Source: Anaerolineae bacterium
GTDB taxonomy: Bacteria; Chloroflexota; Anaerolineae; Aggregatilineales; Aggregatilineaceae
Assembly (NCBI GenBank): GCA_023382715.1
Contig: JAHDWP010000004.1
Coordinates: forward strand, 62,001-126,000
DNA: 64,000 nt
Reading direction: 5' to 3'
A program made the position numbers and the translations under genes. Positions 1 to 64,000 of this stretch are shown here, piece after piece. The notes beneath the pieces are model-generated. The model searched no databases. It saw only the letters and a program-made list of their open reading frames with translations, and was not told the DNA's origin. Every line of letters begins with the position of its first letter. Position 1 is the first letter of the stretch.

Positions 1-2
1 TT

Positions 3-503
3 CTCTTCCGTCAGCAGCGCCCCGGACTTCGCGGCAGACCCTTCATCCTGCTCAAGTTCCGCACAATGACCGACGCGCGCGATGCAGATGGCAATCTCCT
101 GCCCGATGAGCAGCGCCTTACCTCGTTCGGGCGATTCTTGCGCCGCACCAGCATGGATGAGCTTCCAGAGCTGCTCAACGTCCTGAAGGGAGACATGAGC
201 CTGGTCGGGCCGCGCCCCCTGCTGATGCAGTACCTGGATCGCTACACTTCGGAGCAGATGCGCCGTCATGAGGTCAAGCCGGGCATCACTGGCTGGGCGC
301 AGATCAACGGGCGCAATGCCCTGTCGTGGGAAGATAAATTCGCACTGGATGTGTGGTATATTGATCACCTGTCCCTATGGCTGGATCTCAGGATTATTCT
401 GCTGACGATATGGAAGGTGTTGCGGCGGGAGGGGATCAGCCAGGCGGGTTTCGCGACGATGCCGGAGTTCATGGGGACGGAATCAATTCCCGACATCTCA
501 TGA
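3..503 (+). CDS. Initiating sugar-phosphate transferase (PglC/WcaJ-like), 5' part outside window
   Basis: Membrane-associated enzyme that would transfer a sugar-1-phosphate from a UDP-sugar to undecaprenyl phosphate, the first committed step of a surface glycan. The reading frame is already open at base 3, so the N-terminal membrane segment lies outside the window. Seen in sequence: the KFRTM motif, a DELPELLNVLKGDMSLVGPRP block and PGITGWAQINGRN, all diagnostic of the bacterial sugar transferase family (PF02397). The stop overlaps the ATG of the next gene (ATGA), so the two are translationally coupled. Followed by PglD- and PglE-like genes, which suggests a diacetamido-trideoxyhexose (bacillosamine-type) sugar; that substrate is an inference. 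Confidence 0.93.
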   Translation, partial: LFRQQRPGLRGRPFILLKFRTMTDARDADGNLLPDEQRLTSFGRFLRRTSMDELPELLNVLKGDMSLVGPRPLLMQYLDRYTSEQMRRHEVKPGITGWAQINGRNALSWEDKFALDVWYIDHLSLWLDLRIILLTIWKVLRREGISQAGFATMPEFMGTESIPDIS

Positions 504-1129
504 GTGGTATTCTGATCATAGGCGCAGGTGGGCATGGCAAAGTTGTGGCTGATATTCTTCTGAGGCAGTCCATAGCGGTCTTGGGCTTTCTGGATGATGA
601 TCCGGCCATGTGGGGGACTTTTCGCCTGGGCTTACCGGTTTTAGGTGCTATTAACACCTTCTCAGATTATTCCCCGGAAGGGCTGATTATAGGCATTGGC
701 TCAAATGTGATGCGCCGTGAGATTGTTAGGCGCCTCGGCAGCCTGGCGTATGATCTCTGGCAACCGGCTGTCCATCCCGAAGCGATTATTGCTCCATCAG
801 CGAGCATTGGACGGGGGACAGTGATCGCAGCCGGAGCAGTGGTGAATCCTGACACATGTCTGGGAGATCATGTCATCATCAACACGGGCGCTACGGTTGA
901 CCACGATTGCTATATAGGCGATTTCGTGCATATCGCCCCCGGCGCACATATGGCTGGCAGCGTTCGTATAAGCGAGGGAGCCTTGTTGGGAATAGGTAGT
1001 GTAGCGATTCCTGGCAGTGCCATTGGTGAGTGGGCAACAGTCGGCGCCGGCGCTGTGGTGCTAGGCAATATCCCAGGCCACGCGATCGCCGTAGGCGTCC
1101 CTGCGCGCTGGAGCTTCAAAGGAGAGTAG
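500..1129 (+). CDS. PglD/NeuD-like sugar O/N-acetyltransferase
   Basis: Acetyl-CoA-dependent acetyltransferase of the NeuD/PglD family, expected to acetylate the amino group of a UDP-4-amino-sugar. The 209-residue protein begins with a Rossmann-like nucleotide-binding motif (ILIIGAGGHGKVV), followed by a left-handed beta-helix of hexapeptide repeats from about residue 95 and a TVDHDC segment whose His matches the catalytic base of the family. An ATG at 500 is chosen because it overlaps the preceding stop by four bases; an upstream in-frame start at 377 would run through the transferase gene. The PglE-like aminotransferase follows seven bases downstream, supporting one sugar-modification operon. 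Confidence 0.9.
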   Translation: MSGILIIGAGGHGKVVADILLRQSIAVLGFLDDDPAMWGTFRLGLPVLGAINTFSDYSPEGLIIGIGSNVMRREIVRRLGSLAYDLWQPAVHPEAIIAPSASIGRGTVIAAGAVVNPDTCLGDHVIINTGATVDHDCYIGDFVHIAPGAHMAGSVRISEGALLGIGSVAIPGSAIGEWATVGAGAVVLGNIPGHAIAVGVPARWSFKGE

Positions 1130-1136
1130 GCTGTCC

Positions 1137-2249
1137 ATGCACATCCCCATGTCCTCCCCCGACATCACAGCCGCAGAGATCGCTGCCGTCAACGCGGTGC
1201 TCAGCACCCGCTGGCTGAGCATGGGGCCTAAGATTGACGAATTTGAGCAGGCGTTCGCCGCACAACTGGGCGTTCAGCACGCCATCGGTGTCAACTCCGG
1301 CACGAGTGGGCTGCATCTGGCCATGATCGCCGCAGGCATTAGCGACGGGGACGAGGTGATCACCCCCTCGTTCAGCTTCATCGCGTCGGCCAACTGCGTG
1401 CTCTACGAGCGTGGCAGACCGGTTTTTGTTGACATTGACCCGCTCACTGGCAACATGGACCCGTCGCGAATCGCGGAGGCCATCACCGAGCGCACGAAAG
1501 CGATCATCCCGGTCCATGCCTTCGGCCAGCCCGCCGATATGGACCCGCTTCTCGCCATCGCGCGTGCGCACAACCTCTGCGTGATCGAAGACGCCTGTGA
1601 AGCCTTTGGCGCAGAGTACAAGGGGCGTCGCGCGGGGACGCTCGCTGATGCCGCGGTGTTTGCCTTCTATCCCAACAAGCAGATGACTACCGGGGAAGGC
1701 GGCATGATCGTCACCGACAATGCGGCGTGGGCTGGCCTTTTCAACAGTCTGCGCAACCAGGGCCGGGACGTCTTCGACGGCTGGCTCAACCATACCCGCC
1801 TGGGCTACAATTATCGCATGGATGAGATGAGCGCCGCGCTCGGCCTGGCCCAACTGAAGCGCATCGAGGAGCTTTTGCAGAAACGGGCGCAGGTAGCGGC
1901 CTGGTACAACGAGCGCATTGACGAGATACCCGGCCTGGAGAAACCCTATATCGCTCCGACCACGACGCAGATGAGCTGGTTCGTCTATGTTATCCGCTGC
2001 GGTGCTGGCGTTGATCGCAACAGTCTCATCGAGCACCTGGGAGAGCAGGGCATCCCCTCCCGCGCCTATTTCACACCGATCCACCTGCAGCCCTTTTATC
2101 AGCAGCAGTTCGGCTGGCGGCGCGGTGACCTGCCGCACACTGAGCAGGCGGGCGATACCTTCCTGGCACTCCCCTTCTCCGGCGTGATGACTGAGGAGCA
2201 GGTGGAGTACGTCTGTGAGAAGCTGCGCGAGGGGGTGGCGCAGGCGTGA
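1137..2249 (+). CDS. DegT/DnrJ/EryC1/StrS (PglE-like) sugar aminotransferase
   Basis: PLP-dependent aminotransferase acting on a nucleotide-linked 4-keto sugar, the step before PglD acetylation. At 370 residues it is the usual family length. It opens with IPMSSPDIT, has the VNSGTSGLHLA cofactor loop near residue 52, the EDACEAFGAEYKG segment near 151, and the Schiff-base lysine K181 in FYPNKQMTTGEGG. A second in-frame ATG at 1149 is a possible alternative start. Order transferase-acetyltransferase-aminotransferase matches bacillosamine-type clusters; the dehydratase (PglF) is not in the window. Confidence 0.92.
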   Translation: MHIPMSSPDITAAEIAAVNAVLSTRWLSMGPKIDEFEQAFAAQLGVQHAIGVNSGTSGLHLAMIAAGISDGDEVITPSFSFIASANCVLYERGRPVFVDIDPLTGNMDPSRIAEAITERTKAIIPVHAFGQPADMDPLLAIARAHNLCVIEDACEAFGAEYKGRRAGTLADAAVFAFYPNKQMTTGEGGMIVTDNAAWAGLFNSLRNQGRDVFDGWLNHTRLGYNYRMDEMSAALGLAQLKRIEELLQKRAQVAAWYNERIDEIPGLEKPYIAPTTTQMSWFVYVIRCGAGVDRNSLIEHLGEQGIPSRAYFTPIHLQPFYQQQFGWRRGDLPHTEQAGDTFLALPFSGVMTEEQVEYVCEKLREGVAQA

Positions 2250-2250
2250 T

Positions 2251-2469
2251 AGTGCCTGCGTGCTGGACGTGCGTCCGGGTATCACCAGTCTCGCCTCGAT
2301 CGAGTACCGCAATGAAGAAGCCATCCTGCACGGCCCCGACTGGGAACAGCGCTACATCCGCGAAGTCCTGCCCGCCAAGCTGGCCATTGACCTGCGCCAC
2401 GTGCGGCAGGCCACCCTCTTCGACGACATTCTGATCGTCCTGCGCACGCTCCTCGCTTTGTTCCGCTAG
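2251..2469 (+). pseudogene. C-terminal remnant of a second sugar transferase
   Basis: An open frame overlapping the end of the aminotransferase gene encodes, from about 2254, VRPGITSLASIEYRNEEAIL and a tail ending in LRTLLALFR. This matches only the last ~70 residues of bacterial sugar transferases (the PGIT.LAS.xYR.EE block). No start codon or catalytic DELPQ/GDMS region precedes it, so it is most likely a decayed piece left by a deletion. It lies just before the first insertion-sequence fragment, so the deletion may be linked to that element. Confidence 0.7.
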
Positions 2470-2512
2470 ACCCTTCCCAATATTTCCCTGGTATCCGTCT
2501 TGATAAAAATAT

Positions 2513-3049
2513 GGTAATGTCCGTATACTTCTGTAAAAACAAGGAGGCGTGAGCTACCATTCGTTTGTCCAAGAACGAATCCCGCGAGGGGAAAGGGAGC
2601 ACACGCCATGAGCACGAAGATACCGCCGAGCGAGCGCATTCGGCAACTACTGGAAGGCTATCTACAAGGCGGCTACCAGCACAGCGAACAACCGGCCAGC
2701 GACTTTCTGAAGCTGGCGGCGCAGATGGTGGCGCAGGAAGCGCTGGAACAGGAAGTGACCGACTTTCTGGGGCGCGAGCGGTACGAACGCCAGGAAGAGG
2801 CGGTCGGGTATCGCAACGGCTACAAGCCGGGCCGAATGCGCAGTGCGGAGGGCGAGATCGAGCTATCGGTGCCGCAGGTCCGCGAAACCGAGCAGCCGTA
2901 TCGTTCCCGGCTGATGGAGTTCTTCAAGGGCAACACGGATGTGCTGGATTACCTGGTGCTGCAGATGTACACCCGTGGTCTGTCGACGCGTGACGTGGAA
3001 GACGCCTTCCGGGATCCAGTGACCGGTGAACCCTTGCTGGGCCGCACTA
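2513..3049 (+). mobile_element. IS256-type element, left-end fragment 1
   Basis: The left end is set by comparison with the second copy: both become nearly identical from GGTAATG onwards (2513 and 3989), through the leader and the first codons of the transposase. The element stops matching an IS256 transposase after LLGRT, near 3049, where unrelated DNA begins. No right end is present. The leader contains a perfect 7-bp inverted repeat (2559-2565 with 2574-2580). Confidence 0.75.
2559..2580 (+). promoter_or_regulatory. Hairpin in IS leader, copy 1
   Basis: ATTCGTT pairs with AACGAAT across an 8-base loop. The stem is conserved in the second copy (4035-4056) although the loop differs, which suggests the structure matters, perhaps to limit transposase translation. 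Function is inferred. Confidence 0.45.
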
Positions 3050-3093
3050 ACGCGATTGGGGAAATAATATGGCACGTCTGGACACCTCGTTAG
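2608..3093 (+). pseudogene. IS256/Mutator transposase, N-terminal fragment
   Basis: Starts with MSTKIPPSERIRQLLEGY and continues through the conserved EVTDFLGRERYER and YRNGYKPGR segments, typical of the first ~150 residues of IS256-family transposases (about 400 residues when complete). The catalytic DDE residues are missing. From about codon 148 the frame leaves the family and ends inside the next gene, so this copy cannot transpose on its own. Confidence 0.85.
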
Positions 3094-3569
3094 AACAGGC
3101 AGGCGCAGAATTTCTGGTCCTTGGTCGCCTGCTGATCGAGGGTATACAGGCTTTCAAGGCATATACTAATTTCCCCGGCTATGACATCATTGCGACCAAC
3201 CCGGAGAAGAATCTTTCCTGTCGCATTCAGGTCAAGAGTCGCTGGGCCACCGATTATGATGGTGGTTTTCCGATTCGCAACTTTGATTGCGATTTTGTGG
3301 TTTTGGTTGCCCTTAACAGGGGATATCGGGGTTATCGTCGTCGCAAAAAATCTGCCGCAGATGATAACGGTCGTCGCGAACCGCAGTTCTATGTGATGCC
3401 AGTCGAGATCGTGCAACTTGCGCAGGACCCGAAAAGTGGTTGGGGAAAAGTGTTCTTGCGGCGAATGGATGAACCAACACAATATCTAAGCAACTGGAGT
3501 CTCGTGCGCGAGTTTCTTCAGTATGAGGATACAGAAGCAAATGGAGATCGGCAACTGGATATGGGTTGA
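3069..3569 (+). CDS. Small predicted PD-(D/E)xK-type nuclease/DNA-binding protein
   Basis: A 166-residue protein of unknown exact family. The segment [14 protein letters not shown] followed by CRIQVKSRW has the spacing of a PD-(D/E)xK nuclease core (D39, then Q54-x-K56), as in restriction-like and DUF4365-like proteins. No membrane segment or signal peptide is visible. The start lies at the junction with IS fragment 1, so the N terminus may be slightly altered, though GGGGAAAT upstream of the ATG could serve as a ribosome site. It overlaps the truncated SNF2 helicase frame that follows, suggesting the two were one two-gene defence or repair module. Confidence 0.6.
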
Positions 3570-3993
3570 AAGCGAGAGTTCCGCAGCAAAGGTCGTGGAC
3601 ATTCAGACACTCTGGGGAAAGACGACCTGCCATGTCTGGTTGCCAGGTCGAAATGAGATTAAGATCTTACCAGTAGAACATGTTGCTCCGCTCAATAGTC
3701 AAAATGCTGCTCTTTCCGAAGATCATGTTATTTATATTGCAGCAGCTGCGCGCATTGCCGATGCATTGAATGGCGACATCCTGCTTGCGCCGCTGTCATC
3801 ATCGATCATCCCTCTTCCCCATCAACTGTATGCACTCTCCCAGGTCATATCTGGTGAACGGATACGATACCTTCTCGCTGACGAGGTAGGTCTGGGTAAA
3901 ACCATTGAAGCTGGTTTGATATTGCGGGAGTTGAAATTACGGGGCTTAGTACGGCGAGTTTTAGTAGTCGTACCCAAAGGTGACAACCGGTAA
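3541..3993 (+). pseudogene. SNF2/DEAD-type helicase truncated by IS fragment 2
   Basis: Only the first ~149 residues remain. An N-terminal domain ([12 protein letters not shown]...) is followed by the helicase Q-like motif [11 protein letters not shown] and Walker A in [14 protein letters not shown], as in RapA- and DrmD-like SNF2 helicases of roughly 900-1100 residues. The frame runs into GGTAATG of the second IS copy and stops there, losing the DEAH box and the second RecA lobe. The ATG at 3541 fits the family; an in-frame start at 3523 overlaps the nuclease gene further. The product should be inactive. Confidence 0.75.
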
Positions 3994-4264
3994 TGCCCGT
4001 ATACTTCTGTAAAAACAAGGAGGCGTGAGCTACCATTCGTTTGTCTGAGAACGAATCCCGTGAAAGGGAAAGGGAGCACACGCCATGAACGCAAAGATAC
4101 CGCCGAGCGAGCGTATTCGGCAACTGTTGGAAGGCTATCGGCAAGGCGGCTACCAGCACAGCGAGCAACCGGCCAGCGAGTTTCTGAAGCTGGCGGCGCA
4201 GATGGTGGCGCAGGAAGCGCTGGAACAGGAAGTGACGGATTTCCTCGGGCGAGACCGTTACGAG
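3989..4264 (+). mobile_element. IS256-type element, left-end fragment 2
   Basis: Second copy of the same left end, in the same orientation as fragment 1, with the same leader hairpin and transposase start. Similarity ends after the codons for GRDRYE near 4264. It interrupts the SNF2 helicase gene at 3989. Bases 4265-4351 downstream hold nothing recognisable. Confidence 0.75.
4035..4056 (+). promoter_or_regulatory. Hairpin in IS leader, copy 2
   Basis: Same ATTCGTT/AACGAAT stem as at 2559-2580, with loop TGTCTGAG in place of TGTCCAAG. Confidence 0.45.
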
Positions 4265-4312
4265 GCTACAGTTCATCCTTGTCGAACTGGCGGCGGGAGC
4301 TGGCTGCCGTGA
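4085..4312 (+). pseudogene. IS256 transposase, short N-terminal fragment
   Basis: About 60 residues (MNAKIPPSERIRQLLEGY to GRDRYE) nearly identical to the fragment at 2608, then unrelated sequence to a stop at 4312. Too short to function. Differences from copy 1 (for instance N-A-K for S-T-K after Met) show that the two copies are diverged siblings, not a very recent duplication. Confidence 0.85.
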
Positions 4313-4351
4313 CGTTGCATGAGAGATGACGCGGGCGTCCAGCGGAGCGGC

Positions 4352-7300
4352 TCAATCCGCCTCAAAACCATGACTGCCGAATCTCAAGGTCCGACTATTC
4401 TCGCCAATCGTTCGCACAGTCGCTTCGTCAAAACCATCCGCGCGACGCGCGCTGATTTCCAGGTGAATCTCAACCTCGCAGCCGGTCAGGCTCGTCAGGC
4501 GCTGAATGACTTCTTCCACGACTAACCCGATTTCCCGGTTCACACGCTGGGGATCAATGGCCACAGTTCCATAATAACGGGTGAGCGTGGGCGGTATGTG
4601 CGCATCCGGTTCGGATTTAGCCCTCGTGGTTTTGGGTTGGACAACCGCAACCTGTTCGCCCTCGCGCAACTCGGCAGCAACTTTGGCTGCGTCAGCACGT
4701 GCCTGATCCTCGTTGATTTGGCTCTGTGCCACAGCGGGATGGACCAGCACACTCTCATCATCAAAATAGATGCTGCTGGCGCTGCGGAAAGCCAAGCCGC
4801 TGAAACGTCCATCTTTCACCTGAGTTGCATAGGCAAATGGCGCATCCAGGCGATTGATACCATCCCGCGCCGCATTTTGCAGCACACTGTCATCGAGCAG
4901 CCGAGGCAAGTAGCAATAGCGGGCGAAGTAGTCCCATAACTGCCTGAGTCCGATGTATCCGTGCTCGCCCCACAGGTTGAAACGATCCAGCTCCATGCGC
5001 AGGTTGTCAGGCGACCAGGCCGGAATCAGCGCTTCGCTCTGGTGCAGTTTGCGCGCTGCACGCAGGTAGAAGCTCTCATCGCCGCTGATGCGAGCAGCCT
5101 GCCACTCAATGACCCCAATCGGCTCCGGCTGGTACGGCATGAGCAGCCAGCTATACGTTTCCATCAGGCGATGTTCGACGGTCTCCAGGGTGCGCGCAAG
5201 TTGCGCCTGCACCTGTTTACGCTGCTGGGCATCCAGGTTAAGCTGCTCCTCATCGTCACGAATGGACGACCAGGCCAGATACTCGCGCACAGCTTCCCGC
5301 AGCGCTTCGACATCGCCCTGATCCGCCGCGATGAAAACCAGCATGTTACGATAGAGACGCGGGGAATTACCCCGCTCCTCTAGGATTTTCTGAGCAAACC
5401 GCAGCGCTTCCGAATCGCCATTGGTACGTTTATGACTGTGATCTGGGTGCAATACAACGACCCGCGCCTGCGGCTCGTCAATCACATCCGACGTCTGAAG
5501 CGGCGCGACGTGCGCTCCGTCGAAATCGCGTGTGCGCGGCACTTTCTTCAACCGGATCACGATATCCTGGTTTACCACATCGGGTGAGATATTTTGTGCG
5601 CGGTCGCGGGCCAGGCGGTTGACGGTAGGGCGCGTATCGTACCAGTAGCGGCTGCCGTCGGTGTAGAGGTAGGTGAGCTGGTTGCTCATGCGTTTGAGAG
5701 CATCGCCGAACACGGGAACTGGCTCACCGGGCTGTACCGTCGCCAGCCGGATGCGCACTTCCTCCACGCCGCGCACAGTCTGAGCAGCCACCGAAGGCGC
5801 ACTGCCGATGAAAATGCTGCGGGCCACACGGCGGCAGGCAGTGTACTTGCCCAATGTGGGCACATTATTGTCAATCTGGAAGGGGCGCGATTCAGTCCCA
5901 TCAATGTCGGCATCTGTCACCCCTGACCATGTCTCCGGCAGATAGTGCAGCAGTTCGTTGCGAACAGATGCTGCATCCAGGGGGAGCGTGCCGGGCAGAA
6001 TCAGCAGCGATTGATCGCCGCGCGCCCACAACTCGTGGATCACTGCCGCCATCAGGCGCAGCACGCCGCGCGTGCGCTGGAAACGATCCAGCGTAGACCA
6101 GTCATGATACAGCCGGTCGAAGAGTTCCGGGTGAATGGGGTAGGCGGCGCGCATTCGCCCCAGGTACTCGCGCTCGGAGACGGGCGAGGGGAAATCGTCC
6201 CGGTTGTCGTAGTACATGGCCGCGAACGCATCCAACACCGCATCCCGCGCCGCGTAATCCATCTCGCTGGCGAACAGGCGGCGGCGCACGATCTCGAAGC
6301 CCTCAGTGGCCGTGATGGGTCGCCACGCGGCTTCCATACGCTCAACAATTTTCGAGAGGGTGTTCAGCGTCTCCTGGCCACCTTCGCCGCCGATCTCGAT
6401 GCGTGACTGCGGAATCGAGACGATCAGCAGCGAATCCGACGAGCGCCGCACGGCTTCGGTCAGCGATTGCACGAAGCTCATGACCGAGTCGAACGTCCCG
6501 GCGGGCAAATTGTCGGTGTGGTAGAGGTTGCGCGCGTAGGCGACCAACTCATCCATGATGATCAGGCAGGGGCCGTAGGTTTCCAGCAGATCAACGAGGG
6601 TATCCGAGCCGGGATTCACCCCGTTGAGGTCGGCATTTTCGACCAAACGATAACCGCCAACACCACCGAGTTGATAAGCCAGTTCGCCCCACAGCGTGCG
6701 CGTCGTGCAATCCTCGTAGACGCGCGGATCGGCGGGGTTGAGCGCCTGGCCAACCAGCACCGCCCGGTTCGCTTCCGGCGGGTCAATGTCGCCGATTTCT
6801 TCTGCGATCCGCTCACCGCCGACAATGTCGGACAGCTTGCTGATTTCGCCCCCGACCAGGTGATACAGCGCCAGCATACTGTGTGTTTTCCCGCCACCGA
6901 AGGCGGTCTGCACCTGGACGACCGGATCACCGGCCTGACCCGTCAGCCGCCGGATGCCGTTGGTGATCAGGGCCAGCAGCCCCTCGGTGAGGTAGGTGCG
7001 GCGGAAGAACTCGCGCGGGTCTTGGTATTCCGGCGCAGCGTGACCGGCCAGCACCTGCGACAGGTCGGCGGTGAACTCGGCCTGCATGTAGCGCCCACTT
7101 GCCACGTCGGGATGGGGCTGCACGACCTGCCGCCAGGGTTTGAGGCCCGGTGTGGTGGTGCGGCGCCTATCTTCATCCAAGGGGCCGGTAACCTTCTTGG
7201 ACTTGTGCGCTTCGGCTTCGTAGCGCAGACGCAGCAAATCCTGGCTGATGAGCTGCACCTCGGCCATTTGATCGCCCGCGCTGATCGCCCCCAGCAGCCG

Positions 7301-7687
7301 CGCGGCGGTATCGGCTACGCGGTAGGCATCGTCATTGCTGAACGCGCGCTGATGCGCCCAGGCGTTGCGCGCTTCCATCAATTCGCTGACGTAGGAGCGC
7401 TCCGCGTACCCCAGTTTTTCGCGGAAAACCTCGTTCCAGCGCCGCCACATCAGGTTCAGCCAGCCGTGCGCATCTACATGTTCCAGCAGCGTATCTTCGA
7501 CGTTGCCTGCGCTCAGCACGACATCTCGCGGCAGCTCGTAGGCGCTGGTACGCAGCGCGTCGTCAATCTCGCGCGCATATCCGCTGCCCTTGTACACCAG
7601 CTTATACTCGCGCAGCACGAACGGCCCCAGGCCCTCTTTGAGCAGGTCCAACACCCGCGCGACACGATCTCGATTGCTGGTCGCCAT
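4352..7687 (-). CDS. Antiphage-type DUF499 AAA ATPase with N-terminal Swt1-like HEPN domain
   Basis: Large (1111 residues) P-loop ATPase that accompanies DUF1156 methyltransferases and SNF2 helicases in defence islands. Residues ~75-135 resemble a Swt1-type HEPN domain and contain the Rx4H motif R107-N-A-W-A-H112 expected of an RNase. Walker A is TAFGGGKTHS (about 261-270) and Walker B is CLIIMDELVAYAR (about 374-386), as in DUF499. The long C-terminal part has no obvious motif. It is the last gene of the minus-strand operon, 37 bases after the methyltransferase. It probably acts as the nucleotide-dependent sensor or effector motor; that role is inferred from the neighbours. Confidence 0.88.
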   Translation of the reverse strand: MATSNRDRVARVLDLLKEGLGPFVLREYKLVYKGSGYAREIDDALRTSAYELPRDVVLSAGNVEDTLLEHVDAHGWLNLMWRRWNEVFREKLGYAERSYVSELMEARNAWAHQRAFSNDDAYRVADTAARLLGAISAGDQMAEVQLISQDLLRLRYEAEAHKSKKVTGPLDEDRRRTTTPGLKPWRQVVQPHPDVASGRYMQAEFTADLSQVLAGHAAPEYQDPREFFRRTYLTEGLLALITNGIRRLTGQAGDPVVQVQTAFGGGKTHSMLALYHLVGGEISKLSDIVGGERIAEEIGDIDPPEANRAVLVGQALNPADPRVYEDCTTRTLWGELAYQLGGVGGYRLVENADLNGVNPGSDTLVDLLETYGPCLIIMDELVAYARNLYHTDNLPAGTFDSVMSFVQSLTEAVRRSSDSLLIVSIPQSRIEIGGEGGQETLNTLSKIVERMEAAWRPITATEGFEIVRRRLFASEMDYAARDAVLDAFAAMYYDNRDDFPSPVSEREYLGRMRAAYPIHPELFDRLYHDWSTLDRFQRTRGVLRLMAAVIHELWARGDQSLLILPGTLPLDAASVRNELLHYLPETWSGVTDADIDGTESRPFQIDNNVPTLGKYTACRRVARSIFIGSAPSVAAQTVRGVEEVRIRLATVQPGEPVPVFGDALKRMSNQLTYLYTDGSRYWYDTRPTVNRLARDRAQNISPDVVNQDIVIRLKKVPRTRDFDGAHVAPLQTSDVIDEPQARVVVLHPDHSHKRTNGDSEALRFAQKILEERGNSPRLYRNMLVFIAADQGDVEALREAVREYLAWSSIRDDEEQLNLDAQQRKQVQAQLARTLETVEHRLMETYSWLLMPYQPEPIGVIEWQAARISGDESFYLRAARKLHQSEALIPAWSPDNLRMELDRFNLWGEHGYIGLRQLWDYFARYCYLPRLLDDSVLQNAARDGINRLDAPFAYATQVKDGRFSGLAFRSASSIYFDDESVLVHPAVAQSQINEDQARADAAKVAAELREGEQVAVVQPKTTRAKSEPDAHIPPTLTRYYGTVAIDPQRVNREIGLVVEEVIQRLTSLTGCEVEIHLEISARRADGFDEATVRTIGENSRTLRFGSHGFEAD

Positions 7688-7724
7688 AATGCTATTACCC
7701 CTCCAAAGGCTTATTCATGCCCCG

Positions 7725-10700
7725 CTAAAACATCCCCAACTGTTCCGGCGGCTGAGTCTGCTTCAACTCGTTCGCCAGCTCCTGCAGGCGCGGCCACGAC
7801 AACACCAGCGCGTTGTATTCCAGCGCGTGTTCGGCCCAGCCCTTGCGGTCGCAAATCTGGTACAGGCGGTAGGCGAGATTCTTCGCTTCGGCGGCCAGAT
7901 CGCTGTGCATGCGCAGCAGCAGCGCCGCCGCGCCGGACTCGCCGTGCGTGTTGAGCCGCTCGATCAGGTGATGCACCACTTCCCACACCGTGACGCGCTT
8001 ATCCTCCTGCGGCGTCCAGCCCGGCTCGAGTTCCTGCCACTGGTACAGCCGCACCTTGCCCGCCCTGGCAGCAATCACGCCCGCATTGACCAGCCCATCC
8101 ACGCTGGTATTTTTGGCGCGCGCCAGCACATCCGCCACACCGAATTCACCTTCATTGAAGCCGAACTGCTCGAACCAGTTGATGCAGAAGCGCGTGTCGG
8201 CGTCCACGTCGCCTTCGGACTCGGCCAGGAAGGCGTCAAGCTCCTGGTTGATGAGCTGCAAGGCCGTGCGGACCGTCAGCGGCGAGCCATCCGCTTCGAG
8301 CACGCGGCTGTAGCGGCTGTAGACGGCCATGCCCGGCCCGATGGACGCCTGCGCCAGGTCCACCGGGGCGATGCTGCCGGACTGCATTTCGCGCAGGGCT
8401 TTGGGCAGTTCGCGGCGCAGCGCGTTGACGAAGTCGCGGCGCGAGGTAGTGGGCGCGTCGTCGGGGCGCGGGCGGCACACGAGCACGATGGACGAGGCGA
8501 GGGCGTTTGTGCCGCTGGCAACTGGGCGATTGCTAAGTTCGGTACGAATTGGCCAAGTACCGTTGACGGTTAAGCCTGCCTGGATCATGCTCGCAAGCAT
8601 GGTTTCCCAGCCGGTGCTACTGATTCCATACCTATGTTCGTCTCCTTCATCCTCATCTCTCTCTGACTGCTTGAATGCGTAATAGACCGTCAGTGGATAC
8701 TCGGGATGGATTGCCCGGCGCATGTGGCGGAACGCTTTCAGCAGACCACCCTCGAAATGTCGATCAGCAGCAGCGGAGTCGCCATCGAAGCGATATGGTG
8801 TAGCGACAAGTTCCGGTTCTTTAGGTACAAGCAATGTGCCGAAGATTCCTGGGTAAACATCTCTCAAGCCTTTGCGCAGCCACGTATAAAAATAGTCTGA
8901 CAGATCCGCGTATCCGATGTTGTCATAATAGGGTGGGTCAGTGGAAACCGAAAGTGGTCCTACCAGAGGCAATTGGGTCGCGTCTGTTTGTTTAGCACTT
9001 CCCTGCACAAAGAACAAGTTGGCTTCAAGAACTTCGCACGTCCAATCAAGCAGATCCTGGAAGTTTCCTGTTGATGTGCTGAACGGATTGCCTTCAGCGA
9101 AATCCCAAGTCATGGGAATAGCTTGTCGCGCGAAGGTATTACGAATCTTGGTGTATCCCACGTCCCAACCACAGATTGTTGATTGTCTGTCAGCGAGCCG
9201 GTTTACGCCAAACGCCAAATACACACTCACCGCCTCGGCATACGCCCGTGCGCCGGAACCGCCCTCGCGCAGCGGCGCATCGTCATCGGGCAGCCCGGCA
9301 GCCACCGCATCCGCGTAGACCTGCTCGCGCGCCTCGCCCACCAGGTCGCTGAAGGTGGTCAGCGCGACGAGTTGGCGCGGCGTGAAGAGGTCGCGGTGTT
9401 TGGTCATGCCATAAAGCTGTACGCGGAAACCAAGCGCCTGTTCCGGTAAATCCGTATCGGGCACACCGGCTGGAATTGCGACTTGGGCCATCGTCTCATG
9501 TTCGGGGGTGGGCGCGTAGTAGCTCCGTCCGCCTTCGCCCTCGGTCACAATTGCCATCAGTTGCGCGCCCATGCGCCCGGCTTTGCCTTCCGCGCGGATG
9601 TGCTCAAACGGCACAGGGCTTCCACAGGCGATACACGTTGCGCCGCGCCGGTTCACGGTGCCTTCGCGCGCGGTGCCGTTGCCGGTGTGGACTTCAAACC
9701 GGATGCGTGGACCCTCACCCCCGGCCCCTCTCCCTGCGGCGGGAGAGGGGGGAAAGGCGGCGCGGTCCTCAAGTCCTTCTCCCCTTGCGGGCGAGGGGGG
9801 AAAGGCAGCGCGGCCCTCAAGTCCCTCTCCCCTGGTGGGCGAGGGATTTAGGGTGAGGGGTACTACCACCGGCTCAACCCAGGCTTTGCGCCCCTTCTTC
9901 TTGCTCAACTCAAAGCTGCGTACCAGCGGCATCTGCGCCCCACACGCCGGGTTCGGGCATTTCACCGTGCGCGCCCACAGCCACGCGATCACTGTCTCGC
10001 CCTCACCCCCGGCCCCTCTCCCTGCGGCGGGAGAGGGGAGAAAAGCGGCGCGGATCGCGTTCAGAACACCCGGCAGGTGGGTTTCGACCTGTGCCGCCGT
10101 CACCCGCACAAACCGGTAGCCCGCCGCCTCGATCAAGTCCTGCCGAGCGGCATCCGCTTCGCGTTGGTTCGCGTGAATCGGACCGTCCACCTCAACAATA
10201 AGCTTCTCCGACGCACAGAAGAAATCCACCACAAATGGGCCTATCGGCTGCTGGCGGCGGAATTCCCGCCCGTCCAATTGGCGATTACGCAGGGCCTGCC
10301 ACAACACAGCTTCGCTTGCTGTTGACTCCTGGCGAAACTCCCGTGCCACCTCAACCATCTTGCGCTGTAACTCGTCGCTAATTACGATCTGCGCGTGCTC
10401 CCCCTCTCCACTTGATGGAGAGGGGGCCGGGGGGTGAGGATTGTACTCTCCACCTGATGGAGAGGGGGCCGGGGGGTGAGGATTGTACTCTCCACCTGAT
10501 GGAGAGGGGGCCGGGGGGTGAGGATTGTACTTCGGGTACAGATGCCCAATCCGCTCCCAGGCCCGGTCGCGCATCCACTCGCCGTAGTAGCGCACGTCGG
10601 CGGCCAACCCCTGCGCGCCCTTCCAGCCCGCCTGCCCGCCGATCTTCTCGCGGTCGCGCGGGTTCACGGGCGGCATGTTCGCAAAACGCGGTGGGATTTC

Positions 10701-11198
10701 GATCAGCGCCTTGTTGATCATCACCGCGACGGGGTTCAGGTCGCTGGCGTGGGCTTCCAGGCCCAGGCGCTGCGCCTCCAGCGGGATCGAGCCGCCGCCC
10801 GCAAACGGGTCGAGCAGCGGGGGCGGGTTGCCGTCCGTGCTCAGGCGGATCAGCTCGCGCGCCGTTTCGAGCACTTCCTCGTTGGTGGTGCTCTCCCACT
10901 GCACCAGCGTCTCGATGAAGTCGAAGAGGCGCTGGCGCGGCGTGTCCTCGACGCTGGCGTTCGCCCCTTTGCGCAGCTTGCGGCACGCCTCGACGAATTC
11001 CGGCGGCGCGTTGGGGTCGTCGGGGTCGTCCACCAGCGAGGTGAAGATCACCGCGCGGCAGGCGGCGAGCGGTCGCCGCGCCCACCACAGGTGCAGCGTG
11101 CTGGGGTGGCCGTGCCGGATGGATTTTTCGCGCGCGCTGGCCTCGTTGATCGCTTCGAGCGGCAGCGCGACTTCGATGAGCTTTTTGCGTGGGATCAT
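7725..11198 (-). CDS. DUF1156-type DNA methyltransferase with two in-frame repeat insertions, one carrying a DUF559 nuclease
   Basis: Adenine-type DNA methyltransferase of a helicase-methylase-ATPase defence locus. The DUF1156 N terminus (IEVALPLEAINEASAREKSI, HLWWARRPLA) is followed by the SAM-binding motif LLDPFAGGGSIPLEA (128-142); the catalytic DPPY motif is at 754-757. Two stretches look foreign. Residues ~224-400 contain three 14-residue repeats, a full DUF559 domain (~266-386) and a PSPAAGRGAGGEG tail. Residues ~447-496 are pure repeat translation. Cysteine pairs C414/C419 and C522/C525 suggest a zinc ribbon split by the second insertion. Without the insertions the length would be about 930 residues, close to what I expect for the family. 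All frames stay open, so the gene may still be functional. Confidence 0.9.
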   Translation of the reverse strand: MIPRKKLIEVALPLEAINEASAREKSIRHGHPSTLHLWWARRPLAACRAVIFTSLVDDPDDPNAPPEFVEACRKLRKGANASVEDTPRQRLFDFIETLVQWESTTNEEVLETARELIRLSTDGNPPPLLDPFAGGGSIPLEAQRLGLEAHASDLNPVAVMINKALIEIPPRFANMPPVNPRDREKIGGQAGWKGAQGLAADVRYYGEWMRDRAWERIGHLYPKYNPHPPAPSPSGGEYNPHPPAPSPSGGEYNPHPPAPSPSSGEGEHAQIVISDELQRKMVEVAREFRQESTASEAVLWQALRNRQLDGREFRRQQPIGPFVVDFFCASEKLIVEVDGPIHANQREADAARQDLIEAAGYRFVRVTAAQVETHLPGVLNAIRAAFLPSPAAGRGAGGEGETVIAWLWARTVKCPNPACGAQMPLVRSFELSKKKGRKAWVEPVVVPLTLNPSPTRGEGLEGRAAFPPSPARGEGLEDRAAFPPSPAAGRGAGGEGPRIRFEVHTGNGTAREGTVNRRGATCIACGSPVPFEHIRAEGKAGRMGAQLMAIVTEGEGGRSYYAPTPEHETMAQVAIPAGVPDTDLPEQALGFRVQLYGMTKHRDLFTPRQLVALTTFSDLVGEAREQVYADAVAAGLPDDDAPLREGGSGARAYAEAVSVYLAFGVNRLADRQSTICGWDVGYTKIRNTFARQAIPMTWDFAEGNPFSTSTGNFQDLLDWTCEVLEANLFFVQGSAKQTDATQLPLVGPLSVSTDPPYYDNIGYADLSDYFYTWLRKGLRDVYPGIFGTLLVPKEPELVATPYRFDGDSAAADRHFEGGLLKAFRHMRRAIHPEYPLTVYYAFKQSERDEDEGDEHRYGISSTGWETMLASMIQAGLTVNGTWPIRTELSNRPVASGTNALASSIVLVCRPRPDDAPTTSRRDFVNALRRELPKALREMQSGSIAPVDLAQASIGPGMAVYSRYSRVLEADGSPLTVRTALQLINQELDAFLAESEGDVDADTRFCINWFEQFGFNEGEFGVADVLARAKNTSVDGLVNAGVIAARAGKVRLYQWQELEPGWTPQEDKRVTVWEVVHHLIERLNTHGESGAAALLLRMHSDLAAEAKNLAYRLYQICDRKGWAEHALEYNALVLSWPRLQELANELKQTQPPEQLGMF
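9711..9860 (-). repeat. Palindromic repeat insertion 2 inside the methyltransferase gene
   Basis: Contains two 48-bp units in tandem (9751-9798 and 9799-9846) plus a CCCTCTCCCTGCGGCGGGAG hairpin core. It is translated in frame as NPSPTRGEG and PSPARGEG-type residues between two putative zinc knuckles. The same CTCTCCC...GGGAG core occurs in several intergenic regions of the window. Confidence 0.85.
9999..10529 (-). mobile_element. Repeat-flanked DUF559 nuclease insertion 1 inside the methyltransferase gene
   Basis: About 531 bp. Reading with the host gene it comprises three tandem 42-bp repeats, a DUF559 endonuclease-like domain at about 10041-10403, and a single palindromic repeat at about 10000-10040. 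DUF559 belongs to the Vsr-like PD-(D/E)xK fold; the expected residues are D325, E336 and D338 in VVDFFC and LIVEVDGPIH. The length is a multiple of three, no stop is introduced, and host-family residues resume on both sides (HLYPK before, TVIAWLWAR after). Mobility of the unit is inferred from the repeats, not shown. Confidence 0.75.
10405..10530. repeat. Three tandem 42-bp repeats
   Basis: Units begin at 10405, 10447 and 10489 with a perfect 42-bp period and only one or two substitutions. On the minus strand each encodes YNPHPPAPSPSGGE or a close variant, so the array keeps the methyltransferase frame. Each unit holds a GC-rich palindrome of the dispersed family. Confidence 0.95.
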
Positions 11199-11214
11199 GG
11201 GTTGTGTCCAGGTC

Positions 11215-11667
11215 TCAAGGTGTGGCGTCGGGCGTCAGAATCGTGATCTGATCCTCAAAGCGCCGGAAATCGTCATGGTTGAGCGTCAGCAAGGTATCAA
11301 TGGCGTTGGCGCGCATCGTGGCAACGATATTGGCATCGTGGATCTGCTTGCCGCGCGTGGGGCAGGCTTGCAGCAACGCCAGCAGGTGCGCCGTTACGTC
11401 GTGGGTATCATCCGCGATGCGAAACAGGGCTTCAATTTGCGCTAACTGCCGGATCACCTGAGCGATTGTGAGCGGCGGCGTGAAGGTATTGGGATGGGTC
11501 ACTTGCACCAGGTACTCGCGGATCACCTGGCGGCTGATCCACAGTTCGCAGTCTTCGTGCAGCAACTGGTCAACTAAGGCGCGTACACGCTCGTGTTCGG
11601 GAAATGTGCGGTGAAACGCGCGCAGCAGCACATTGGTATCAACAAAGGCTTCAGCGGGCATCGTCAT
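11215..11667 (-). CDS. PIN-domain toxin (VapC-like)
   Basis: A 150-residue PIN-domain protein, expected to be a metal-dependent RNase. Acidic residues are visible in AFVDTNVLL at the N terminus, the REYL segment, KQIHDANIVATM and TLNHDDF near the C terminus, the usual PIN quartet. The ATG at 11667 is chosen because it lies inside the last codons of the antitoxin gene (17-bp overlap), typical of toxin-antitoxin pairs; an earlier in-frame start at 11703 would overlap more. The pair sits in the middle of the defence operon, 16 bases before the methyltransferase, so all five genes are probably co-transcribed. Loss of the operon could release the toxin, an inferred addiction or backup role. Confidence 0.88.
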   Translation of the reverse strand: MTMPAEAFVDTNVLLRAFHRTFPEHERVRALVDQLLHEDCELWISRQVIREYLVQVTHPNTFTPPLTIAQVIRQLAQIEALFRIADDTHDVTAHLLALLQACPTRGKQIHDANIVATMRANAIDTLLTLNHDDFRRFEDQITILTPDATP

Positions 11668-11878
11668 CGTACCAGTCTTCGCGGCGTATGGAGGGGGCTT
11701 CATTCACCGGCACGTCCAGGATGCTGGCATGAAACAACGCCTGCCTCTCTTCTTTCGAGAGGGGGCGTGTTTTGGTCGTTTGCAGCAGGCGAACCAGCAA
11801 ATTGTGCTGCTGTTCTGGTGGAAGCTGCTCAACCAGCGTGATCAGCGTCTCGTAAGGGATGTCGAGTTGAACGGCCAT
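11651..11878 (-). CDS. Antitoxin partner of the PIN toxin
   Basis: A 75-residue acidic-tailed protein (ending SIRREDWYDDDAR) of the kind often found upstream of PIN toxins in Cyanobacteria and Chloroflexota. The N-terminal half (YETLITLVEQLPPEQQHNLLVRLLQ) looks helical, and the C-terminal tail would wrap the toxin. Its ATG overlaps the stop of the helicase gene (ATGA), and its own end overlaps the toxin start, so helicase, antitoxin and toxin are tightly coupled. Exact family not certain. Confidence 0.75.
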   Translation of the reverse strand: MAVQLDIPYETLITLVEQLPPEQQHNLLVRLLQTTKTRPLSKEERQALFHASILDVPVNEAPSIRREDWYDDDAR

Positions 11879-14800
11879 CAGGTTGGGTCCTCGCTCATGA
11901 CTAACAACTCATCCATATTATAATTCACACTGGCGACGGAAAAATGGGGTTCCCGGTCGAATGCGTGCCACACGTAGCGCGGTGGATGCGCTCGCCCGTT
12001 GTCGTCCACTTCCACCAGCGCCAGGATGCCGGTATCGGGCCGGTTGCACAGCGCACGAATCTCATTATAGGTCACGGTTACGGTTTCCGCACCGGCGCGG
12101 CGCCCCTTCACCTCGATGAAGCGAAGCTGGCCGGTCTGCCCGTCGCGGCTCTCGATGTCGTAGCCCAGGTTGTCGGCGCTCACGTCGCGCGGGGAATGCC
12201 CCAGGCGGATTTCCGTCTCCAGCACGGCCTGCATCGCAATCTGCTCGGTGATGCGCCGGTCGCGGACGGCGGCGGGCACATCCTCGCCCCACAGCAGCCC
12301 GGCGGGTACGATCAGCGCGCCGCCGATGATCACCGGCGGTGGGGCGGAAATCTGGCGCTCCTGGTCGAGTTCTTCCAAACGCCGCCGCAGCCGCCCTTCG
12401 AGTTCATCCGCGCGTTGGCGCGCCCGCGCCGAGTTGATTTTCGCGTTGGGACGTCCCGCCTGCTCCTGCGCGCGCAGCTCGTTGGCCCGAAAGTCCCAGT
12501 AGTTGATTTCCTTCGTCAGGCGCTCGCGTACCGCCGCGACAGTCTTGTCGATCAGGTCCTCGCGGCGCTGGCGGACACGGGCCAGGTGGCGCGGGATTAG
12601 CTCCTCAATGGCGTAGCTGCTGGCCGCTGCTTCGAGGTGTTCCGCCGTCAGCCAGTCCGCGTTGAGTGCTGCCTGGGCCTGGCTAATCTCCTCCTCGGTG
12701 GCCGGGCGGTAGTCCAGGTAGGGCGCGCTGCCCGCATGGCGCACGTGGCCCTGCGCGTCAATCTCGACAAAATGCACCTCCTGCGAGATGAGATGCTGCT
12801 CGCCGCCGCGTATCGTGCGCGCATCGTGGATGCTCTGCTGGAGATAGAACAGCGCCCGCACCTCTGTGCCGGGATCGGTGGGATCAACCAGCACCGCGCC
12901 GCATTTCAGGGTATCGCGGTGGCGTTCGAGCACCAGATCGAGCGTCGCATCGAGCAGCGGGTGACCGGGACAGACGAACGCGGCCAGCGGTTTGCCCGGC
13001 ACGCTGATCAGCGGCTTATCAAAACACACGCGCTCGTACTGTTTCAGCACCGGCGCACCCGTGCCGATCAGCCGGTCGCGGCTGCGAATGGCCGCCGGGA
13101 CATGCGTGATCTGATACCGTCCCGGTTCGCGTTCGCGGATCGTACCGCCGAGATGCTGGAAGGCTTCGAGGAAAAAAGACTGAATGTAGAACGGCTGCAA
13201 ACGCCGGGCCGCTGCGCGTTCCATGTCCTCGCGGATGCGCATGATATGCGTGATGTCCATGCTCTCAGCCGCAAGTGACCGGGTATCAAGGAGATCGCGC
13301 ACCCGCTCGCGGTCCAGGGCATTATCAACGGCCTGTTCCAGACGGGCGCGCACGTCGGGCCGCTCGCCGTAACGGATCGCTTCGACCAACAGCTTACGCA
13401 GCGGCTCCTGGCCGGACGGATGGCCCAACACATCAAAGACCTGGCCGTTGAGCGCCTGCCGCTCGATTTCGAGTTTGTCCAGCAGCCGCCGGTAGACGTA
13501 GCCCTCGCGTGTTTCCCCGGCAACCAGGTTCCACAGGTGGCAGACCTCGGTCTGCCCGATGCGGTGGATACGCCCAAAGCGCTGTTCCAGGCGGTTGGGA
13601 TTCCAGGGCAGATCGTAGTTGACCATCAGGTGCGCGCGCTGGAGGTTGATGCCTTCGCCTGCTGCATCGGTTGCCAGCAGCACGATCACGTCCGGATCGC
13701 TGCGGAACTGCTCCTCAATGCCGCGCCGCTCTTCGCGTGCCATGCCGCCGTGAATGCAGACGACGTATTCCTTACGCCCGAGAAGCGTGGAGATGCGATC
13801 ATAGAGGTAGTTCAGCGTGTCGCGATGTTCGGTGAAGATGACCAGCTTGCTGCGCCCACGATCTGAATCGGCCATCTCTTCATGGGTCTGCATCAGGCTG
13901 GCGAGTTCTTCCCACTTGCGGTCCAGCCCGCTGTGGCGCACGCGCGAGGCCATCGCCTCGAGGTCGCGCAGATGCTCAATCTCAATCTCTAACTCGGCAA
14001 TCGTGCGGGCGGCGGTGGCTCGGTCGATGACCGCTTCTTCAATCTCTTCCACCTCGCTGTCGGGCGCATCGTCCAGGTCGTCCAGGTCTTCGTCGCTGAA
14101 CAGGGGGAAGCCAGCGTCCGCCGAGAGATCTGCCCCGCGCTTGAGCATCTTTTCTTCCTGCAAACGATCTTCGAGTCGCTCGCGTCGCCGCCTCAGCGAT
14201 TGGTAGATGGCTTCAGGGGAGGAAGCCAGGCGCCGCTGAAGGATGGTTAGCGCAAAGCCGACCGTGCCTTTCCGCCCGATGTTATCAAGCTGATCGGCCC
14301 GGTTGAACTGCTCACACACGTATTCGGTGACCGCGTGATAGAGCTGCGCTTCCGCATCGGACAGCGCATAGTCCACCGTGCGTGCGCGCCGCTCTGGGAA
14401 CAACGGTTTGCCATCAAACTTGAGCAGGTCTTCCTTGACCATGCGCCGCATCAGGTCGGAGACATCGACGGTATGCACCCCATCCCGGAAGCGACCCTCA
14501 AAACGATCTGCATCCAACAGCGCCAGGAACAGCTGGAAATCCTCTTCTTTGCCGTTATGTGGTGTGGCGGTCATCAGCAGGAAATGACGTGTCAGGCTGC
14601 TGAGCAACCTGCCAAGCTTGTAGCGTTTCGTCTCTTTGAGTTCGCCGCCAAAGAAAGATGCTGACAGCTTATGCGCTTCATCACAGATGATCATGTCCCA
14701 GTCGGTGACTTTCAGCTTGGCTTGCAGATCGTCGCTCCGGCTGATCTGATCCAGCCGGATAATGACCAGATCGTGCTCGGTGAACGGGTTGCCGCTGCGT

Positions 14801-15369
14801 GATGCCTCGACCGTCTCACGAGTCATAATTTCAAAGGGTAGCTGGAACTTGAACCAGAGTTCATCCTGCCACTGCTCACCCAGGCCGCCCGGTACGCAGA
14901 TCAGGCAGCGCTGCACATCGCCGCGTACCACCAGTTCTTTGATCAGCAACCCGGCCATGACCGTCTTACCTGCGCCGGGATCATCTGCGAGAAGGAAACG
15001 CAGCGGTTGACGGGTCAGCATCTCGCTGTAGACTGCTGTGATCTGGTGGGGCAGTGGTTCGATGAGTGACGTGTGAACGGCCAGTACGGGATCAAAGAGG
15101 TGGGCCAGGTGAATACGATAGGCTTCGGATGTTAGGCGCAGCAGACTGCCATCTCCATCGAAGCTCCAGGCCCGCCCTGCTTGGACGATTTCAAGCACGG
15201 CTTCGCTGTCGCGGTACAGCAGTTGTGTTCCCGGATGCCCATCGGCGCGTTTGTAGAACAGCTCAACCGCGTTTGCCCCGTGCCATTGAATGTCAATCGC
15301 CGTTACCGGTTGATGAGGATCGATCCCTTTGACCTGCGCGCCACGCTTGAGGTCTTCTAGTTTCATCAT
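11878..15369 (-). CDS. SNF2-family helicase/translocase with C-terminal DUF3883 domain
   Basis: First gene of the defence operon, 1163 residues. Helicase motifs in order: Q-like LIEPLPHQI (~102-110), Walker A DDPGAGKTVMAG (~129-140), DEAH box in MIICDEAHKL (~226-235), motif III in LLMTATPHNG, and the second lobe with LLATDAAGEGINLQ and RLEQRFGRIHRIGQ. The last ~100 residues (GYDIESRDG ... FIEVKGRR) match DUF3883, a PD-(D/E)xK-like module. Such helicases are partners of DUF1156/DUF499 proteins and may translocate on invading DNA. Two adjacent ATG codons (15369, 15366) could start it; no strong ribosome site is seen. Confidence 0.9.
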   Translation of the reverse strand: MMKLEDLKRGAQVKGIDPHQPVTAIDIQWHGANAVELFYKRADGHPGTQLLYRDSEAVLEIVQAGRAWSFDGDGSLLRLTSEAYRIHLAHLFDPVLAVHTSLIEPLPHQITAVYSEMLTRQPLRFLLADDPGAGKTVMAGLLIKELVVRGDVQRCLICVPGGLGEQWQDELWFKFQLPFEIMTRETVEASRSGNPFTEHDLVIIRLDQISRSDDLQAKLKVTDWDMIICDEAHKLSASFFGGELKETKRYKLGRLLSSLTRHFLLMTATPHNGKEEDFQLFLALLDADRFEGRFRDGVHTVDVSDLMRRMVKEDLLKFDGKPLFPERRARTVDYALSDAEAQLYHAVTEYVCEQFNRADQLDNIGRKGTVGFALTILQRRLASSPEAIYQSLRRRRERLEDRLQEEKMLKRGADLSADAGFPLFSDEDLDDLDDAPDSEVEEIEEAVIDRATAARTIAELEIEIEHLRDLEAMASRVRHSGLDRKWEELASLMQTHEEMADSDRGRSKLVIFTEHRDTLNYLYDRISTLLGRKEYVVCIHGGMAREERRGIEEQFRSDPDVIVLLATDAAGEGINLQRAHLMVNYDLPWNPNRLEQRFGRIHRIGQTEVCHLWNLVAGETREGYVYRRLLDKLEIERQALNGQVFDVLGHPSGQEPLRKLLVEAIRYGERPDVRARLEQAVDNALDRERVRDLLDTRSLAAESMDITHIMRIREDMERAAARRLQPFYIQSFFLEAFQHLGGTIREREPGRYQITHVPAAIRSRDRLIGTGAPVLKQYERVCFDKPLISVPGKPLAAFVCPGHPLLDATLDLVLERHRDTLKCGAVLVDPTDPGTEVRALFYLQQSIHDARTIRGGEQHLISQEVHFVEIDAQGHVRHAGSAPYLDYRPATEEEISQAQAALNADWLTAEHLEAAASSYAIEELIPRHLARVRQRREDLIDKTVAAVRERLTKEINYWDFRANELRAQEQAGRPNAKINSARARQRADELEGRLRRRLEELDQERQISAPPPVIIGGALIVPAGLLWGEDVPAAVRDRRITEQIAMQAVLETEIRLGHSPRDVSADNLGYDIESRDGQTGQLRFIEVKGRRAGAETVTVTYNEIRALCNRPDTGILALVEVDDNGRAHPPRYVWHAFDREPHFSVASVNYNMDELLVMSEDPT

Positions 15370-15647
15370 CGAATTGTCCGCTGAATAATCTCCACTTCCA
15401 TGATAACACGGAGCGATGCAGGAAGAGAAACACGCCTTGATGGTTAAGTGTAAGAACAGAGAGCTTTGGAAAAGTTTCCTTGAAAATGGAAGAACTCATT
15501 GACCAAAATAGTGAGCGGCCCAGCATGCGGCAGGGATAGAAGGCGCGTTACTGGAGGATTATCGAGTCAGGCAGGAGCTGGCTGATCGTATTGGGCCGGT
15601 TGGCCTTGACAACACTTGGTGGGGAGACAGCCAATGGGGAGACTACC
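15370..15647. other. Intergenic region upstream of the defence operon
   Basis: No gene is supported. The minus strand has TATCAT at 15399-15404 as a possible -10 for the operon but no convincing -35. An open frame without a start codon (15512-15656, plus) ends in WWGDSQWGDYPK; it could be a gene remnant but I do not recognise it. Confidence 0.4.
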
Positions 15648-15679
15648 CAAAATAAAACTCCGGAGATTTATCCGGAGTT
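15648..15679 (-). terminator. Intrinsic terminator of tRNA-Asp
   Basis: On the minus strand a perfect 9-bp stem (AACTCCGGA/TCCGGAGTT, 6-base loop) is followed by TTATTTT, about 15 bases after the tRNA 3' end. Confidence 0.85.
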
Positions 15680-15693
15680 GCAGTTTGACCAGG

Positions 15694-15766
15694 CGGGAGC
15701 GACGGGATTCGAACCCGCGATCTCCGGCTTGACAGGCCGGCATGTTAACCGCTACACTACGCCCCC
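15694..15766 (-). tRNA. tRNA-Asp (anticodon GTC)
   Basis: Complete cloverleaf on the minus strand: 7-bp acceptor stem GGGGGCG/CGCTCCC with one G-U pair, D-arm, anticodon stem CCGGC/GCCGG with loop CTGTCAA, T-arm with GGTTCGAAT, and discriminator G as expected for Asp. The 3' CCA is not encoded. Flanked by its own promoter and terminator, so it is a single-gene transcription unit. Confidence 0.97.
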
Positions 15767-15784
15767 AATGTCAAACGTGCGCAG

Positions 15785-15813
15785 ATGATAGCATAGCCCT
15801 TTCCCCCCGTCAA
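15785..15813 (-). promoter_or_regulatory. Promoter of tRNA-Asp
   Basis: Minus strand: TTGACG (-35, 15808-15813), 17-bp spacer, TATCAT (-10, 15785-15790) preceded by TG as an extended -10. The start point would lie about 12 bases before the tRNA 5' end. Confidence 0.8.
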
Positions 15814-15913
15814 GGCCGAGTCGCCGGGCAGATCCCCTGGCAACGGGTGGTTCGTGAACTCTCGCCGGGCCTCCCCTCTTTCGGCTCCTGCAATTCCCCA
15901 GCCGCTCACCGCT

Positions 15914-16744
15914 TCACTTGTCCCGCGTCAGCGCGAACCCGCTCACGAACTGGCGTTGCAGCAGCAGGAAGAATACCAGCGGGGGGATGGAGGCCACCAC
16001 GCCCGCCGCCATCAACAACCCGAAGTCAGTCTGCGTCCCGCTGATCACCGAATTGCGCACGCCCACCTGGATGAGTTGATCGCGCGGCGAAAGCTGCAGG
16101 AAGATCGGCCAGGCGTACTGGTGCCACATGCTGATGAACTGAATTATCGCGTGCGCACCGATGACGTTCCACGACATGGGCAGCAGCACCGCGAACAGGA
16201 AGACCAGCGGGCCGGCCCCGTCAAGCTGCGCCGCCTCGACCATCTCGCGCGGGATGTTGCTGAAGTGTTGCCTGAAGAGGAACACGCCTACCGCGCTGGC
16301 CATGAAAGGCATCGTCAGCGCAAGCTGCGGGTACTCCTTCACCCACTGCAATTCGGCGATCAGGCCAGACAGCGGCACGAGAATCAGCTCGGTTGGCATC
16401 AGCAGCGTCAGCAGCACGATGAAAAAGAGCGCCCATTTGCCGGGGAACGAAAAATAGACAAACGCCAGCCCGGCCAGCATTGAGAACAGCGTCTTGCCGA
16501 TGACCACCGCCAGCGCCACTGTGAAGGTGTTGCCAATCAGCCGGCCAAAGTGCTGCCCCTCAAACAGGCTGTGCACGTTGTTCCCCAGGTCGGTGCTGGG
16601 CGGGAACAGCTTCGGCGGCACGGCGAACGCCTCTTCCAGCGTCAGCGTCGCCACCTGTAATGCGTACAGCGCCGGCGCGGCCAGGACCAGGCAGGCCAGG
16701 ATCAGCCCCAGGTGTACGCCATAACGCGGTCGTCGGCGGGCCAT
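15914..16744 (-). CDS. Sugar ABC transporter permease, MalG/UgpE type
   Basis: Inner-membrane permease subunit (276 residues, six predicted membrane helices) of a carbohydrate ABC importer. The ATP-ase docking EAA loop is seen as EMVEAAQLDGAGPLVFLFAVLLP. The ATG at 16744 is chosen; it lies two bases after the stop of the preceding permease gene. A much longer in-frame ORF reaching 18205 is only a shadow of that gene. Last gene of the three-gene operon; no ATPase is encoded, so a shared MsmX-type ATPase elsewhere is likely. Confidence 0.92.
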   Translation of the reverse strand: MARRRPRYGVHLGLILACLVLAAPALYALQVATLTLEEAFAVPPKLFPPSTDLGNNVHSLFEGQHFGRLIGNTFTVALAVVIGKTLFSMLAGLAFVYFSFPGKWALFFIVLLTLLMPTELILVPLSGLIAELQWVKEYPQLALTMPFMASAVGVFLFRQHFSNIPREMVEAAQLDGAGPLVFLFAVLLPMSWNVIGAHAIIQFISMWHQYAWPIFLQLSPRDQLIQVGVRNSVISGTQTDFGLLMAAGVVASIPPLVFFLLLQRQFVSGFALTRDK

Positions 16745-16746
16745 CG

Positions 16747-18186
16747 TCACCCCTCGTAAGTGACTCGGCGGTCGAGATAGCCGAACTGCACCACCACCAG
16801 CGCGGCCACCATCAGGAACAGCATCACCGCCTGGGCCGCGCCCAGCCCGGCGGGCGCGCCCGTGTTGAAGGCGTCGCGGTACAGCTTGAAGATCAGCACG
16901 TTGGTCGCGCCGCTTTCGCCCCCCGGCCCAAAGCGCGGCCCTCCTTCCGGGGTCAGCGTGTCCACCACGCCGTAGATGCCGTAAAAGGAGTAGGTGACAT
17001 TGGTGATCAGCAGAAACAGGGTATAGGGAGCCAGCAGCGGGAACGTGATGCGCCAGAAGCGCCGAAAACGCCCCGCGCCGTCCAGCGAGGCCGCTTCGAG
17101 CAGGTCGGTGGGGATGTTCTGCAGGCCGGCGATGTAGAACAGGATGTTGAAACCGAGCAGATTCCACACCGCAGAGGCGATGATCACCCAGGGGGCAAGC
17201 TGCCGGTCGGTCAGCCAGCGCACCTCCAGGCCGAACAGCCCGTCCAGCGCCCAGTTGAGAATTCCGGTGCCGCCCTCGCGGAAGATGGACAGGAAGATCA
17301 CGCCCGTCACCACCGGCGAGATGGCGTAGGGCCACACCAGCAGCGTGCGGTACACCGCCGCGCCCCGCACCTTCTGCGCGGCCAGCACGGCCATGCCCAA
17401 GGCGACGGACAGGCTGATCAACACCACGAAAACAGTGATATAGAGGGTGGCGCTGAAGCTGTTGCGGTAAACCGTATCCTCGGCCAGGCTGAGGTAGTTC
17501 TGCATGCAGGCGAAGCGCTCTTGCGGCAGCGGGAAGATGCGCTGCTTGAGCGAGACAAGCATCACCTGCACGGTGGGATAGTAGAGGAACAGCGCCAGAA
17601 ACAGCATCGTCGGCGAGAGCAGCAGGTACGGCAGCGCCCGCCCTTTGAACATGCCTGTTGGCCGTTCGCGCGTCTGCTGTGCGGCCTGGCGCAGCAGAGT
17701 CCACAGCGGGACGAGCAGCAGCAATGCGCTCAGCGCGGTCACGAAGAGGCCCAGCCGAAACTCCGCGCTGCTGGCGGCGGGGGCATACGTGCAGTGGCGC
17801 GTGGGCACCATCAGAATCTGCCCGCCCAGGCCGCCCGCCAGCGCGCCCGCGCCCGCTGCGATCCACTTCCAGTGGGCCGGGCGCGGCGCTGGTGTGGCGC
17901 TGAGACGGCGCGCATAAAGCAGCGTCGCCAGCAGCCCAAACGCGGCGCCGACTCCCAGCGACAGGGCGATCTGCTCTGTGGGCGCTTCCATGAAGTAGGT
18001 GGCGGTATCCTGGACGAAGGCCGGCAGCGAGAGCACAGCGTCGCGCAGCAGCCGCCACAGCGACCTGAACCCGCCGCGCTGCGCCGCGACGAAGATCAGC
18101 AGAAAGGCTGTCGCCCCGACGAGCAGCAGCCGTTCCAGCAGCTTGCGCGACCTGTACGATCTGGCCAGGCTGTCCACAGAAACCAC
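16747..18186 (-). CDS. Sugar ABC transporter permease, MalF/UgpA type, with long N-terminal extension
   Basis: Inner-membrane permease subunit of the same importer. The core (from about residue 185, KGRALPYLLLSPTMLFLALF) is a standard UgpA-like permease with EAA loop DLLEAASLDGAGRFRRFWRI. In front is an unusual ~180-residue part with several hydrophobic helices (for instance LLLVGATAFLLIFVA, IALSLGVGAAFGLLATLLY, LGLFVTALSALLLLVPL), so the protein is about 479 residues against the usual ~300. What the extra helices do is unknown. Separated from the upstream binding-protein gene by a 170-base gap with two hairpins. Confidence 0.9.
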   Translation of the reverse strand: MVSVDSLARSYRSRKLLERLLLVGATAFLLIFVAAQRGGFRSLWRLLRDAVLSLPAFVQDTATYFMEAPTEQIALSLGVGAAFGLLATLLYARRLSATPAPRPAHWKWIAAGAGALAGGLGGQILMVPTRHCTYAPAASSAEFRLGLFVTALSALLLLVPLWTLLRQAAQQTRERPTGMFKGRALPYLLLSPTMLFLALFLYYPTVQVMLVSLKQRIFPLPQERFACMQNYLSLAEDTVYRNSFSATLYITVFVVLISLSVALGMAVLAAQKVRGAAVYRTLLVWPYAISPVVTGVIFLSIFREGGTGILNWALDGLFGLEVRWLTDRQLAPWVIIASAVWNLLGFNILFYIAGLQNIPTDLLEAASLDGAGRFRRFWRITFPLLAPYTLFLLITNVTYSFYGIYGVVDTLTPEGGPRFGPGGESGATNVLIFKLYRDAFNTGAPAGLGAAQAVMLFLMVAALVVVQFGYLDRRVTYEG

Positions 18187-18252
18187 AAGCCCCGTCGAAT
18201 GTCACGCGCCGCGCGAAAGGCAGTCTGGTGGCAGTTGTCCGGCACCGCCACA

Positions 18253-18316
18253 GGCTGGCGAAACCCTAGAGGCTTCGCCAGCCGGGCGGGGGGCGTATTC
18301 GCAATACACCCCCCCG
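18253..18316 (-). promoter_or_regulatory. Two consecutive hairpins between binding-protein and permease genes
   Basis: A perfect 10-bp stem (18253-18262 with 18274-18283) is followed by a second GC-rich hairpin (about 18284-18316, with GGGGGCGTATT opposite AATACACCCCC). No T tract follows, so they more likely stabilise the upstream mRNA or reduce read-through than end transcription completely. Confidence 0.6.
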
Positions 18317-18356
18317 GAGCGCCCTGCCGGGTGAGGATCACCGGGTATTCGGTATG

Positions 18357-19718
18357 TCAGCCACCAATCACTGCATTGTAGTCCTGGATCGCTTTGTCAG
18401 CGCGCGTCTTGGCCGCAGCCAGGGCTGCTGCAGGGTCCTCGCCGCTGTCAATCATCGAAAGCGCCGCCTGAATGACCGCCTCGCGCACCTGGCTGGCCGC
18501 GCCGATCGTCGCCCCTGCGTTGGCTGCGTTGGGCGTCGAGTCCAGTATCTGGTCGAGCGCAATGCGGAAGAACGGGTTGGCCTCGAACCACCCTTCGGCG
18601 GTAAGCTGGTCAATCGAACTCTGCCGGATCGGGAAATAGCCGCTGGCTTTGTGCCAGGCGCTCATGTTGTCGGTGTTGATCAGGAAGAAGGCGAAATCTA
18701 CCGCCGCGCGCGTCTCTTCGTCCGGGTGCCCGGCCATCACCCACACCGCCGCGCCACCCGCCGTGATGCCGTTGGTCGCCTCAGCGTCGGGCAGGGGGAA
18801 GCGGGCGACGCGCGGCGAGAACTTGCCCATGCTCTCCCCGAACTTGAGGATGTTGCTCAGGCCGGCGCTCGTGCTCAGGTGAATGGCCGTCTTCCTGGTG
18901 ATGAAGGTCAGCCCTTCGGGCGTGTAGGCGTTGGGCACGCCGCTGTACATGAAGTAACCCTTGTCCACCAGGCTTCTCCACCAGGTGAAGACCCTGAGCA
19001 TGGCCGGGCTGTCCAGGTACGCTTCTGTGGCGCGGCCCGTCCGCCCGTTGTCATTGTCCACGAACAGCGCATTCTGCATCGAGACCCACTGCTCCACCAG
19101 CCAGCTATTGACCGGCCAGTTGATGCACGCGCTCAGCCCTTCGATCTGCGCGCTCATCAGCGCGTCGCAGGCGGCAGTGATCTCGTCGAAGGTGCGCGGC
19201 GGTGTTTCGGGGTCCAGCCCGGCAGCGGCGAACAGGTCCGGGTTGTAGTACATCACCGGGTTGGAGGCGTTCCAGGGCAGGCCCCAGATCGTCTCGTCCA
19301 GGTTGTAGAAGTTGCGCATGGCCGGGATGATATCGGCGAGGGTGCCTAGCTGCTCGGCGCTGGCATAGTCGCCGATTTTCACGAAGGCCTGCGAGTCGAT
19401 GGCGATCTGCGTCAGGGAGTCTTCCACCTGGATAATGTGCGGCGCGTTGCCCTGGCTGGCGGCCAGCAGCGCCCCTTCGAACACCCCGCTGTAGCTGTCA
19501 GTGCTGGTCTGGATGGTCACCACGACGCCTGGATTCTGAGCCATGAAGGCGGCGGCGATCTCCTCGATCGTCGTCCGGCGGATGTCGCGCTCGTCGGGGA
19601 AGATGTGCACAAAGGTGATCTCAATCGGGTTCTGGGCGCGGGCGGCGCGCTGCGCGGTGCCAGGCAGCAGGCCGATCACCAGGGCCAGAATCAGGGGGAG
19701 CCATACGAGCTTCTTCAT
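18357..19718 (-). CDS. Sugar ABC transporter substrate-binding protein (UgpB/MalE type)
   Basis: Exported solute-binding protein of 453 residues. It has a signal peptide (MKKLVWLPLILALVIGLLPG..., cleavage likely after ARAQ) and the family 1 binding-protein fold, e.g. GNAPHIIQVEDSL and WGLPWNASNPVMYYNPDLF. GGAAVWVMAGHPDEETRAAVDF is typical of UgpB-like proteins. The substrate cannot be read from sequence; glycerol-phosphate diesters or oligosaccharides are both possible. First gene of the operon with AAGGAGAAACGGC before the ATG, a strong ribosome site. Confidence 0.92.
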   Translation of the reverse strand: MKKLVWLPLILALVIGLLPGTAQRAARAQNPIEITFVHIFPDERDIRRTTIEEIAAAFMAQNPGVVVTIQTSTDSYSGVFEGALLAASQGNAPHIIQVEDSLTQIAIDSQAFVKIGDYASAEQLGTLADIIPAMRNFYNLDETIWGLPWNASNPVMYYNPDLFAAAGLDPETPPRTFDEITAACDALMSAQIEGLSACINWPVNSWLVEQWVSMQNALFVDNDNGRTGRATEAYLDSPAMLRVFTWWRSLVDKGYFMYSGVPNAYTPEGLTFITRKTAIHLSTSAGLSNILKFGESMGKFSPRVARFPLPDAEATNGITAGGAAVWVMAGHPDEETRAAVDFAFFLINTDNMSAWHKASGYFPIRQSSIDQLTAEGWFEANPFFRIALDQILDSTPNAANAGATIGAASQVREAVIQAALSMIDSGEDPAAALAAAKTRADKAIQDYNAVIGG

Positions 19719-20065
19719 GCCGTTTCTCCTTGCAGATTCGGTTATTGGTCGCTGGTAATGGGTCAGGCGCTATTATGAACCTTTCACGGTGCCTTCCCTT
19801 CATCCCTCGAGCCTCTCTCCTACGCAGGCGAGGTGAGGGTGCTCGCTTTCTCTCGCAGAAGCGCCCCCCTGCGCCCGCAGTACGAGAGCAGGGGCCGGGG
19901 GTTGAGGGCCGAAAGGTGCATAACGCGCCCTGAAAGCGGGCGCACGCATCGCGCTGTCGCCTGCGATATGCCTGGTTGCCGGTTATTGCTTTAACACGCG
20001 CGAGCCGCTGTCGTTTCACCGATCAGCAGGGGCCAGCTATCCCGATCATCCGCCTTCAGATCATT
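19719..20065. other. Intergenic region with GC-rich dispersed repeat
   Basis: About 350 bp without a gene. From 19790 to 19917 it holds a degenerate copy of the palindromic repeat family (CCTCTCTCCTACGCAGGCGAGG, then GAGCAGGGGCCGGGGGTTGAG). It separates two minus-strand transcription units, the upstream end of the sugar transporter and the 3' end of selD. Confidence 0.6.
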
Positions 20066-21124
20066 TTATGCATGGACGACAAGCGGCACGTCGGCGCGCG
20101 GCCCGGCCTGTCCCACGTCCCACCAGGGTGCCCGGCGGGCCGCCATCTGTGCCGCGAATGCCTCACGCTGATCGGGCGGCAGAGCGATCAGCAGGCCGCC
20201 GCTGGTTTGCGCGTCGAAAAGCAGCATCAGCAGGTGCTCCGGCAGATCGCCCTCCGCGCGCACGCCGCGCTGGTATGCTTCGCGGTTGGCCGCCGAGCCG
20301 CCGGGGAAGATCCACGCGCTCGCGTACTGTTCCGCGCCGGGCAGCAGCGGCATCTGCGCCATGTCCAGGTGCAGGGTGACGCCGCTGGCCTCGGCCACTT
20401 CGGTGGCGTGGCCCAGCAGCCCGAAGCCGGTAATGTCGGTCGCGGCGCGTGCGCCGACCTCCACTGCGATCTCCGCCGCGTCGCGGTTGAGGCGCATCAT
20501 CCAGCCAGCCGCGTCCGCCAGATCGTCCGGCCTGGCCCGGTCGGACCTGGCGGCGGTGGTGATACAGCCGGTGCCCAGCGGCTTGGTCAGGATCAGCCGG
20601 TCGCCGGGGCGTGCGCCGCCTTTGGTCAGCAGCCGATCGGGAGAAGCCAGCCCGACTACCGCCAGGCCAACCTTCGGCTCCTCGTCCTGGATGGTGTGCC
20701 CGCCGGCGATGACCGCCCCCGCTTCGCGCACCTTCTCGGCCATGCCCACCATAATCTGCGTGATCATCGCCGGGGGCAGGTTGCGTGGCAGCGCCGCGAT
20801 GTTCAGCGCCAGCAGCGGGCGCCCGCCCATCGCGTAAACGTCGCTGAGGGCATTGGCCGCCGCAATCGCGCCATACTGGTAGGCGTCGTCCACGATCGGC
20901 GTGAAGAAGTCGGTCGTGACGATCAGCGCGCGCGCCTCATCGAGCCGGTATACGGCGGCATCGTCCGGCGCGCCCAGGCCCACCAGCAGGTCGGGGTGAT
21001 CCGCCGGGCGGAAGAGGTCTTGCATGGGGCGCAGCACGTGCGCCAGGGCCTCCGGGGCCAGCTTGGATGCTCAGCCGGCGCACGATGAGAGCGCCGTCAG
21101 GCGGGTGATGTCTTCGCGAGTCAT
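20066..21124 (-). CDS. selD: Selenophosphate synthase, itself a selenoprotein (in-frame UGA)
   Basis: Makes selenophosphate from selenide and ATP, the selenium donor for selenocysteine and selenouridine. The frame from the ATG at 21124 has a single in-frame TGA at codon 18 (21071-21073) in the context SSCAGUASKLAPEAL, where U stands for the TGA. This is the active-site C/U-x-x-K position (Cys17 and Lys20 in E. coli), with Lys at 21. The rest is normal: GAPDDAAVY, DVYAMGGRPLLALN, GGHTIQDEEPKVG and TDITGFGLLGHA. Total 352 residues, the usual length. Starting at the internal Met at 21037 would remove the active site. Divergent from the homoserine dehydrogenase gene. Confidence 0.92.
21043..21066 (-). 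promoter_or_regulatory. Candidate bacterial SECIS hairpin in selD
   Basis: Directly after the UGA, the RNA can fold as CCA-AGCU-GGCC-[CCGGA]-GGCC-C-UGG, with the apical loop about 19-23 bases from the UGA, the usual distance for a bacterial SECIS element. The stem is short; support is mostly positional. Confidence 0.35.
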
Positions 21125-21164
21125 CGGAAGCGGTTTGTCTCCTGGGTGGAACCAATGCGAGCAG

Positions 21165-21192
21165 AGTATAGTGCGAATCAGGGTGCGCGCAA
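21165..21192 (-). promoter_or_regulatory. Promoter of selD
   Basis: Minus strand: TTGCGC (21187-21192), 16-bp spacer, TATACT (21165-21170). A CAGGAG ribosome site lies about 14 bases before the ATG at 21124. Confidence 0.55.
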
Positions 21193-21230
21193 GGCAGCGC
21201 GCCGTGCGCGCGCGCGCCTCGGTCTGGCGG

Positions 21231-21259
21231 TTGACGAAACAGGGGGGCCATGCTAGGCT
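21231..21259 (+). promoter_or_regulatory. Promoter of the homoserine dehydrogenase gene
   Basis: TTGACG (21231-21236), 17-bp spacer, TAGGCT (21254-21259) with a TG extension. Back-to-back with the selD promoter. Confidence 0.65.
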
Positions 21260-21310
21260 TTTTCGCTATCGCAACTGAGCAGTGCGGCGCGCAGCCCAGG
21301 AGAAGAAAAC

Positions 21311-22396
21311 GTGACAGAACCCCGGCGAATTCCCTTGATCATCGTGGGCGTGGGCAATGTCGGGCGCGCTTTTCTGGCGCAGCTCACCCAGACTCGTGAC
21401 GCGCTGGCGCAGCGCTATGGCGTGGAGCTGTCGCCGGTCGCCCTGGCGGACAGCCGGGCCACCCTGTGCGACGCGGAAGGGCTGTCTGCGCAGGCGGTGC
21501 GCGCTGCCGCCGATCTCAAGGTTGGCGGGCGCTCGCTGGCCGAAGCGCCGGGCGCACAGCCGGGGTTGGCGGCGCGCGAGCTGGTCGAATGGGCGGCGCG
21601 CGCCGGGCTGGAACGGGCCATCGTCGTGGATACGACGGCGACGGATGGCATGGAGCCGGCGTTGCAGCGGGCGCTGGCGCTCGGCTATGGCGTGGTGCTG
21701 GCCAACAAACGTCCGCTGGCTGGCCCCTGGGAGGGCGCGCAGGGCTTCTTCGAATCGCCGCGCGTGCGCTTCGAGGCGACGGTGGGCGCGGGGCTGCCCG
21801 TCATCAACACGCTGCGCTACCTGGTGGACACCGGTGACGAGATCGCGCGCATTGAGGGCGCGCTGAGCGGCACCCTCGGCTATCTGTGCAGCCGCCTGGA
21901 AGACGGTGAGCCGTTCTCGCTGGCGGTGGGCATGGCCCGATCGAAGGGCTACACCGAGCCAGACCCGCGCGATGACCTGAGCGGAATGGACGTGGCCCGC
22001 AAGGCGCTTATCCTCAGCCGGCTGGCCGGCTGGCCGATGGAGCTTGAGCAGATTCGCGTCGAGCCGCTCTATCCCGGCGAGATGGCCGCGCTGAGCGTGG
22101 ACGAGTTCATGGCTCAGCTTCCACGCCTGGACTCCGATTTCGCCGCGTACATGGGGGCGCTGGCCGGGGTGCCGCGCTACCTGGCCGAGATCGGCCCGCA
22201 GGGGGGCGTCGTGGCCTTGCGTATGGTCGGCGAGCGGCTGGCCGCCCAACTGCGCGGCACGCAGAACCAGGTGTCGTTCTCGACGCGCCGCTATGACGAG
22301 CATCCCCTGACGCTGCTGGGGCCGGGCGCTGGCATGGAGATCACCGCCGCCGCCGTGTTGCAGGACTGTATGCAGCTTGCGCGCGCGTGCACCTGA
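21311..22396 (+). CDS. hom: Homoserine dehydrogenase without ACT domain
   Basis: NAD(P)-dependent reduction of aspartate semialdehyde to homoserine, on the route to threonine, methionine and isoleucine. 361 residues: Rossmann motif IIVGVGNVGRAF at the N terminus, VVLANKRPL with the family NK pair near residue 134, the substrate-binding block FEATVGAGLPVINTL and SGTLGYL, and RSKGYTEPDPRDDLSGMDVARK with the catalytic Lys. It lacks the C-terminal ACT regulatory domain of many homologues, so threonine feedback through ACT is not expected. GTG start, preceded by AGGAG. Single gene; the arg leader region follows. Confidence 0.93.
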   Translation: MTEPRRIPLIIVGVGNVGRAFLAQLTQTRDALAQRYGVELSPVALADSRATLCDAEGLSAQAVRAAADLKVGGRSLAEAPGAQPGLAARELVEWAARAGLERAIVVDTTATDGMEPALQRALALGYGVVLANKRPLAGPWEGAQGFFESPRVRFEATVGAGLPVINTLRYLVDTGDEIARIEGALSGTLGYLCSRLEDGEPFSLAVGMARSKGYTEPDPRDDLSGMDVARKALILSRLAGWPMELEQIRVEPLYPGEMAALSVDEFMAQLPRLDSDFAAYMGALAGVPRYLAEIGPQGGVVALRMVGERLAAQLRGTQNQVSFSTRRYDEHPLTLLGPGAGMEITAAAVLQDCMQLARACT

Positions 22397-22444
22397 TTCC
22401 TGCGGGCCGCCCGCCACTTGTATGTTTCGACCAAATCGTCCGCC

Positions 22445-22473
22445 TTGTGTGAATGCCGCACCTGTGTTATTGT
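22445..22473 (+). promoter_or_regulatory. Candidate promoter of the arg leader
   Basis: TTGTGT (22445-22450), 17-bp spacer, TATTGT (22468-22473) with TG extension. The predicted start near 22480 falls just after the first possible leader ATG, so translation might instead begin at the in-frame GTG at 22505. Confidence 0.45.
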
Positions 22474-22474
22474 C

Positions 22475-22588
22475 ATGCGCATTCGCGCTTTCCGGCTTAA
22501 TTCAGTGAGTGATCGCATCGTGCTGCTCAGCTTCGCGCCCCGCCGCCCTCGTCGCCGTCCGGCTCCCGCCATTTCGGGTCCGGCTTAG
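22475..22588 (+). CDS. Arginine-rich leader peptide of the arg operon (putative)
   Basis: Short open frame (37 codons from ATG 22475, or 27 from GTG 22505) between hom and argC, too small for routine gene calling. It contains the run APRRPRRRP: five Arg codons in six at 22541-22558 (CGC CGC CCT CGT CGC CGT), plus more Arg upstream. Its last codons, before the TAG at 22586, contain the antiterminator strand. This arrangement matches amino-acid leader peptides (as for trp or his operons), with ribosome stalling at Arg codons sensing Arg-tRNA supply. No clear Shine-Dalgarno sequence is visible, so the start is uncertain. Confidence 0.6.
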   Translation: MRIRAFRLNSVSDRIVLLSFAPRRPRRRPAPAISGPA

Positions 22589-22650
22589 CGGGGTTTGGGG
22601 TAGCGTCAGCGTATAACGCCCACCAGAAACCAAACCGCTCTCGGACCCGA
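22574..22650 (+). promoter_or_regulatory. Antiterminator pairing of the arg attenuator
   Basis: TCGGGTCCG (22574-22582) is perfectly complementary to CGGACCCGA (22642-22650), which forms the loop and part of both arms of the terminator. The two structures exclude each other. A ribosome stalled at the Arg codons would leave 22574-22582 free; one at the leader stop would cover it. Confidence 0.65.
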
Positions 22651-22662
22651 GAGCGGTTTTTT
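22632..22662 (+). terminator. Attenuator terminator before argC
   Basis: Perfect 12-bp stem (AAACCGCTCTCG / CGAGAGCGGTTT) with a 4-base loop GACC, followed by six T. It is upstream of argC and downstream of the leader ORF. Confidence 0.9.
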
Positions 22663-22694
22663 GTGTTTGGATGGGCGCAGTCTGCGAGGGGACT

Positions 22695-23711
22695 ATGACT
22701 ATTCGTGTGGGAGTGTATGGGGCGACCGGCTACACCGGCCTGGAACTGGTGCGGCTGTTGACGGCGCACCCGGCGGTGACGGTGGCCTTTGCCACCTCGG
22801 AGACTTCCGCCGGGCAAAACCTGCGCCAGAGCTGGCCGCAAGCGCCCGACCTGCCGCTCATCTCCGCCGCCGCTGCGCCGCTTGACGACGTGGATGCTGT
22901 GCTGCTCTGCCTGCCGCACACGCGCTCCGCGCCCATCGCCGCCCAGGCGTTAGCGCGCGGCGTGCGTGTCGTAGACCTCTCCGCCGATCTGCGCCTGGAC
23001 GATCCGGCGGTCTATGCGCAATGGTACGGCATCGCCCACCCCGCGCCGGAGCTGCTGCCCATGCCCTACGGCCTGCCGGAGCTGGGTCGCGACCGGCTGC
23101 GCGGCGCGCGGGCCATTGCCAACCCCGGCTGCTACGCCACGTCGGTGCTGCTGGCCCTGGCACCGCTGGCCCGCGCTCGCGTGCTCGTGCCCGGCGCGCC
23201 GCTGATCGTGGACGCCAAGTCCGGCACATCCGGGGCGGGGCGGACGCCCAAGCAGCACATCCTCTTCGCCGAGGTGCATGGCAACTTCTCGCCCTACAGC
23301 ATTGGGCGGGCACACCGCCACCTGGCCGAGATCGAGCAGGTGCTGGCCGGCGAGGACGCGACGCTGGGGCCGGTGATTTTCTCGCCACACCTGCTGCCCA
23401 CCGATCGGGGCATTCTGTCCACCGTCTACGCGCCGGTGACGGACATGGCCGCCGCGCAGGAAGCCTTCGCCGCCTGTTACGCCGGAGAGCCGCTGATCGA
23501 TCTGCTGCCGCCGGGCGAGCTGGCGACGCTGGCGCACGTTGTGCGCACGCCGCGCGCCGCGCTCTCCCTGACTTCGGCGAGCGACGGCCTGCTGATCATC
23601 GTCTCGGTGATTGACAACCTGCTCAAGGGCGCGGCGTCGCAGGCCGTGCAGAACCTCAACCTGATGTTCGATCTGCCCGAAATCGCCGGATTGCTGCCGG
23701 TTAGTGCTTGA
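22695..23711 (+). CDS. argC: N-acetyl-gamma-glutamyl-phosphate reductase
   Basis: Reduces N-acetylglutamyl phosphate to the semialdehyde, third step of arginine synthesis. 338 residues: NADP-binding GVYGATGYTGLEL at the N terminus, catalytic Cys in IANPGCYATS (~residue 147), and HRHLAEIEQVL. The ATG at 22695 is preferred because GAGGGG lies upstream and GVYGATG then follows four residues later; an in-frame start at 22671 would add eight residues. First gene behind the leader attenuator. Confidence 0.95.
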   Translation: MTIRVGVYGATGYTGLELVRLLTAHPAVTVAFATSETSAGQNLRQSWPQAPDLPLISAAAAPLDDVDAVLLCLPHTRSAPIAAQALARGVRVVDLSADLRLDDPAVYAQWYGIAHPAPELLPMPYGLPELGRDRLRGARAIANPGCYATSVLLALAPLARARVLVPGAPLIVDAKSGTSGAGRTPKQHILFAEVHGNFSPYSIGRAHRHLAEIEQVLAGEDATLGPVIFSPHLLPTDRGILSTVYAPVTDMAAAQEAFAACYAGEPLIDLLPPGELATLAHVVRTPRAALSLTSASDGLLIIVSVIDNLLKGAASQAVQNLNLMFDLPEIAGLLPVSA

Positions 23712-23724
23712 AGGAGCGCCGCAC

Positions 23725-24495
23725 ATGGACGCGAAAATATCTCACGCTGAGGCACTCGCGCCGCTGGTCATCAAGGTGGGCGGCAACGATCTCGACCGGC
23801 CCGGCTTCCTGGACGCGCTGGCCGCCACAGTTGCGGGACTGGCCGCAGAAAGGCGATGCGTCCTGGTGCACGGCGGCGGGCGGGCCATCAACGAAGTGGG
23901 GCAGGCGTTCGGCCTGCAACCCGTCTACGTGGACGGGCAGCGCGTGACCGACCAGGCCGCGCTCGACGTGGCCGAGATGGTGCTTTCGGGGCAGGTCAAC
24001 AAGCAGATCGTGCGCGCGCTGCTGGCCGCCGGCGTGGACGCGCTGGGTCTCAGCGGCGTGGATCGCGGCCTGCTGCGCGTCGAACCCTGGGCGGCGAGCC
24101 TGGGCCGGGTGGGGCGCATCGTCGCCGTGCGCGCGGACGTGCTGCGCAGCCTATGCGCAGCGGGGGCCGTGCCGGTCGTCTCGCCAATCTCGCTCGGCCC
24201 GGACGGAGCCTACAACGTCAACGCCGATCACGCGGCGGGGGCGATTGCGGCGGCGCTGGGCGCGGCGCGGGCGACCTTCGTCACCAATGTGCCCGGCGTG
24301 CGCGCTGAGAACGGCGTGGTGCCGCGCCTGTCCGTCGCCGAGACGCTCGACCTGATCGCGCGCGGCGTGATCAACGGCGGGATGATCCCCAAGGTGCAGG
24401 CGGCGCTGGCGGCGGTGGGGGCGGGCGTGCGCCAGGCCGTGATCACCGACCTGACGGGGCTAGCGACGGGCACTGGCACCGTATTCGTGGCTTGA
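23725..24495 (+). CDS. argB: Acetylglutamate kinase
   Basis: Phosphorylates N-acetylglutamate, second step of arginine synthesis. 256 residues of the amino-acid kinase fold: VIKVGGNDL near the N terminus, VLVHGGGRAINEVG for the substrate and nucleotide site, NADHAAGAIAAALGA, and GVINGGMIPKVQAAL near the C terminus. ATG at 23725 has GAAGGAG before it; a GTG at 23704 in the same frame is less likely. Thirteen bases after argC. Confidence 0.94.
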   Translation: MDAKISHAEALAPLVIKVGGNDLDRPGFLDALAATVAGLAAERRCVLVHGGGRAINEVGQAFGLQPVYVDGQRVTDQAALDVAEMVLSGQVNKQIVRALLAAGVDALGLSGVDRGLLRVEPWAASLGRVGRIVAVRADVLRSLCAAGAVPVVSPISLGPDGAYNVNADHAAGAIAAALGAARATFVTNVPGVRAENGVVPRLSVAETLDLIARGVINGGMIPKVQAALAAVGAGVRQAVITDLTGLATGTGTVFVA

Positions 24496-24523
24496 GTGGC
24501 AGCGCAAAGAAGGCGAGGACACC

Positions 24524-25711
24524 ATGGCTGGCTCCACTGTGGAAAAGACCGCGCAGTACGTGCTCAACACCTACGCGCGCGCACCGTTCGTGCTGGAGCG
24601 CGGGCAGGGCGCGACGCTGACCGACGCGGACGGCAAGACCTATCTCGATTTCGCGGCGGGCATCAGCGTCAACGCGCTCGGCCATGCGGACGCCGAGCTG
24701 ATCGCCGCCGTGAGTGAGCAGATGGCCCTGCTCGGCCACGTCTGCAACCTCTACCACTCCGCCCCCCACGCCGACCTGGCCGAGATGCTCTGCGAAAGCT
24801 CCTTCGCCGATAAGGTGTATTTCTGCAATTCGGGCACGGAAGCGGTCGAGGCAGCGATCAAGTTCGCGCGCAAGCATGCCCGCGAGACGTTCGGCCCCGG
24901 CAAGACCGATCTGGTCGCCTTCGGCGGCAGCTTTCACGGGCGGACGGCGGGCGCGCTGGCCCTCACCGCGCGCGAGAAGTACCAGGCTCCCTTCCGCCCG
25001 TTGATGCCCGGCGTGACCTTCGCCCCCTTCAACGACAGCGCCGCCGCCGAGAAGCTGATCGGCCCAGGGACGTGCGCCGTCTTCGTCGAGCCGGTGCAGG
25101 GCGAGGGGGGCATTCACGCCGCCACGCCGGAGTTCCTGGCGACGCTGCGCCAGGCGTGCGACCGGCACGGCGCGCTGCTGGTCTTCGACGAGATTCAGTG
25201 TGGGGTGGGTCGCACCGGCAGGCTGTGGGCGTATGAGCACTTTGAGGTGCAGCCGGACATGATGACCCTGGCCAAGGCCCTGGGCGGCGGGCTGCCTATC
25301 GGCGCGACGCTGCTCACCGATCACGTGGCCGGGTCGCTCGCCCCCGGCGATCATGGCAGCACCTTCGCCGGCGGGCCGGTCGTCTGCCGGGCGGCGCAGG
25401 TGGTGCTGCGCCGCGTCAATGACCCGGCGTTCCTGGCCCGCGTGCTGGCGCTCGGCGCGCGGCTGGTGGAACGGCTGCGCGATTTGCGCTCGCCGCACGT
25501 CCGCGAAGTGCGCGGCCTGGGCCTGATGATCGGCGTGGAGCTGGATATTGAGGTCGCGCCGCTGATCAAAGCTGGCTACGCGCACGGCGTGATCATGATC
25601 AACGCCGGGCCGAAGGTGCTGCGCCTGCTGCCGCCGCTCATCATCGAGGAAGCGCATATTGACCAGTTCGCCGAAGTGCTCGGCACCATTCTGCACGAGG
25701 TCGCGCGCTGA
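24524..25711 (+). CDS. argD: Acetylornithine aminotransferase
   Basis: PLP enzyme converting N-acetylglutamate semialdehyde to N-acetylornithine, using glutamate. 395 residues, class III aminotransferase: LDFAAGISVNALGH near the N terminus, FCNSGTEAVEAAIKFAR, SFHGRTAGAL, and the PLP lysine in TLAKALGGGLPIGA. Stop overlaps the next start by one base (TGATG). Confidence 0.94.
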   Translation: MAGSTVEKTAQYVLNTYARAPFVLERGQGATLTDADGKTYLDFAAGISVNALGHADAELIAAVSEQMALLGHVCNLYHSAPHADLAEMLCESSFADKVYFCNSGTEAVEAAIKFARKHARETFGPGKTDLVAFGGSFHGRTAGALALTAREKYQAPFRPLMPGVTFAPFNDSAAAEKLIGPGTCAVFVEPVQGEGGIHAATPEFLATLRQACDRHGALLVFDEIQCGVGRTGRLWAYEHFEVQPDMMTLAKALGGGLPIGATLLTDHVAGSLAPGDHGSTFAGGPVVCRAAQVVLRRVNDPAFLARVLALGARLVERLRDLRSPHVREVRGLGLMIGVELDIEVAPLIKAGYAHGVIMINAGPKVLRLLPPLIIEEAHIDQFAEVLGTILHEVAR

Positions 25712-26166
25712 TGATCATCCGCCAACCCCACGCCGACGAGGTTGAGGCGATCCTGGCCCTGTTCGCGCGGGATGTCGCCGCCGGGCTGATGCTGCCGCGC
25801 CCCGCCGACGAGATGCGCCAGCAGCTTGATCGCTGGCTGGTCGCCGAGCAGGGGGGGCAGATGGTCGGCTGCGTGTCGCTGGTCTACTACAACGGCACGC
25901 TGGCCGAGGTGCGCTCGCTGGCCGTGCACCCCGATCATCGCGGCAATGGCGTCGCCAGCCAGTTGGTCACGGCAGCGGTGGCGATGGCGCGGGCGCGCGG
26001 GCTGAGGCGCGTGCTGACGCTGACCCGCGCCGCCCACCTGTTCGAACGGCTCGGCTTCGAGCGCGACGCCGTCAGCAATTTCCCGATCAAGGTCTGGCAG
26101 GATTGCGCGCCGTGCCCGTTCAAGGAACACTGCGACGAGATCGCGCTGGTCTATGAGTTGGAGTGA
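25711..26166 (+). CDS. argA: Short GNAT-type N-acetylglutamate synthase
   Basis: Acetylates glutamate with acetyl-CoA, first step of arginine synthesis. 151 residues of a single GNAT domain; acetyl-CoA loop in VHPDHRGNGVASQLV. The C terminus FPIKVWQDCAPCPFKEHCDEIAL resembles the short ArgA type, with a cysteine cluster rather than the amino-acid-kinase domain of classical ArgA. Coupled to argD by a one-base overlap. Since argJ can also make acetylglutamate from acetylornithine, this gene would refill the cycle. Confidence 0.85.
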   Translation: MIIRQPHADEVEAILALFARDVAAGLMLPRPADEMRQQLDRWLVAEQGGQMVGCVSLVYYNGTLAEVRSLAVHPDHRGNGVASQLVTAAVAMARARGLRRVLTLTRAAHLFERLGFERDAVSNFPIKVWQDCAPCPFKEHCDEIALVYELE

Positions 26167-26176
26167 GGGGGAGACG

Positions 26177-27364
26177 ATGACAGAACCTATGCCGCAAGGT
26201 TTTCGCCTGGCCGGGCTGCACTGCGGCCTGAAGCGCAGCGAGCGCAAGGACATCGCCCTGCTGGTTAGCGACGCGCCGTGCGTCGCGGCGGGCGTCTTCA
26301 CCGCCAACCAGGTCAAGGCTGCGCCCGTGCTGCGCGATCAGGCGCTCCTGACAGGGGAGGGCGCACGGGTGCGCGCTGTGCTGGCCAACACCGGCAGCGC
26401 CAACGCCTGCACCGGTGAGCCGGGCCTGCGCGACGCGCACACCTCGGCGGAGCGCATGGCGGCGCTGCTCGGCTGCGCGCCGGAGGAAGTGCTCACCCTT
26501 TCGACGGGCGTGATTGGGCTGCCGCTCGATATGACGGCGATGGAGCGCGGGATTGCCGCGCTGGTCCCGGCGCTGCGCCCGGACGGGTGGGCAGACGCCG
26601 CCGCGGCGATCATGACCACCGACACGCGGCCCAAGCTGGCCTCGGCGCGCCTGGCGTCCGGCGCGGTGATCGCGGGCATCGCCAAAGGCTCGGGCATGAT
26701 CGCCCCGCACATGGCGACTATGCTCGCCCTGATCGCCACTGACGCCAGCATCCCCGCCGCCGATCTGGACGGCTATCTGCGCGCTGCGGTAGAGGAGAGC
26801 TTCAACCGCATCGTGGTGGACGGCGACATGAGCACCAACGACACGGTCCTGCTGCTGGCCAATGGCGCGGCGGGCGTGACGGTGGGCGATCCGGCTGAGT
26901 TCCAGGCGGCGCTGACCGGTGTGTGCGTCGCGCTGGCCCAGGCCATCGTCCGTGACGGGGAGGGCGCGACCAAGTTCGTCACCGTCGAGGTCAGCGGTGC
27001 GGCGGACGAGGCCAGCGCTCACCAGATCGCCCGGCAGATCGCTGTCTCACCGCTGGTCAAGACGGCCTTCTACGGTGCGGACGCCAACTGGGGGCGCATC
27101 CTGGCGGCAGCGGGCTATGCGGGCGTCGCGCTCGACCCGGCGCGGCTGAGCCTGTGGCTGCTCGACGCGGATGGGCAACCGGTGCTGCAGCTTGTCGAGG
27201 GCGGGCAGCCCACTGCCTACGACGAGCGCGCTGCCATCGCCCTGATGCAGACGGCGGAATGGGGCGTGCGCCTCGACCTGGGGCAGGGCGCAGCTCGTGC
27301 GCACGTCTGGACGTGCGATCTCAGCCACGACTACGTGTCGATCAACGGCCACTATCGAACGTGA
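26177..27364 (+). CDS. argJ: Bifunctional ornithine acetyltransferase / N-acetylglutamate synthase
   Basis: Moves the acetyl group from N-acetylornithine to glutamate, closing the acetyl cycle. 395 residues from the ATG at 26177 (an in-frame ATG at 26153 overlaps the argA end). Self-cleavage motif at HMATML, giving nucleophile T181; the preceding KGSGMIAPHMA and following TDASIPAADL are conserved. C-terminal NGHYRT ending is typical. Last gene of the arg cluster; argF, argG and argH are not in the window. Confidence 0.94.
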   Translation: MTEPMPQGFRLAGLHCGLKRSERKDIALLVSDAPCVAAGVFTANQVKAAPVLRDQALLTGEGARVRAVLANTGSANACTGEPGLRDAHTSAERMAALLGCAPEEVLTLSTGVIGLPLDMTAMERGIAALVPALRPDGWADAAAAIMTTDTRPKLASARLASGAVIAGIAKGSGMIAPHMATMLALIATDASIPAADLDGYLRAAVEESFNRIVVDGDMSTNDTVLLLANGAAGVTVGDPAEFQAALTGVCVALAQAIVRDGEGATKFVTVEVSGAADEASAHQIARQIAVSPLVKTAFYGADANWGRILAAAGYAGVALDPARLSLWLLDADGQPVLQLVEGGQPTAYDERAAIALMQTAEWGVRLDLGQGAARAHVWTCDLSHDYVSINGHYRT

Positions 27365-27540
27365 GCAGGGGGCGTCTCTGTCTGGAGCGGGACCAGGCCC
27401 CGCCCTCAGGTAGGCTCTCCGGCAGAGCCAGGGAGGGAGAAAACGCCCCGCTCAGCGGTCAAAATCTCTCTCCCTGGCCGGTTGGAGGGGGGAATCCAGG
27501 GGGAGAGGCGGGCAGATACCGTTTTCGCGCTCACAGATTG
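27365..27540. repeat. GC-rich dispersed repeat after argJ
   Basis: Contains a copy of the palindromic family at about 27400-27515 (AGCCAGGGAGGGAG ... CTCTCTCCCTGGC, then GGGGGAATCCAGGGGGAGAG). The AGCCAGGGAG/CTCCCTGGC pair could form a hairpin at the end of the arg transcript. Confidence 0.55.
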
Positions 27541-27569
27541 TTGACAGCCTCACCAAAAGCTGATAAATA
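27541..27569 (+). promoter_or_regulatory. Promoter of the aap-like transporter operon
   Basis: TTGACA (27541-27546), 17-bp spacer, TAAATA (27564-27569), in an AT-rich stretch that contrasts with the GC-rich surroundings. The 5' leader would be about 180 bases, with an inverted repeat TATCTAGA/TCTAGATA and two TGTCACA copies near 27715 and 27728. Confidence 0.75.
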
Positions 27570-27758
27570 GATAGATATCTTAATCTTTATACAAAGCGTG
27601 CAATTAGTCCAATCTCAAGAGAGGAGGCTGCCGCGCGACAGTTCTCAATAGGCTATCTAGAGTCCCCCCTTGACTCCCTGAACACGCGGTTCTAGATACC
27701 ACTCCCATCCTGTTGTCACACATTTTTGTCACAGCACGTCCTACACAAGGAGGACACG

Positions 27759-28805
27759 ATGAAGCATAACACTCGCTGGATTGGTCTGTTGCTGGCGTTG
27801 GTCATGCTGACCGCGCTGGCGGTACCCACCGCCTCTGCCCAGGAAAGCATTCTCGACCAGGTGCGCGCTCGCGGCTCGCTGATCTGCGGCGTGAACGGGG
27901 GGCTGCCTGGCTTCGGTTATCTCGACCCGGATTCGGGCGAGATGCTCGGCTTCGACGCCGATTTCTGCCGCGCGCTGGCGGCGGCTGTCTTCGGCGAAGT
28001 GACGGCTGACAACCTGGTCTTCGTCCAGTTGACCGCTCAGGAGCGTTTCACAGCCGTACAGAATCGCCAGGTTGACGTGCTGTTCCGCAACGCCACCTGG
28101 ACGGTGCAGCGCGACGCAGAACTGGGGCTGGACTTCGGCCCGGTCAACTTCTATGACGGGCAAGGCGTGATGGTCCCGCGCGATCTCGGGGTCGCCTCGC
28201 TGGATGACATGGACGGCGCTTCGATCTGCGTGCTGACCGGCACGACGACCGAGCTGAACATCACCGAGGCGATGGAGAAGCGCGGCTTCAGCTACGAGCT
28301 GGTCAAGTTCGAGCGGCCCGCCGAGACGATCGGCGGCCTGGAAGAGGGGCGCTGCGACGCGCTCACTTCGGACATCAGCCAGCTTGCCGGCCTGCGCAGC
28401 GGCACCGCCGATCCGGGCCGGTACATCATCCTGCCCGACGTCATCTCCAAGGAAGCGCTTTCTGCAGCTTATATTGAGGGTGACCCGGCCTGGGCCGATG
28501 TGGTCAAGTGGACTGTGTACGCCACCATGCAGGCCGAGGAATACGGCATCACGCAGGCCAACCTTGACGAGGCGATGGCCAGCACCGAAGCTTCCATTCA
28601 ACGCTTCCTGGGGCAGGGCGATCAGGCCAGCGGCTTGCTGCTCGGCCTGGACAACGACTTTGTGGTGAATGTGATCCGCGCAGTGGGCAACTACGGCGAG
28701 ATCTTCGAGCGCAACGTCGGCATCAACACGCCCCTGGCTTTGGAGCGCGGCCTGAACGCGCTCTGGACGGACGGGGGCCTGCACTATCCCCCGGACTGGC
28801 GTTAG
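27759..28805 (+). CDS. aapJ: General L-amino acid ABC transporter substrate-binding protein (AapJ/BztA type)
   Basis: Exported binding protein for polar amino acids. 348 residues: signal peptide MKHNTRWIGLLLALVMLTAL... ending in ASA, then ESILDQVRARGSLICGVNGG, GFDADFCRALAAAVFG, TAVQNRQVDVLFRNATWT and EGRCDALTSDISQLA, hallmarks of family 3 AapJ/BztA proteins. ATG at 27759 follows AAGGAGGAC, a near-perfect ribosome site; an upstream in-frame start at 27726 has none. First gene of a four-gene transporter operon. Confidence 0.94.
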   Translation: MKHNTRWIGLLLALVMLTALAVPTASAQESILDQVRARGSLICGVNGGLPGFGYLDPDSGEMLGFDADFCRALAAAVFGEVTADNLVFVQLTAQERFTAVQNRQVDVLFRNATWTVQRDAELGLDFGPVNFYDGQGVMVPRDLGVASLDDMDGASICVLTGTTTELNITEAMEKRGFSYELVKFERPAETIGGLEEGRCDALTSDISQLAGLRSGTADPGRYIILPDVISKEALSAAYIEGDPAWADVVKWTVYATMQAEEYGITQANLDEAMASTEASIQRFLGQGDQASGLLLGLDNDFVVNVIRAVGNYGEIFERNVGINTPLALERGLNALWTDGGLHYPPDWR

Positions 28806-28835
28806 CGGGTCGGTGCTCTGCCGTCTGTGATAGTG

Positions 28836-28873
28836 CTCCCCGGGGGCGCGGCTTTTCTTGCGCCTCCGGGGAG
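28836..28873 (+). promoter_or_regulatory. Hairpin between aapJ and the permease gene
   Basis: 14-bp stem with one G-U pair (28836-28849 with 28860-28873). Not followed by a T run. Probably protects the aapJ part of the mRNA or reduces read-through. Confidence 0.6.
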
Positions 28874-28939
28874 ATTCGTTACTATTCTGTGTCACTCCTG
28901 GCGCTCGTGTCCGGCGCGCACTAAGCACAGGATCAAGCC

Positions 28940-30142
28940 ATGTCCGATCAGCCCTCTTCCACGTTTGTGGCTTCCAGGCACGCTCCCGTCCCCCCCTGGC
29001 GCGATATTCGCTATATTCAGGCATTCTTGCAGATCGTCTTTCTGATCGCGGTCGTCGCTTTCGGCTACACGCTGATCCACAACCTGGTCAGCAACCTGGC
29101 CGACAACCGTATGGCGATCACCTTCAAGGCTTTCGACCGCCCCTTCGGTACGAACATTTCTGAGGGGACCAGCAACTTCGACCCGGCGACAACCTCCAAC
29201 TGGGAGGCGCTGTGGATTGGCTTTCGCAACACGCTGCGCGTGGTGGCGATTGGGCTGGTTGGCACGACTATCCTGGGGGTTCTGATCGGCATCGGGCGCT
29301 TGTCGTCCAATTTTCTGGTGCGCCTGGTCGCTAACTTCTATATCGAGGTTTTTCGCAACACGCCTCTGCTAGTTCAGCTCTACTTCATCTATCGCGGGCT
29401 GCGCGTCACCATGCCGGAGCGCGTGCAGGATTCGATCAAGCTGCCCGGCCCGGTGTTCGTCAATCGGCGCGCGATCAACTTTCCGCTGATCGAGGGCACC
29501 GATACCGCCTGGCTGTTCTATCTGTTGTTCGGAATCGGGCTGGCAGTGGGGATTGGGCTGTGGGTGTGGCGGCTGCGCGTCCAGGACCGCACCGGCCAGC
29601 CGGCCAGCGTGCTGCGCTGGTTTGTGCCGACGATACTCCTCTTTGGGGCGGTGGGCTGGCTGGTGGCCGGGGGGCCGTTCAGCATCCAGAACCCGGAGTT
29701 GAAGCGATTCAACTTCGAGGGGGGCGATAAGCTCTCGATGGAATACCTCACCCTGACGCTGGGCCTGATCCTGTACACGGCGGCCTTCGTCGCCGATATC
29801 GTGCGCGCTGGCATCCAGGCGGTGCCTCATGGTCAGATCGAAGCCGCGCGCGCCCAGGGTTTCAGCGGCGGGCAGACGCTGCGCCTGATCGTGCTGCCGC
29901 AGGCGCTGCGCCTGATCATCCCGCCGCTGGGCAACCAGTACCTGAACCTGGCCAAGAACTCCAGCCTGGGCGTTGCCATCGGGTTCTTCGATGTCTACAA
30001 CATCGCCAGCATCATCTCCAACCAGACTGGTCAATCGGTCGCCGTCTTCGCCGTCATGATGGCTATTTACCTGGGCCTGAGCCTGACCATCTCGGTGGTG
30101 ATGAACGCGGTCAATTACAGTATGCGCCTGAGGAGCCGTTAG
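28940..30142 (+). CDS. aapQ: Amino-acid ABC transporter permease (AapQ/BztB type)
   Basis: Inner-membrane permease subunit, 400 residues. Cytoplasmic N terminus, first helix at AFLQIVFLIAVVAFGYTL, permease motif FYIEVFRNTPLLVQLYFIYRG, and EAA loop GQIEAARAQGFSGGQTLRLIVLPQALR. The helix count and the internal stretch with KRFNFEGGDKLSMEYL match AapQ. One base separates its stop from the next gene. Confidence 0.93.
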   Translation: MSDQPSSTFVASRHAPVPPWRDIRYIQAFLQIVFLIAVVAFGYTLIHNLVSNLADNRMAITFKAFDRPFGTNISEGTSNFDPATTSNWEALWIGFRNTLRVVAIGLVGTTILGVLIGIGRLSSNFLVRLVANFYIEVFRNTPLLVQLYFIYRGLRVTMPERVQDSIKLPGPVFVNRRAINFPLIEGTDTAWLFYLLFGIGLAVGIGLWVWRLRVQDRTGQPASVLRWFVPTILLFGAVGWLVAGGPFSIQNPELKRFNFEGGDKLSMEYLTLTLGLILYTAAFVADIVRAGIQAVPHGQIEAARAQGFSGGQTLRLIVLPQALRLIIPPLGNQYLNLAKNSSLGVAIGFFDVYNIASIISNQTGQSVAVFAVMMAIYLGLSLTISVVMNAVNYSMRLRSR

Positions 30143-30143
30143 G

Positions 30144-32009
30144 ATGCGCGGGCCGTACACTGATCCCAGCGTCTATGTGGCGCCGTCAGAAGCGCCGCCC
30201 AGCCGTCGCCCGCCGATCACTTCGGTGGGGCCGCTGGGCTGGCTGCGCGCCAACCTGTTCAGCAGCAAGATCAACTCCGCAGCGACCATCCTCATGGGCG
30301 CGCTGGTCGTGTGGTTCCTGTGGGGGTTTCTGTCCTGGTCGGTGCGCAGCGCGCAGTGGGGGGTCATCTACCACAACCTGCGCCTGGTCACCAGCGGCCT
30401 GTACGACCGGCGAGAGATCTGGCGCATGGAGCTTGTCGCTGGCATTCTCACCCTGCTCAGCGGACTCGGCCTGGGGGTGTGGGGGCGGGTCTCGCGCGGG
30501 GTGTTCATTGCCGTGCTGGTCATCCTGCTGATCCTGGTCGTCGTGCCCGTCCTTGCCGCGCGCGTCCCGGAGCCGACGATCTACCTGCTGGTCGAGCCAC
30601 AGCGCGCGCCGTCCGACTTTGTGTTCGTGGGTCTCAGGGGTCAGGAAGCGTCCTTCGCCTTCGACCCGCTGACCGACGCCCAGGACACTGACGAGCGGCT
30701 GCTTGGCTTTGTGGAGAACCAGTCGCGCACTGAATGGGCTATTCGCGCTGCGGAGGCGCGCGCGGGCGATCTCGACCTGGGGCAGTACAACCTGGCCGTG
30801 ACCCTGCGCCTGCTCGACCGCCAGGGCAAACCCCTCACGCCCCAGGCGGGGTCGGCGCCGGGCGATTTCGCTGGAGGTCCAGCCGGTGGAACGCTCAGCT
30901 ACACGCTGCCCGCCGATGGCTGGTACGTGCTCGAAGTCCGGCGCGACGACAGCGTCAACGGCGCAGCAGGGGACAACGCCGGTTACGCCTGGATTCGCGT
31001 GCAGGGTGTGGAGACCTTCGCCAGCCAGGAAGCTGCTGCCCAGGCGCGTGCCGAGCAGTTCGGCGCGCCGCCAGCGGTGGAAAGGGCGCTCTTCGCCGAC
31101 GAGAACTCCTACCGTTTTGAGGGCGCTCGCTCGGTAGCGGAGTTCTTCAGCCTCCAGGTGGCGCCGCTGTTCAGTCGCATTGCGATGCCGTGTTTCGTCG
31201 GGGCGCTGCTCTTTTTCAACGGCTGGGTCATCGGCGTGCTGGGTAAGCGTGAAAAAGCCGTGCGCCGCGCTGTGTTGGGCGGCTGGATTCTGTCCGCGCC
31301 GGCCATCCTGATCATCCTGCGCGGCTTCGAAGGCTCGCGGGCGCTGCCGCTCGTCCCAACCTCGGTCTGGGGCGGCCTGCTGCTGACGATCCTGCTGACG
31401 GTCGTCGGCATCGTCGCCTCGTTCCCGCTGGGGGTGGCGCTGGCGCTGGGCCGGCGCAGCGAGCTGCCGGCCATCAAGTGGACGTGTACGCTGTTCATCG
31501 AGACGGTGCGCGGCGTGCCGCTGATCACGATCCTGTTCATGGCCAAGCAGATTGTGCCTTTCTTCTGGTCGGCGCTGTCGGGGCTGGACCTGACGATTCG
31601 CATGATGATCGGCGTGACGCTGTTCAGCGCCGTGTATCTGGCCGAGAACGTGCGCGGCGGTTTGCAGATTATCCCGCACGGCCAGATCGAGGCGGCGCGT
31701 GCCCTGGGCCTCAACCCGCCGCTGACGATGACGCTCATCGTCCTGCCGCAGGCGCTGCGCGCGGTGATTCCGGCCATCGTGGGGCAGTTCATCAGCCTGT
31801 TCAAAGACACGTCGCTGGTGGCTGTGGTGGGGCTGTTCGAGCTGGTCGGCATCGTGGATCGCATCGTCAGCGGGCAGACCATCTATCGCCCGTACCAGCG
31901 CGAAGCCTATATCGTCATTGCTGTCATCTACTTTGTGATCAGCTATGCTATGTCCGATGTCAGCCGCCGCCTCGAGCAATCGGGGGCGGGCAGCATCCGC
32001 CGCTTGTAG
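30144..32009 (+). CDS. aapM: Amino-acid ABC transporter permease (AapM/BztC type) with large extracytoplasmic insertion
   Basis: Second permease subunit. The C-terminal part is standard (WTCTLFIETVRGVPLITILF, EAA loop GQIEAARALGLNPPLTMTLIVLPQALR). At 621 residues it is far longer than the usual ~400-430. The excess is a soluble ~205-residue segment (about 141-345) between two membrane helices. Its middle (LSYTLPADGWYVLEVRRDD) resembles a beta-sandwich of pre-peptidase C-terminal (PPC) type, on the outer face by topology. It may help dock the binding protein; inferred. Confidence 0.9.
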   Translation: MRGPYTDPSVYVAPSEAPPSRRPPITSVGPLGWLRANLFSSKINSAATILMGALVVWFLWGFLSWSVRSAQWGVIYHNLRLVTSGLYDRREIWRMELVAGILTLLSGLGLGVWGRVSRGVFIAVLVILLILVVVPVLAARVPEPTIYLLVEPQRAPSDFVFVGLRGQEASFAFDPLTDAQDTDERLLGFVENQSRTEWAIRAAEARAGDLDLGQYNLAVTLRLLDRQGKPLTPQAGSAPGDFAGGPAGGTLSYTLPADGWYVLEVRRDDSVNGAAGDNAGYAWIRVQGVETFASQEAAAQARAEQFGAPPAVERALFADENSYRFEGARSVAEFFSLQVAPLFSRIAMPCFVGALLFFNGWVIGVLGKREKAVRRAVLGGWILSAPAILIILRGFEGSRALPLVPTSVWGGLLLTILLTVVGIVASFPLGVALALGRRSELPAIKWTCTLFIETVRGVPLITILFMAKQIVPFFWSALSGLDLTIRMMIGVTLFSAVYLAENVRGGLQIIPHGQIEAARALGLNPPLTMTLIVLPQALRAVIPAIVGQFISLFKDTSLVAVVGLFELVGIVDRIVSGQTIYRPYQREAYIVIAVIYFVISYAMSDVSRRLEQSGAGSIRRL

Positions 32010-32071
32010 GGTATAGTTCGGGGAATAGCTCAGGGCGCGCCTGTGTCGCCTGCATGACTTAGGGAAGTCCC

Positions 32072-32821
<750 letters not shown>

Positions 32822-32837
32822 AGCCCGGAGGGCAGAG

Positions 32838-33722
32838 ATGATCGTCCCCGCGCGCATCTACAACCGGGTGCTGGTCCCGCTGGATGGCTCGTCGGCGGCT
32901 GAGTTCGCCATCCGCTTCGCTTCGGACCTGGCCAGCAAGCACGACGCCGAGCTAATCCTGCTCTATCTGGACTACCTGCCTGTGCCGGGCGGGAAGGCAG
33001 AGCGCGCCGAAGAGGGAGCGCGCAGCCGCGAGCAGATCGAGGCCTACCTGGACGGGCTGCGCAAGGGCCTGCGCGCGGCGGGCATCCGCACGCACGTCGA
33101 GCATATCTCCACCCGCGACCTGGCGGGGACGCTCTATAAGATGATCGAGGCGGAACGAGTGAGCGCCGTCGTCATGTCTACGCAGGGCCGCGCGGCCATG
33201 ATGCGCTGGCTGTTCGGCACGGGCGTAGAGCGGGCGCTCAACGAATTCCCCGTGCCGCTGCTGCTGGTGCGCCCCATGTACCAGCGCATTGTCGTGCCGC
33301 TGGATGGCTCGCGCTGGTCAGAGAGCGCCATCCCGCGCGCGTCCGAGCTGGCCCGCGTCCATGATGCAGAGCTGGTGTTGCTGCATATCTATCAGCCCAA
33401 GGACAGCGACTATGCCGGCCAGTGGGCGCTGGCCGGGCACCAGCAAATCGCCGAGCAGAGCCTGGGGCAGATGCAGGAGCAGCTCGCAGCCATGCGCAAC
33501 CGGCTGCGTGCCGAAGGACTGCGCGCCCGCGACGTGATCATTCGCGGCACCAACCCTGCGCAGACCATCTGTGATTTCGTCGAGTCGGAAGACGGGATCA
33601 GCATGGTCGTCATGTCCACGCACGGGCGCACCGGGCTGGCGCGCTGGCTGGTGGGCAGCGTGGCCCAGCAGGTGATCAAGCACGCCCGCTGCCCGGTGAC
33701 GCTGGTTTATCCCGATCAATGA
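32838..33722 (+). CDS. Universal stress protein with two Usp domains
   Basis: 294-residue tandem UspA-like protein. Each half begins with RVLVPLDGS or RIVVPLDGS and carries an ATP-binding loop: STQGRAAMMRWLFGTGVERAL in the first domain, STHGRTGLARWLVGS in the second. The second fits the G-x2-G-x9-G(S/T) nucleotide motif better. Only 16 bases after the transporter ATPase gene, so probably in its operon. Role likely in stress or energy sensing; no specific partner visible. Confidence 0.9.
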   Translation: MIVPARIYNRVLVPLDGSSAAEFAIRFASDLASKHDAELILLYLDYLPVPGGKAERAEEGARSREQIEAYLDGLRKGLRAAGIRTHVEHISTRDLAGTLYKMIEAERVSAVVMSTQGRAAMMRWLFGTGVERALNEFPVPLLLVRPMYQRIVVPLDGSRWSESAIPRASELARVHDAELVLLHIYQPKDSDYAGQWALAGHQQIAEQSLGQMQEQLAAMRNRLRAEGLRARDVIIRGTNPAQTICDFVESEDGISMVVMSTHGRTGLARWLVGSVAQQVIKHARCPVTLVYPDQ

Positions 33723-33738
33723 GACGGTGTGAACATAC

Positions 33739-33772
33739 AGACTTCCGAAGTTTGCGGAAACTTCGGAAGTCT
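33739..33772. repeat. Perfect 15-bp palindrome, ACTTCCGAAGT family
   Basis: AGACTTCCGAAGTTT and its complement, loop GCGG. Sits 17 bases after the universal stress protein stop and may act as the operon's 3' hairpin. Related copies at about 48659-48690, 49703-49736 and 59820-59852. Confidence 0.85.
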
Positions 33773-33782
33773 GGCGGGGACC

Positions 33783-33876
33783 TTTACGCCTCACCCCCTA
33801 AATCCCCCTCTCCAGCCGAGCCAGAGAGGGGGACTTGATTCGCTGGGCGGGGCACTTCCAGGGGGAGGGGCTTTCC
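33783..33876. repeat. GC-rich dispersed repeat
   Basis: CTCACCCCCTAAATCCCCCTCTCC ... AGAGAGGGGGACTTG ... CAGGGGGAGGGGCTTTCC, a member of the palindromic family also found inside the methyltransferase gene. Lies between convergent genes. Confidence 0.65.
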
Positions 33877-33893
33877 GCTCCTGTTGCCCGCGC

Positions 33894-34907
33894 TCACGCG
33901 GGCGGCAGCGCCACCGGCTGGTGAGACTCTGCCGAGCGATAGGCCGCCGCGACGATCTCGGCGGCCTGCTGCCCGTCGTGCCCGGTGACGGCGGGCGCGC
34001 GCCGCTCCTGCACGGCGGAGACGAACTCATCCACCATCGCCTGATTGGCGTTCGATCCCCAGTACGACCAGGCCGGGCGAGCCGTGCCCTGCGCGTAGAC
34101 CGACATCACCTGGCGGAAGGGGTCCACGATGACCAGGCCGCCTTCGCCAACCAGCTCCATCGTCAGGCCGCCCCAGGTGGGGTAGTGCGGCGGCTTGCTC
34201 CAGCTACAGTCAATGCTGGCGAACGCGCCATTGGCGAAGGTCAGCATCACCAGGCCGCCCGTCTCAACGTTGACGCCCGGCTCCTGATAGAAGATGCGGT
34301 TTAGCTCGGCGTAGACCTCGGTCACTTCGCTTTGGAAATACCAGCGCAGCAGGTCGGCCACGTGCACGACGTGATCGGTCGCCGCGCCGCCGCCGGCCAG
34401 CGCGGGGTCGGTAAACCAGCCGCGCGGATAGGCGGAATGCAGGCGGGGAAGCTGGCCCTGATTGGTCGCGTTGCAGCCATACACGGTGCCCAGCGCCCCG
34501 CTGTCCAGCACCTTCTTGGCCTCGATGGTGGGCGCGCTGAAGCGCATGGGAAAGGCGGTCATCAGCGTGACGCCGGCCCGCGCGCACGCCTCCACCATCG
34601 CCTGGGCGTCTGCGGGGGTGGTGGCCAGCGGCTTCTCCGACAGGATATGCGCGCCCGCTGCGGCGGCCATCTCGGCCAGCGCGCGATGCCGGGCGTTCTC
34701 CGAGCAGATGATCACGCCGTCCGGCTTCTCGGCCAGCAGCGCCTCGTAGGTAGGGAACCAGGGCGCGCCGGTCTGCTCGGCGAAGTGCCGACCCCGGTCG
34801 GCGTCTTCGTCGGCGAAGCCGATGAACTCAACGGCGGGGTTGGCGCGCAGATTGCGAAGGTATCCCTCGGCATGAACGTGGGCGAAACTCATGATGGCGC
34901 AGCGCAT
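33894..34907 (-). CDS. Gfo/Idh/MocA-type oxidoreductase 1
   Basis: NAD(P)-dependent sugar or polyol dehydrogenase, 337 residues. Nucleotide-binding N terminus (CAIMSFAHVHAEGYLRNL is slightly unusual as it lacks a full GxGxxG), the EKPLATTPADAQAMVEAC motif with the catalytic Lys, and GGGAATDHVVHVADLLRW with the active-site D/H. Last gene of a five-gene minus-strand operon behind a sugar ABC transporter, 11 bases after a second enzyme of this family. Substrate unknown; inositol-like polyols or uronic acids are plausible. Confidence 0.88.
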   Translation of the reverse strand: MRCAIMSFAHVHAEGYLRNLRANPAVEFIGFADEDADRGRHFAEQTGAPWFPTYEALLAEKPDGVIICSENARHRALAEMAAAAGAHILSEKPLATTPADAQAMVEACARAGVTLMTAFPMRFSAPTIEAKKVLDSGALGTVYGCNATNQGQLPRLHSAYPRGWFTDPALAGGGAATDHVVHVADLLRWYFQSEVTEVYAELNRIFYQEPGVNVETGGLVMLTFANGAFASIDCSWSKPPHYPTWGGLTMELVGEGGLVIVDPFRQVMSVYAQGTARPAWSYWGSNANQAMVDEFVSAVQERRAPAVTGHDGQQAAEIVAAAYRSAESHQPVALPPA

Positions 34908-34918
34908 GGGGATACCTC

Positions 34919-35911
34919 CTACAGGGTGACTGGCCGGCCCGTTTGGGCAGACTCAATGGCGGCCAGGGCGAGCTTGAGCGCGGCGAGTCCGTCTTCGGCG
35001 GTGACGCGCGGCGTCGCCCCGTGCGCCAGCACGTCGTAGAAGTGCTTGATCTCGACCACGTAGGGGTCTTCCAGCAGGGGACTGCGCGGCACGGCGATCT
35101 CCGGCGCGTCGCCCTCTTCGCGCGCCATCAGGTGCACGCTGAGCGCGGTCGAGCTGCCCGCCGGGTGCTCGAGCAGCCCGCCATCGCCGGCGATCTCCAG
35201 GCTGGTGCGGAACATCGGCGGCGGGTAGGCCCAGCCACCCTCGACGTTGGACAGCGCGCCGTTGGCATGGCGCAGGATCGCCAGCGCGTAGTCGCCGGGC
35301 GCGCCGGGCCGGGCGCTGCGCACGCTCCTGGCGAAGACGCTCTCGACTTCTCCGGCGACCCAGCGCGCGTAGTCCAGATCGTGGATCATCAGGTCGAGCA
35401 TCATTCCGCCAGACTTGGCGATATCCACGAACCAGTTGTCTTCGGGCCGGTTGGGCTGGAAGCTGACGCGCTTGAGGCGCACGACACCGACGCGGCCAAT
35501 CTCGCCACGCTCGACGATGGTCTTCGCCTGTGCGTACTCCGGGAAAAAGCGCACCACATGGGCCACCAGCAGGGTGACCCCCGCCTGGCGGCACGCCGCA
35601 ACCAGCGCCTCACCCTGCTCGGCGGTGCGCGCCAGCGGCTTCTCGCAGACGATATGCTTGCCTTTGGCGGCGGCCCGCAGCACCATCTCGTAGTGCAGGT
35701 GCGTGGGCGTGCAGATGTCCACTACGTCCACCGCGTCGAGCAGCGCGTCCAGCGTGGCGAACGTCCGCCCGCCGTATTGGGCGATCAGCTGGTCAATCTG
35801 GCGCTGGTTTAGCGAATGGAACCCGACCAGTTCTGCCGGCGTCCTGGCCCAGCCAGCCGCATGGTACGCGCCCATGAAGCCGGCCCCGACGATTCCTACT
35901 CGTAACATCAC
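34919..35911 (-). CDS. Gfo/Idh/MocA-type oxidoreductase 2
   Basis: 330-residue dehydrogenase with a classical N terminus (VGIVGAGFMGAYHAAGW), the CEKPLARTAEQGEAL motif containing the catalytic Lys, and GGMMLDLMIHDLDYARW with the Asp/His pair. Two paralogous oxidoreductases next to an importer suggest sequential oxidation or epimerisation of the imported sugar. Two adjacent ATG codons at 35911 and 35908. Confidence 0.92.
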   Translation of the reverse strand: MMLRVGIVGAGFMGAYHAAGWARTPAELVGFHSLNQRQIDQLIAQYGGRTFATLDALLDAVDVVDICTPTHLHYEMVLRAAAKGKHIVCEKPLARTAEQGEALVAACRQAGVTLLVAHVVRFFPEYAQAKTIVERGEIGRVGVVRLKRVSFQPNRPEDNWFVDIAKSGGMMLDLMIHDLDYARWVAGEVESVFARSVRSARPGAPGDYALAILRHANGALSNVEGGWAYPPPMFRTSLEIAGDGGLLEHPAGSSTALSVHLMAREEGDAPEIAVPRSPLLEDPYVVEIKHFYDVLAHGATPRVTAEDGLAALKLALAAIESAQTGRPVTL

Positions 35912-35977
35912 GAACCCTCTCTTGGTAGCAGCGTGTCAGGCGTCAATAACCAGACCACACCCATCTTCCGCAGCGCG

Positions 35978-36838
35978 TCACTTGACGGCCCCTGCCGTCA
36001 GGCCGCGAATGAGTTGGCGCGAGAAGACGATATAGAGAATCACCACCGGAATCGCCGCCAGCGTCAGCGACGCCAGCACGGCGTTCCAATCGATGATGTA
36101 CTGGCCCAGAAAGGTCTGCGCGCCCAGCGTCACCGTCTTGTTGCGCTCGGACGGGGCCAGGATCAGCGGGAACCACAGGTCGTTCCAGATGGGGATCATG
36201 TTGAAAACCATCACCGTGCCGATGGCCGGGCGCACCAGCGGCAGGATCATGCGGTAGATGCGGTATTCGCTGGCCCCGTCCACCCGCGCCGCGTCTTTCA
36301 GGTCGCGGGGCACCTGTTTCATGAAGTTGGTCAGCACGAAGATGGCCAGCGGCAGCCCCGACGCCGTATACACCAGGATCAGCGCCCACAGCGTGTCTAT
36401 GAGGCCGACGTCCACCACCAGGCGCAGGATGCTCACCGTGCCCAGGCGGATAGGGATCATGATGCCCAGGGCCAGGTAGAGGCCCATGATGTTGTTGCCG
36501 GGGAAGCGGTATTCGGCCAGCGCCCAGGCGGCCATCGTCCCGGCGATCAGGATCAGGATCAGCGCGCTCACTGTGACGATCAGGCTGTTGAGAAAGTAGT
36601 CGGGGAAGTTGGCCCGCTTGAAGACGGTCTCGTAGCCGATAGTGCTCCACGTTTCCGAGTTGGGCAGGGCATAGGGCGTCTTGAAGACAGCTCTGCGCGT
36701 CTTGAAGGAGTTGATCAGGACGAGCACGATGGGGAACAGCGCCAGCGCAGTATAGACGAGCAGGATGGCGTGCGCCCCCAGGAGTTGGAGCGAATGAGCG
36801 GGTCGCAGGCGGTGGCTGAGAGATGACAGAGACAACAT
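35978..36838 (-). CDS. Sugar ABC transporter permease, MalG type
   Basis: 286-residue inner-membrane subunit with six predicted helices. EAA loop: RDLKDAARVDGASEYRIYRM. The ending IVFSRQLIRGLTAGAVK is typical of the MalG/ThuG branch. Twelve bases after the partner permease gene. No ATPase is encoded in this operon, so it would share one. Confidence 0.92.
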   Translation of the reverse strand: MLSLSSLSHRLRPAHSLQLLGAHAILLVYTALALFPIVLVLINSFKTRRAVFKTPYALPNSETWSTIGYETVFKRANFPDYFLNSLIVTVSALILILIAGTMAAWALAEYRFPGNNIMGLYLALGIMIPIRLGTVSILRLVVDVGLIDTLWALILVYTASGLPLAIFVLTNFMKQVPRDLKDAARVDGASEYRIYRMILPLVRPAIGTVMVFNMIPIWNDLWFPLILAPSERNKTVTLGAQTFLGQYIIDWNAVLASLTLAAIPVVILYIVFSRQLIRGLTAGAVK

Positions 36839-36850
36839 GGTGATCCGCTC

Positions 36851-37792
36851 CTAAAGCTCCACCTGGGCCACGCGGCGCTGCCAGCCGAACATGTAGAGCA
36901 GCACACCGGCCAGGATGATCAGGAACATGACGCCGGCGATGGTCGCCCCCATGGTGGGGTTGCCGGGTTGTAGCTGTTGCCCGAAAAACGTGCGGTAGAA
37001 AAAGGTGCCCAGGATGTCGGTCGAGAAATTGGGGCCGGCGTTGACCTTTTGCGTGGTGTAGATGAGGTCGAAGGCGTTGAAGTTGCCCACGAAGGTCAGC
37101 ACGCCGACGATACCCACCGTCGGCAGGATGAGCGGGAACTTGATCCGCCAGAAGACGCCCCAGGCGGTCGCCCCGTCCACGCGCGCGGCCTCGATCAGCT
37201 CATCGGGAATGGCGATCAGCGCGGCCAGGAAGAGCATCATCGGGATGCCGACCCACTGCCACACCGAAACCAGCGACAGGGTGGGTAGGGCAGTTGATTC
37301 CAGGCCCAGCCAGGGCTTCTTGGCGTACTGCTCCAGGCCGATGGAAGTGAGAAAGTCTCCCGAAATGCCCCACAGCGGGCTGAGGATGATGCTCCAGATG
37401 AACCCAATTAGCACGACGGACAGGACGGTGGGCGTGAAGATGAGCGTGCGGTAGATCGCCCTGCCGCGTATGAAGGGCGAACTCAACAGGGCGGCCAGCA
37501 GCAGGCCGATCGGGTTCTGTACGAACATGTGAATGGCGAAGAACTCGATGTTGTTGAGGATGGCCCCCTTGAGACGCGGTTCCCACAAGGGGTCGGTCAT
37601 CAGCTTGCGGTAGTTGTCCAGGCCGATGAAGGTTTCGTTCCCATACTGGTCGCTGGTGTACAGGCTCAGTCGCAGCGAATCCACCAGGGGATAAGTCATG
37701 AACAGAGTGTAGATGATGACAGCCGGCGCCAGAAAAACCAGGATATGGAAAGGGAATCGTTGCTTGTTATGTACGTGTCTGGCTGGATTCAT
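36851..37792 (-). CDS. Sugar ABC transporter permease, MalF type
   Basis: 313-residue subunit: helix 1 PFHILVFLAPAVIIYTLF, then the outer segment with SLYTSDQYGNETFIGLDNY, and EAA loop DELIEAARVDGATAWGVFWRI. Length is normal for the family, unlike the extended homologue at 16747. It is separated from the upstream binding-protein gene by 108 bases that hold a strong hairpin. Confidence 0.92.
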   Translation of the reverse strand: MNPARHVHNKQRFPFHILVFLAPAVIIYTLFMTYPLVDSLRLSLYTSDQYGNETFIGLDNYRKLMTDPLWEPRLKGAILNNIEFFAIHMFVQNPIGLLLAALLSSPFIRGRAIYRTLIFTPTVLSVVLIGFIWSIILSPLWGISGDFLTSIGLEQYAKKPWLGLESTALPTLSLVSVWQWVGIPMMLFLAALIAIPDELIEAARVDGATAWGVFWRIKFPLILPTVGIVGVLTFVGNFNAFDLIYTTQKVNAGPNFSTDILGTFFYRTFFGQQLQPGNPTMGATIAGVMFLIILAGVLLYMFGWQRRVAQVEL

Positions 37793-37853
37793 CGGGGACT
37801 CTCTCTCGCGACAAATCGTTAACGGGCACTGTGCCAGGCCGATATATGAAAAG

Positions 37854-37884
37854 GGAGGTGCCGATAGCGTACCTCGGCACCTCC
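37854..37884 (-). promoter_or_regulatory. Hairpin between binding-protein and permease genes
   Basis: Perfect 11-bp stem GGAGGTGCCGA/TCGGCACCTCC with a 9-base loop. On the minus strand it is followed by CTTTTCAT, a weak T tract, so partial termination is plausible. Confidence 0.65.
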
Positions 37885-37900
37885 AGTGAAACGCCTGGTC

Positions 37901-39181
37901 TTACCTGTTCATCTGCGGCTCGTACCAGTTTGCCAACCCTTCCTGGACCTTGTTGGCAGCTTCCTCAGGCGAGAGCGTGCCGTTGAGCACCTCGGCGCTG
38001 TACAGCCAGAGGTCGTTCTCGTTGTTCGGCTCGCCGCGCGAGAGAATCTGGTACGACGAGCGGATCGTCGTCTCGCACTGACCGCGCCAGCTGATGAACT
38101 CCTGGGCGACCGGATTCTCAAGCGTCAGCTCGTGGTCTGACAGCGAGAAGAAACCGGGCAGGGCATCCGAGTAGATCTGGGCGAATTCCTGGGTGGTCAT
38201 CCACTCCAGGAACTTGAGCGCCTCTTCCTTGTGCGGGCTGGCGGCGTTCACGCCCATGGCGATGTCCACATGGTCGCTGATGTAGCAGGTGTCCCCTTCG
38301 TTGACCACGGGCGGCTTGAAGGCCGACATATTCAGGTCGGGGTTCATCAGCCCGAAGACGCCGATTTCCCACGAGCCGGTGGGGTAGATGGCGGCCTCTT
38401 CCAGCACGGTAAACAGGTTCTGCGCGTCAGAATAGGTCGTCGCCTGGTAGCCATCCGGCAGGAAAGGCGCCCAGCGAGCCAGAACCTTGAAGGCCTCCAG
38501 GAAGCCGTCCTCGTTGTAGCCGACGGTGCCATTGATCAGGCCCAGGCGGCCTTCCTCGCCCTTCCAGTAGGTCGGGCCGATGTTCTGATAGCCCATCGTG
38601 GCCGCTTCCCACAGGTCGTGGGTGCCCATCGCCAGCGGGATGTAGCCGGCATCCTTGATCGTCTGCAAAGCCTCGAAGAACTCGGCTTCCGTCTCCGGCA
38701 CTTCCAGCGCCAGCTCTTCGAAGATGTCTACGTTGTACATGAAGCCGTGAATGACCGAAGCCATCGGGACGCAGAACACGTCCGAGCCATCATCGGTGAT
38801 CCACGCGCTGCGGGCCACGTCGCCGAAATGCTCTATGCCGGGCAGGTCATTAAGCGAGAGCAGGTAGCCCTTGTTGAACAGGTCGAGCGACAGATCGAAC
38901 GGACGGCAGGTGATCAGGTCGCCCGCCGTGCCGCCTTCCAGCTTGGCATTCAGCGCCGCGTTGTACTCGGCGGGAGGCGGTGCAACGAACGTGACTTCGA
39001 TGTCTGGATAGTGGGCGTTGAAGGCAGGGATAATCACGTCTTCCCACAGGACGGTATCATCGTTGCGCCAGCTTTCGATGACCAGCTTCACTTTCCCCTG
39101 CGCCTGAGTTTGCGAGACGGTGGGCGCAAAGGCGACCACGAGCGCCAGGATCACCAGCAAAGCAGCGAACTTCCTCATCAT
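37901..39181 (-). CDS. Sugar ABC transporter substrate-binding protein
   Basis: 426 residues with signal peptide (MRKFAALLVILALVVAFAP..., cleavage likely after QAQ). Family 1 binding-protein features: AGDLITCRPFDLSLDLFNKGYLLSL, FCVPMASVIHGFMYNVDIFEEL and PTGSWEIGVFG. First gene of the operon with two permeases and two Gfo/Idh/MocA dehydrogenases. Two adjacent ATG codons at 39181 and 39178; AAAGGAGAG precedes. Confidence 0.92.
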   Translation of the reverse strand: MMRKFAALLVILALVVAFAPTVSQTQAQGKVKLVIESWRNDDTVLWEDVIIPAFNAHYPDIEVTFVAPPPAEYNAALNAKLEGGTAGDLITCRPFDLSLDLFNKGYLLSLNDLPGIEHFGDVARSAWITDDGSDVFCVPMASVIHGFMYNVDIFEELALEVPETEAEFFEALQTIKDAGYIPLAMGTHDLWEAATMGYQNIGPTYWKGEEGRLGLINGTVGYNEDGFLEAFKVLARWAPFLPDGYQATTYSDAQNLFTVLEEAAIYPTGSWEIGVFGLMNPDLNMSAFKPPVVNEGDTCYISDHVDIAMGVNAASPHKEEALKFLEWMTTQEFAQIYSDALPGFFSLSDHELTLENPVAQEFISWRGQCETTIRSSYQILSRGEPNNENDLWLYSAEVLNGTLSPEEAANKVQEGLANWYEPQMNR

Positions 39182-39472
39182 TTCTCTCCTTTGTGGGTGC
39201 TTAACTTTGTAGATTACAACAGAGTAACGTGATCAATGGGCGAATCTCTATGCGGCTTGGCACCTCCTTATCTGAATCTTGTCTCCATTGTAGCACGACC
39301 GCGCCTGCTGAGCATCAAACTCGTTCGGAGAATGCGTGCGCAGCCGAGCGGATTAACGGATAGCTGACGGCTGATGGCCGATAGCTGAGTTGCCTGCCCG
39401 CGAAGGCGGCGGGACTGGTATACTTGGGCCATAGTCGCCTAAGTCTCGTTCCCAGCCCAAGGTGCCAGCCCC
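39182..39472. other. Divergent intergenic region, promoters in both directions
   Basis: Minus strand: TACAAT (39287-39292) with a TG extension, a likely -10 for the sugar operon. An inverted repeat TTGTA-GAT-TACAA (39207-39219) lies in its leader and could be an operator. Plus strand: TATACT at 39419-39424 for the MoCo-sulfurase-like gene. Short repeats of the type GATAGCTGA occur near 39358-39388. Confidence 0.5.
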
Positions 39473-40927
39473 ATGAACAGCCCGCACTCTCCATTCAGGC
39501 CCGCCTTCGCCCGCGATACGCGCTATGAGGAAGCTCTGGTCGCGTTCGAGTGCGAGTATCCGCAGTTCGATCTCGCCGCGCTGGAACGGCTGCGCGCCGC
39601 CGAATACGCCCGCCTCGACGCCCAGGGACACGCCTATCTCGACTATACTGGCGGCGGTCTCTATGCCGAGAGCCAGCTCGCGCAGCACCAGGCGCTGCTG
39701 CGCGAAAATGTCTTCGGCAACCCGCACTCCAGCAACCCGACTTCGCTGGCCATGACTCACCTGGTGGAGCGGGCGCGCGCCAGCGTGCTGGCCTTCTTCA
39801 ACGCAGACCCTGCCGAATACGCCGTGATCTTCACCCAGAATGCCAGCGGCGCGCTCAAGCTGGTCGGGGAATCCTACCCGTTTGGGCCGGGCAGCCACTA
39901 CCTGCTGACCTTCGACAACCACAACTCGGTCAACGGCATCCGCGAGTTTGCGCGGGCCAGGGGTGCGACGGTGACTTATGCGCCGGTGCTGCCCCCGGAA
40001 TTGCGCATAGACGAGACCCGGCTGACCGATCTGCTGGACGGGGCGAACCCCGCCGCACCGCACCTCTTCGCTTATCCTGCCCAGTCGAACTTCTCCGGCG
40101 TCCAGCACGACCTGGCCTGGATCGAGCGGGCACAGGCGTTCGGCTGGGACGTGCTACTCGATGCGGCGGCGTTCGCCCCCACCAACCGCCTCGACCTGTG
40201 CCAGGCGCACCCTGATTTTATCGTGCTGTCGTTCTACAAGATTTTCGGCTACCCCACCGGCGTGGGCGCGCTGATCGCCCGGCGCGAGGCGCTGACCAGG
40301 CTGCGGCGGCCCTGGTTCGCCGGGGGCACGATCACTATCGCCTCCGTGCAGGGTGATGGATACTACCTGCAGGACGGCGAAGCCGGCTTCGAAGACGGCA
40401 CGGTGGACTACCTCAACCTGCCCGCCGTCGAGATCGGCCTGCGGCACATCACCGGCCTGGGCCTGGACGCCATTCACACGCGCGTGATCTGCCTGACGGA
40501 CTGGCTGCTGCGCCATCTGCTCGCTCTGCATCACGCCAACGGGATGCCGCTCATCCATCTCTACGGCCCCGCCGATACCGTCCGGCGCGGGGGCACAGTG
40601 ACCGTCAACTTCTATGACCCGGACGGCAGGCTTTTCGATTATCGCGAGGTGGAAGCGCAGGCCAACCAGGTGAGCATCTCGCTGCGCACGGGCTGCTTCT
40701 GCAACCCCGGCGCGGGCGAAAAAGCGCACGGCCTGACTGAAGCAGACCTGGCAGAGTGCTTCCACAAGGAAGAGCGCATGACGTTCGAGTCGTTCATCAC
40801 GGCGATGAGCGGCAAGGTCAAGGACGCAGTCGGCGCGGTGCGTATCTCGGTGGGCGTGGCGACCAATTTCGCCGATGTATACCGTTTGCTGCGCTTCGCC
40901 GAGGGCTTTCTGGATCGCCGCGCCTGA
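39473..40927 (+). CDS. Class V aminotransferase, molybdenum-cofactor-sulfurase-like
   Basis: PLP-dependent, cysteine-desulfurase-like enzyme of 484 residues. LDYTGGGLYAESQL opens the core; TQNASGALKLVGE binds the cofactor; the PLP lysine is K256 in VLSFYKIFGYPTG. The active-site cysteine region is RTGCFCNPGAGEKAHGL, as in MoCo sulfurases, which deliver sulfur to the Mo centre of xanthine-oxidase-type enzymes. The MOSC domain of the eukaryotic enzyme is absent. The neighbours do not include a molybdoenzyme, so the sulfur acceptor is unknown. Confidence 0.83.
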   Translation: MNSPHSPFRPAFARDTRYEEALVAFECEYPQFDLAALERLRAAEYARLDAQGHAYLDYTGGGLYAESQLAQHQALLRENVFGNPHSSNPTSLAMTHLVERARASVLAFFNADPAEYAVIFTQNASGALKLVGESYPFGPGSHYLLTFDNHNSVNGIREFARARGATVTYAPVLPPELRIDETRLTDLLDGANPAAPHLFAYPAQSNFSGVQHDLAWIERAQAFGWDVLLDAAAFAPTNRLDLCQAHPDFIVLSFYKIFGYPTGVGALIARREALTRLRRPWFAGGTITIASVQGDGYYLQDGEAGFEDGTVDYLNLPAVEIGLRHITGLGLDAIHTRVICLTDWLLRHLLALHHANGMPLIHLYGPADTVRRGGTVTVNFYDPDGRLFDYREVEAQANQVSISLRTGCFCNPGAGEKAHGLTEADLAECFHKEERMTFESFITAMSGKVKDAVGAVRISVGVATNFADVYRLLRFAEGFLDRRA

Positions 40928-40962
40928 CCTGCGAACCGGGCGCGTAGTGAGGAAACAGAGCG

Positions 40963-41853
40963 GTGAGCGAACGCCGATCCTCGTGGTGGCTGAGCAGGCT
41001 GGCAACGTTGGCCATCCTGGGAATGGGGGCGCTGGGCCTGTCTGCCTGCGGCGGCGATGAGGGCCGGGTGCGCGAAGCCGCCGAGACGCCCGTCGAGACG
41101 TTCCTCAGCCCGTCGCCGGGTGAGATGATACCCCTGGCTGGCACGCCCACGCCCACCTTCCGCCCGCTGGAGCTGGCTCCCACGCTTGTTGATCTGGATC
41201 GCCAGCTTGCGGACACGGGGGAAACGCGCTCGGCCCGGCAGCGGTTGGTGCAGACGCGCGTCGTGCCGCAGGTCGCTGACGAGGCCGTGATCGCGGCGAT
41301 GCTGGCCGTGCCGCGCCATGCGTTCGTGCCCACGCAATACCTGGACCTGGCCTACAACGATCACCCGCTGCCTATCGGCTATGGGCAGACAATCTCGCAG
41401 CCCTCGCTCGTGGCGATGATGACGGCTATGCTCGATCTGCAGCCGGGAGATCGCGTGCTGGAGATCGGCACCGGGTCGGGCTACCAGGCGGCGATCCTGC
41501 GCGAGCTGACCGACCAGGTCTACACCATCGAGATCATCCCGGAGCTGGCTGGGACGGCGGGGCGCATCTTCGACGAGCTGGGCTACGGCGATATTCATGT
41601 CACGCGCGCCGACGGCTACTATGGCTGGTGGGAGTTCGCCCCTTTCGACGCGATCATCGTCACCGCCGCGCCCGATCATCTGCCTGCACCGCTGAGCGCT
41701 CAGCTCAGCCCGGATGGGGGGCGCATGGTCATCCCCATCGGGCCGCCGGGCGGCTACCAGAGCCTGTGGCTGGTGCAGCGGCACGGCGAAGATGTCTCGA
41801 TGGAGCGCGTGCTCGACGTGGCCTTCGTGCCCTTCACCCGCGAGACAGAGTAG
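40963..41853 (+). CDS. pcm: Protein-L-isoaspartate O-methyltransferase with lipoprotein signal
   Basis: PIMT uses SAM to repair isoaspartyl residues in proteins. The catalytic part (from about residue 90) is typical: VPRHAFVPTQYLDLAYNDHPLPIGYGQTISQPSLVAMM is the family block, followed by the SAM motif VLEIGTGSGYQAAIL. Unusually, the N terminus is a lipoprotein signal (LATLAILGMGALGLSAC, lipobox LSAC with C29) and a Pro/Thr-rich linker (GTPTPTFRPLE). The enzyme would thus be exported and membrane-anchored, where SAM supply is unclear. GTG start, 35 bases after the previous gene. Confidence 0.88.
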   Translation: MSERRSSWWLSRLATLAILGMGALGLSACGGDEGRVREAAETPVETFLSPSPGEMIPLAGTPTPTFRPLELAPTLVDLDRQLADTGETRSARQRLVQTRVVPQVADEAVIAAMLAVPRHAFVPTQYLDLAYNDHPLPIGYGQTISQPSLVAMMTAMLDLQPGDRVLEIGTGSGYQAAILRELTDQVYTIEIIPELAGTAGRIFDELGYGDIHVTRADGYYGWWEFAPFDAIIVTAAPDHLPAPLSAQLSPDGGRMVIPIGPPGGYQSLWLVQRHGEDVSMERVLDVAFVPFTRETE

Positions 41854-41890
41854 GACGGGCTGGCGGAAGTCCGCCGGTAGCTGCTCGCTG

Positions 41891-42030
41891 TCTCCCCACC
41901 CCAAACCCCTCCCCACAAGGAAAGAGAGGCTTAAGGTCGGCGCTCTGCTCCCTTCCCCCTCGTGGAGGAAGGGCCGGGGATGGGGGGCTGAACCAGGCCA
42001 GACTGGATGCTCATTTCCGCTCTGGTGCGC
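41891..42030. repeat. 140-bp GC-rich dispersed repeat, copy 1
   Basis: Very similar to 61532-61671, including the shared tail GACTGGATGCTCATTTCCGC and TCTGGTGCGC. It contains CTTCCCCCTCGTGGAGGAAG as a hairpin. The tail here runs into the last codons of the minus-strand gene at 42011, supplying its stop. Confidence 0.85.
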
Positions 42031-44398
42031 CAGGGCGGGCCAGCCACGCCGCGCCGTAAAGCGCCGCGCCCGTCCACAGCACCGGCGTGAACCCCAGCGA
42101 AAGCGCCAGCAGCGCGGCGAGCACCGCGCTGATCACCGATGCGCCGCCGTTGATCGCCCAGGCCCAGGGGGCTAGGTCGGGCGCAGACCGGATCGCTTCC
42201 AGGCCGCGCGCAAAAGGGACGCCCATCAGCAAGCCGAGCGGAGCCAACGCCAGCACGCTCAGCGCCCAGCGCGCGCCGGTTGGCAGTTCCAGCGCTCCGC
42301 CGAAGGCGCCCCGCATCAGCCAGGGCCACAGCGCAGCGACCACGACCAGCGCGGCCAGCGCCCGGCCCCAGGGCAGCCGGTCGGACAGGGCGCTGCCGAT
42401 CCCGGAGGCCAGCAGCAGCGTCGCCAGCACGGTGGCGAGGGCCAGCGTCGGCTGGCCGAGGATGAGCACGAACTGTTGGATGGTCGCCACCTCGATGAAC
42501 AGGAAGGCCAACCCCAGGCTGGCGAAGTAGACCAGGGTGCGGGCGCGCGTTCGCCGGGGCACGGCGCGCAGCGCCCGGCGAAATCGCCCGGCCAGCGCCA
42601 CCGGCAGCATGACGAACAGCCCCGCCGCCAGCGCCGCAAAGCTCAGCAGCGCCACCAGCACGAAGTAGCCGCTGCCGCCGAAGGGCTGCCAGGTGCGCCC
42701 CAGGTTGTCCAGAATTTCCGGCGTCTGCCGCCACCTGAAGAAGTGGAAGAAGAAGGGGCGATCATCGGTGGGCGGGCGCACGTCGAAGTCGTAGGTCGCG
42801 TAGAAGGCCGCGCGGTCGTCGCTCGCCAGCAGGCGGGTGAGCGTGGCGTGGTAGACCGGCTCCGGCAGCCGCGCGTAGCGGTTGACCGCCTCCGGCGGCA
42901 GGCCCGGCGCGAGCACCATGTCGTACTTCAGCCGTTCGGCCTCGGCCAGGACGCGGGCGATCTCTTCCGCCGTGAACGGCGCGCGCTTGACGACGAAAGT
43001 CATCGTCTGGAACGAGCGAAAGGCGACGACGTGCTGCGCGGGATCGCTCACCAGCGGATCGAGCGCCGCCAGGATCAGGCCCAGCGCCCGCACCTCTTCG
43101 CTGGGCGGGTTCTGCAGCCAGCGCGTCAGCAGCAACAGCCCGTCCTGTTCCAGCAAGTTCAGATAGGCCGAGAACGCCTCGACCGTCAGCGCGTAGTTCT
43201 CGGTGAGGGTAAACGCGCCCGACGTGACGGGCCGGTAGGCGTCGGTCAGCGCGATCTGCACCACGCTGAAGCGGCTGTCGTTCTGCCGGGCGAAGGCGCG
43301 CGGCTCCTGCTGCACCAGCGTCACGCGCGGGTCATCGGCCAGCCCCGCCCAGGCGCGCAGCTCGCCACGCAGCGCCCCCACCACCAGCCCGTTCGCTTCG
43401 ACGGCGACCACTGAGCGCGCCCCGTTGTGCAGGGCGATCCAGGCGTCCATGCCGCCGCCCGCGCCGAGCACCAGGACCTCCGGCTCGGCGCGCAGGCGCA
43501 GCGCGACCGAGGCGGGCATCGCCTCGGCGAAGGCGACCGGCGCGGCCCCCGCCTGTACGACCGGCAGCAGGTTGTCGCCGTCGAGCAGCAGGCCGACCTG
43601 TGGCGGCGGGGCGCTGAGGTAGGTCATGCTCAGGCCAGGCGCGACGTGGATCGTCGGGCTGCGCACGATGTCCAGCCGCGAGTAAGCGTTGTGGCGCGGC
43701 GCGGCCAGCGTCGCGTCGGGGTTGCGGCGGAAGTGGCTCAGCGCCTTGTAGGGCGATGGCTCGATGGTCAGGGCTTCGGGCGGGGTGAGGAGCAGGGCCA
43801 GGCTCGCCCCGGTGACCAGCAGGCCGAACGCCTGCCCTGCACGGGCACGACGCAGGCCAGCGGGAACCAGGATCATCCCGGAGCAGGCGGCCAGGGCGCT
43901 GGCCAGCAGCAGGATGCGCTCGTCGCCAAGCCAGGCCAGCAGCAGGGGGGCCAGCGCAGCGCCCGCTGCCGATCCGATCATGTTCGCGCCATAAACTCGC
44001 CCGGCTGCCAGAGCTGGATCGGCCAGCAGCGCGCCAATGAGCGCTCCGGCCAGCGTGAAGGGCACGGCCAGGCACAGCAGATTGGCCAGCAGCCGCCAGA
44101 CCTGCGCCCGGTCCCAGGCGATGGCGTAGGAGTCGAACGCCCACCGGTTGAGCACCAGGTAGGCGCCGATCAGCGCCGGGCCGAAGGCCAGCGCCCAGAC
44201 CGGACGCCAGCCAGGCGAGCGCAGGCGCGGCCAGGCGGCCAGCAGCGATCCGCTGGCCCCGAAGCCCAGCAGCGCCAGGCTGACCACCAGAAAAGCGAAG
44301 TGGTAGAACTGGGCGACGGAGAACAGCCGCGTCAGCGTGACCTGAAAGAGCAGGGCGGTCGCTGAGAACAGCCCGACCCCGCCGTAGATGCGCCGCAT
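42011..44398 (-). CDS. Membrane-bound spermidine-synthase-like protein
   Basis: 795 residues. An N-terminal bundle of hydrophobic helices (LLFQVTLTRLFSVAQFYHFAF onwards) is followed by a SpeE-like Rossmann domain (LVLGAGGGMDAWIALHNGA, VVAVEANGLVVGAL; ~315-480) and a second helix bundle (VALLSFAALAAGLFVMLPVAL to the end). Such fused membrane/SpeE proteins are widespread and mostly uncharacterised. The polyamine-binding acidic residues are not obvious, so the activity is uncertain. The last codons come from the dispersed repeat at 41891-42030. An ATG just inside the predicted promoter zone; no operon partner. Confidence 0.8.
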   Translation of the reverse strand: MRRIYGGVGLFSATALLFQVTLTRLFSVAQFYHFAFLVVSLALLGFGASGSLLAAWPRLRSPGWRPVWALAFGPALIGAYLVLNRWAFDSYAIAWDRAQVWRLLANLLCLAVPFTLAGALIGALLADPALAAGRVYGANMIGSAAGAALAPLLLAWLGDERILLLASALAACSGMILVPAGLRRARAGQAFGLLVTGASLALLLTPPEALTIEPSPYKALSHFRRNPDATLAAPRHNAYSRLDIVRSPTIHVAPGLSMTYLSAPPPQVGLLLDGDNLLPVVQAGAAPVAFAEAMPASVALRLRAEPEVLVLGAGGGMDAWIALHNGARSVVAVEANGLVVGALRGELRAWAGLADDPRVTLVQQEPRAFARQNDSRFSVVQIALTDAYRPVTSGAFTLTENYALTVEAFSAYLNLLEQDGLLLLTRWLQNPPSEEVRALGLILAALDPLVSDPAQHVVAFRSFQTMTFVVKRAPFTAEEIARVLAEAERLKYDMVLAPGLPPEAVNRYARLPEPVYHATLTRLLASDDRAAFYATYDFDVRPPTDDRPFFFHFFRWRQTPEILDNLGRTWQPFGGSGYFVLVALLSFAALAAGLFVMLPVALAGRFRRALRAVPRRTRARTLVYFASLGLAFLFIEVATIQQFVLILGQPTLALATVLATLLLASGIGSALSDRLPWGRALAALVVVAALWPWLMRGAFGGALELPTGARWALSVLALAPLGLLMGVPFARGLEAIRSAPDLAPWAWAINGGASVISAVLAALLALSLGFTPVLWTGAALYGAAWLARPGAPERK

Positions 44399-44802
44399 GG
44401 TCTGCCCCTTCTCCTGCGCGATTGGCTCCAGTATAGCACTGGCAGGGGCGGGCGCCTCTCAGACTCAGAGACCGTTCGAGAAGTCGTGCGGTATGTTACC
44501 TGTCAGGCAGGGGCGTCGTACAGGGCTTCTGAAGCCTGCCCCCGAACGCCCCGCGCAGAAGCGTATGGCTTACGCTCCTGCGGGGCCTTGCTTCGCCCGG
44601 CGTCCGGCGAGCCGTTGTCAACCTTTGCCCGCCCCCAACGGCTCTTCAGGCTGGCGCGAATCGCCAGAACGATATACCATCGCGCTCCGGTGGGTGGATA
44701 GATAATACGCTGGTCGCGGCGTGTTGATAGGCTGTCAGACGCGCTCGGTGGTGGGGGCGAGCGTTGTGAGAAAGCCGGGAAACTGGGAAGGATAGCGGGA
44801 AG
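44399..44802. other. Intergenic region with MITE-like repeat
   Basis: About 400 bp between divergent genes. It contains copy A of the MITE-like repeat (44500-44627) and a small hairpin CTGGCG-CGAAT-CGCCAG (44651-44667). No clear promoter, though GATAAT occurs at 44701. Confidence 0.6.
44500..44627 (-). repeat. MITE-like repeat, copy A
   Basis: Termini CCTGTCAGG and TGTCAACCTTTG. The reverse complement aligns along its whole length with 49610-49760, and both ends also match 56370-56448. It holds GGGGCG(T/C)TCGGGGGC-type hairpin segments. No coding capacity. Confidence 0.75.
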
Positions 44803-45903
44803 ATGACCAGTATTCTGGTGATCGAAGACGAGGCTCCTCTGCTGGAAGAGATTGTCGCGCTGCTCCGGTTCGAGGATTTCGAGGTGATCGGCGCGCCAGA
44901 TGGCAACGTGGGCGTTCAACTGGCCCGCGCGCACCTGCCGGATCTCGTCATCTCGGACATCATGATGCCGGGCCTGGACGGGTACGGCGTGCTGCAAGCC
45001 CTTCAGGACGACCCGGCCACCAATCGCCTGCCCTTCATCTTCCTCACCGCCAGGGCCGATCACGCTCAGGTGCGCCAGGGGATGCAGTTGGGCGCGGATG
45101 ACTATGTTACCAAGCCTTTCACGCGCGAAGAACTGCTGTCGGCTATCCGCGCGCGCCTGCAGAAACGCGAGATCATGCGCGATCAATTCGAGCGGCGCAT
45201 CGAGAACCTGCGCGATTCGATTGCGCTGGCGCTGCCCCACGAGCTACGCACCCCTTTGACCAGCCTGATGGGCTATGCCGAGATGATCATGCTCGATAGC
45301 GCCATCCTCGATCCGGGGCAGGTCTCGGCCATGGCCGAGACCATTCTGGAAGCCGGCTCGCGCCTGCAGCGGCAGCTTCAGAACTTTCTGCTCTACGTGC
45401 AGTTTGAGCTGGATCAGCACGAGCATCGCAGCACTGCCGCGCTGATCGGCGCGCTGGAAACAGCCCCGGCAGAGGTGATCGAGCGCGCCGCACGCGAACA
45501 GGTAGCGGAACGCAGCCGTGACGCGGACCTTCGCCTGTCGCTGGAGAACGTGCCGGTGAGCGTGACGCGCGACGTGCTGGCCAAGCTCGTCATTGAGTTG
45601 GTGGACAACGCGGCCAAATTCTCCGAAGCGGGCACGCCCATTCGGGTGAGCGGCAAGGTGGTGGGGGGTGAGTACGCCCTGTGTATCAGCGATCGAGGGC
45701 GCGGGATGACCGCCGCGCAGATTCGCGAGAGCGGGGCCTACCTTCAGTTCGAGCGTCGCCTCTACGAGCACCAGGGCGTCGGCCTGGGCTTGACCCTGGC
45801 CCGGCAGCTTACGCGGCTCTCTGGCGGCAGGTTCGCTATCGAGAGCGAGCCGGGGCAGGGCACCGCGGTGACGGCTTACCTGGCGCTGCCTGCCGCTGGC
45901 TGA
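44803..45903 (+). CDS. Receiver-histidine kinase hybrid
   Basis: 366 residues: an N-terminal response-regulator receiver domain (phospho-acceptor D52 in LPDLVISDIMMPGLDG, Lys in TKPF) followed directly by a HisKA domain (H146 in ALPHELRTPLTSL) and a HATPase (NAAKF, DRGRGM, GVGLGLTLA). Kinases of this layout with the receiver first are common as intermediates in phosphorelays. No input sensor or membrane helix is present, so the protein is soluble and the signal must come through the receiver. No partner gene is adjacent. Confidence 0.92.
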   Translation: MTSILVIEDEAPLLEEIVALLRFEDFEVIGAPDGNVGVQLARAHLPDLVISDIMMPGLDGYGVLQALQDDPATNRLPFIFLTARADHAQVRQGMQLGADDYVTKPFTREELLSAIRARLQKREIMRDQFERRIENLRDSIALALPHELRTPLTSLMGYAEMIMLDSAILDPGQVSAMAETILEAGSRLQRQLQNFLLYVQFELDQHEHRSTAALIGALETAPAEVIERAAREQVAERSRDADLRLSLENVPVSVTRDVLAKLVIELVDNAAKFSEAGTPIRVSGKVVGGEYALCISDRGRGMTAAQIRESGAYLQFERRLYEHQGVGLGLTLARQLTRLSGGRFAIESEPGQGTAVTAYLALPAAG

Positions 45904-46062
45904 AGGCTGGCAGTTATTGGTTGGTGGCCGCTGATCGGCGGGGGACAGGGAGAACGCCATCTGCCTCGCTGCGCCAGCCGGCGAGCAGGGAGCGGTGAGG
46001 CAAACCGGGGCGGCGCTCTGTCCCGCTCCCTGCAACGGCATAACAGCAAACGGTGATGAACG

Positions 46063-48633
46063 ATGCTTCCTAAGCGACTGGAACTGTACAACTTCCTGGC
46101 CTATCGCCAGCCCGACCCGATCAGCTTCGAGGGGATGCACCTGGCCTGCCTGTCCGGGCCGAACGGCGCGGGCAAGTCGTCGCTGCTGGACGCGATCACC
46201 TGGGCGCTGTGGGGCAAGGCCCGCGTGCGCTCCGACGACGACCTGATTCACCAGGGTCAGAGCGAGATGTTCGTCCAGTTGGACTTCGCCCAGGGCGACA
46301 ACCTCTACCGCGTGGTGCGCCGCCGCCAGAAGGCCAAAAAAGCGGGAGCCGCCGGGCGCAGCGCGCTCGACCTGTTCGCCTGGGACGAAGACCTGAACCA
46401 GTGGGCGGCCATCACAGCCCCCTCAGTCAACGAGACGACCCGGCGCATCACCGAGCTGCTGCGCCTGGAACATGAGACCTTCGTCCATTCGGCCTTCCTG
46501 CAGCAGGGCCGCGCCGACGCCTTCACCGTCGCCGCGGCTGGCGAGCGCAAGCGCCTGCTGTCCGACATCCTGGGCCTCGACCAGTGGGAGCAGTACGAGG
46601 AGCGGGCCAAAGAGCGGCTGCGCGCGATCAAGCACAACCTCGATCTCTTCACTATGCAGATTGACGAGATCGCCCGTCAGGAGCTGGAAGAGCCGGCCCT
46701 GCTGCGCGACCTGGAACTGCGCGAGGGCGATTTCGCCGAGGCGGAGAAACGCCGTGCTGAGGCGGAAGCGCGCTATGCCGAAGTCGCCGGGGCCGAGGAG
46801 CAGATGGAACTGGCCAGGATGCGCCTGGCGGGGGCCGAGCACCGTATCCGCCAGCGCGAGCACGACCTGGCCGAGATTGACGCCGAACTGGCCCGCCTGC
46901 AAAAACGGCTGGCCGCCCTGGGGCCAGTCATCGGGGAGCGCGAATCCATCCAGGAGGGCTATCAGCGGCTGCAATCCGCCCGCGAGACCGACCAGGCGCT
47001 CGGCGAGAAATTGCAGGCGATGAGCGCCATCAAAGACCGGCTGAACGAGATCGAGGGCGCCATTCAGGCGCAGCGCGCCGATCTGGAAGCGCAGGTCAGC
47101 GTACACCGCGATCGCATCGGCACCGCCCAGCGCGCCGCCACTGGCCTAGAAGCGCTACAGGCAGACCTGGCCGATGTGCAGGTGGAGATCGCCCGGCTGG
47201 AGACCCAGGAAGCGAGCCGCGAGGCGCTGCGCCAGGAACTGGCCAGCCTGATTGAGCTGGGCGCCACATTGGGGGCCAACAACAAGGTGTTGCGCAAGGA
47301 GATGGACGACCTCAAGGCGCGCCTCGAACAGCTTGAGGCCGCCGGAGCCGTCTGCCCATTGTGCGGCCAGCCGCTCAGCGAAGAGCACCGGGCGCAGGTG
47401 CTGGCCGAAGTGCAGGCCGAAGGCAAGATGCGTGGCGACACCTACCGGGATAATGTGGCCCGCTACAAAGAAACCGAAGCCGGGCGCAGCGCCCACGAAG
47501 CGGCCATCAAGACGCTCGACGGAGAATTGCGCGCCTTGCAGGGTCTGCGCGACCGCGCCGCCAAGCTTGACGCCAACGTCGAAGCGGCCCGCTCTGCCGC
47601 CGAGCTGTTGGGGACGGAACGCTCGGCGCTCGGCGCGATTGAGGCGCAGCTTGCCGCCGGGGATTTCGCCCAGGAGCTACAGGCCCAGCGCGAAACGATC
47701 CGCACCGAGATCGCCTCGCTCGGCTACGACTCCGAGGCGCACAGCGCCGTCCGCGAGACACTCAGCGCCCTCAGCGAGTACGAGGAGCGCCAGCGCGCGC
47801 TGGATGCCGCGCTGCAAGAGGAGCCGGAGGTGCGCGCCAGGCTGGAAGCCGCCGCCGCTCGCCGCGCCCGCTGGGAGGAATCGCTGGCCCAGGAGCGCGC
47901 GGAGGCCGCCGCCGCCCAGGCGGAGATCGAGGTGCTGGGCGAGCGCGTCGAAGAGGCGCGCCGCCGCGAAGGGGAGATGCGCGAGGCCCGCGCCGCCGAG
48001 CAGCGCGCGCACGCGGCGGTCGTGCGCGTGCAGCAGGCGCTCGCCGCCCTGGAAAACGCCCGCCAGCGCAAAGCCGACCTGGAGAAGCGCCGCGACGAGC
48101 AGTTGGCCGAGCAGGGGCTGTACGAAGAACTGCGCGACGCCTTCGGCAAGAACGGCGTCCCGGCGATGATCATCGAGGTGGTCATCCCGGAGCTACAGGA
48201 GAGCGCCAACCATCTGCTGGCGCGCATGACCGGCGGGCGGATGCATGTCCGCTTTGACACTCAGCGCGAAAAGAAGACCGGCGGCGGGGTGATCGAGACG
48301 CTGGACATCCTGATCAGCGACGAGCTGGGCACGCGCAGCTACGACCTGTATTCGGGTGGCGAGGCGTTTCGCGTCAACTTCGCTATTCGCGTGGCGCTCA
48401 GCCAGATGCTCGCTCGGCGCGCTGGCGCGCAACTGCGCACCCTGTTCATTGACGAAGGCTTCGGCACGCAGGATGAGGACGGGCGGCAGCGGTTGGTCGA
48501 GGCGATCACTTCGATCCAGGATCAGTTTGACCTGGTGCTGGCCATCACCCACATTGACGAGCTGCGCGACGCCTTCCCGGTGCAGATCGTCGTGAGCAAA
48601 ACGCCCGACGGCAGCCGCGTCAGCGTGCGCTAA
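46063..48633 (+). CDS. sbcC: SbcC/Rad50-type ATPase
   Basis: DNA double-strand break repair ATPase, 856 residues. Walker A GPNGAGKSS (about 32-40) and the Q-loop area at the N terminus, a coiled coil (~180-700), a zinc hook C431-P-L-C434 in its middle, and the signature (YSGGEAFRVNFAIR) with Walker B (LRTLFIDEGFGTQD) at the C terminus. The usual partner nuclease SbcD (Mre11) is not adjacent, which differs from the sbcDC operon of most bacteria. The coiled coil is shorter than in E. coli SbcC (about 1050 residues). Confidence 0.92.
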   Translation: MLPKRLELYNFLAYRQPDPISFEGMHLACLSGPNGAGKSSLLDAITWALWGKARVRSDDDLIHQGQSEMFVQLDFAQGDNLYRVVRRRQKAKKAGAAGRSALDLFAWDEDLNQWAAITAPSVNETTRRITELLRLEHETFVHSAFLQQGRADAFTVAAAGERKRLLSDILGLDQWEQYEERAKERLRAIKHNLDLFTMQIDEIARQELEEPALLRDLELREGDFAEAEKRRAEAEARYAEVAGAEEQMELARMRLAGAEHRIRQREHDLAEIDAELARLQKRLAALGPVIGERESIQEGYQRLQSARETDQALGEKLQAMSAIKDRLNEIEGAIQAQRADLEAQVSVHRDRIGTAQRAATGLEALQADLADVQVEIARLETQEASREALRQELASLIELGATLGANNKVLRKEMDDLKARLEQLEAAGAVCPLCGQPLSEEHRAQVLAEVQAEGKMRGDTYRDNVARYKETEAGRSAHEAAIKTLDGELRALQGLRDRAAKLDANVEAARSAAELLGTERSALGAIEAQLAAGDFAQELQAQRETIRTEIASLGYDSEAHSAVRETLSALSEYEERQRALDAALQEEPEVRARLEAAAARRARWEESLAQERAEAAAAQAEIEVLGERVEEARRREGEMREARAAEQRAHAAVVRVQQALAALENARQRKADLEKRRDEQLAEQGLYEELRDAFGKNGVPAMIIEVVIPELQESANHLLARMTGGRMHVRFDTQREKKTGGGVIETLDILISDELGTRSYDLYSGGEAFRVNFAIRVALSQMLARRAGAQLRTLFIDEGFGTQDEDGRQRLVEAITSIQDQFDLVLAITHIDELRDAFPVQIVVSKTPDGSRVSVR

Positions 48634-48658
48634 GGGGAAGCCGGTAGCAGGAACAAGG

Positions 48659-48690
48659 ACTTCCGAAGTCGCTGAAAACTGCGGAAGCCT
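48659..48690. repeat. ACTTCCGAAGT-family palindrome, degenerate copy
   Basis: ACTTCCGAAGTCGCTGAAAA and CTGCGGAAGCC: imperfect inverted repeat 27 bases after the sbcC stop. Related to 33739-33772. Confidence 0.55.
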
Positions 48691-48734
48691 GCATCCGGGC
48701 CGGGCGCAGCAGAGCAGCCCTCCGCGAGGAAGAC

Positions 48735-49451
48735 ATGCCCCTCTCGCTTGAGCAGCAGAACGCCTATCGCGCCCGCTACGCGCAGATGCGCCCCGGCTGG
48801 CGTCCGGCCACCGCCGTCTACGAGGCGCTGATCCGCGAGCGGCTGGCCCCAGGGATGCGCGTGCTCGACCTGGGCTGCGGGCGCGGCGGCGCTCTGGAAC
48901 AGCTTGGGCCGGCGGTCGCCCGCCCGCTCGGCCTCGACCCCGATCACCGTTCGCTGGCCGAGCACCGCCTGCCCGACCTGCCGCGCGCCGTCGCCCTGGC
49001 GGACGCCCTGCCGCTGCCCGCCGCCAGCGTAGACCTGGCGCTGGCCAGTTGGGTGCTGGAACACCTGCCCGACCCGGCGCGAGTCTTCGCGGAGATAGCG
49101 CGCGTCCTGCGGCCCGGCGGCGCGTTCATCGCCCTGGCCCCTGGCGCGCTCAGCCCTGCCGCGCTGCTCAACCGGGCGCTGCGCCCGCTGCAAGGCTGGC
49201 TGGTGCCGCGCCTGTACGGGCGCGCGCAGGCGGACGCTTTCCCGGTGGTTTACCGCGCCAACACGCGCCGCCGGGTCGAGGCGCTGGCGCGCGGAGCGGG
49301 GCTGGTTCTGGACACCTTCCGCGCCAGCGAAGACCCGACGTACTTCGCTTTTCACCCGCTGATCTTCCGCCTGAACGCGGCCCTGGCTCGCCGCGCACCG
49401 CGCGCCCTGGCCGAGCACTTCGTCGTCGTGTGCGTCAAGCCGGAACGGTGA
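48735..49451 (+). CDS. Class I SAM-dependent methyltransferase
   Basis: 238-residue methyltransferase: SAM motif RVLDLGCGRGGALEQL (about 43-58), LPLPAASVDLALASWVLEHL and RVLRPGGAFIALAPG, typical of the UbiE/MenG-like superfamily. The N terminus (LSLEQQNAYRARYAQMRPGWRPAT) is not a recognised targeting signal. Substrate unknown. Preceded by GAGGAAG, a good ribosome site; stands between sbcC and a repeat-rich region with no operon partner. Confidence 0.85.
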   Translation: MPLSLEQQNAYRARYAQMRPGWRPATAVYEALIRERLAPGMRVLDLGCGRGGALEQLGPAVARPLGLDPDHRSLAEHRLPDLPRAVALADALPLPAASVDLALASWVLEHLPDPARVFAEIARVLRPGGAFIALAPGALSPAALLNRALRPLQGWLVPRLYGRAQADAFPVVYRANTRRRVEALARGAGLVLDTFRASEDPTYFAFHPLIFRLNAALARRAPRALAEHFVVVCVKPER

Positions 49452-49609
49452 GCGGCGCGCGCCAGAAGGCGAGGGGTGTGCTGGCATGAAGATAAGCCCA
49501 CCGGCAAGTGAGCTTATCTCCTCACGGCGCTCGTTTGTCAGTCGAGAGGCAGTCCCACCCAGAGCGTGTTATGCGCGCGCTCCCTCGCCTCCCAGCCTGC
49601 GGGCACGTG

Positions 49610-49760
49610 TAAAGGTTGACAGCGGCCCGCCGGACGTCGGACGAGATAAAGTCCCGCGGGAGAGCGCATGGCTGTACGCCTCTGCGCGGGGCGTCCGGGG
49701 GTAGACTTCGGAAGCCTTCGGAGACTTCCGAAGTCTTATGCAGCGCCCCTATCTGACAGG
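49610..49760 (+). repeat. MITE-like repeat, copy B
   Basis: Termini TAAAGGTTGACAG and CTGACAGGGTTTG, the inverse orientation of copy A. It is longer than copy A because an ACTTCCGAAGT-family palindrome (49703-49736) is nested near one end. Confidence 0.75.
49703..49736. repeat. ACTTCCGAAGT-family palindrome, nested in the MITE copy B
   Basis: Perfect 12-bp stem AGACTTCGGAAG/CTTCCGAAGTCT with a 10-base loop. Confidence 0.8.
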
Positions 49761-49803
49761 GTTTGCACGCCCTCGCGCAGCTGTCCGCGCTGCGTGGAGA
49801 TCG

Positions 49804-51501
49804 TTAGGGCGAGATGCTCTCCGTGACGCTGGCCATGACCACCGGCACGTTGGACACCGTCTCCTGGTAGCCGAGGAAGCGCGCGCTCTCCGCCGTGTCG
49901 AAGCCGCGCAGCTTCTCGATCCAGCGGTAGCTGAGCGCCTGGTAGAGCAGCTCAACGCTCACCTCGAACGGCCCTTCAGCGGCTCCGGTGTTGACCGAAA
50001 CCATCAGTCGGTCACTCCCGCCCGTGAAATTAGCGTCGGCCAGCGCCGCGTCACTGGGGCGCACGTCCGGGTGGGCGGCGTCCGCGTCGAAGCCTGCGGG
50101 CAGCAGCCGGTTGTCCTTCAGGTAGCCCGCCCCGCGCAGCAGAATGCTAGTGACTTCGCCGTTCACGTCGCCCATGATGGTCTGGTAAATCTGCACATCG
50201 TCTGGCGAGAGGATCACGGTGTGGTGCGGCTCGAAGCGCGCCGGGTCGGCGTCGTGGTCGTCGCCGATGATCCGCCCGTCGTCGGTGTACCCGCCGGACT
50301 CAAAGACTGTGTTGCCAGCAGAGTCGCGCACGGTGATGTGCAGCCAGGCTCGCCGCGAGGGGAAGCCGGTCGGCAGCTTGTGCCCGGCGCGGTTCTCCAC
50401 CACGACGTTGAAGGCCAGCGTCGCGTTGGCGTAACCCACATTTTCCAGGCTGACAGCGGCGGCGCGTTCCTGAAGCTGGGCGAGCGTCTGCTCGCGGGTG
50501 AAGGTGAAGTGTTCGCTGCTGGCGGTCGCGCCCATCTCCGCGCCGTGCGCCAGGAAGAGGTCCATCATATAAGCATTGCCGCCGACGAAGGTATGCTTGA
50601 AGAATGGCTCGCGCGGGTCGCCGCCGGTGATGCTGGTCACGACGGCCCCTTCGGCCTGGGGCATGTGGCAGCTCTGGCACGGCGTATTGTCAGCGTAGGC
50701 GCTGCCCAGCCATTCGAGGTAGGGCGTTTGTTCCGGGAACTCGCCGACGATGGCAGCCGTGTCGTCCACGTAGGGCGTGTAGAGCGTGTGGCAGGTCGCG
50801 CACATCTCTGCCTGGCCGATGTGCGTGGCTTGGGTGGGGATGAAGCCGGACGCGCCGCGCATGATGGCCGCACCTTGCTCGCTGACGGCGAAGCGGCTGT
50901 AGTTCAGGCGCTCACCCGCTGGCAGCGTGGCGTCAATGGTGTAGCGCCCGCTGAAGCCCTCCGGCTCGCCGAAGGCGACATCCTCGATCTGGTGACAGAG
51001 CGTGCACGAGTTGCCGTCCATGGCCAGGGCGTGCGCCGCGTGTTCTGCGCTGAGGAAGCCGTCTTCGAACAGGCGCGTGCTGGCCCCGGCCTGCACGGCG
51101 CTGAAGTGGGCCAGCGGCGTGTGGCACAGGGCGCACTTGTCCTCGATCACTTCGGTATACTGCGGCAGGTTGGCCGTCTCGATGCTGACCGACGCCTGCC
51201 AGTACGGGTCGCGGGCGGCGTTGGCCATCATCGTGGCCCGCCAGTAATGGCCGATTGAGACATCATTCCCCGCCGCGTCGGTGAGCTGGCTGTGACAGCT
51301 CGCGCAGGCACCCGAACCGGCGAAGAAGGCGTCGCGATCGTTGGGCAACGGGTTGCCGGGGAAGAGGGCGGGAGCCGCTCCATCGTCTCCCTGAGCCTGC
51401 GCCAGCGCGCCCGGCAGCAGGGCGCTGGTCGCAAGCAGCACCAGGCCAGCGAGCACTAGCCCGGTGATCCGCAGTGAAGTCCCTCGGTTGTTGCTGGGCA
51501 T
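49804..51501 (-). CDS. Multihaem c-type cytochrome, five CxxCH sites
   Basis: Exported electron-transfer protein. Five haem sites are visible: CASCH near residue 66, then CALCH, CTLCH, CATCH and CQSCH. The N terminus MPSNNRGTSLRITGLVLAGL...ALAQAQ is a signal peptide. ATG at 51501 is preferred over the in-frame 51516 because GGGAGAG precedes it. The C-terminal ~250 residues have no haem and a beta-rich look (ENRAGHKLPTGFPSRRAWLHITV), as in cytochrome c554/c-family proteins. The electron partner is unknown; no quinol-oxidoreductase or reductase gene is adjacent. Confidence 0.87.
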   Translation of the reverse strand: MPSNNRGTSLRITGLVLAGLVLLATSALLPGALAQAQGDDGAAPALFPGNPLPNDRDAFFAGSGACASCHSQLTDAAGNDVSIGHYWRATMMANAARDPYWQASVSIETANLPQYTEVIEDKCALCHTPLAHFSAVQAGASTRLFEDGFLSAEHAAHALAMDGNSCTLCHQIEDVAFGEPEGFSGRYTIDATLPAGERLNYSRFAVSEQGAAIMRGASGFIPTQATHIGQAEMCATCHTLYTPYVDDTAAIVGEFPEQTPYLEWLGSAYADNTPCQSCHMPQAEGAVVTSITGGDPREPFFKHTFVGGNAYMMDLFLAHGAEMGATASSEHFTFTREQTLAQLQERAAAVSLENVGYANATLAFNVVVENRAGHKLPTGFPSRRAWLHITVRDSAGNTVFESGGYTDDGRIIGDDHDADPARFEPHHTVILSPDDVQIYQTIMGDVNGEVTSILLRGAGYLKDNRLLPAGFDADAAHPDVRPSDAALADANFTGGSDRLMVSVNTGAAEGPFEVSVELLYQALSYRWIEKLRGFDTAESARFLGYQETVSNVPVVMASVTESISP

Positions 51502-51568
51502 CTCTCTCTCCCTCATCGTGTAGTTAGGCGCGTGCTGCCGCCATCTGGCGGCGCTGAACCACCCTGCT

Positions 51569-51574
51569 ATTATA
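51569..51574 (-). promoter_or_regulatory. Likely -10 element of the cytochrome gene
   Basis: Perfect TATAAT on the minus strand; the -35 is weak. A hairpin GCCGCC-ATCT-GGCGGC (51537-51552) lies in the leader. Confidence 0.45.
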
Positions 51575-51643
51575 GGCGAACCGGGCCGATTGTGCCGAAT
51601 TGCACATTCGGAAGAGTCTGTGAGCAGATGGTCAGCGTGCTTG

Positions 51644-51705
51644 TCTCCCCATCCCTGGCCTCTCTCTCACAAAGAGGGAAGGCTTCGGCGTGGGGGGACG
51701 CGGCG
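51644..51705. repeat. GC-rich dispersed repeat, partial
   Basis: CTCCCCATCCCTGGCCTCTCTCTCACAAAGAGGGAAGGCTTCGG is related to the first half of the 41891 and 61532 repeats. The rest of 51517-51836 holds no gene. Confidence 0.5.
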
Positions 51706-51836
51706 CTTCCCCAGCTTGTGGAGGCAGCGCGATCGGCTGTATCATCGGAGGAATGCCGGGCTGGGAGCGCGCCTGTCCGGGCGCGAGTCTGGCCGACGCT
51801 GATGCCTGAGTCTGGTTTCATCCGAAAGAGGGGGGC

Positions 51837-52988
51837 ATGGGTCGCAAAGGGGCGGTTGTCGCCGGGCACATTTGCCTGGACATCATCCCGCGCATACCGG
51901 GCGGGAATGTGCAGGCGCGCCTGACGCCAGGAACGCTGATTGAAATCGGCCCGGCGTTGCTCTCGACAGGGGGGCTTGTGTCCAACACAGGCTGTAGTCT
52001 GCATACGCTGGGCATTGACACGCGCCTGATGGGCAAGGTGGGCGATGATCCCTTTGGGCGCATCATCCTCGACCTGATCCGCGCCCAGGACGCAGCTCTG
52101 ACCCAGAACATGATCGTTGTCCCCGGCGAAGTCAGCTCGTACACCATCGTGCTCAGCCCGCCGGATGCGGATCGCTCGTTCCTGCACTGTCCGGGGGCCA
52201 ACCACACCTTCGGCGCGGATGACCTGGACTGCGCCACGCTACGCGATGCGCGCCTGTTTCACTTCGGCTACCCGCCCGTCATGGAGCGCATGTATCTGGA
52301 CGATGGTGCGGAGCTGGAGACGATGTTCCGCTGCGCCAGAGAGGCCGGCGTCATCACTTCGCTGGACATGGTCATGCCCGATCCGCAAGGCCCCAGTGGG
52401 CGCGTGGACTGGCGGAGCATCCTGCAGCGCACGCTGCCCCACGTGGACATCTTTCTGCCCAGCCTGGACGAGCTATTGGTGCTGCTGCGCCGCGAGATGC
52501 CTGTGTCTCCCCAGGCCGCCGATGCACTGCTCTCGGAGATGGCCGCGCAGATGTTGGAGTGGGGCGCGGGCATCGTCGTGCTGAAGCTGGGGGCGCGCGG
52601 CCTGTATCTGCGCATTGGCGAGCGGGGTATCGCGGCCCTGCCAGACGCAGGCTGGCGTGAGCGTGAGCTGTGGGCGCCGTGCTTTGTGCCAGAGCCGCTG
52701 GTCGGCACGACGGGCGCGGGTGACGCGACAATCGCCGGATTCCTGGCGGGTGTGCTGCGCGGCCAGTCCGTCGAGGCTGCGCTGACCAGCGCTGTGGCCG
52801 TTGGCGCGTGCAATGTCGAGGCCGCTGACGCGCTGAGCGGCGTGCGTTCCTGGGACGCGACGCAGGCGCGCGTCGCGGCGGGCTGGGCGCGCCAGGCGGT
52901 GACTGTCGGCGTGCCGGGGTGGGCGTGGGATGCCGGGCACGCGCTCTGGATCGGCCCGCACGATGCATTTCTGCGGAAGCGCGTCTGA
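51837..52988 (+). CDS. PfkB-family carbohydrate kinase
   Basis: 383-residue ribokinase-like enzyme that would phosphorylate a sugar or nucleoside. The N-terminal signature is AGHICLDIIPRIP; the GLVSNTGCSLHTLGIDTRLMGKVGDDPFG block is typical; the anion-hole and catalytic Asp are in GTTGAGDATIAGFLAGVL. The middle DIFLPSLDELLVLL has the NxxE-like sugar-binding position. A somewhat long C terminus (~60 residues beyond the core). ATG follows GAGGGGGGC. Substrate unknown. Confidence 0.9.
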   Translation: MGRKGAVVAGHICLDIIPRIPGGNVQARLTPGTLIEIGPALLSTGGLVSNTGCSLHTLGIDTRLMGKVGDDPFGRIILDLIRAQDAALTQNMIVVPGEVSSYTIVLSPPDADRSFLHCPGANHTFGADDLDCATLRDARLFHFGYPPVMERMYLDDGAELETMFRCAREAGVITSLDMVMPDPQGPSGRVDWRSILQRTLPHVDIFLPSLDELLVLLRREMPVSPQAADALLSEMAAQMLEWGAGIVVLKLGARGLYLRIGERGIAALPDAGWRERELWAPCFVPEPLVGTTGAGDATIAGFLAGVLRGQSVEAALTSAVAVGACNVEAADALSGVRSWDATQARVAAGWARQAVTVGVPGWAWDAGHALWIGPHDAFLRKRV

Positions 52989-53065
52989 ACGAGCGTGCGC
53001 CTGGCTGGTCGGGCGGAGGGCTGCGCGGCGAGTCTGTCGCTTGTGGAGAAAGAATCCGGTAGCTG

Positions 53066-54937
53066 ATGACCCTTGAAATGTGGGTGACTCTGGCTATCCT
53101 GATCGGGGCGATCATCCTCTTCGTCACCGAGTGGTTGCGCGTGGATGTTGTGGCGCTCGGCGTCGTGGTGCTGTTGATGGTCACGGACATCCTGACTGCG
53201 CCGCAGGCCCTGGCGGGCTTCTCCAACCCGGTCGTGCTGATCGTCGCCGCGCTGTTCATTGTGGGGGGCGGCCTGCAACAAACCGGCCTGGTGACAATAG
53301 CCAGCGAGCGCATTCTGGCCATTGCCGGGAGAAGCGAAATCCGCCTGACCATCGTGGTGATGCTGGCGGGGGGTGTTCTCTCTGCTTTCATGAGCAATAC
53401 GGGGGCGGTCGCTGTGCTCCTGCCAGCGATTGTCGGCCTGGCCCGCGCGGCGAACATCAGCCCTTCCAAGTTGCTCATCCCGTTGTCGTATGCAGCGCTG
53501 TCGGGCGGCACGGCCACGCTCATCGGCACCACGCCCAATATCATCGTCGCCGACATGCTCCAGGAGCACGGCGAGGAGTCGTTTTACTTCTTCAGCTACA
53601 CGCCGATTGGCCTGCTGATCCTGGCAACCGGGATGATCTTCATGGTTACGGTGGGCCGGCGCATCTTGCCCGACAACAAGCCGGTGGGTGCCTACGAGGA
53701 GCAGGTGCACAGCCCGCGCGAGCTGCTCGACGTTTATCGCCTGCCGGACAACCTGTTCCGGCTGCGCGTCCCGTCAAAGTCCAATCTGGCGAGCCAGACA
53801 TTGGCCGAGGCGCGGCTGGGCGAGAGCTTCGGGCTGATTGTGTTGGATATTCAGCGCCAGCCGCCGCCACAATCGCTCGTCCGCTTCGGCGAGCAGCAAC
53901 TTATCTTGCAGCCCGCGATCGGCACCGTGCATCCCACGCCCGACACGGTGCTGCAGGCCAACGATGTGCTTATTGTGCGGGGCGAGGAAATGGCCGTGCA
54001 CAAGGCGGTCGCTTACTGGCATCTGGCCATGCAGCCGGCGCTGCCCGCCGACGAGCACTCGCTGATCAACCAGGAGGCGGGCATCGCTGAGGTGGTGCTG
54101 CCGCCGCGCTCGTCGCTGATCGGCAAGACGCTGGTGGATGTCCGCTTCGGCTCCACCTACAAGCTGACGGTGCTCAGCCTCGTTCGCCCCGGCGCATCCG
54201 GGCGGCTCGATCTCAAGGCGACGCCGCTCCAGTTCGGCGACATTCTGCTGGTGCAAGGATACTGGCACGATATCCTGGCGCTGCGCCGCAAGCCGCGCGA
54301 TTTTGTGGTGGTGGGCCAGCCAGAGACCATGATCGGCGCGCCGAATCGCCACCGTGCGCCGGTTGCGCTGCTGATCCTGGTCGCGATGCTGGTGGCGCTC
54401 GTCGTTGCGCCCGGCGACGTGGCGATGGTTAGCATGGCCGCCGGGCTGCTGATGGTGCTCGGCGGCTGCCTGAGCATGGACGACGCTTATGAGGCCATCA
54501 ACTGGAAGAGCATTGTGCTCATCGCCGGGATGTTGCCCATGAGCACGGCCTTGCAGCAGGTTGGCCTGGTGGCGCGCTTCGCCCAGGGCCTGACAGATGG
54601 GCTGGGCGGTTTCGGGCCGCTGGTGGTCATGGCCGGGCTGTTCCTGCTGACCGCGCTCTTCACCCAGGTGCTCTCCAACACGGCGACGGCGGTCGTTGTC
54701 GCGCCGATCGCGTTCGCCACTGCGCGCGAGTTGGGCGTGCAGCCCCAGGCGTTTATGATGGCGACGTGCATCGCCGCGTCCATGGCCTTCGCCTCACCCG
54801 TCGGCTCGCCGGTCAATACGCTGGTGATGGGCGCGGGCGGTTACCGTTTCACCGATTATATTCGGACGGGCGTGCCGATGGTGCTCATCATGATGGTCGT
54901 GACGGTGCTGAGCGTCTCGTTGCTCTGGCCGTTTTAG
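53066..54937 (+). CDS. SLC13-family anion transporter with RCK_C domains
   Basis: 623-residue membrane transporter of the DASS/SLC13 group. N-terminal helices with SNTGAVAVLLPAIVGLA and GGTATLIGTTPNIIV (the two SNT/GTxPN-type anion and Na+ motifs), then a soluble stretch (~215-430) with two TrkA_C/RCK_C-like domains (ESFGLIVLDIQRQPP, GSTYKLTVLSLVRPG), then the second helix bundle with SNTATAVVVAPIAFA and SPVGSPVNTLVMGAGGY. Likely imports dicarboxylate, sulfate or similar anions. Followed by an intrinsic terminator. Confidence 0.88.
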   Translation: MTLEMWVTLAILIGAIILFVTEWLRVDVVALGVVVLLMVTDILTAPQALAGFSNPVVLIVAALFIVGGGLQQTGLVTIASERILAIAGRSEIRLTIVVMLAGGVLSAFMSNTGAVAVLLPAIVGLARAANISPSKLLIPLSYAALSGGTATLIGTTPNIIVADMLQEHGEESFYFFSYTPIGLLILATGMIFMVTVGRRILPDNKPVGAYEEQVHSPRELLDVYRLPDNLFRLRVPSKSNLASQTLAEARLGESFGLIVLDIQRQPPPQSLVRFGEQQLILQPAIGTVHPTPDTVLQANDVLIVRGEEMAVHKAVAYWHLAMQPALPADEHSLINQEAGIAEVVLPPRSSLIGKTLVDVRFGSTYKLTVLSLVRPGASGRLDLKATPLQFGDILLVQGYWHDILALRRKPRDFVVVGQPETMIGAPNRHRAPVALLILVAMLVALVVAPGDVAMVSMAAGLLMVLGGCLSMDDAYEAINWKSIVLIAGMLPMSTALQQVGLVARFAQGLTDGLGGFGPLVVMAGLFLLTALFTQVLSNTATAVVVAPIAFATARELGVQPQAFMMATCIAASMAFASPVGSPVNTLVMGAGGYRFTDYIRTGVPMVLIMMVVTVLSVSLLWPF

Positions 54938-55070
54938 GCGCGGCAGCCAATACGTCAGGCAGGCGGCGGGTGCCCGGTGGCTGCGCGTCAGGCAGGCGAA
55001 GCGGCCCGCGCCTATGATGAGACAAACTGCGATGGCTGCTGCCCCCCCACAGCCATCCAGTTGCTCCCCC

Positions 55071-55114
55071 AAGACCAAACGCTTCGCGAACCGAGTGTTT
55101 GGTCTTTTCCTTTT
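55071..55114 (+). terminator. Intrinsic terminator downstream of the SLC13 gene
   Basis: AAGACCAAAC/GTTTGGTCTT, a perfect 10-bp stem, followed by TTCCTTTTG. It may serve both convergent genes; on the minus strand the T tract is absent, so the plus direction fits better. Confidence 0.75.
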
Positions 55115-55132
55115 GATACGGGCGCTGCGGGA

Positions 55133-56275
55133 TCACCGATAGGCTTCTACCGCTTCGACCAACGCCTGGGCTTCGGCCTCGCTGCCGGCGTTGACGCTCA
55201 CAAACATCCCCTGCGGCCCGACCGCCTCTAGAAGAGGGATGACTTCGTGGGGGTGCACGCCTATGGCCTGCACGCTCTTGCCCGCCTTGAGGATGCGCCG
55301 ATAGAGATCGTGCCACAGGGGATCGCCGCCCTGCGGCAGGCTCACCTGGGGCGTCCATTCGATGGCGTCCAGCTCCTCGATCTCCAGCAAGGCGTCCAGG
55401 TGAGGGATGGCCTGGGTGCCGTCCAGGTGAAACAGGGAGTAGTCGAGCCAGGCGCACTGCTCGGTTAGCGCGGGGACGGCGAAGCGCCTGAACATGCGCG
55501 GTGAGATCATGGCGGCGGCGTCGCACTGCACTTTGGCCGTCTTGCCTGGCCCCCAGATGTGAAACGCCGAGAAGACATTGCCGCCCCACGGCTCGCTTAC
55601 GATCTCAAAAAACCGTTCGAAGACCTGGAAGTAGACCTGGTTGATCTCGGCGAGCCGTTCCTGAACACAGTCGGGCCGTTCGATCAGATCGAGGAGAAGG
55701 TGCTGCGGATCGCGCAGCGCCGAGAGGATATCCAGGCCCTCGACCAGATCGGGGATGGTCACCGGGTAGCGCCCCTGGCTGACGCGCACACCTTCTTCGA
55801 GGATCGCTTGCTGGCGCAGAAACCAGGGGTTGTGCGGATCGAAGCGCAGGGGAGGATACGTGTCTGGGTCGCTGATGCACGGGTGGTACCAGACGGTGTC
55901 GAGGGCGAATTCCGGCTCGGCTCCCAGGAAAGTCGCCAGGTTACCCGGCCCCAGGTGGGTGTCGTAGTGGGGGAACGCTTCCCCCGCGAAATAGATGCCG
56001 TCCAGGCAGCGTTCAGCGCGCCGGGCGCGCCCGACGGGATCGAGCCAGGCCCGTTGCAAGGCCGCCCGGTCGGGATAATCGGCCAGTGTGTCCAGCCCCG
56101 AAAGCAGGTAGAAGAAGGGCGCTTGCTGGTGTTCGATGCTGCCGGGCGCGCTGCTGAGCGGGGCCAGCACGTCCAGCACCAGCCCTTCGTGCTGCCACCA
56201 GGCGATGAAGCGCTCCTGTCGTTTTTTCCAGCCCTCTTCGCCGAATTGATCCCAGATGCCGGTCATGGCGGGCAC
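55133..56275 (-). CDS. Uroporphyrinogen-decarboxylase-like protein
   Basis: About 380 residues of the URO-D superfamily. The core includes FVSVNAGSEAEAQALVEAV at the C terminus, GGNVFSAFHIWGPGK, and HLDGTQAIPHLDALLEI with the conserved D/H region. Start: AGGAGAGG is four to six bases before a GTG at 56275, so this start is preferred over the ATG at 56266 nine bases later; a longer in-frame ORF reaching 56563 covers repeat DNA and is not used. Members of this family include haem enzymes and methyltransferases of corrinoid systems; no corrinoid gene is next to it, so the function is open. Confidence 0.78.
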   Translation of the reverse strand: MPAMTGIWDQFGEEGWKKRQERFIAWWQHEGLVLDVLAPLSSAPGSIEHQQAPFFYLLSGLDTLADYPDRAALQRAWLDPVGRARRAERCLDGIYFAGEAFPHYDTHLGPGNLATFLGAEPEFALDTVWYHPCISDPDTYPPLRFDPHNPWFLRQQAILEEGVRVSQGRYPVTIPDLVEGLDILSALRDPQHLLLDLIERPDCVQERLAEINQVYFQVFERFFEIVSEPWGGNVFSAFHIWGPGKTAKVQCDAAAMISPRMFRRFAVPALTEQCAWLDYSLFHLDGTQAIPHLDALLEIEELDAIEWTPQVSLPQGGDPLWHDLYRRILKAGKSVQAIGVHPHEVIPLLEAVGPQGMFVSVNAGSEAEAQALVEAVEAYR

Positions 56276-56537
56276 GATCCTCTCCTGAAAGTCAGCCGGT
56301 TCAGCGGGGATGATTGTAGCGCCGGGTTCCTTCCCTTTCCAGGCAGCACATGGCGAGGGTGCACGCAAAACCTGCCAGGAGGGGCGCTGTCCTGCTGCGC
56401 CCCCCTTGACCTCACCCCCGCCCGGCGAGTCGCTGTCAACCTTTGCACGCACCCCCTCTCTCCCGTGTGTTTGACGGGCACCCTGATCCGGCATTACAAT
56501 CCCCTGTGTCCGCCCGCGCGAAAGGCAGCGATCATTC
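56276..56537. other. Divergent intergenic region with MITE-like copy C
   Basis: Holds the repeat at 56370-56448. No other structure recognised. Confidence 0.6.
56370..56448 (-). repeat. MITE-like repeat, short copy C
   Basis: Keeps both termini of copies A and B (ACCTGCCAGG and TGTCAACCTTTG) but lacks about 50 bases of the middle, as in an internally deleted element. Confidence 0.65.
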
Positions 56538-57446
56538 GTGCAGCATTTCCAGCGTATTGGCATCCTGGCTCACCCCCTGCGACCGGCCACCGTACCCCTG
56601 GCGCAAGAGGTGACTCGTTTTCTGGAGAAGCGTGAAGTTGCCGCGTGGATGCGCGCGTCGTGGGAAGCCCCTGATGCGCGCGCGCTGGTGCCTGGCTCCG
56701 ACCTGGTCATTGCCATTGGCGGCGATGGCGCGATGCTGCGCGCGGCCCGCGTCTGTGCGCCGCACGACGTGCCGGTGCTGGGCATCAACACGGGTCATCT
56801 CGGCTTTCTGACCGAGATCAACCCGGAGGAATGGCCGCAGGGCCTGCAGGCGTTGCTCGACGGGCGCTTCTGGATCGAGGAGCGCATGATGATCCGCTGT
56901 GCGGTGCGCCGTGACGGGGTGACCATTGTCGAGAGCGAGGCGCTCAACGATGTGGTCATCAGCCGCGGCACCATCGCCAAGCTGGTGCAGTTGGAGACGT
57001 ACATTGACGGCGGCTGGGCGACCACTTACTACTGCGATGGCCTGATCGTCGCCACGCCCACCGGCTCGACAGCCTACGCGCTGGCCGTCGGCGGCCCCAT
57101 CCTGCCGCCGGAGCTGAAGAACATCCTGGTCGCACCGGTTGCGCCGCACCTGAGCATGGATCGTCCGATGGTGCTTTCGCAGGGGGCGACGGTGGAAGTG
57201 ATCGTTGTCGCGCCGCACGCCGCCGCCGAGGTCGTCCTGACCGTAGACGGCGAGCTGCTGACGAGCATGGAGGCGTCCGACCAGGTGGTGATCGCTGCCA
57301 GCGACAGCATCAGCCGGTTCGTGCGCCTGCGCGAGCGCAACTACTTCTTCCGCTCGCTGCTGGATCGCCTGGAGCCGCGCGTGCCGTCGCGCCCTGGCCG
57401 GAACCAGGTGGGCAACAAACCGGAATCAGGCCAGAATCTGCCATGA
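56538..57446 (+). CDS. nadK: NAD kinase
   Basis: Makes NADP from NAD, 302 residues. Motifs: GGDG in LVIAIGGDGAMLRAAR, NTGHLGFLTEI, NDVVISRG and TPTGSTAYALAVGGPIL. The C terminus RERNYFFRSLLDRL is typical. GTG start. Its neighbours downstream are a zinc-finger membrane protein and recN; in many bacteria the nadK-recN interval instead holds argR. Confidence 0.95.
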   Translation: MQHFQRIGILAHPLRPATVPLAQEVTRFLEKREVAAWMRASWEAPDARALVPGSDLVIAIGGDGAMLRAARVCAPHDVPVLGINTGHLGFLTEINPEEWPQGLQALLDGRFWIEERMMIRCAVRRDGVTIVESEALNDVVISRGTIAKLVQLETYIDGGWATTYYCDGLIVATPTGSTAYALAVGGPILPPELKNILVAPVAPHLSMDRPMVLSQGATVEVIVVAPHAAAEVVLTVDGELLTSMEASDQVVIAASDSISRFVRLRERNYFFRSLLDRLEPRVPSRPGRNQVGNKPESGQNLP

Positions 57447-57488
57447 AGCAGCCCGGCCAGGATACACTCTCGAAGCGACCGAATCTCT

Positions 57489-58004
57489 ATGACGACACCA
57501 GACCAGCTTGAAGTAATTGAGGACGGTACCGACGCCGCCGACGAGACGCTTTACTGCACGGTGCATCCCACCGTGGCCACCCACCTGCGCTGCAACCGCT
57601 GCGGTCGCCCGATGTGCACGCGCTGCGCGGTCAAGACGCCGGTGGGCTATCGCTGCCGCGAGTGCGTGCGCTCGCAGCAGGACAAGTTCTTCGACGCGCA
57701 AGCGCTCGACTACCTGATCGCCGGCGCAGTCAGCCTGGTGATCAGCTTCTTCGCCGCCCTGGTGGTGGCTCGCCTGGGCTGGTTTCTGTTCGCCTTCTTC
57801 CTGTCGCCGGCGGCGGGCGGGTTGATCGGTCGCGTCGTGTGGCGGCTCACCGGCAAGCGGCGCGGGCGCTACACGGCAATTGTTGTCGGCGCCAACGTGA
57901 TCCTGGGGGCGCTGCCCTTCTTCATGCTCAACCCCCTGGCGATTGGCATCTACCTGTTCATGGCGACCGGTGCGGCGGTCGCGCAGTTCCGGCTGCACCT
58001 GTGA
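57489..58004 (+). CDS. B-box-type zinc-finger membrane protein
   Basis: 171 residues, not assigned to a characterised protein. N-terminal metal site with Cys/His pairs: YCTVHPTVATHLRCNRCGRPMC, then TRCAVKTPVGYRCREC, the B-box pattern of bacterial membrane proteins. The rest has about three hydrophobic helices (YLIAGAVSLVISFFAALVVA, FLFAFFLSPAAGGLIGRVV, GANVILGALPFFMLNPLAI). Probably a small membrane regulator. Between nadK and recN with 42- and 48-base gaps, so one transcript is likely. Confidence 0.82.
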   Translation: MTTPDQLEVIEDGTDAADETLYCTVHPTVATHLRCNRCGRPMCTRCAVKTPVGYRCRECVRSQQDKFFDAQALDYLIAGAVSLVISFFAALVVARLGWFLFAFFLSPAAGGLIGRVVWRLTGKRRGRYTAIVVGANVILGALPFFMLNPLAIGIYLFMATGAAVAQFRLHL

Positions 58005-58052
58005 TTGCGGCGCTCAGTCGCCGCGCAGACGACGAGGCAGCGAGGCACGCCT

Positions 58053-59798
58053 ATGCTCCTAGAACTGCGGATCAAGGACTTCGCCATCATTGACGAGCTG
58101 GCGCTGCGCCTGGACCCCGGCTTCCTGGTCATCACCGGCGAGACGGGCGCGGGCAAGTCCATCATCGTGGACGCGGTGAGCCTGCTGCTGGGCGAGCGCT
58201 CGGATGCGACGCTGGTGCGCGCCGGCGCGGATCGTGCGGTGGTTGAGGGGACATTCGCCGTGCCCAAGGCCATCCGCTCGGCGCTCAGCGCGATCCTGGC
58301 CCGCGAAGGGCTGGAGGGCGAGTCCGGGGAGGAAGTGCTGCTCTCGCGCGAGGTGCGCGCCAACGGGCGCAGCCAGGCCCGCATCAACGGCAGCCTGTGC
58401 AACCTGGCTGTCTACCGCGAAGTGGGGGCGCTGCTGGTGGACATTCACGGGCAGAGCGAGCACCTGTCGCTGCTGCGCCCCGCCGAGCATCTCTATCTGC
58501 TGGATCGCTACGCCGGGCTGGACGAGGCGCGGGCGGCGGTGAGCGCGCTGACCCGTCGGCTGGCGGGCGTGCGCGGCGAGATCAAGGGGCTGCTCACCGA
58601 CGAGGCGGCGCTCGCCCGGCGGGTGGACATGCTCCAATACCAGGTGGACGAGATTCGCGCCGCCGATCCTCGCCCTGAAGAAGAGGAAGAGCTTCGCCAG
58701 GAGCGCAATCGCCTGGTCAACGTGGAGAAGATCGCTGAGTTGGCTGCCGAGGCGCAGCTTGCCCTCAACGGCGACCTGGCCGATCTCTCCGGCGCGGAAG
58801 ACCTGCTGGGCCAGGTGGCCATTGTGCTGACGAAGCTGGCCCGGCTGGACGCGACGGCGCAGGAATACGCCGACCTCGCCGAGACGCTGAGCGTGCAGAG
58901 CGCGGAGCTTTCCCGCTCCATCCGCGCCTATCGCGACGGCCTGGAGTTCGACCCGCGCCGCCTCAATGAGATCGAGGAGCGCCTGGAGGTGCTGACCCGC
59001 CTCAAGCGCAAGTATGGCGGCTCGCTGGAAGCTGTGCTGGACTACGCCGCGCGCGCCCAGGCAGAGCTGGACTCGATCACCCACAGCGAAGAGCGGCTGG
59101 CCGGGCTGCGCGCCGAGGAAGACCGCTTGCTGCGCCAGATCGGGGACGGGGCGGCCCGGCTGAGCCAGGGTCGCCAGGAAGCCGCTGCTCACCTCACCGA
59201 GCGTATCATCGCCGAGCTGGGCGATCTGCGCATGGAGCGCGCCCGCTTCGAAGTCGTCTTCGAGCATCAGGACGACCCGGACGGCTGCTACGTGGGCGAG
59301 CGCCGCCTGGCCTTCGACGCGACCGGCGTTGACCGGCTGGAGTTTTATCTGGCGGCCAACGTGGGCGAGCCGCCGCGCCCGCTGGCGAAGGTCGCTTCTG
59401 GCGGCGAGACGGCGCGCATTATGCTGGCGCTGAAGAGCGTGCTCTCGCGCGCCGACCAGGTGCCCACGCTGATCTTCGACGAGATCGATCAGGGCATCGG
59501 TGGGCGGCTGGGCGCGGTCGTCGGGCATAAGCTGTGGGGCCTCTCCGACGCGCATCAGGTGCTTGTGGTCACTCACCTGGCGCAGCTTGCCGGCTTCGGC
59601 GACGCCCATTACCGGGTGAGCAAGCTCGTGCAGGGCAGCCGCACCGTGACGCGCGTGCAGCGCCTCGACGATCAGGGCCGCGTGGACGAGCTGGCCGAGA
59701 TGCTCGGCGCGGAGACGACCAGCGCCCGCCAGAGCGCCTACGACATCCTCATGCTGGCCCGCCGCGCCAAAGAGGGCCGCCGCCTGGAAACAGTCTGA
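58053..59798 (+). CDS. recN: DNA repair protein RecN
   Basis: SMC-like ATPase for double-strand break repair, 581 residues. Walker A GETGAGKSI (about 29-37) after LLELRIKDFAIIDEL, a central coiled-coil region (~170-370), the signature VASGGETARIMLALK and Walker B PTLIFDEIDQGIGGR. ATG at 58053 is preferred: the start is immediately followed by the conserved LLELRIKDFAII; an in-frame start at 58005 overlaps the preceding gene end by 0 bases but adds 16 unrelated residues. Confidence 0.95.
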   Translation: MLLELRIKDFAIIDELALRLDPGFLVITGETGAGKSIIVDAVSLLLGERSDATLVRAGADRAVVEGTFAVPKAIRSALSAILAREGLEGESGEEVLLSREVRANGRSQARINGSLCNLAVYREVGALLVDIHGQSEHLSLLRPAEHLYLLDRYAGLDEARAAVSALTRRLAGVRGEIKGLLTDEAALARRVDMLQYQVDEIRAADPRPEEEEELRQERNRLVNVEKIAELAAEAQLALNGDLADLSGAEDLLGQVAIVLTKLARLDATAQEYADLAETLSVQSAELSRSIRAYRDGLEFDPRRLNEIEERLEVLTRLKRKYGGSLEAVLDYAARAQAELDSITHSEERLAGLRAEEDRLLRQIGDGAARLSQGRQEAAAHLTERIIAELGDLRMERARFEVVFEHQDDPDGCYVGERRLAFDATGVDRLEFYLAANVGEPPRPLAKVASGGETARIMLALKSVLSRADQVPTLIFDEIDQGIGGRLGAVVGHKLWGLSDAHQVLVVTHLAQLAGFGDAHYRVSKLVQGSRTVTRVQRLDDQGRVDELAEMLGAETTSARQSAYDILMLARRAKEGRRLETV

Positions 59799-59819
59799 AC
59801 CGCGCTCCGGGCGGGAAGC

Positions 59820-59852
59820 GACTTCCGAAGTCTGCGAGGACTCCAAGAGTCC
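59820..59852. repeat. ACTTCCGAAGT-family palindrome, degenerate copy
   Basis: ACTTCCGAAGTCTGCGAGGA plus CTCCAAGAGTCC, 22 bases after the recN stop. Confidence 0.55.
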
Positions 59853-59938
59853 GATTTGCGATCTGCCCCAGCACTAACCAGTCACCCCGCGTTTATGCTA
59901 GAGTCTGATCTGACACGCATGAAGGGGAAACACAGCGC

Positions 59939-61009
59939 ATGACTCCGTCCCTGAGCCTGCAAGCTCAGCTCGACCGCATGACCATGCCCGGCGCGCTGGT
60001 CGAAGTGGTGGATGCCGAGCAAAAGAAGATTCGCTGCCTGGCCTGCGGTCATCGCTGCCTGCTCAAGGACGGGCGACGCGGCATCTGCCAGGTGCGCTTC
60101 AACGACGGGGGGATGCTGCGCGTGCCGCATAACTACGTGGGCGCGCTGCAGATTGACCCGGTTGAAAAGAAGCCGTTCTTCCACGTCGCGCCGGGGCAGT
60201 CCGTCCTCAGCTTCGGGATGCTGGGCTGCGACTTCCGCTGTAGCTATTGCCAGAACTGGGAGATCTCGCAGGCGCTGCGCGATGAGGCCGCCGGGCGCAG
60301 CTTCACCCCGATCACCGCCGAGGAGCTGATCGCGCTGGGCAGGGCACGCCGCACGCGCGCCGTGGCCAGCACGTACAACGAGCCGCTGATCACCACCGAG
60401 TGGGCGGTCGAGGTCTTCAAGCGGGCGAAGACGGCGGGGATGCTGACCCTGTACGTCTCCAACGGCAACGGCACGCCCGAAGTGATCGAATACCTCAGGC
60501 CCTGGCTGGATGGCTACAAGATCGATCTCAAGACGATGCAGGATGCGCACTACCGCCGCGAGCTAGGGGGCGTGCTCCAGCACGTGCTGGATACGATCAG
60601 GTGGGTGCACGAGGCGGGCATCTGGCTGGAGGTGCTGACGCTGGTCGTGCCCGGCTTCAACGACAGCAGCGACGAGCTGTGGGACGCGGCCCGCTTCATT
60701 CGCGAAGTGTCGCCGGACATCCCCTGGCATGTCACCGCTTTCCATCCTGACTACAAGATGACCGATCGCGACCGCACGCCCGCCGAGACTCTGGCGCGCG
60801 CTGCCGAGATCGGCTGTGAGGCTGGGCTGCGCTACGTGTATTCGGGCAACCTGCCGGGGCGCACCGGGGATTGGGAAGATACGCGCTGTCCTGGCTGTGG
60901 CGAGACGCTCATCCGCCGGCGCGGCTTCCTGGTGATGGAGAATCGCCTGTCGGCGTCGGGCGGAGTATGCCCTGGTTGCGGCACGGCGATCCCTGGCATC
61001 TGGCGCTGA
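59939..61009 (+). CDS. amrS: AmmeMemoRadiSam-system radical SAM enzyme
   Basis: Radical SAM protein of 356 residues with the CxxxCxxC cluster motif C97-DFR-C101-SY-C104. A first cysteine set (CLACGHRC, then C50) and a C-terminal set (CPGCGETLI, CPGCGTAIPG) may bind further metal. YVSNGNGTPEVIEYLRPWLDGYKIDLK is the conserved AmrS block. The companion AMMECR1 and Memo genes are not adjacent, so its partner here is unknown. GGGG-containing ribosome site ~12 bases before the ATG. Confidence 0.9.
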   Translation: MTPSLSLQAQLDRMTMPGALVEVVDAEQKKIRCLACGHRCLLKDGRRGICQVRFNDGGMLRVPHNYVGALQIDPVEKKPFFHVAPGQSVLSFGMLGCDFRCSYCQNWEISQALRDEAAGRSFTPITAEELIALGRARRTRAVASTYNEPLITTEWAVEVFKRAKTAGMLTLYVSNGNGTPEVIEYLRPWLDGYKIDLKTMQDAHYRRELGGVLQHVLDTIRWVHEAGIWLEVLTLVVPGFNDSSDELWDAARFIREVSPDIPWHVTAFHPDYKMTDRDRTPAETLARAAEIGCEAGLRYVYSGNLPGRTGDWEDTRCPGCGETLIRRRGFLVMENRLSASGGVCPGCGTAIPGIWR

Positions 61010-61063
61010 GAGGCCGAGGGGCGATAACTGGGTCTGGGGTTCGAGCAGGGAACGACGCGTATC

Positions 61064-61405
61064 ATGACCAAAACCACCAAGCACATTGTGCCACGCTTCA
61101 AGCTGATGCTGTTCTACGATGTCGCGACGGACGACACCGAGGCGTACTTCCAGTTCCTGATGTCGGAGATGGTGCCCGCCTTGCACGAGATGGGCCTCTA
61201 CCTGTTCCGCGCCTTCCAGACTATCCCCGCGCAAGCCGGCGGGGAGCACCGCCACCGCCAGGTGGAGTATGTGGCCGAGGAACTGGAGACCATCCAGGAG
61301 GTGCTGCGCAGCGAGAAATGGTGCGCTTTGGAGACCGGGCTGCGCCTGCACGTGAGCGGCTACAGCCGTAAAATTGTGCGCTTCCGCCAGGGGTTCCAGC
61401 TTTAG
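61064..61405 (+). CDS. Small conserved-looking protein of unknown function
   Basis: 113 residues, soluble, no signal. Not recognised. Beta-alpha pattern (FKLMLFYDVAT..., MVPALHEMGLYLFRAFQTI..., EYVAEELETIQEVLRSEKWCALE) is compatible with a NIPSNAP-like or dimeric alpha-beta-barrel fold, but this is only a shape impression. Fifty-four bases after amrS, probably in the same transcript. Confidence 0.6.
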   Translation: MTKTTKHIVPRFKLMLFYDVATDDTEAYFQFLMSEMVPALHEMGLYLFRAFQTIPAQAGGEHRHRQVEYVAEELETIQEVLRSEKWCALETGLRLHVSGYSRKIVRFRQGFQL

Positions 61406-61531
61406 GCGATTTTTGGCTCGGTGCGGGGAATCCAACGCCCGGCGGATGCTGCTGCCGGGCGTATCTGTGTTCTGCTGCGCCCGCAGGGATGTAGTGCAAT
61501 GCGCCCTGCGGAAGCGTGTCATGCGCTTTTC

Positions 61532-61671
61532 AACCCCCACCCCAACCTCTCCCCCATGAAGAGGGAGGGGCTTGAAAGCCGCTTTGCTCCCTTCCCCCCT
61601 TGTGGGGGAAGGGCCGGGGATGGGGGGGCTGGACCAGGCCGGACTGGATGCTCATTTCCGCTCTGGTGCGC
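61532..61671. repeat. 140-bp GC-rich dispersed repeat, copy 2
   Basis: Matches 41891-42030 nearly throughout, including the 30-base tail, with a CTTCCCCCCTTGTGGGGGAAG hairpin. The tail ends exactly at the stop codon of the minus-strand gene that follows. Confidence 0.85.
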
Positions 61672-62855
61672 TAGGCGATGACGCCCAACTCGCGCCCCAT
61701 TCTGGCGAAGATGTCGAGCGCCAGGTCGAGATCGTCCCGCGAATGAGTAGCGCTGTTCATCACGCGGATGCGCGCCTTGCCCTGCGGCACCGTCGGGAAG
61801 CCGATGGCCATGGCGAATAGCCCTTCCTCGAACAGGCGGCGGCTGAACTGCTGCGCCAGCGGCGCTTCGCCCAGCATGACCGGCACGATGGGCGTGGTGC
61901 TGAGGCCGGTGTCGAAGCCAAGCGCGCTCATGCCGCTCTTGAAGTATTCCGCGTTCTGCCACAGCCGGTCCACCAGCTCGGTGCTCGCCTCCAGCAGGTC
62001 TACGGCGGCCAGGCACGCGGCTACGTCGGGCACGGTCATGGCGCTGCTGAACAGGAACGGTCGCCCGCGCTGGCGCAGCCAGTCCACGATCACCTGGCTG
62101 CCGGCGACCACGCCGCCCACCACGCCGAAGGCCTTGCTCAGCGTGCCAACCTCAACATCCACCTTGCCGTGCAGCCCGAAGTGATCCACGATGCCGCGCC
62201 CGCCCCGGCCCAGCACGCCCTCGCCGTGCGCGTCGTCCACCATCAGCAGGATGTCGTGCTCGGCGGCGATCTCGTAGAGCGCGGGCAGGGGGGCGATGTC
62301 GCCGTCCATGCTGAAGACGCCATCGCTGATGATCAGGCGCCGCCCGTACTCGGTCGTGGCCGCGATCTGGCGGCGCAGGTCGTCGGGGTCGCAGTGCTCG
62401 TAGGCGACGATCTGCGCCCGCGACAGGCGGCAGCCGTCAATGATGCTGGCGTGGTTGAGCCGGTCGGAGAAGATCACGTCGCCGCGCCCGACCAGCGCCG
62501 GGATGGTCGCCAGGTTGGCCGTAAAGCCGCTCTGGAAGGTGATCGCCGCCTCGACGCCCTTGAAGGCCGCCAGCCGCTGTTCCAGCTCCACGTGCAGGGT
62601 CATCGTCCCGGCGATGGTGCGCACCGCCGCCGGCCCGACGCCATAGCGATCCATCGCTTGCCTGGCTGCGGCCACCACCTGGGGATGGTTGGCCAGGCCG
62701 AGATAGTTGTTGGACGAGAAGTTGAGCACGCGCCTGCCGTCCACCACCAGCCACGCGCCCTGCGGGCTGTCCAGCGTGCGGATGTGGGTGAACAACCCCT
62801 GGGCCTTAAGCTGCGCGATCTCTTCGTCTATCCAGGCCGTCTTGGTCCCGCTCAT
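61671..62855 (-). CDS. Alpha-oxoamine synthase (Kbl/BioF-like)
   Basis: PLP enzyme that condenses an acyl-CoA with glycine or a similar amino acid, 394 residues. Typical motifs: FSSNNYLGLANHPQV near the N terminus, SGFTANLATIPALVG, SDRLNHASIIDGCRLS, the DDAHGEGVLG block and the PLP lysine in VGTLSKAFGVVGG. Glycine C-acetyltransferase (threonine degradation) and 8-amino-7-oxononanoate synthase (biotin) cannot be separated by eye. ATG at 62855 follows AGGAGA at 7 bases; an in-frame ATG at 62897 does not. Confidence 0.9.
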   Translation of the reverse strand: MSGTKTAWIDEEIAQLKAQGLFTHIRTLDSPQGAWLVVDGRRVLNFSSNNYLGLANHPQVVAAARQAMDRYGVGPAAVRTIAGTMTLHVELEQRLAAFKGVEAAITFQSGFTANLATIPALVGRGDVIFSDRLNHASIIDGCRLSRAQIVAYEHCDPDDLRRQIAATTEYGRRLIISDGVFSMDGDIAPLPALYEIAAEHDILLMVDDAHGEGVLGRGGRGIVDHFGLHGKVDVEVGTLSKAFGVVGGVVAGSQVIVDWLRQRGRPFLFSSAMTVPDVAACLAAVDLLEASTELVDRLWQNAEYFKSGMSALGFDTGLSTTPIVPVMLGEAPLAQQFSRRLFEEGLFAMAIGFPTVPQGKARIRVMNSATHSRDDLDLALDIFARMGRELGVIA

Positions 62856-63042
62856 GGGTAAGTCTCCTTGAGGAATCGCCGTCAGCCAGATCGCCATCGC
62901 CGTCCGGACACGGCTTGTGCGGCGCGGCTCATTTCAGATCGGGCACTTCGTGAGAAGCAATCCACCCGCTATTGTAGCACAGCGAAAGGCGCGGGGCCTT
63001 CCACCCGTGCAGAGGCGGATCGCCATGCGTCCATACGGGCGA

Positions 63043-63420
63043 TCAGGGGAGTACGCTCGTCTGCCGGGCGACGCTGGCCAGGCTCTGTTGCAGGGGGTTC
63101 CACTGCGGGTCGAACGCGATGCGAAAGACGGTGTCCAGCCCCACCAGTTCGAGCACTTTCTCAACCGGCTCAGAGGGGTTCACGAGGGTCAGCGTGCCAC
63201 CTGCCGCCGCCGTCCGCTTGTCGCTTTGCAGCAGGGCGCGCAGCCCGGCGCTGCTGATAAAGGTGACGGCGCTCATGTCGAGGATCAGGTGGGGGCGGCC
63301 ATGAGCGAGCGCCTCTTCGACGTGCTGGGCCAGGCTCGCAGCGTGGGCGCTGTCCAGACGCCCGACGATCTCGACGATTTGCGTTCGGTTGGGGTCTGTC
63401 TGAAATAATTTTGGTTGCAT
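63043..63420 (-). CDS. STAS-domain anti-sigma-factor antagonist
   Basis: About 125 residues with one STAS domain: QIVEIVGRLDSAHAASLAQ, LDMSAVTFISSAGLRALL with the phospho-acceptor Ser in ISSAGLRAL, and GTLTLVNPSEPVEKVLELVGLD. As in SpoIIAA/RsbV it would be switched by phosphorylation of that Ser. The extra C-terminal ~20 residues (WNPLQQSLASV) are not typical. The ATG at 63420 has GGAG 11 bases upstream. No anti-sigma kinase or sigma factor is adjacent. Confidence 0.9.
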   Translation of the reverse strand: MQPKLFQTDPNRTQIVEIVGRLDSAHAASLAQHVEEALAHGRPHLILDMSAVTFISSAGLRALLQSDKRTAAAGGTLTLVNPSEPVEKVLELVGLDTVFRIAFDPQWNPLQQSLASVARQTSVLP

Positions 63421-63468
63421 CGTCGTTCTCATCTCCACTCGCGAAACCCGGCCTGGGGGGGCAACGCG

Positions 63469-63744
63469 CTATTTGGCGAAATCGGAATCGATCAGCAGGC
63501 GCACCCCGGCGATCAGCACCAGAGCACCCATGAATGAGACGATCACGGCCCCGCAGAGGCCCGCCGTGCCCATCCGCCCGAAGAGCAGGCTGCCCACGAA
63601 GAAGCCGGCCATGCCCAGCAATACGTTACCGACCGGGTTATAGCCCCGCCCACGAATGACCTGCCCAGCCAGGAAGCCAGCAGTTCCACCGACGATCACG
63701 ATCCACAGCCAGTGCAGGCATCCACAGGGTCCCAGTTCGAACAT
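63469..63744 (-). CDS. GlsB/YeaQ/YmgE-type small membrane protein
   Basis: 91 residues, three predicted helices. GGTAGFLAGQVIRGRGYNPVGNVLLGMAGFFVGSLLF is the Transgly_assoc signature (glycine-rich, with the G-Y-N-P-V-G-N-V-LLG block). These proteins are linked to general stress in other bacteria; molecular role unknown. Preceded on the minus strand by a perfect palindrome GTACGCG-C-CGCGTAC (63791-63805), a possible operator. Confidence 0.9.
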   Translation of the reverse strand: MFELGPCGCLHWLWIVIVGGTAGFLAGQVIRGRGYNPVGNVLLGMAGFFVGSLLFGRMGTAGLCGAVIVSFMGALVLIAGVRLLIDSDFAK

Positions 63745-63895
63745 GGCGCGTGTCCTTTCGCAGTGCAGGCGTGTGGGGTCTCACTGATCTGTACGCGCCG
63801 CGTACTGTAAAGGTTACACCCGCCGGGGCTTAGCTTAGCGCAGACCCCTAAAGATTGGGGGAGAGGAAGATGAGAATGTCCTGAGATGTGTCTGG

Positions 63896-63981
63896 GAACC
63901 CCTCACCCCTGCACCCCTCTCCCTCACCGGGGCGAGGGGAACCCCTCACCCCTGCACCCCTCTCCCTCACCGGGGCGAGGG
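63896..63981. repeat. Two tandem 43-bp repeats
   Basis: Units at 63896-63938 and 63939-63981, identical, with CCCCTCTCCCTCACCGGGGC and a GAGGGG end. Same dispersed family as in the methyltransferase gene. Bases 63745-63895 hold only the palindrome and no gene. Confidence 0.9.
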
Positions 63982-64000
63982 GAAATCCTGCGCCTTGCTC

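Follow-up and report, generated by a model that had tools for sequence, protein, structure and literature searches.

The arginine operon argCBDJ of this Anaerolineae genome (3.88 Mb) is preceded by what is very likely a ribosome-mediated transcription attenuator, which would report charged tRNA-Arg to the operon. Throughout, "the window" refers to the whole stretch of DNA that was analysed (64,000 nucleotides), and coordinates are positions in it. Sequence and comparison show the reading frame, the conservation of its Arg codons, three alternative helices in the RNA with their covariation, and the arginine operon. That the operon responds to arginine is an inference, and there are no transcript, translation or arginine-response data behind it. 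The features of a trp/his-type attenuator which the locus meets are a leader with cognate codons, an intrinsic terminator, an antiterminator (in silico), and genes for the end product downstream.

The argC leader and its alternative helices

The attenuator lies between a homoserine-dehydrogenase-like gene (hom; stop at 22396; best NCBIfam match 277.9 bits, under its cut-off) and argC. This gap contains, in order, a conserved element, a probable promoter, the leader ORF, a covarying hairpin, the antiterminator and the terminator, all described here on the plus strand. On the 3' side of the attenuator, the gene order is argC-argB-argD-(GNAT)-argJ, also on the plus strand. The first gene of the operon is argC (N-acetyl-gamma-glutamyl-phosphate reductase; 22695–23711; TIGR01850, 345.3 bits against a cut-off of 233.6), followed by argB (acetylglutamate kinase; 23704–24495; TIGR00761, 206.9 bits against 151.3), argD (acetylornithine transaminase; 24524–25711; TIGR00707, 479.6 bits against 410.05), a GNAT N-acetyltransferase gene that is possibly argA-like (25711–26166; PRK07757, 139.4 bits, under the cut-off of 154), and argJ (ornithine acetyltransferase; 26153–27364; TIGR00120, 436 bits against 298). 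With the GNAT gene excepted, these genes score above their NCBIfam cut-offs, so the product of the operon is arginine. Elsewhere in the window, selD lies on the minus strand (20066–21124; TIGR00476, 375.9 bits against a cut-off of 125). Because it has an in-frame TGA within SSCAGUASK, we infer that its product is likely a selenocysteine-containing SelD.

The leader peptide ORF (22520–22588) has 22 codons: it starts with GTG, encodes MLLSFAPRRPRRRPAPAISGPA and stops at TAG (22586–22588). Its control codons are CGC CGC CCT CGT CGC CGT (22541–22558; Arg Arg Pro Arg Arg Arg), i.e., five Arg in six codons, in the same frame as the TAG. The start codon was picked by comparison and is not shown: the GTG at 22520 aligns with an ATG in two relatives (L004 and L005). 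An in-frame ATG at 22475 was considered as the leader start and rejected, both for this alignment and because it sits only a few bases from the probable −10 hexamer (22468–22473).

We assessed conservation of the leader in an alignment, A1, of 15 sequences from families f1 and f3, with the window counted in. Arg is encoded at codon positions 22541 and 22550 in 15/15 sequences, at 22556 in 14/15, at 22553 in 13/15 and at 22544 in 8/15. The Arg codons at these positions are CGC or CGT without exception, i.e., Arg is kept with synonymous third-base changes. Pro is present at 22547 in 13/15 and at 22559 in 12/15. The motif RRxRRRP is thus retained as amino acids within f1/f3, and the amino acids vary from codon 22562 onward. 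Across other families, leader peptides show no evident relation beyond the Arg run (judged by reading) and the spacing of Arg is variable. An NCBIfam scan of the leader peptide matched 0 families. In two leaders of family f30 (L163 and L169), the Arg codons are AGG, not CGY.

The probable leader promoter (22445–22473) comprises TTGTGT (22445–22450), a 17-nt spacer and an extended −10, TGT-TATTGT, with the −10 hexamer at 22468–22473. It is poor by consensus, scoring 7.75 (below 9) on a scale that includes small bonuses for spacing and TG, and it was missed by the consensus scan of the window. The evidence for it is alignment: TTGTGT-17-TATTGT aligns with the promoter of five relatives. Among the 106 loci in which the arrangement was detected (see below), promoter-like hexamer pairs scoring at least 9 occur upstream of the Arg run in 73, compared with 8% in shuffles, and the −10 of the best promoter-like site is a median of 62 nt upstream of the Arg run.

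Upstream of this promoter is a conserved element, TTGTATGTTTCGACCAAA (22418–22435), which has a single copy in its own genome and a similar counterpart in f1 relatives. It is an imperfect inverted repeat, reads TTTGT..ACCAAA in L004, L006, L007, L009 and L011, and has its 3' end 9 nt before the leader's −35. It may be the binding site of an unknown regulator.

The intrinsic terminator (22632–22662) is a 12-bp stem (22632–22659) followed by a T run to 22662. A terminator scan of both strands of 22100–22900 found three terminator-like sites (shuffle mean 0.7), of which one is this stem as it reads on the minus strand. In A1, 92.1% of the terminator's cells are paired and five pairs have changed on both sides, with a covariation score as high in 0/500 shuffles. 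Further pair types occur in the A1 terminator in an unremarkable number (261/500 shuffles).

Pairing and folding tests define an antiterminator that competes for the same sequence. Its 5' strand (22572–22598) overlaps the end of the leader ORF and the stop codon, and its 3' strand (22630–22652) is the 5' arm and loop of the terminator. Within these strands, TCGGGTCCG (22574–22582) is the exact reverse complement of CGGACCCGA (22642–22650). Folding extends this to a core of 12 bp, including G-U pairs (22572–22583 with 22641–22652), and adds two further helices (22587–22591 with 22635–22639, and 22594–22598 with 22630–22634). The leader/terminator duplex of the window has a z of −4.5, with 0/200 shuffled leaders as good, and none of the other 105 leaders tested pairs better with the window's terminator. 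RNA from 22572 on is predicted to fold as the antiterminator (−40.5 kcal/mol at full length) and RNA from 22601 on as the terminator (−25.0 kcal/mol). The predicted fold of the free leader (22480–22670) includes the terminator.

In A1, the antiterminator core is nearly invariant, with 90.5% of it paired versus 31–49% when slid. Because of this near-invariance, antiterminator covariation within f1/f3 (A1) is not significant (18/500 shuffles reach the score). Formal pair counting of the antiterminator was restricted to A1, and across families we used own-versus-foreign pairing instead.

The remaining helix, hairpin 1:2 (22559–22583; strands 22559–22568 and 22575–22583), is a proposed anti-antiterminator. 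In A1, 84.2% of its cells are paired, four pairs have changed on both sides, and 0/500 shuffles reach the covariation score. It is not the window's minimum-energy fold. When the terminator's 3' arm has not yet been made, folding predicts the antiterminator even with strand 1 free or with no ribosome on the leader, so folding gives hairpin 1:2 no backing as a barrier. A role as a protector that competes with the antiterminator therefore rests solely on the f1/f3 covariation; it is an inference, and we regard it only as possible.

An initial annotation, made without any comparison, had claimed an Arg-codon run at 22541–22558 in a short ORF, a 12-bp terminator stem at 22632–22659 with a T run, and a 9-nt complement between 22574–22582 and 22642–22650. 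The first of these held base for base and the second also held. The third held exactly, the real pairing being longer (12 bp plus two helices). No start codon had been named, and the GTG at 22520 is now proposed by comparison.

Distribution and family-specific pairing

Our detector looks for an Arg-dense upstream ORF (3 of 5 codons), a terminator 20–150 nt later, and a leader/terminator duplex of −12 kcal/mol or below, in the 400 nt 5' of the best argC match. It was run on three sets. The first contained 83 regions: 80 from same-order genomes (of 90 with a match) and three loci of unknown order (L038, L039 and L044). The 80 same-order regions were 30 loci and 50 fetched regions, including two (L119 and L120) which precede a distant ArgC paralogue only; L033–L037, five copies of the same contigs, were excluded. 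The other sets were drawn from the rest of the class (60 taken from 91 genomes) and the rest of the phylum (40 of 127).

The arrangement was detected in 69/83 regions of the first set (66/80 of the same order and 3/3 of unknown order), with positives in each of the seven families that the set contains from the order. In the rest of the class it was detected in 32/60 regions, from 14/22 families, and in the rest of the phylum in 5/40. On reverse strands, the corresponding counts were 1/83, 0/60 and 0/40, and dinucleotide shuffles gave means of about 0.2 (of 83), 0.2 (of 60) and 0 (of 40). With Arg swapped for each other residue in turn, the maximum was 14/83 (Ser) in the first set and 6/60 (Leu) in the class set. 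On the basis of the reverse strands, shuffles and residue swaps, a chance origin of the arrangement is rejected. A stricter version of the detector, asking for longer stems and 5 Arg in 7 codons, was positive in 38/83, 5/60 and 1/40 regions, and in 0 reverse strands and shuffles. Note that the looser detector was adopted only after the stricter one's result was known; both are given here. Its rule is loose, so some class-level positives may be wrong in detail.

The detector was negative in 14/83 first-set regions. By eye, L016, L074, L076, L083, L093, L100 and L118 have an Arg-rich leader and an imperfect terminator stem, and the element is apparently missing in L032, L097 and L106; L119 and L120, upstream of the distant ArgC paralogue, are also among the negatives. 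It was negative in 28/60 class regions and 35/40 phylum regions, the latter including five regions of family f71. Positives outside the class are L218, L219, L220 and L222 (families f81 and f104) plus L252, which seems doubtful. The remaining loci, mostly of other phyla (one Chloroflexus, three of an unnamed phylum), gave 0/26 positives, four of 30 having been dropped for having little upstream sequence. Regions before ArgC paralogues gave 0/4. In the order, many genomes have two ArgC homologues, the second (e.g., G003:C55:102398-103408) showing ~35–40% identity and possibly being the LysY of the LysW pathway.

A covariance model, R1, had matches in 41/396 class genomes at E 0.01. This understates the distribution, as R1 misses most of family f2. 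Many partial matches cover scarcely more than the terminator and were not used. Outside the order there were 14 full-length matches, and the 11 inspected comprised nine before argC, one before argD (L128; TIGR00707 above cut-off) and one before lysX (L129). A further match, in G209:C352, is just 5' of argC by coordinates.

The antiterminator sequence differs among families, yet its complementarity is maintained. For example, the two strands of the core read GGGTCCGG/CCGGACCC in f1, CCGGTCTGG/CCAGACCGG in f4, TGAGGTTCG/CGAACCTCA in f8, TGAGGTCAG/CTGACCTCA in f2, GTCTGGA/TTCAGAC in f7, TGTGTCTGG/CCAGACACA in f40 and GAGGTTCGG/CCGAACCTC in f81. Across the 106 loci, a terminator's own leader pairs with it better than other-family leaders do, by a mean of 6.5 kcal/mol, and 22/25 families lie in that direction; f38, f46 and f54 show no own-leader advantage. 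Compared with shuffled leaders, the duplex is better at p 0.05 in 78/106 loci and at p 0.01 in 50/106. The specificity is not absolute: the own leader is within the best 5% for only 42/106 terminators, and a mean of 14% of foreign leaders pair better. Related genomes were counted as separate rows in this comparison, so the rows are not independent.

Arrangements with Lys in place of Arg codons were also found. The L129 match of R1 is a KRKK leader before a LysW-like ORF (L129:1878-2054, by reading) and lysX (TIGR02144 above cut-off). At this locus (L129:1501-1661), a leader ORF rich in Lys codons is followed by a terminator with a complementary leader segment. We then searched up to 1200 nt before lysX for a Lys-dense upstream ORF (4 of 6 codons) with a terminator and pairing. 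Of 72 genomes with a match, the best 30 were examined, two of which offered <700 nt of upstream sequence. The Lys-codon arrangement was present in 7/30 loci (L258, L259, L260, L261, L266, L272 and L285), from families f40, f39 and f22, and in 0/30 reverse strands. L260, L261 and L285 have tandem pairs of such leaders.

Proposed mechanism and rival explanations

In the proposed mechanism, RNA polymerase would start just upstream of the leader, and a ribosome would translate its 22 codons. When arginine is ample, the ribosome would reach the TAG at 22586 and cover the antiterminator strand (22572–22598), allowing the terminator (22632–22659) to form and leaving argC untranscribed. When arginine is short, the ribosome would stall on the Arg codons at 22550–22558 and cover strand 1 (22559–22568), and the freed strand 2 would pair with the 5' arm of the terminator, blocking termination and letting transcription proceed into argC. 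It is inferred that the leader is translated, and the same holds for where the ribosome sits, what hairpin 1:2 does and how cells respond to arginine.

The geometry of the loci bears on both ribosome positions. The core helix starts a median of 13 nt (quartiles 10–16) past the last Arg codon, and from this and usual ribosome footprints we infer that a stalled ribosome would cover strand 1 and free strand 2. In 11/12 f1 loci, the distance from the core helix to the end of the stop codon is 5–7 nt (20 nt in L008), and a ribosome terminating there would mask the helix. This distance is mostly about 20–27 nt in f2, f7 and f8, which makes masking less certain in those families. That folding of the window does not favour hairpin 1:2 also lowers our overall confidence slightly.

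The initial annotation had read the locus as an attenuator of the trp/his kind. Comparison supports that reading, with the response to arginine inferred. Of the three findings it had named as counting against it, one, terminator read-through unaffected by arginine, is a matter for experiment; the two open to comparison are a leader ORF and Arg run not conserved in relatives, and a transcription start downstream of 22590. On the first, the reading passed, as Arg is conserved in A1 and the arrangement is present in 66/80 same-order regions. On the second, no start has been mapped, and 73/106 loci have promoter-like sequence 5' of the Arg run. The annotation had not seen the extended antiterminator, the covarying hairpin 1:2, the occurrence across the class and in a handful of genomes outside it, the absence of a detectable ArgR, or the Lys-codon counterparts.

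The first rival explanation is nascent-chain arrest, in which free arginine would be sensed by the leader peptide inside the exit tunnel, much as TnaC and the fungal arginine attenuator peptide respond to their ligands, and the signal would be arrest of the peptide and not codon starvation. In its favour, RRxRRRP is kept in f1/f3, including both Pro positions (22547 in 13/15, 22559 in 12/15), and basic nascent chains can slow ribosomes. Against it, peptides differ among families beyond the Arg run, where no shared arrest peptide was found by reading, and Arg spacing varies; what persists is complementarity to the terminator. A stall at high arginine would, in this geometry, give read-through at high arginine, which is the wrong sign for a biosynthetic operon. 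The Lys-codon versions before lysX also fit codon sensing. We therefore consider arrest very unlikely.

A second possibility is that the terminator is simply hom's own, that argC has a promoter unconnected with it, and that the Arg-rich ORF arose by chance in DNA of high GC content. The terminator does sit between hom and argC, and Arg-dense ORFs are common in such DNA (19/83 reverse strands by the stricter rule). However, reverse-strand ORFs accompanied by a terminator number 0/83 by the stricter rule and 1/83 by the looser one, and the element is kept where the upstream sequence is not hom (e.g., L006 and L008, by reading). The promoter-like sites before the Arg run and the family-specific pairing also count against this explanation, which we judge highly improbable.

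A third is control of the speF/orf34 type, acting through translation or RNA decay (dependent on Rho or an RNase) and not through intrinsic termination. An Arg-codon leader with alternative structures is indeed known from Salmonella speF (PMC6386406). Here, however, a terminator with a T run is present in all 106 detected loci (the detector requires it) and is a partner in the conserved pairing, and the described helices end before the argC start codon, leaving this rival with very little likelihood. A metabolite riboswitch or T-box controlling argC would account for the conservation of a structured 5' region ahead of an amino-acid operon, but it is all but ruled out, as the conserved part is a reading frame and an Rfam search of the argC leader up to E 5 found no T-box, riboswitch or leader family, the sole match in the region being a microRNA family at 19.6 bits against a cut-off of 63.

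The attenuation reading can be taken further. In a bolder version, this class and some genomes of the phylum run arginine synthesis without ArgR through an old, widely kept attenuator family, which was retuned to Lys by codon exchange before lysX. We lean towards this version, though by no great margin. If it is true, the control codon is an exchangeable module within an attenuator family of its own.

Comparison with known systems

Textbooks present bacterial arginine synthesis as the standard example of control by a repressor protein. ArgR/AhrC is a DNA-binding repressor with the same arg target genes and the same logic, i.e., off when arginine is plentiful. It differs in being a protein that binds DNA, and the ArgR C-terminal domain (PF02863) was found in 0/101 own-order genomes, with controls positive in 8/14. 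PF01316 was above cut-off in 6/101 own-order genomes, all from f8 and all partial matches, and at E 0.001 in 11/101, of which five were below cut-off, including one in f1 (G008); there was none in the window's own genome. This is a lineage without detectable ArgR in which attenuation apparently takes that role, and the attenuator is conserved deeply enough for compensatory changes between families to be seen.

RNA-level control of arginine genes has been described elsewhere. T-boxes for arginine genes are reported outside Actinobacteria, and in Actinobacteria no conserved RNA structures were found upstream of arginine or lysine operons (PMC1262725). A T-box is likewise RNA-level control by tRNA charging; the difference is that it binds the tRNA directly, and the window has no T-box match. 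The fungal arginine attenuator peptide resembles the argC leader in being an upstream peptide for arginine-dependent regulation of arginine synthesis. It differs in being eukaryotic and translational, with arrest at high arginine and no transcription terminator.

We found no leader-peptide attenuator of a bacterial arginine-biosynthesis operon in the open-access literature searched; with coverage incomplete, this speaks only weakly for novelty. RegPrecise 3.0 (PMC3840689) includes a Chloroflexi regulon collection. According to PMC2965389, Proteobacteria and Actinobacteria are the groups with known ribosome-mediated attenuators, and the word arginine has 0 occurrences in that paper. The nearest known case in the literature searched is Salmonella speF orf34 (Ben-Zvi et al. 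2019, PMC6386406), where arginine is likewise sensed through consecutive Arg codons in a leader ORF, at which ribosomes pause, and one RNA structure or another is selected as a result. It differs in governing polyamine synthesis, via Rho, RNase G and release of the ribosome-binding site, with no arginine operon and no intrinsic termination.

Should the mechanism hold, the loci supply natural variants with which the effects of codon identity, spacing and the position of the stop codon could be tested, and the arrangement gives a rule for locating short unannotated leader genes in Chloroflexota genomes. The closest parallel in design is with the trp/his-type attenuators. Leader-peptide attenuators control the trp, his, leu, thr, phe and ilv operons, and the argC system shares with the trp/his type a short ORF with a cognate codon run, alternative hairpins (2:3 and 3:4, with 1:2 as a proposed third), and an intrinsic terminator before a biosynthetic operon. 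Unlike them, it has arginine as its codon, belongs to the phylum Chloroflexota, matches no Rfam leader family, and has an antiterminator strand that overlaps the leader stop codon. Classical attenuation would thereby be extended to arginine, and probably to lysine too, and to another phylum.
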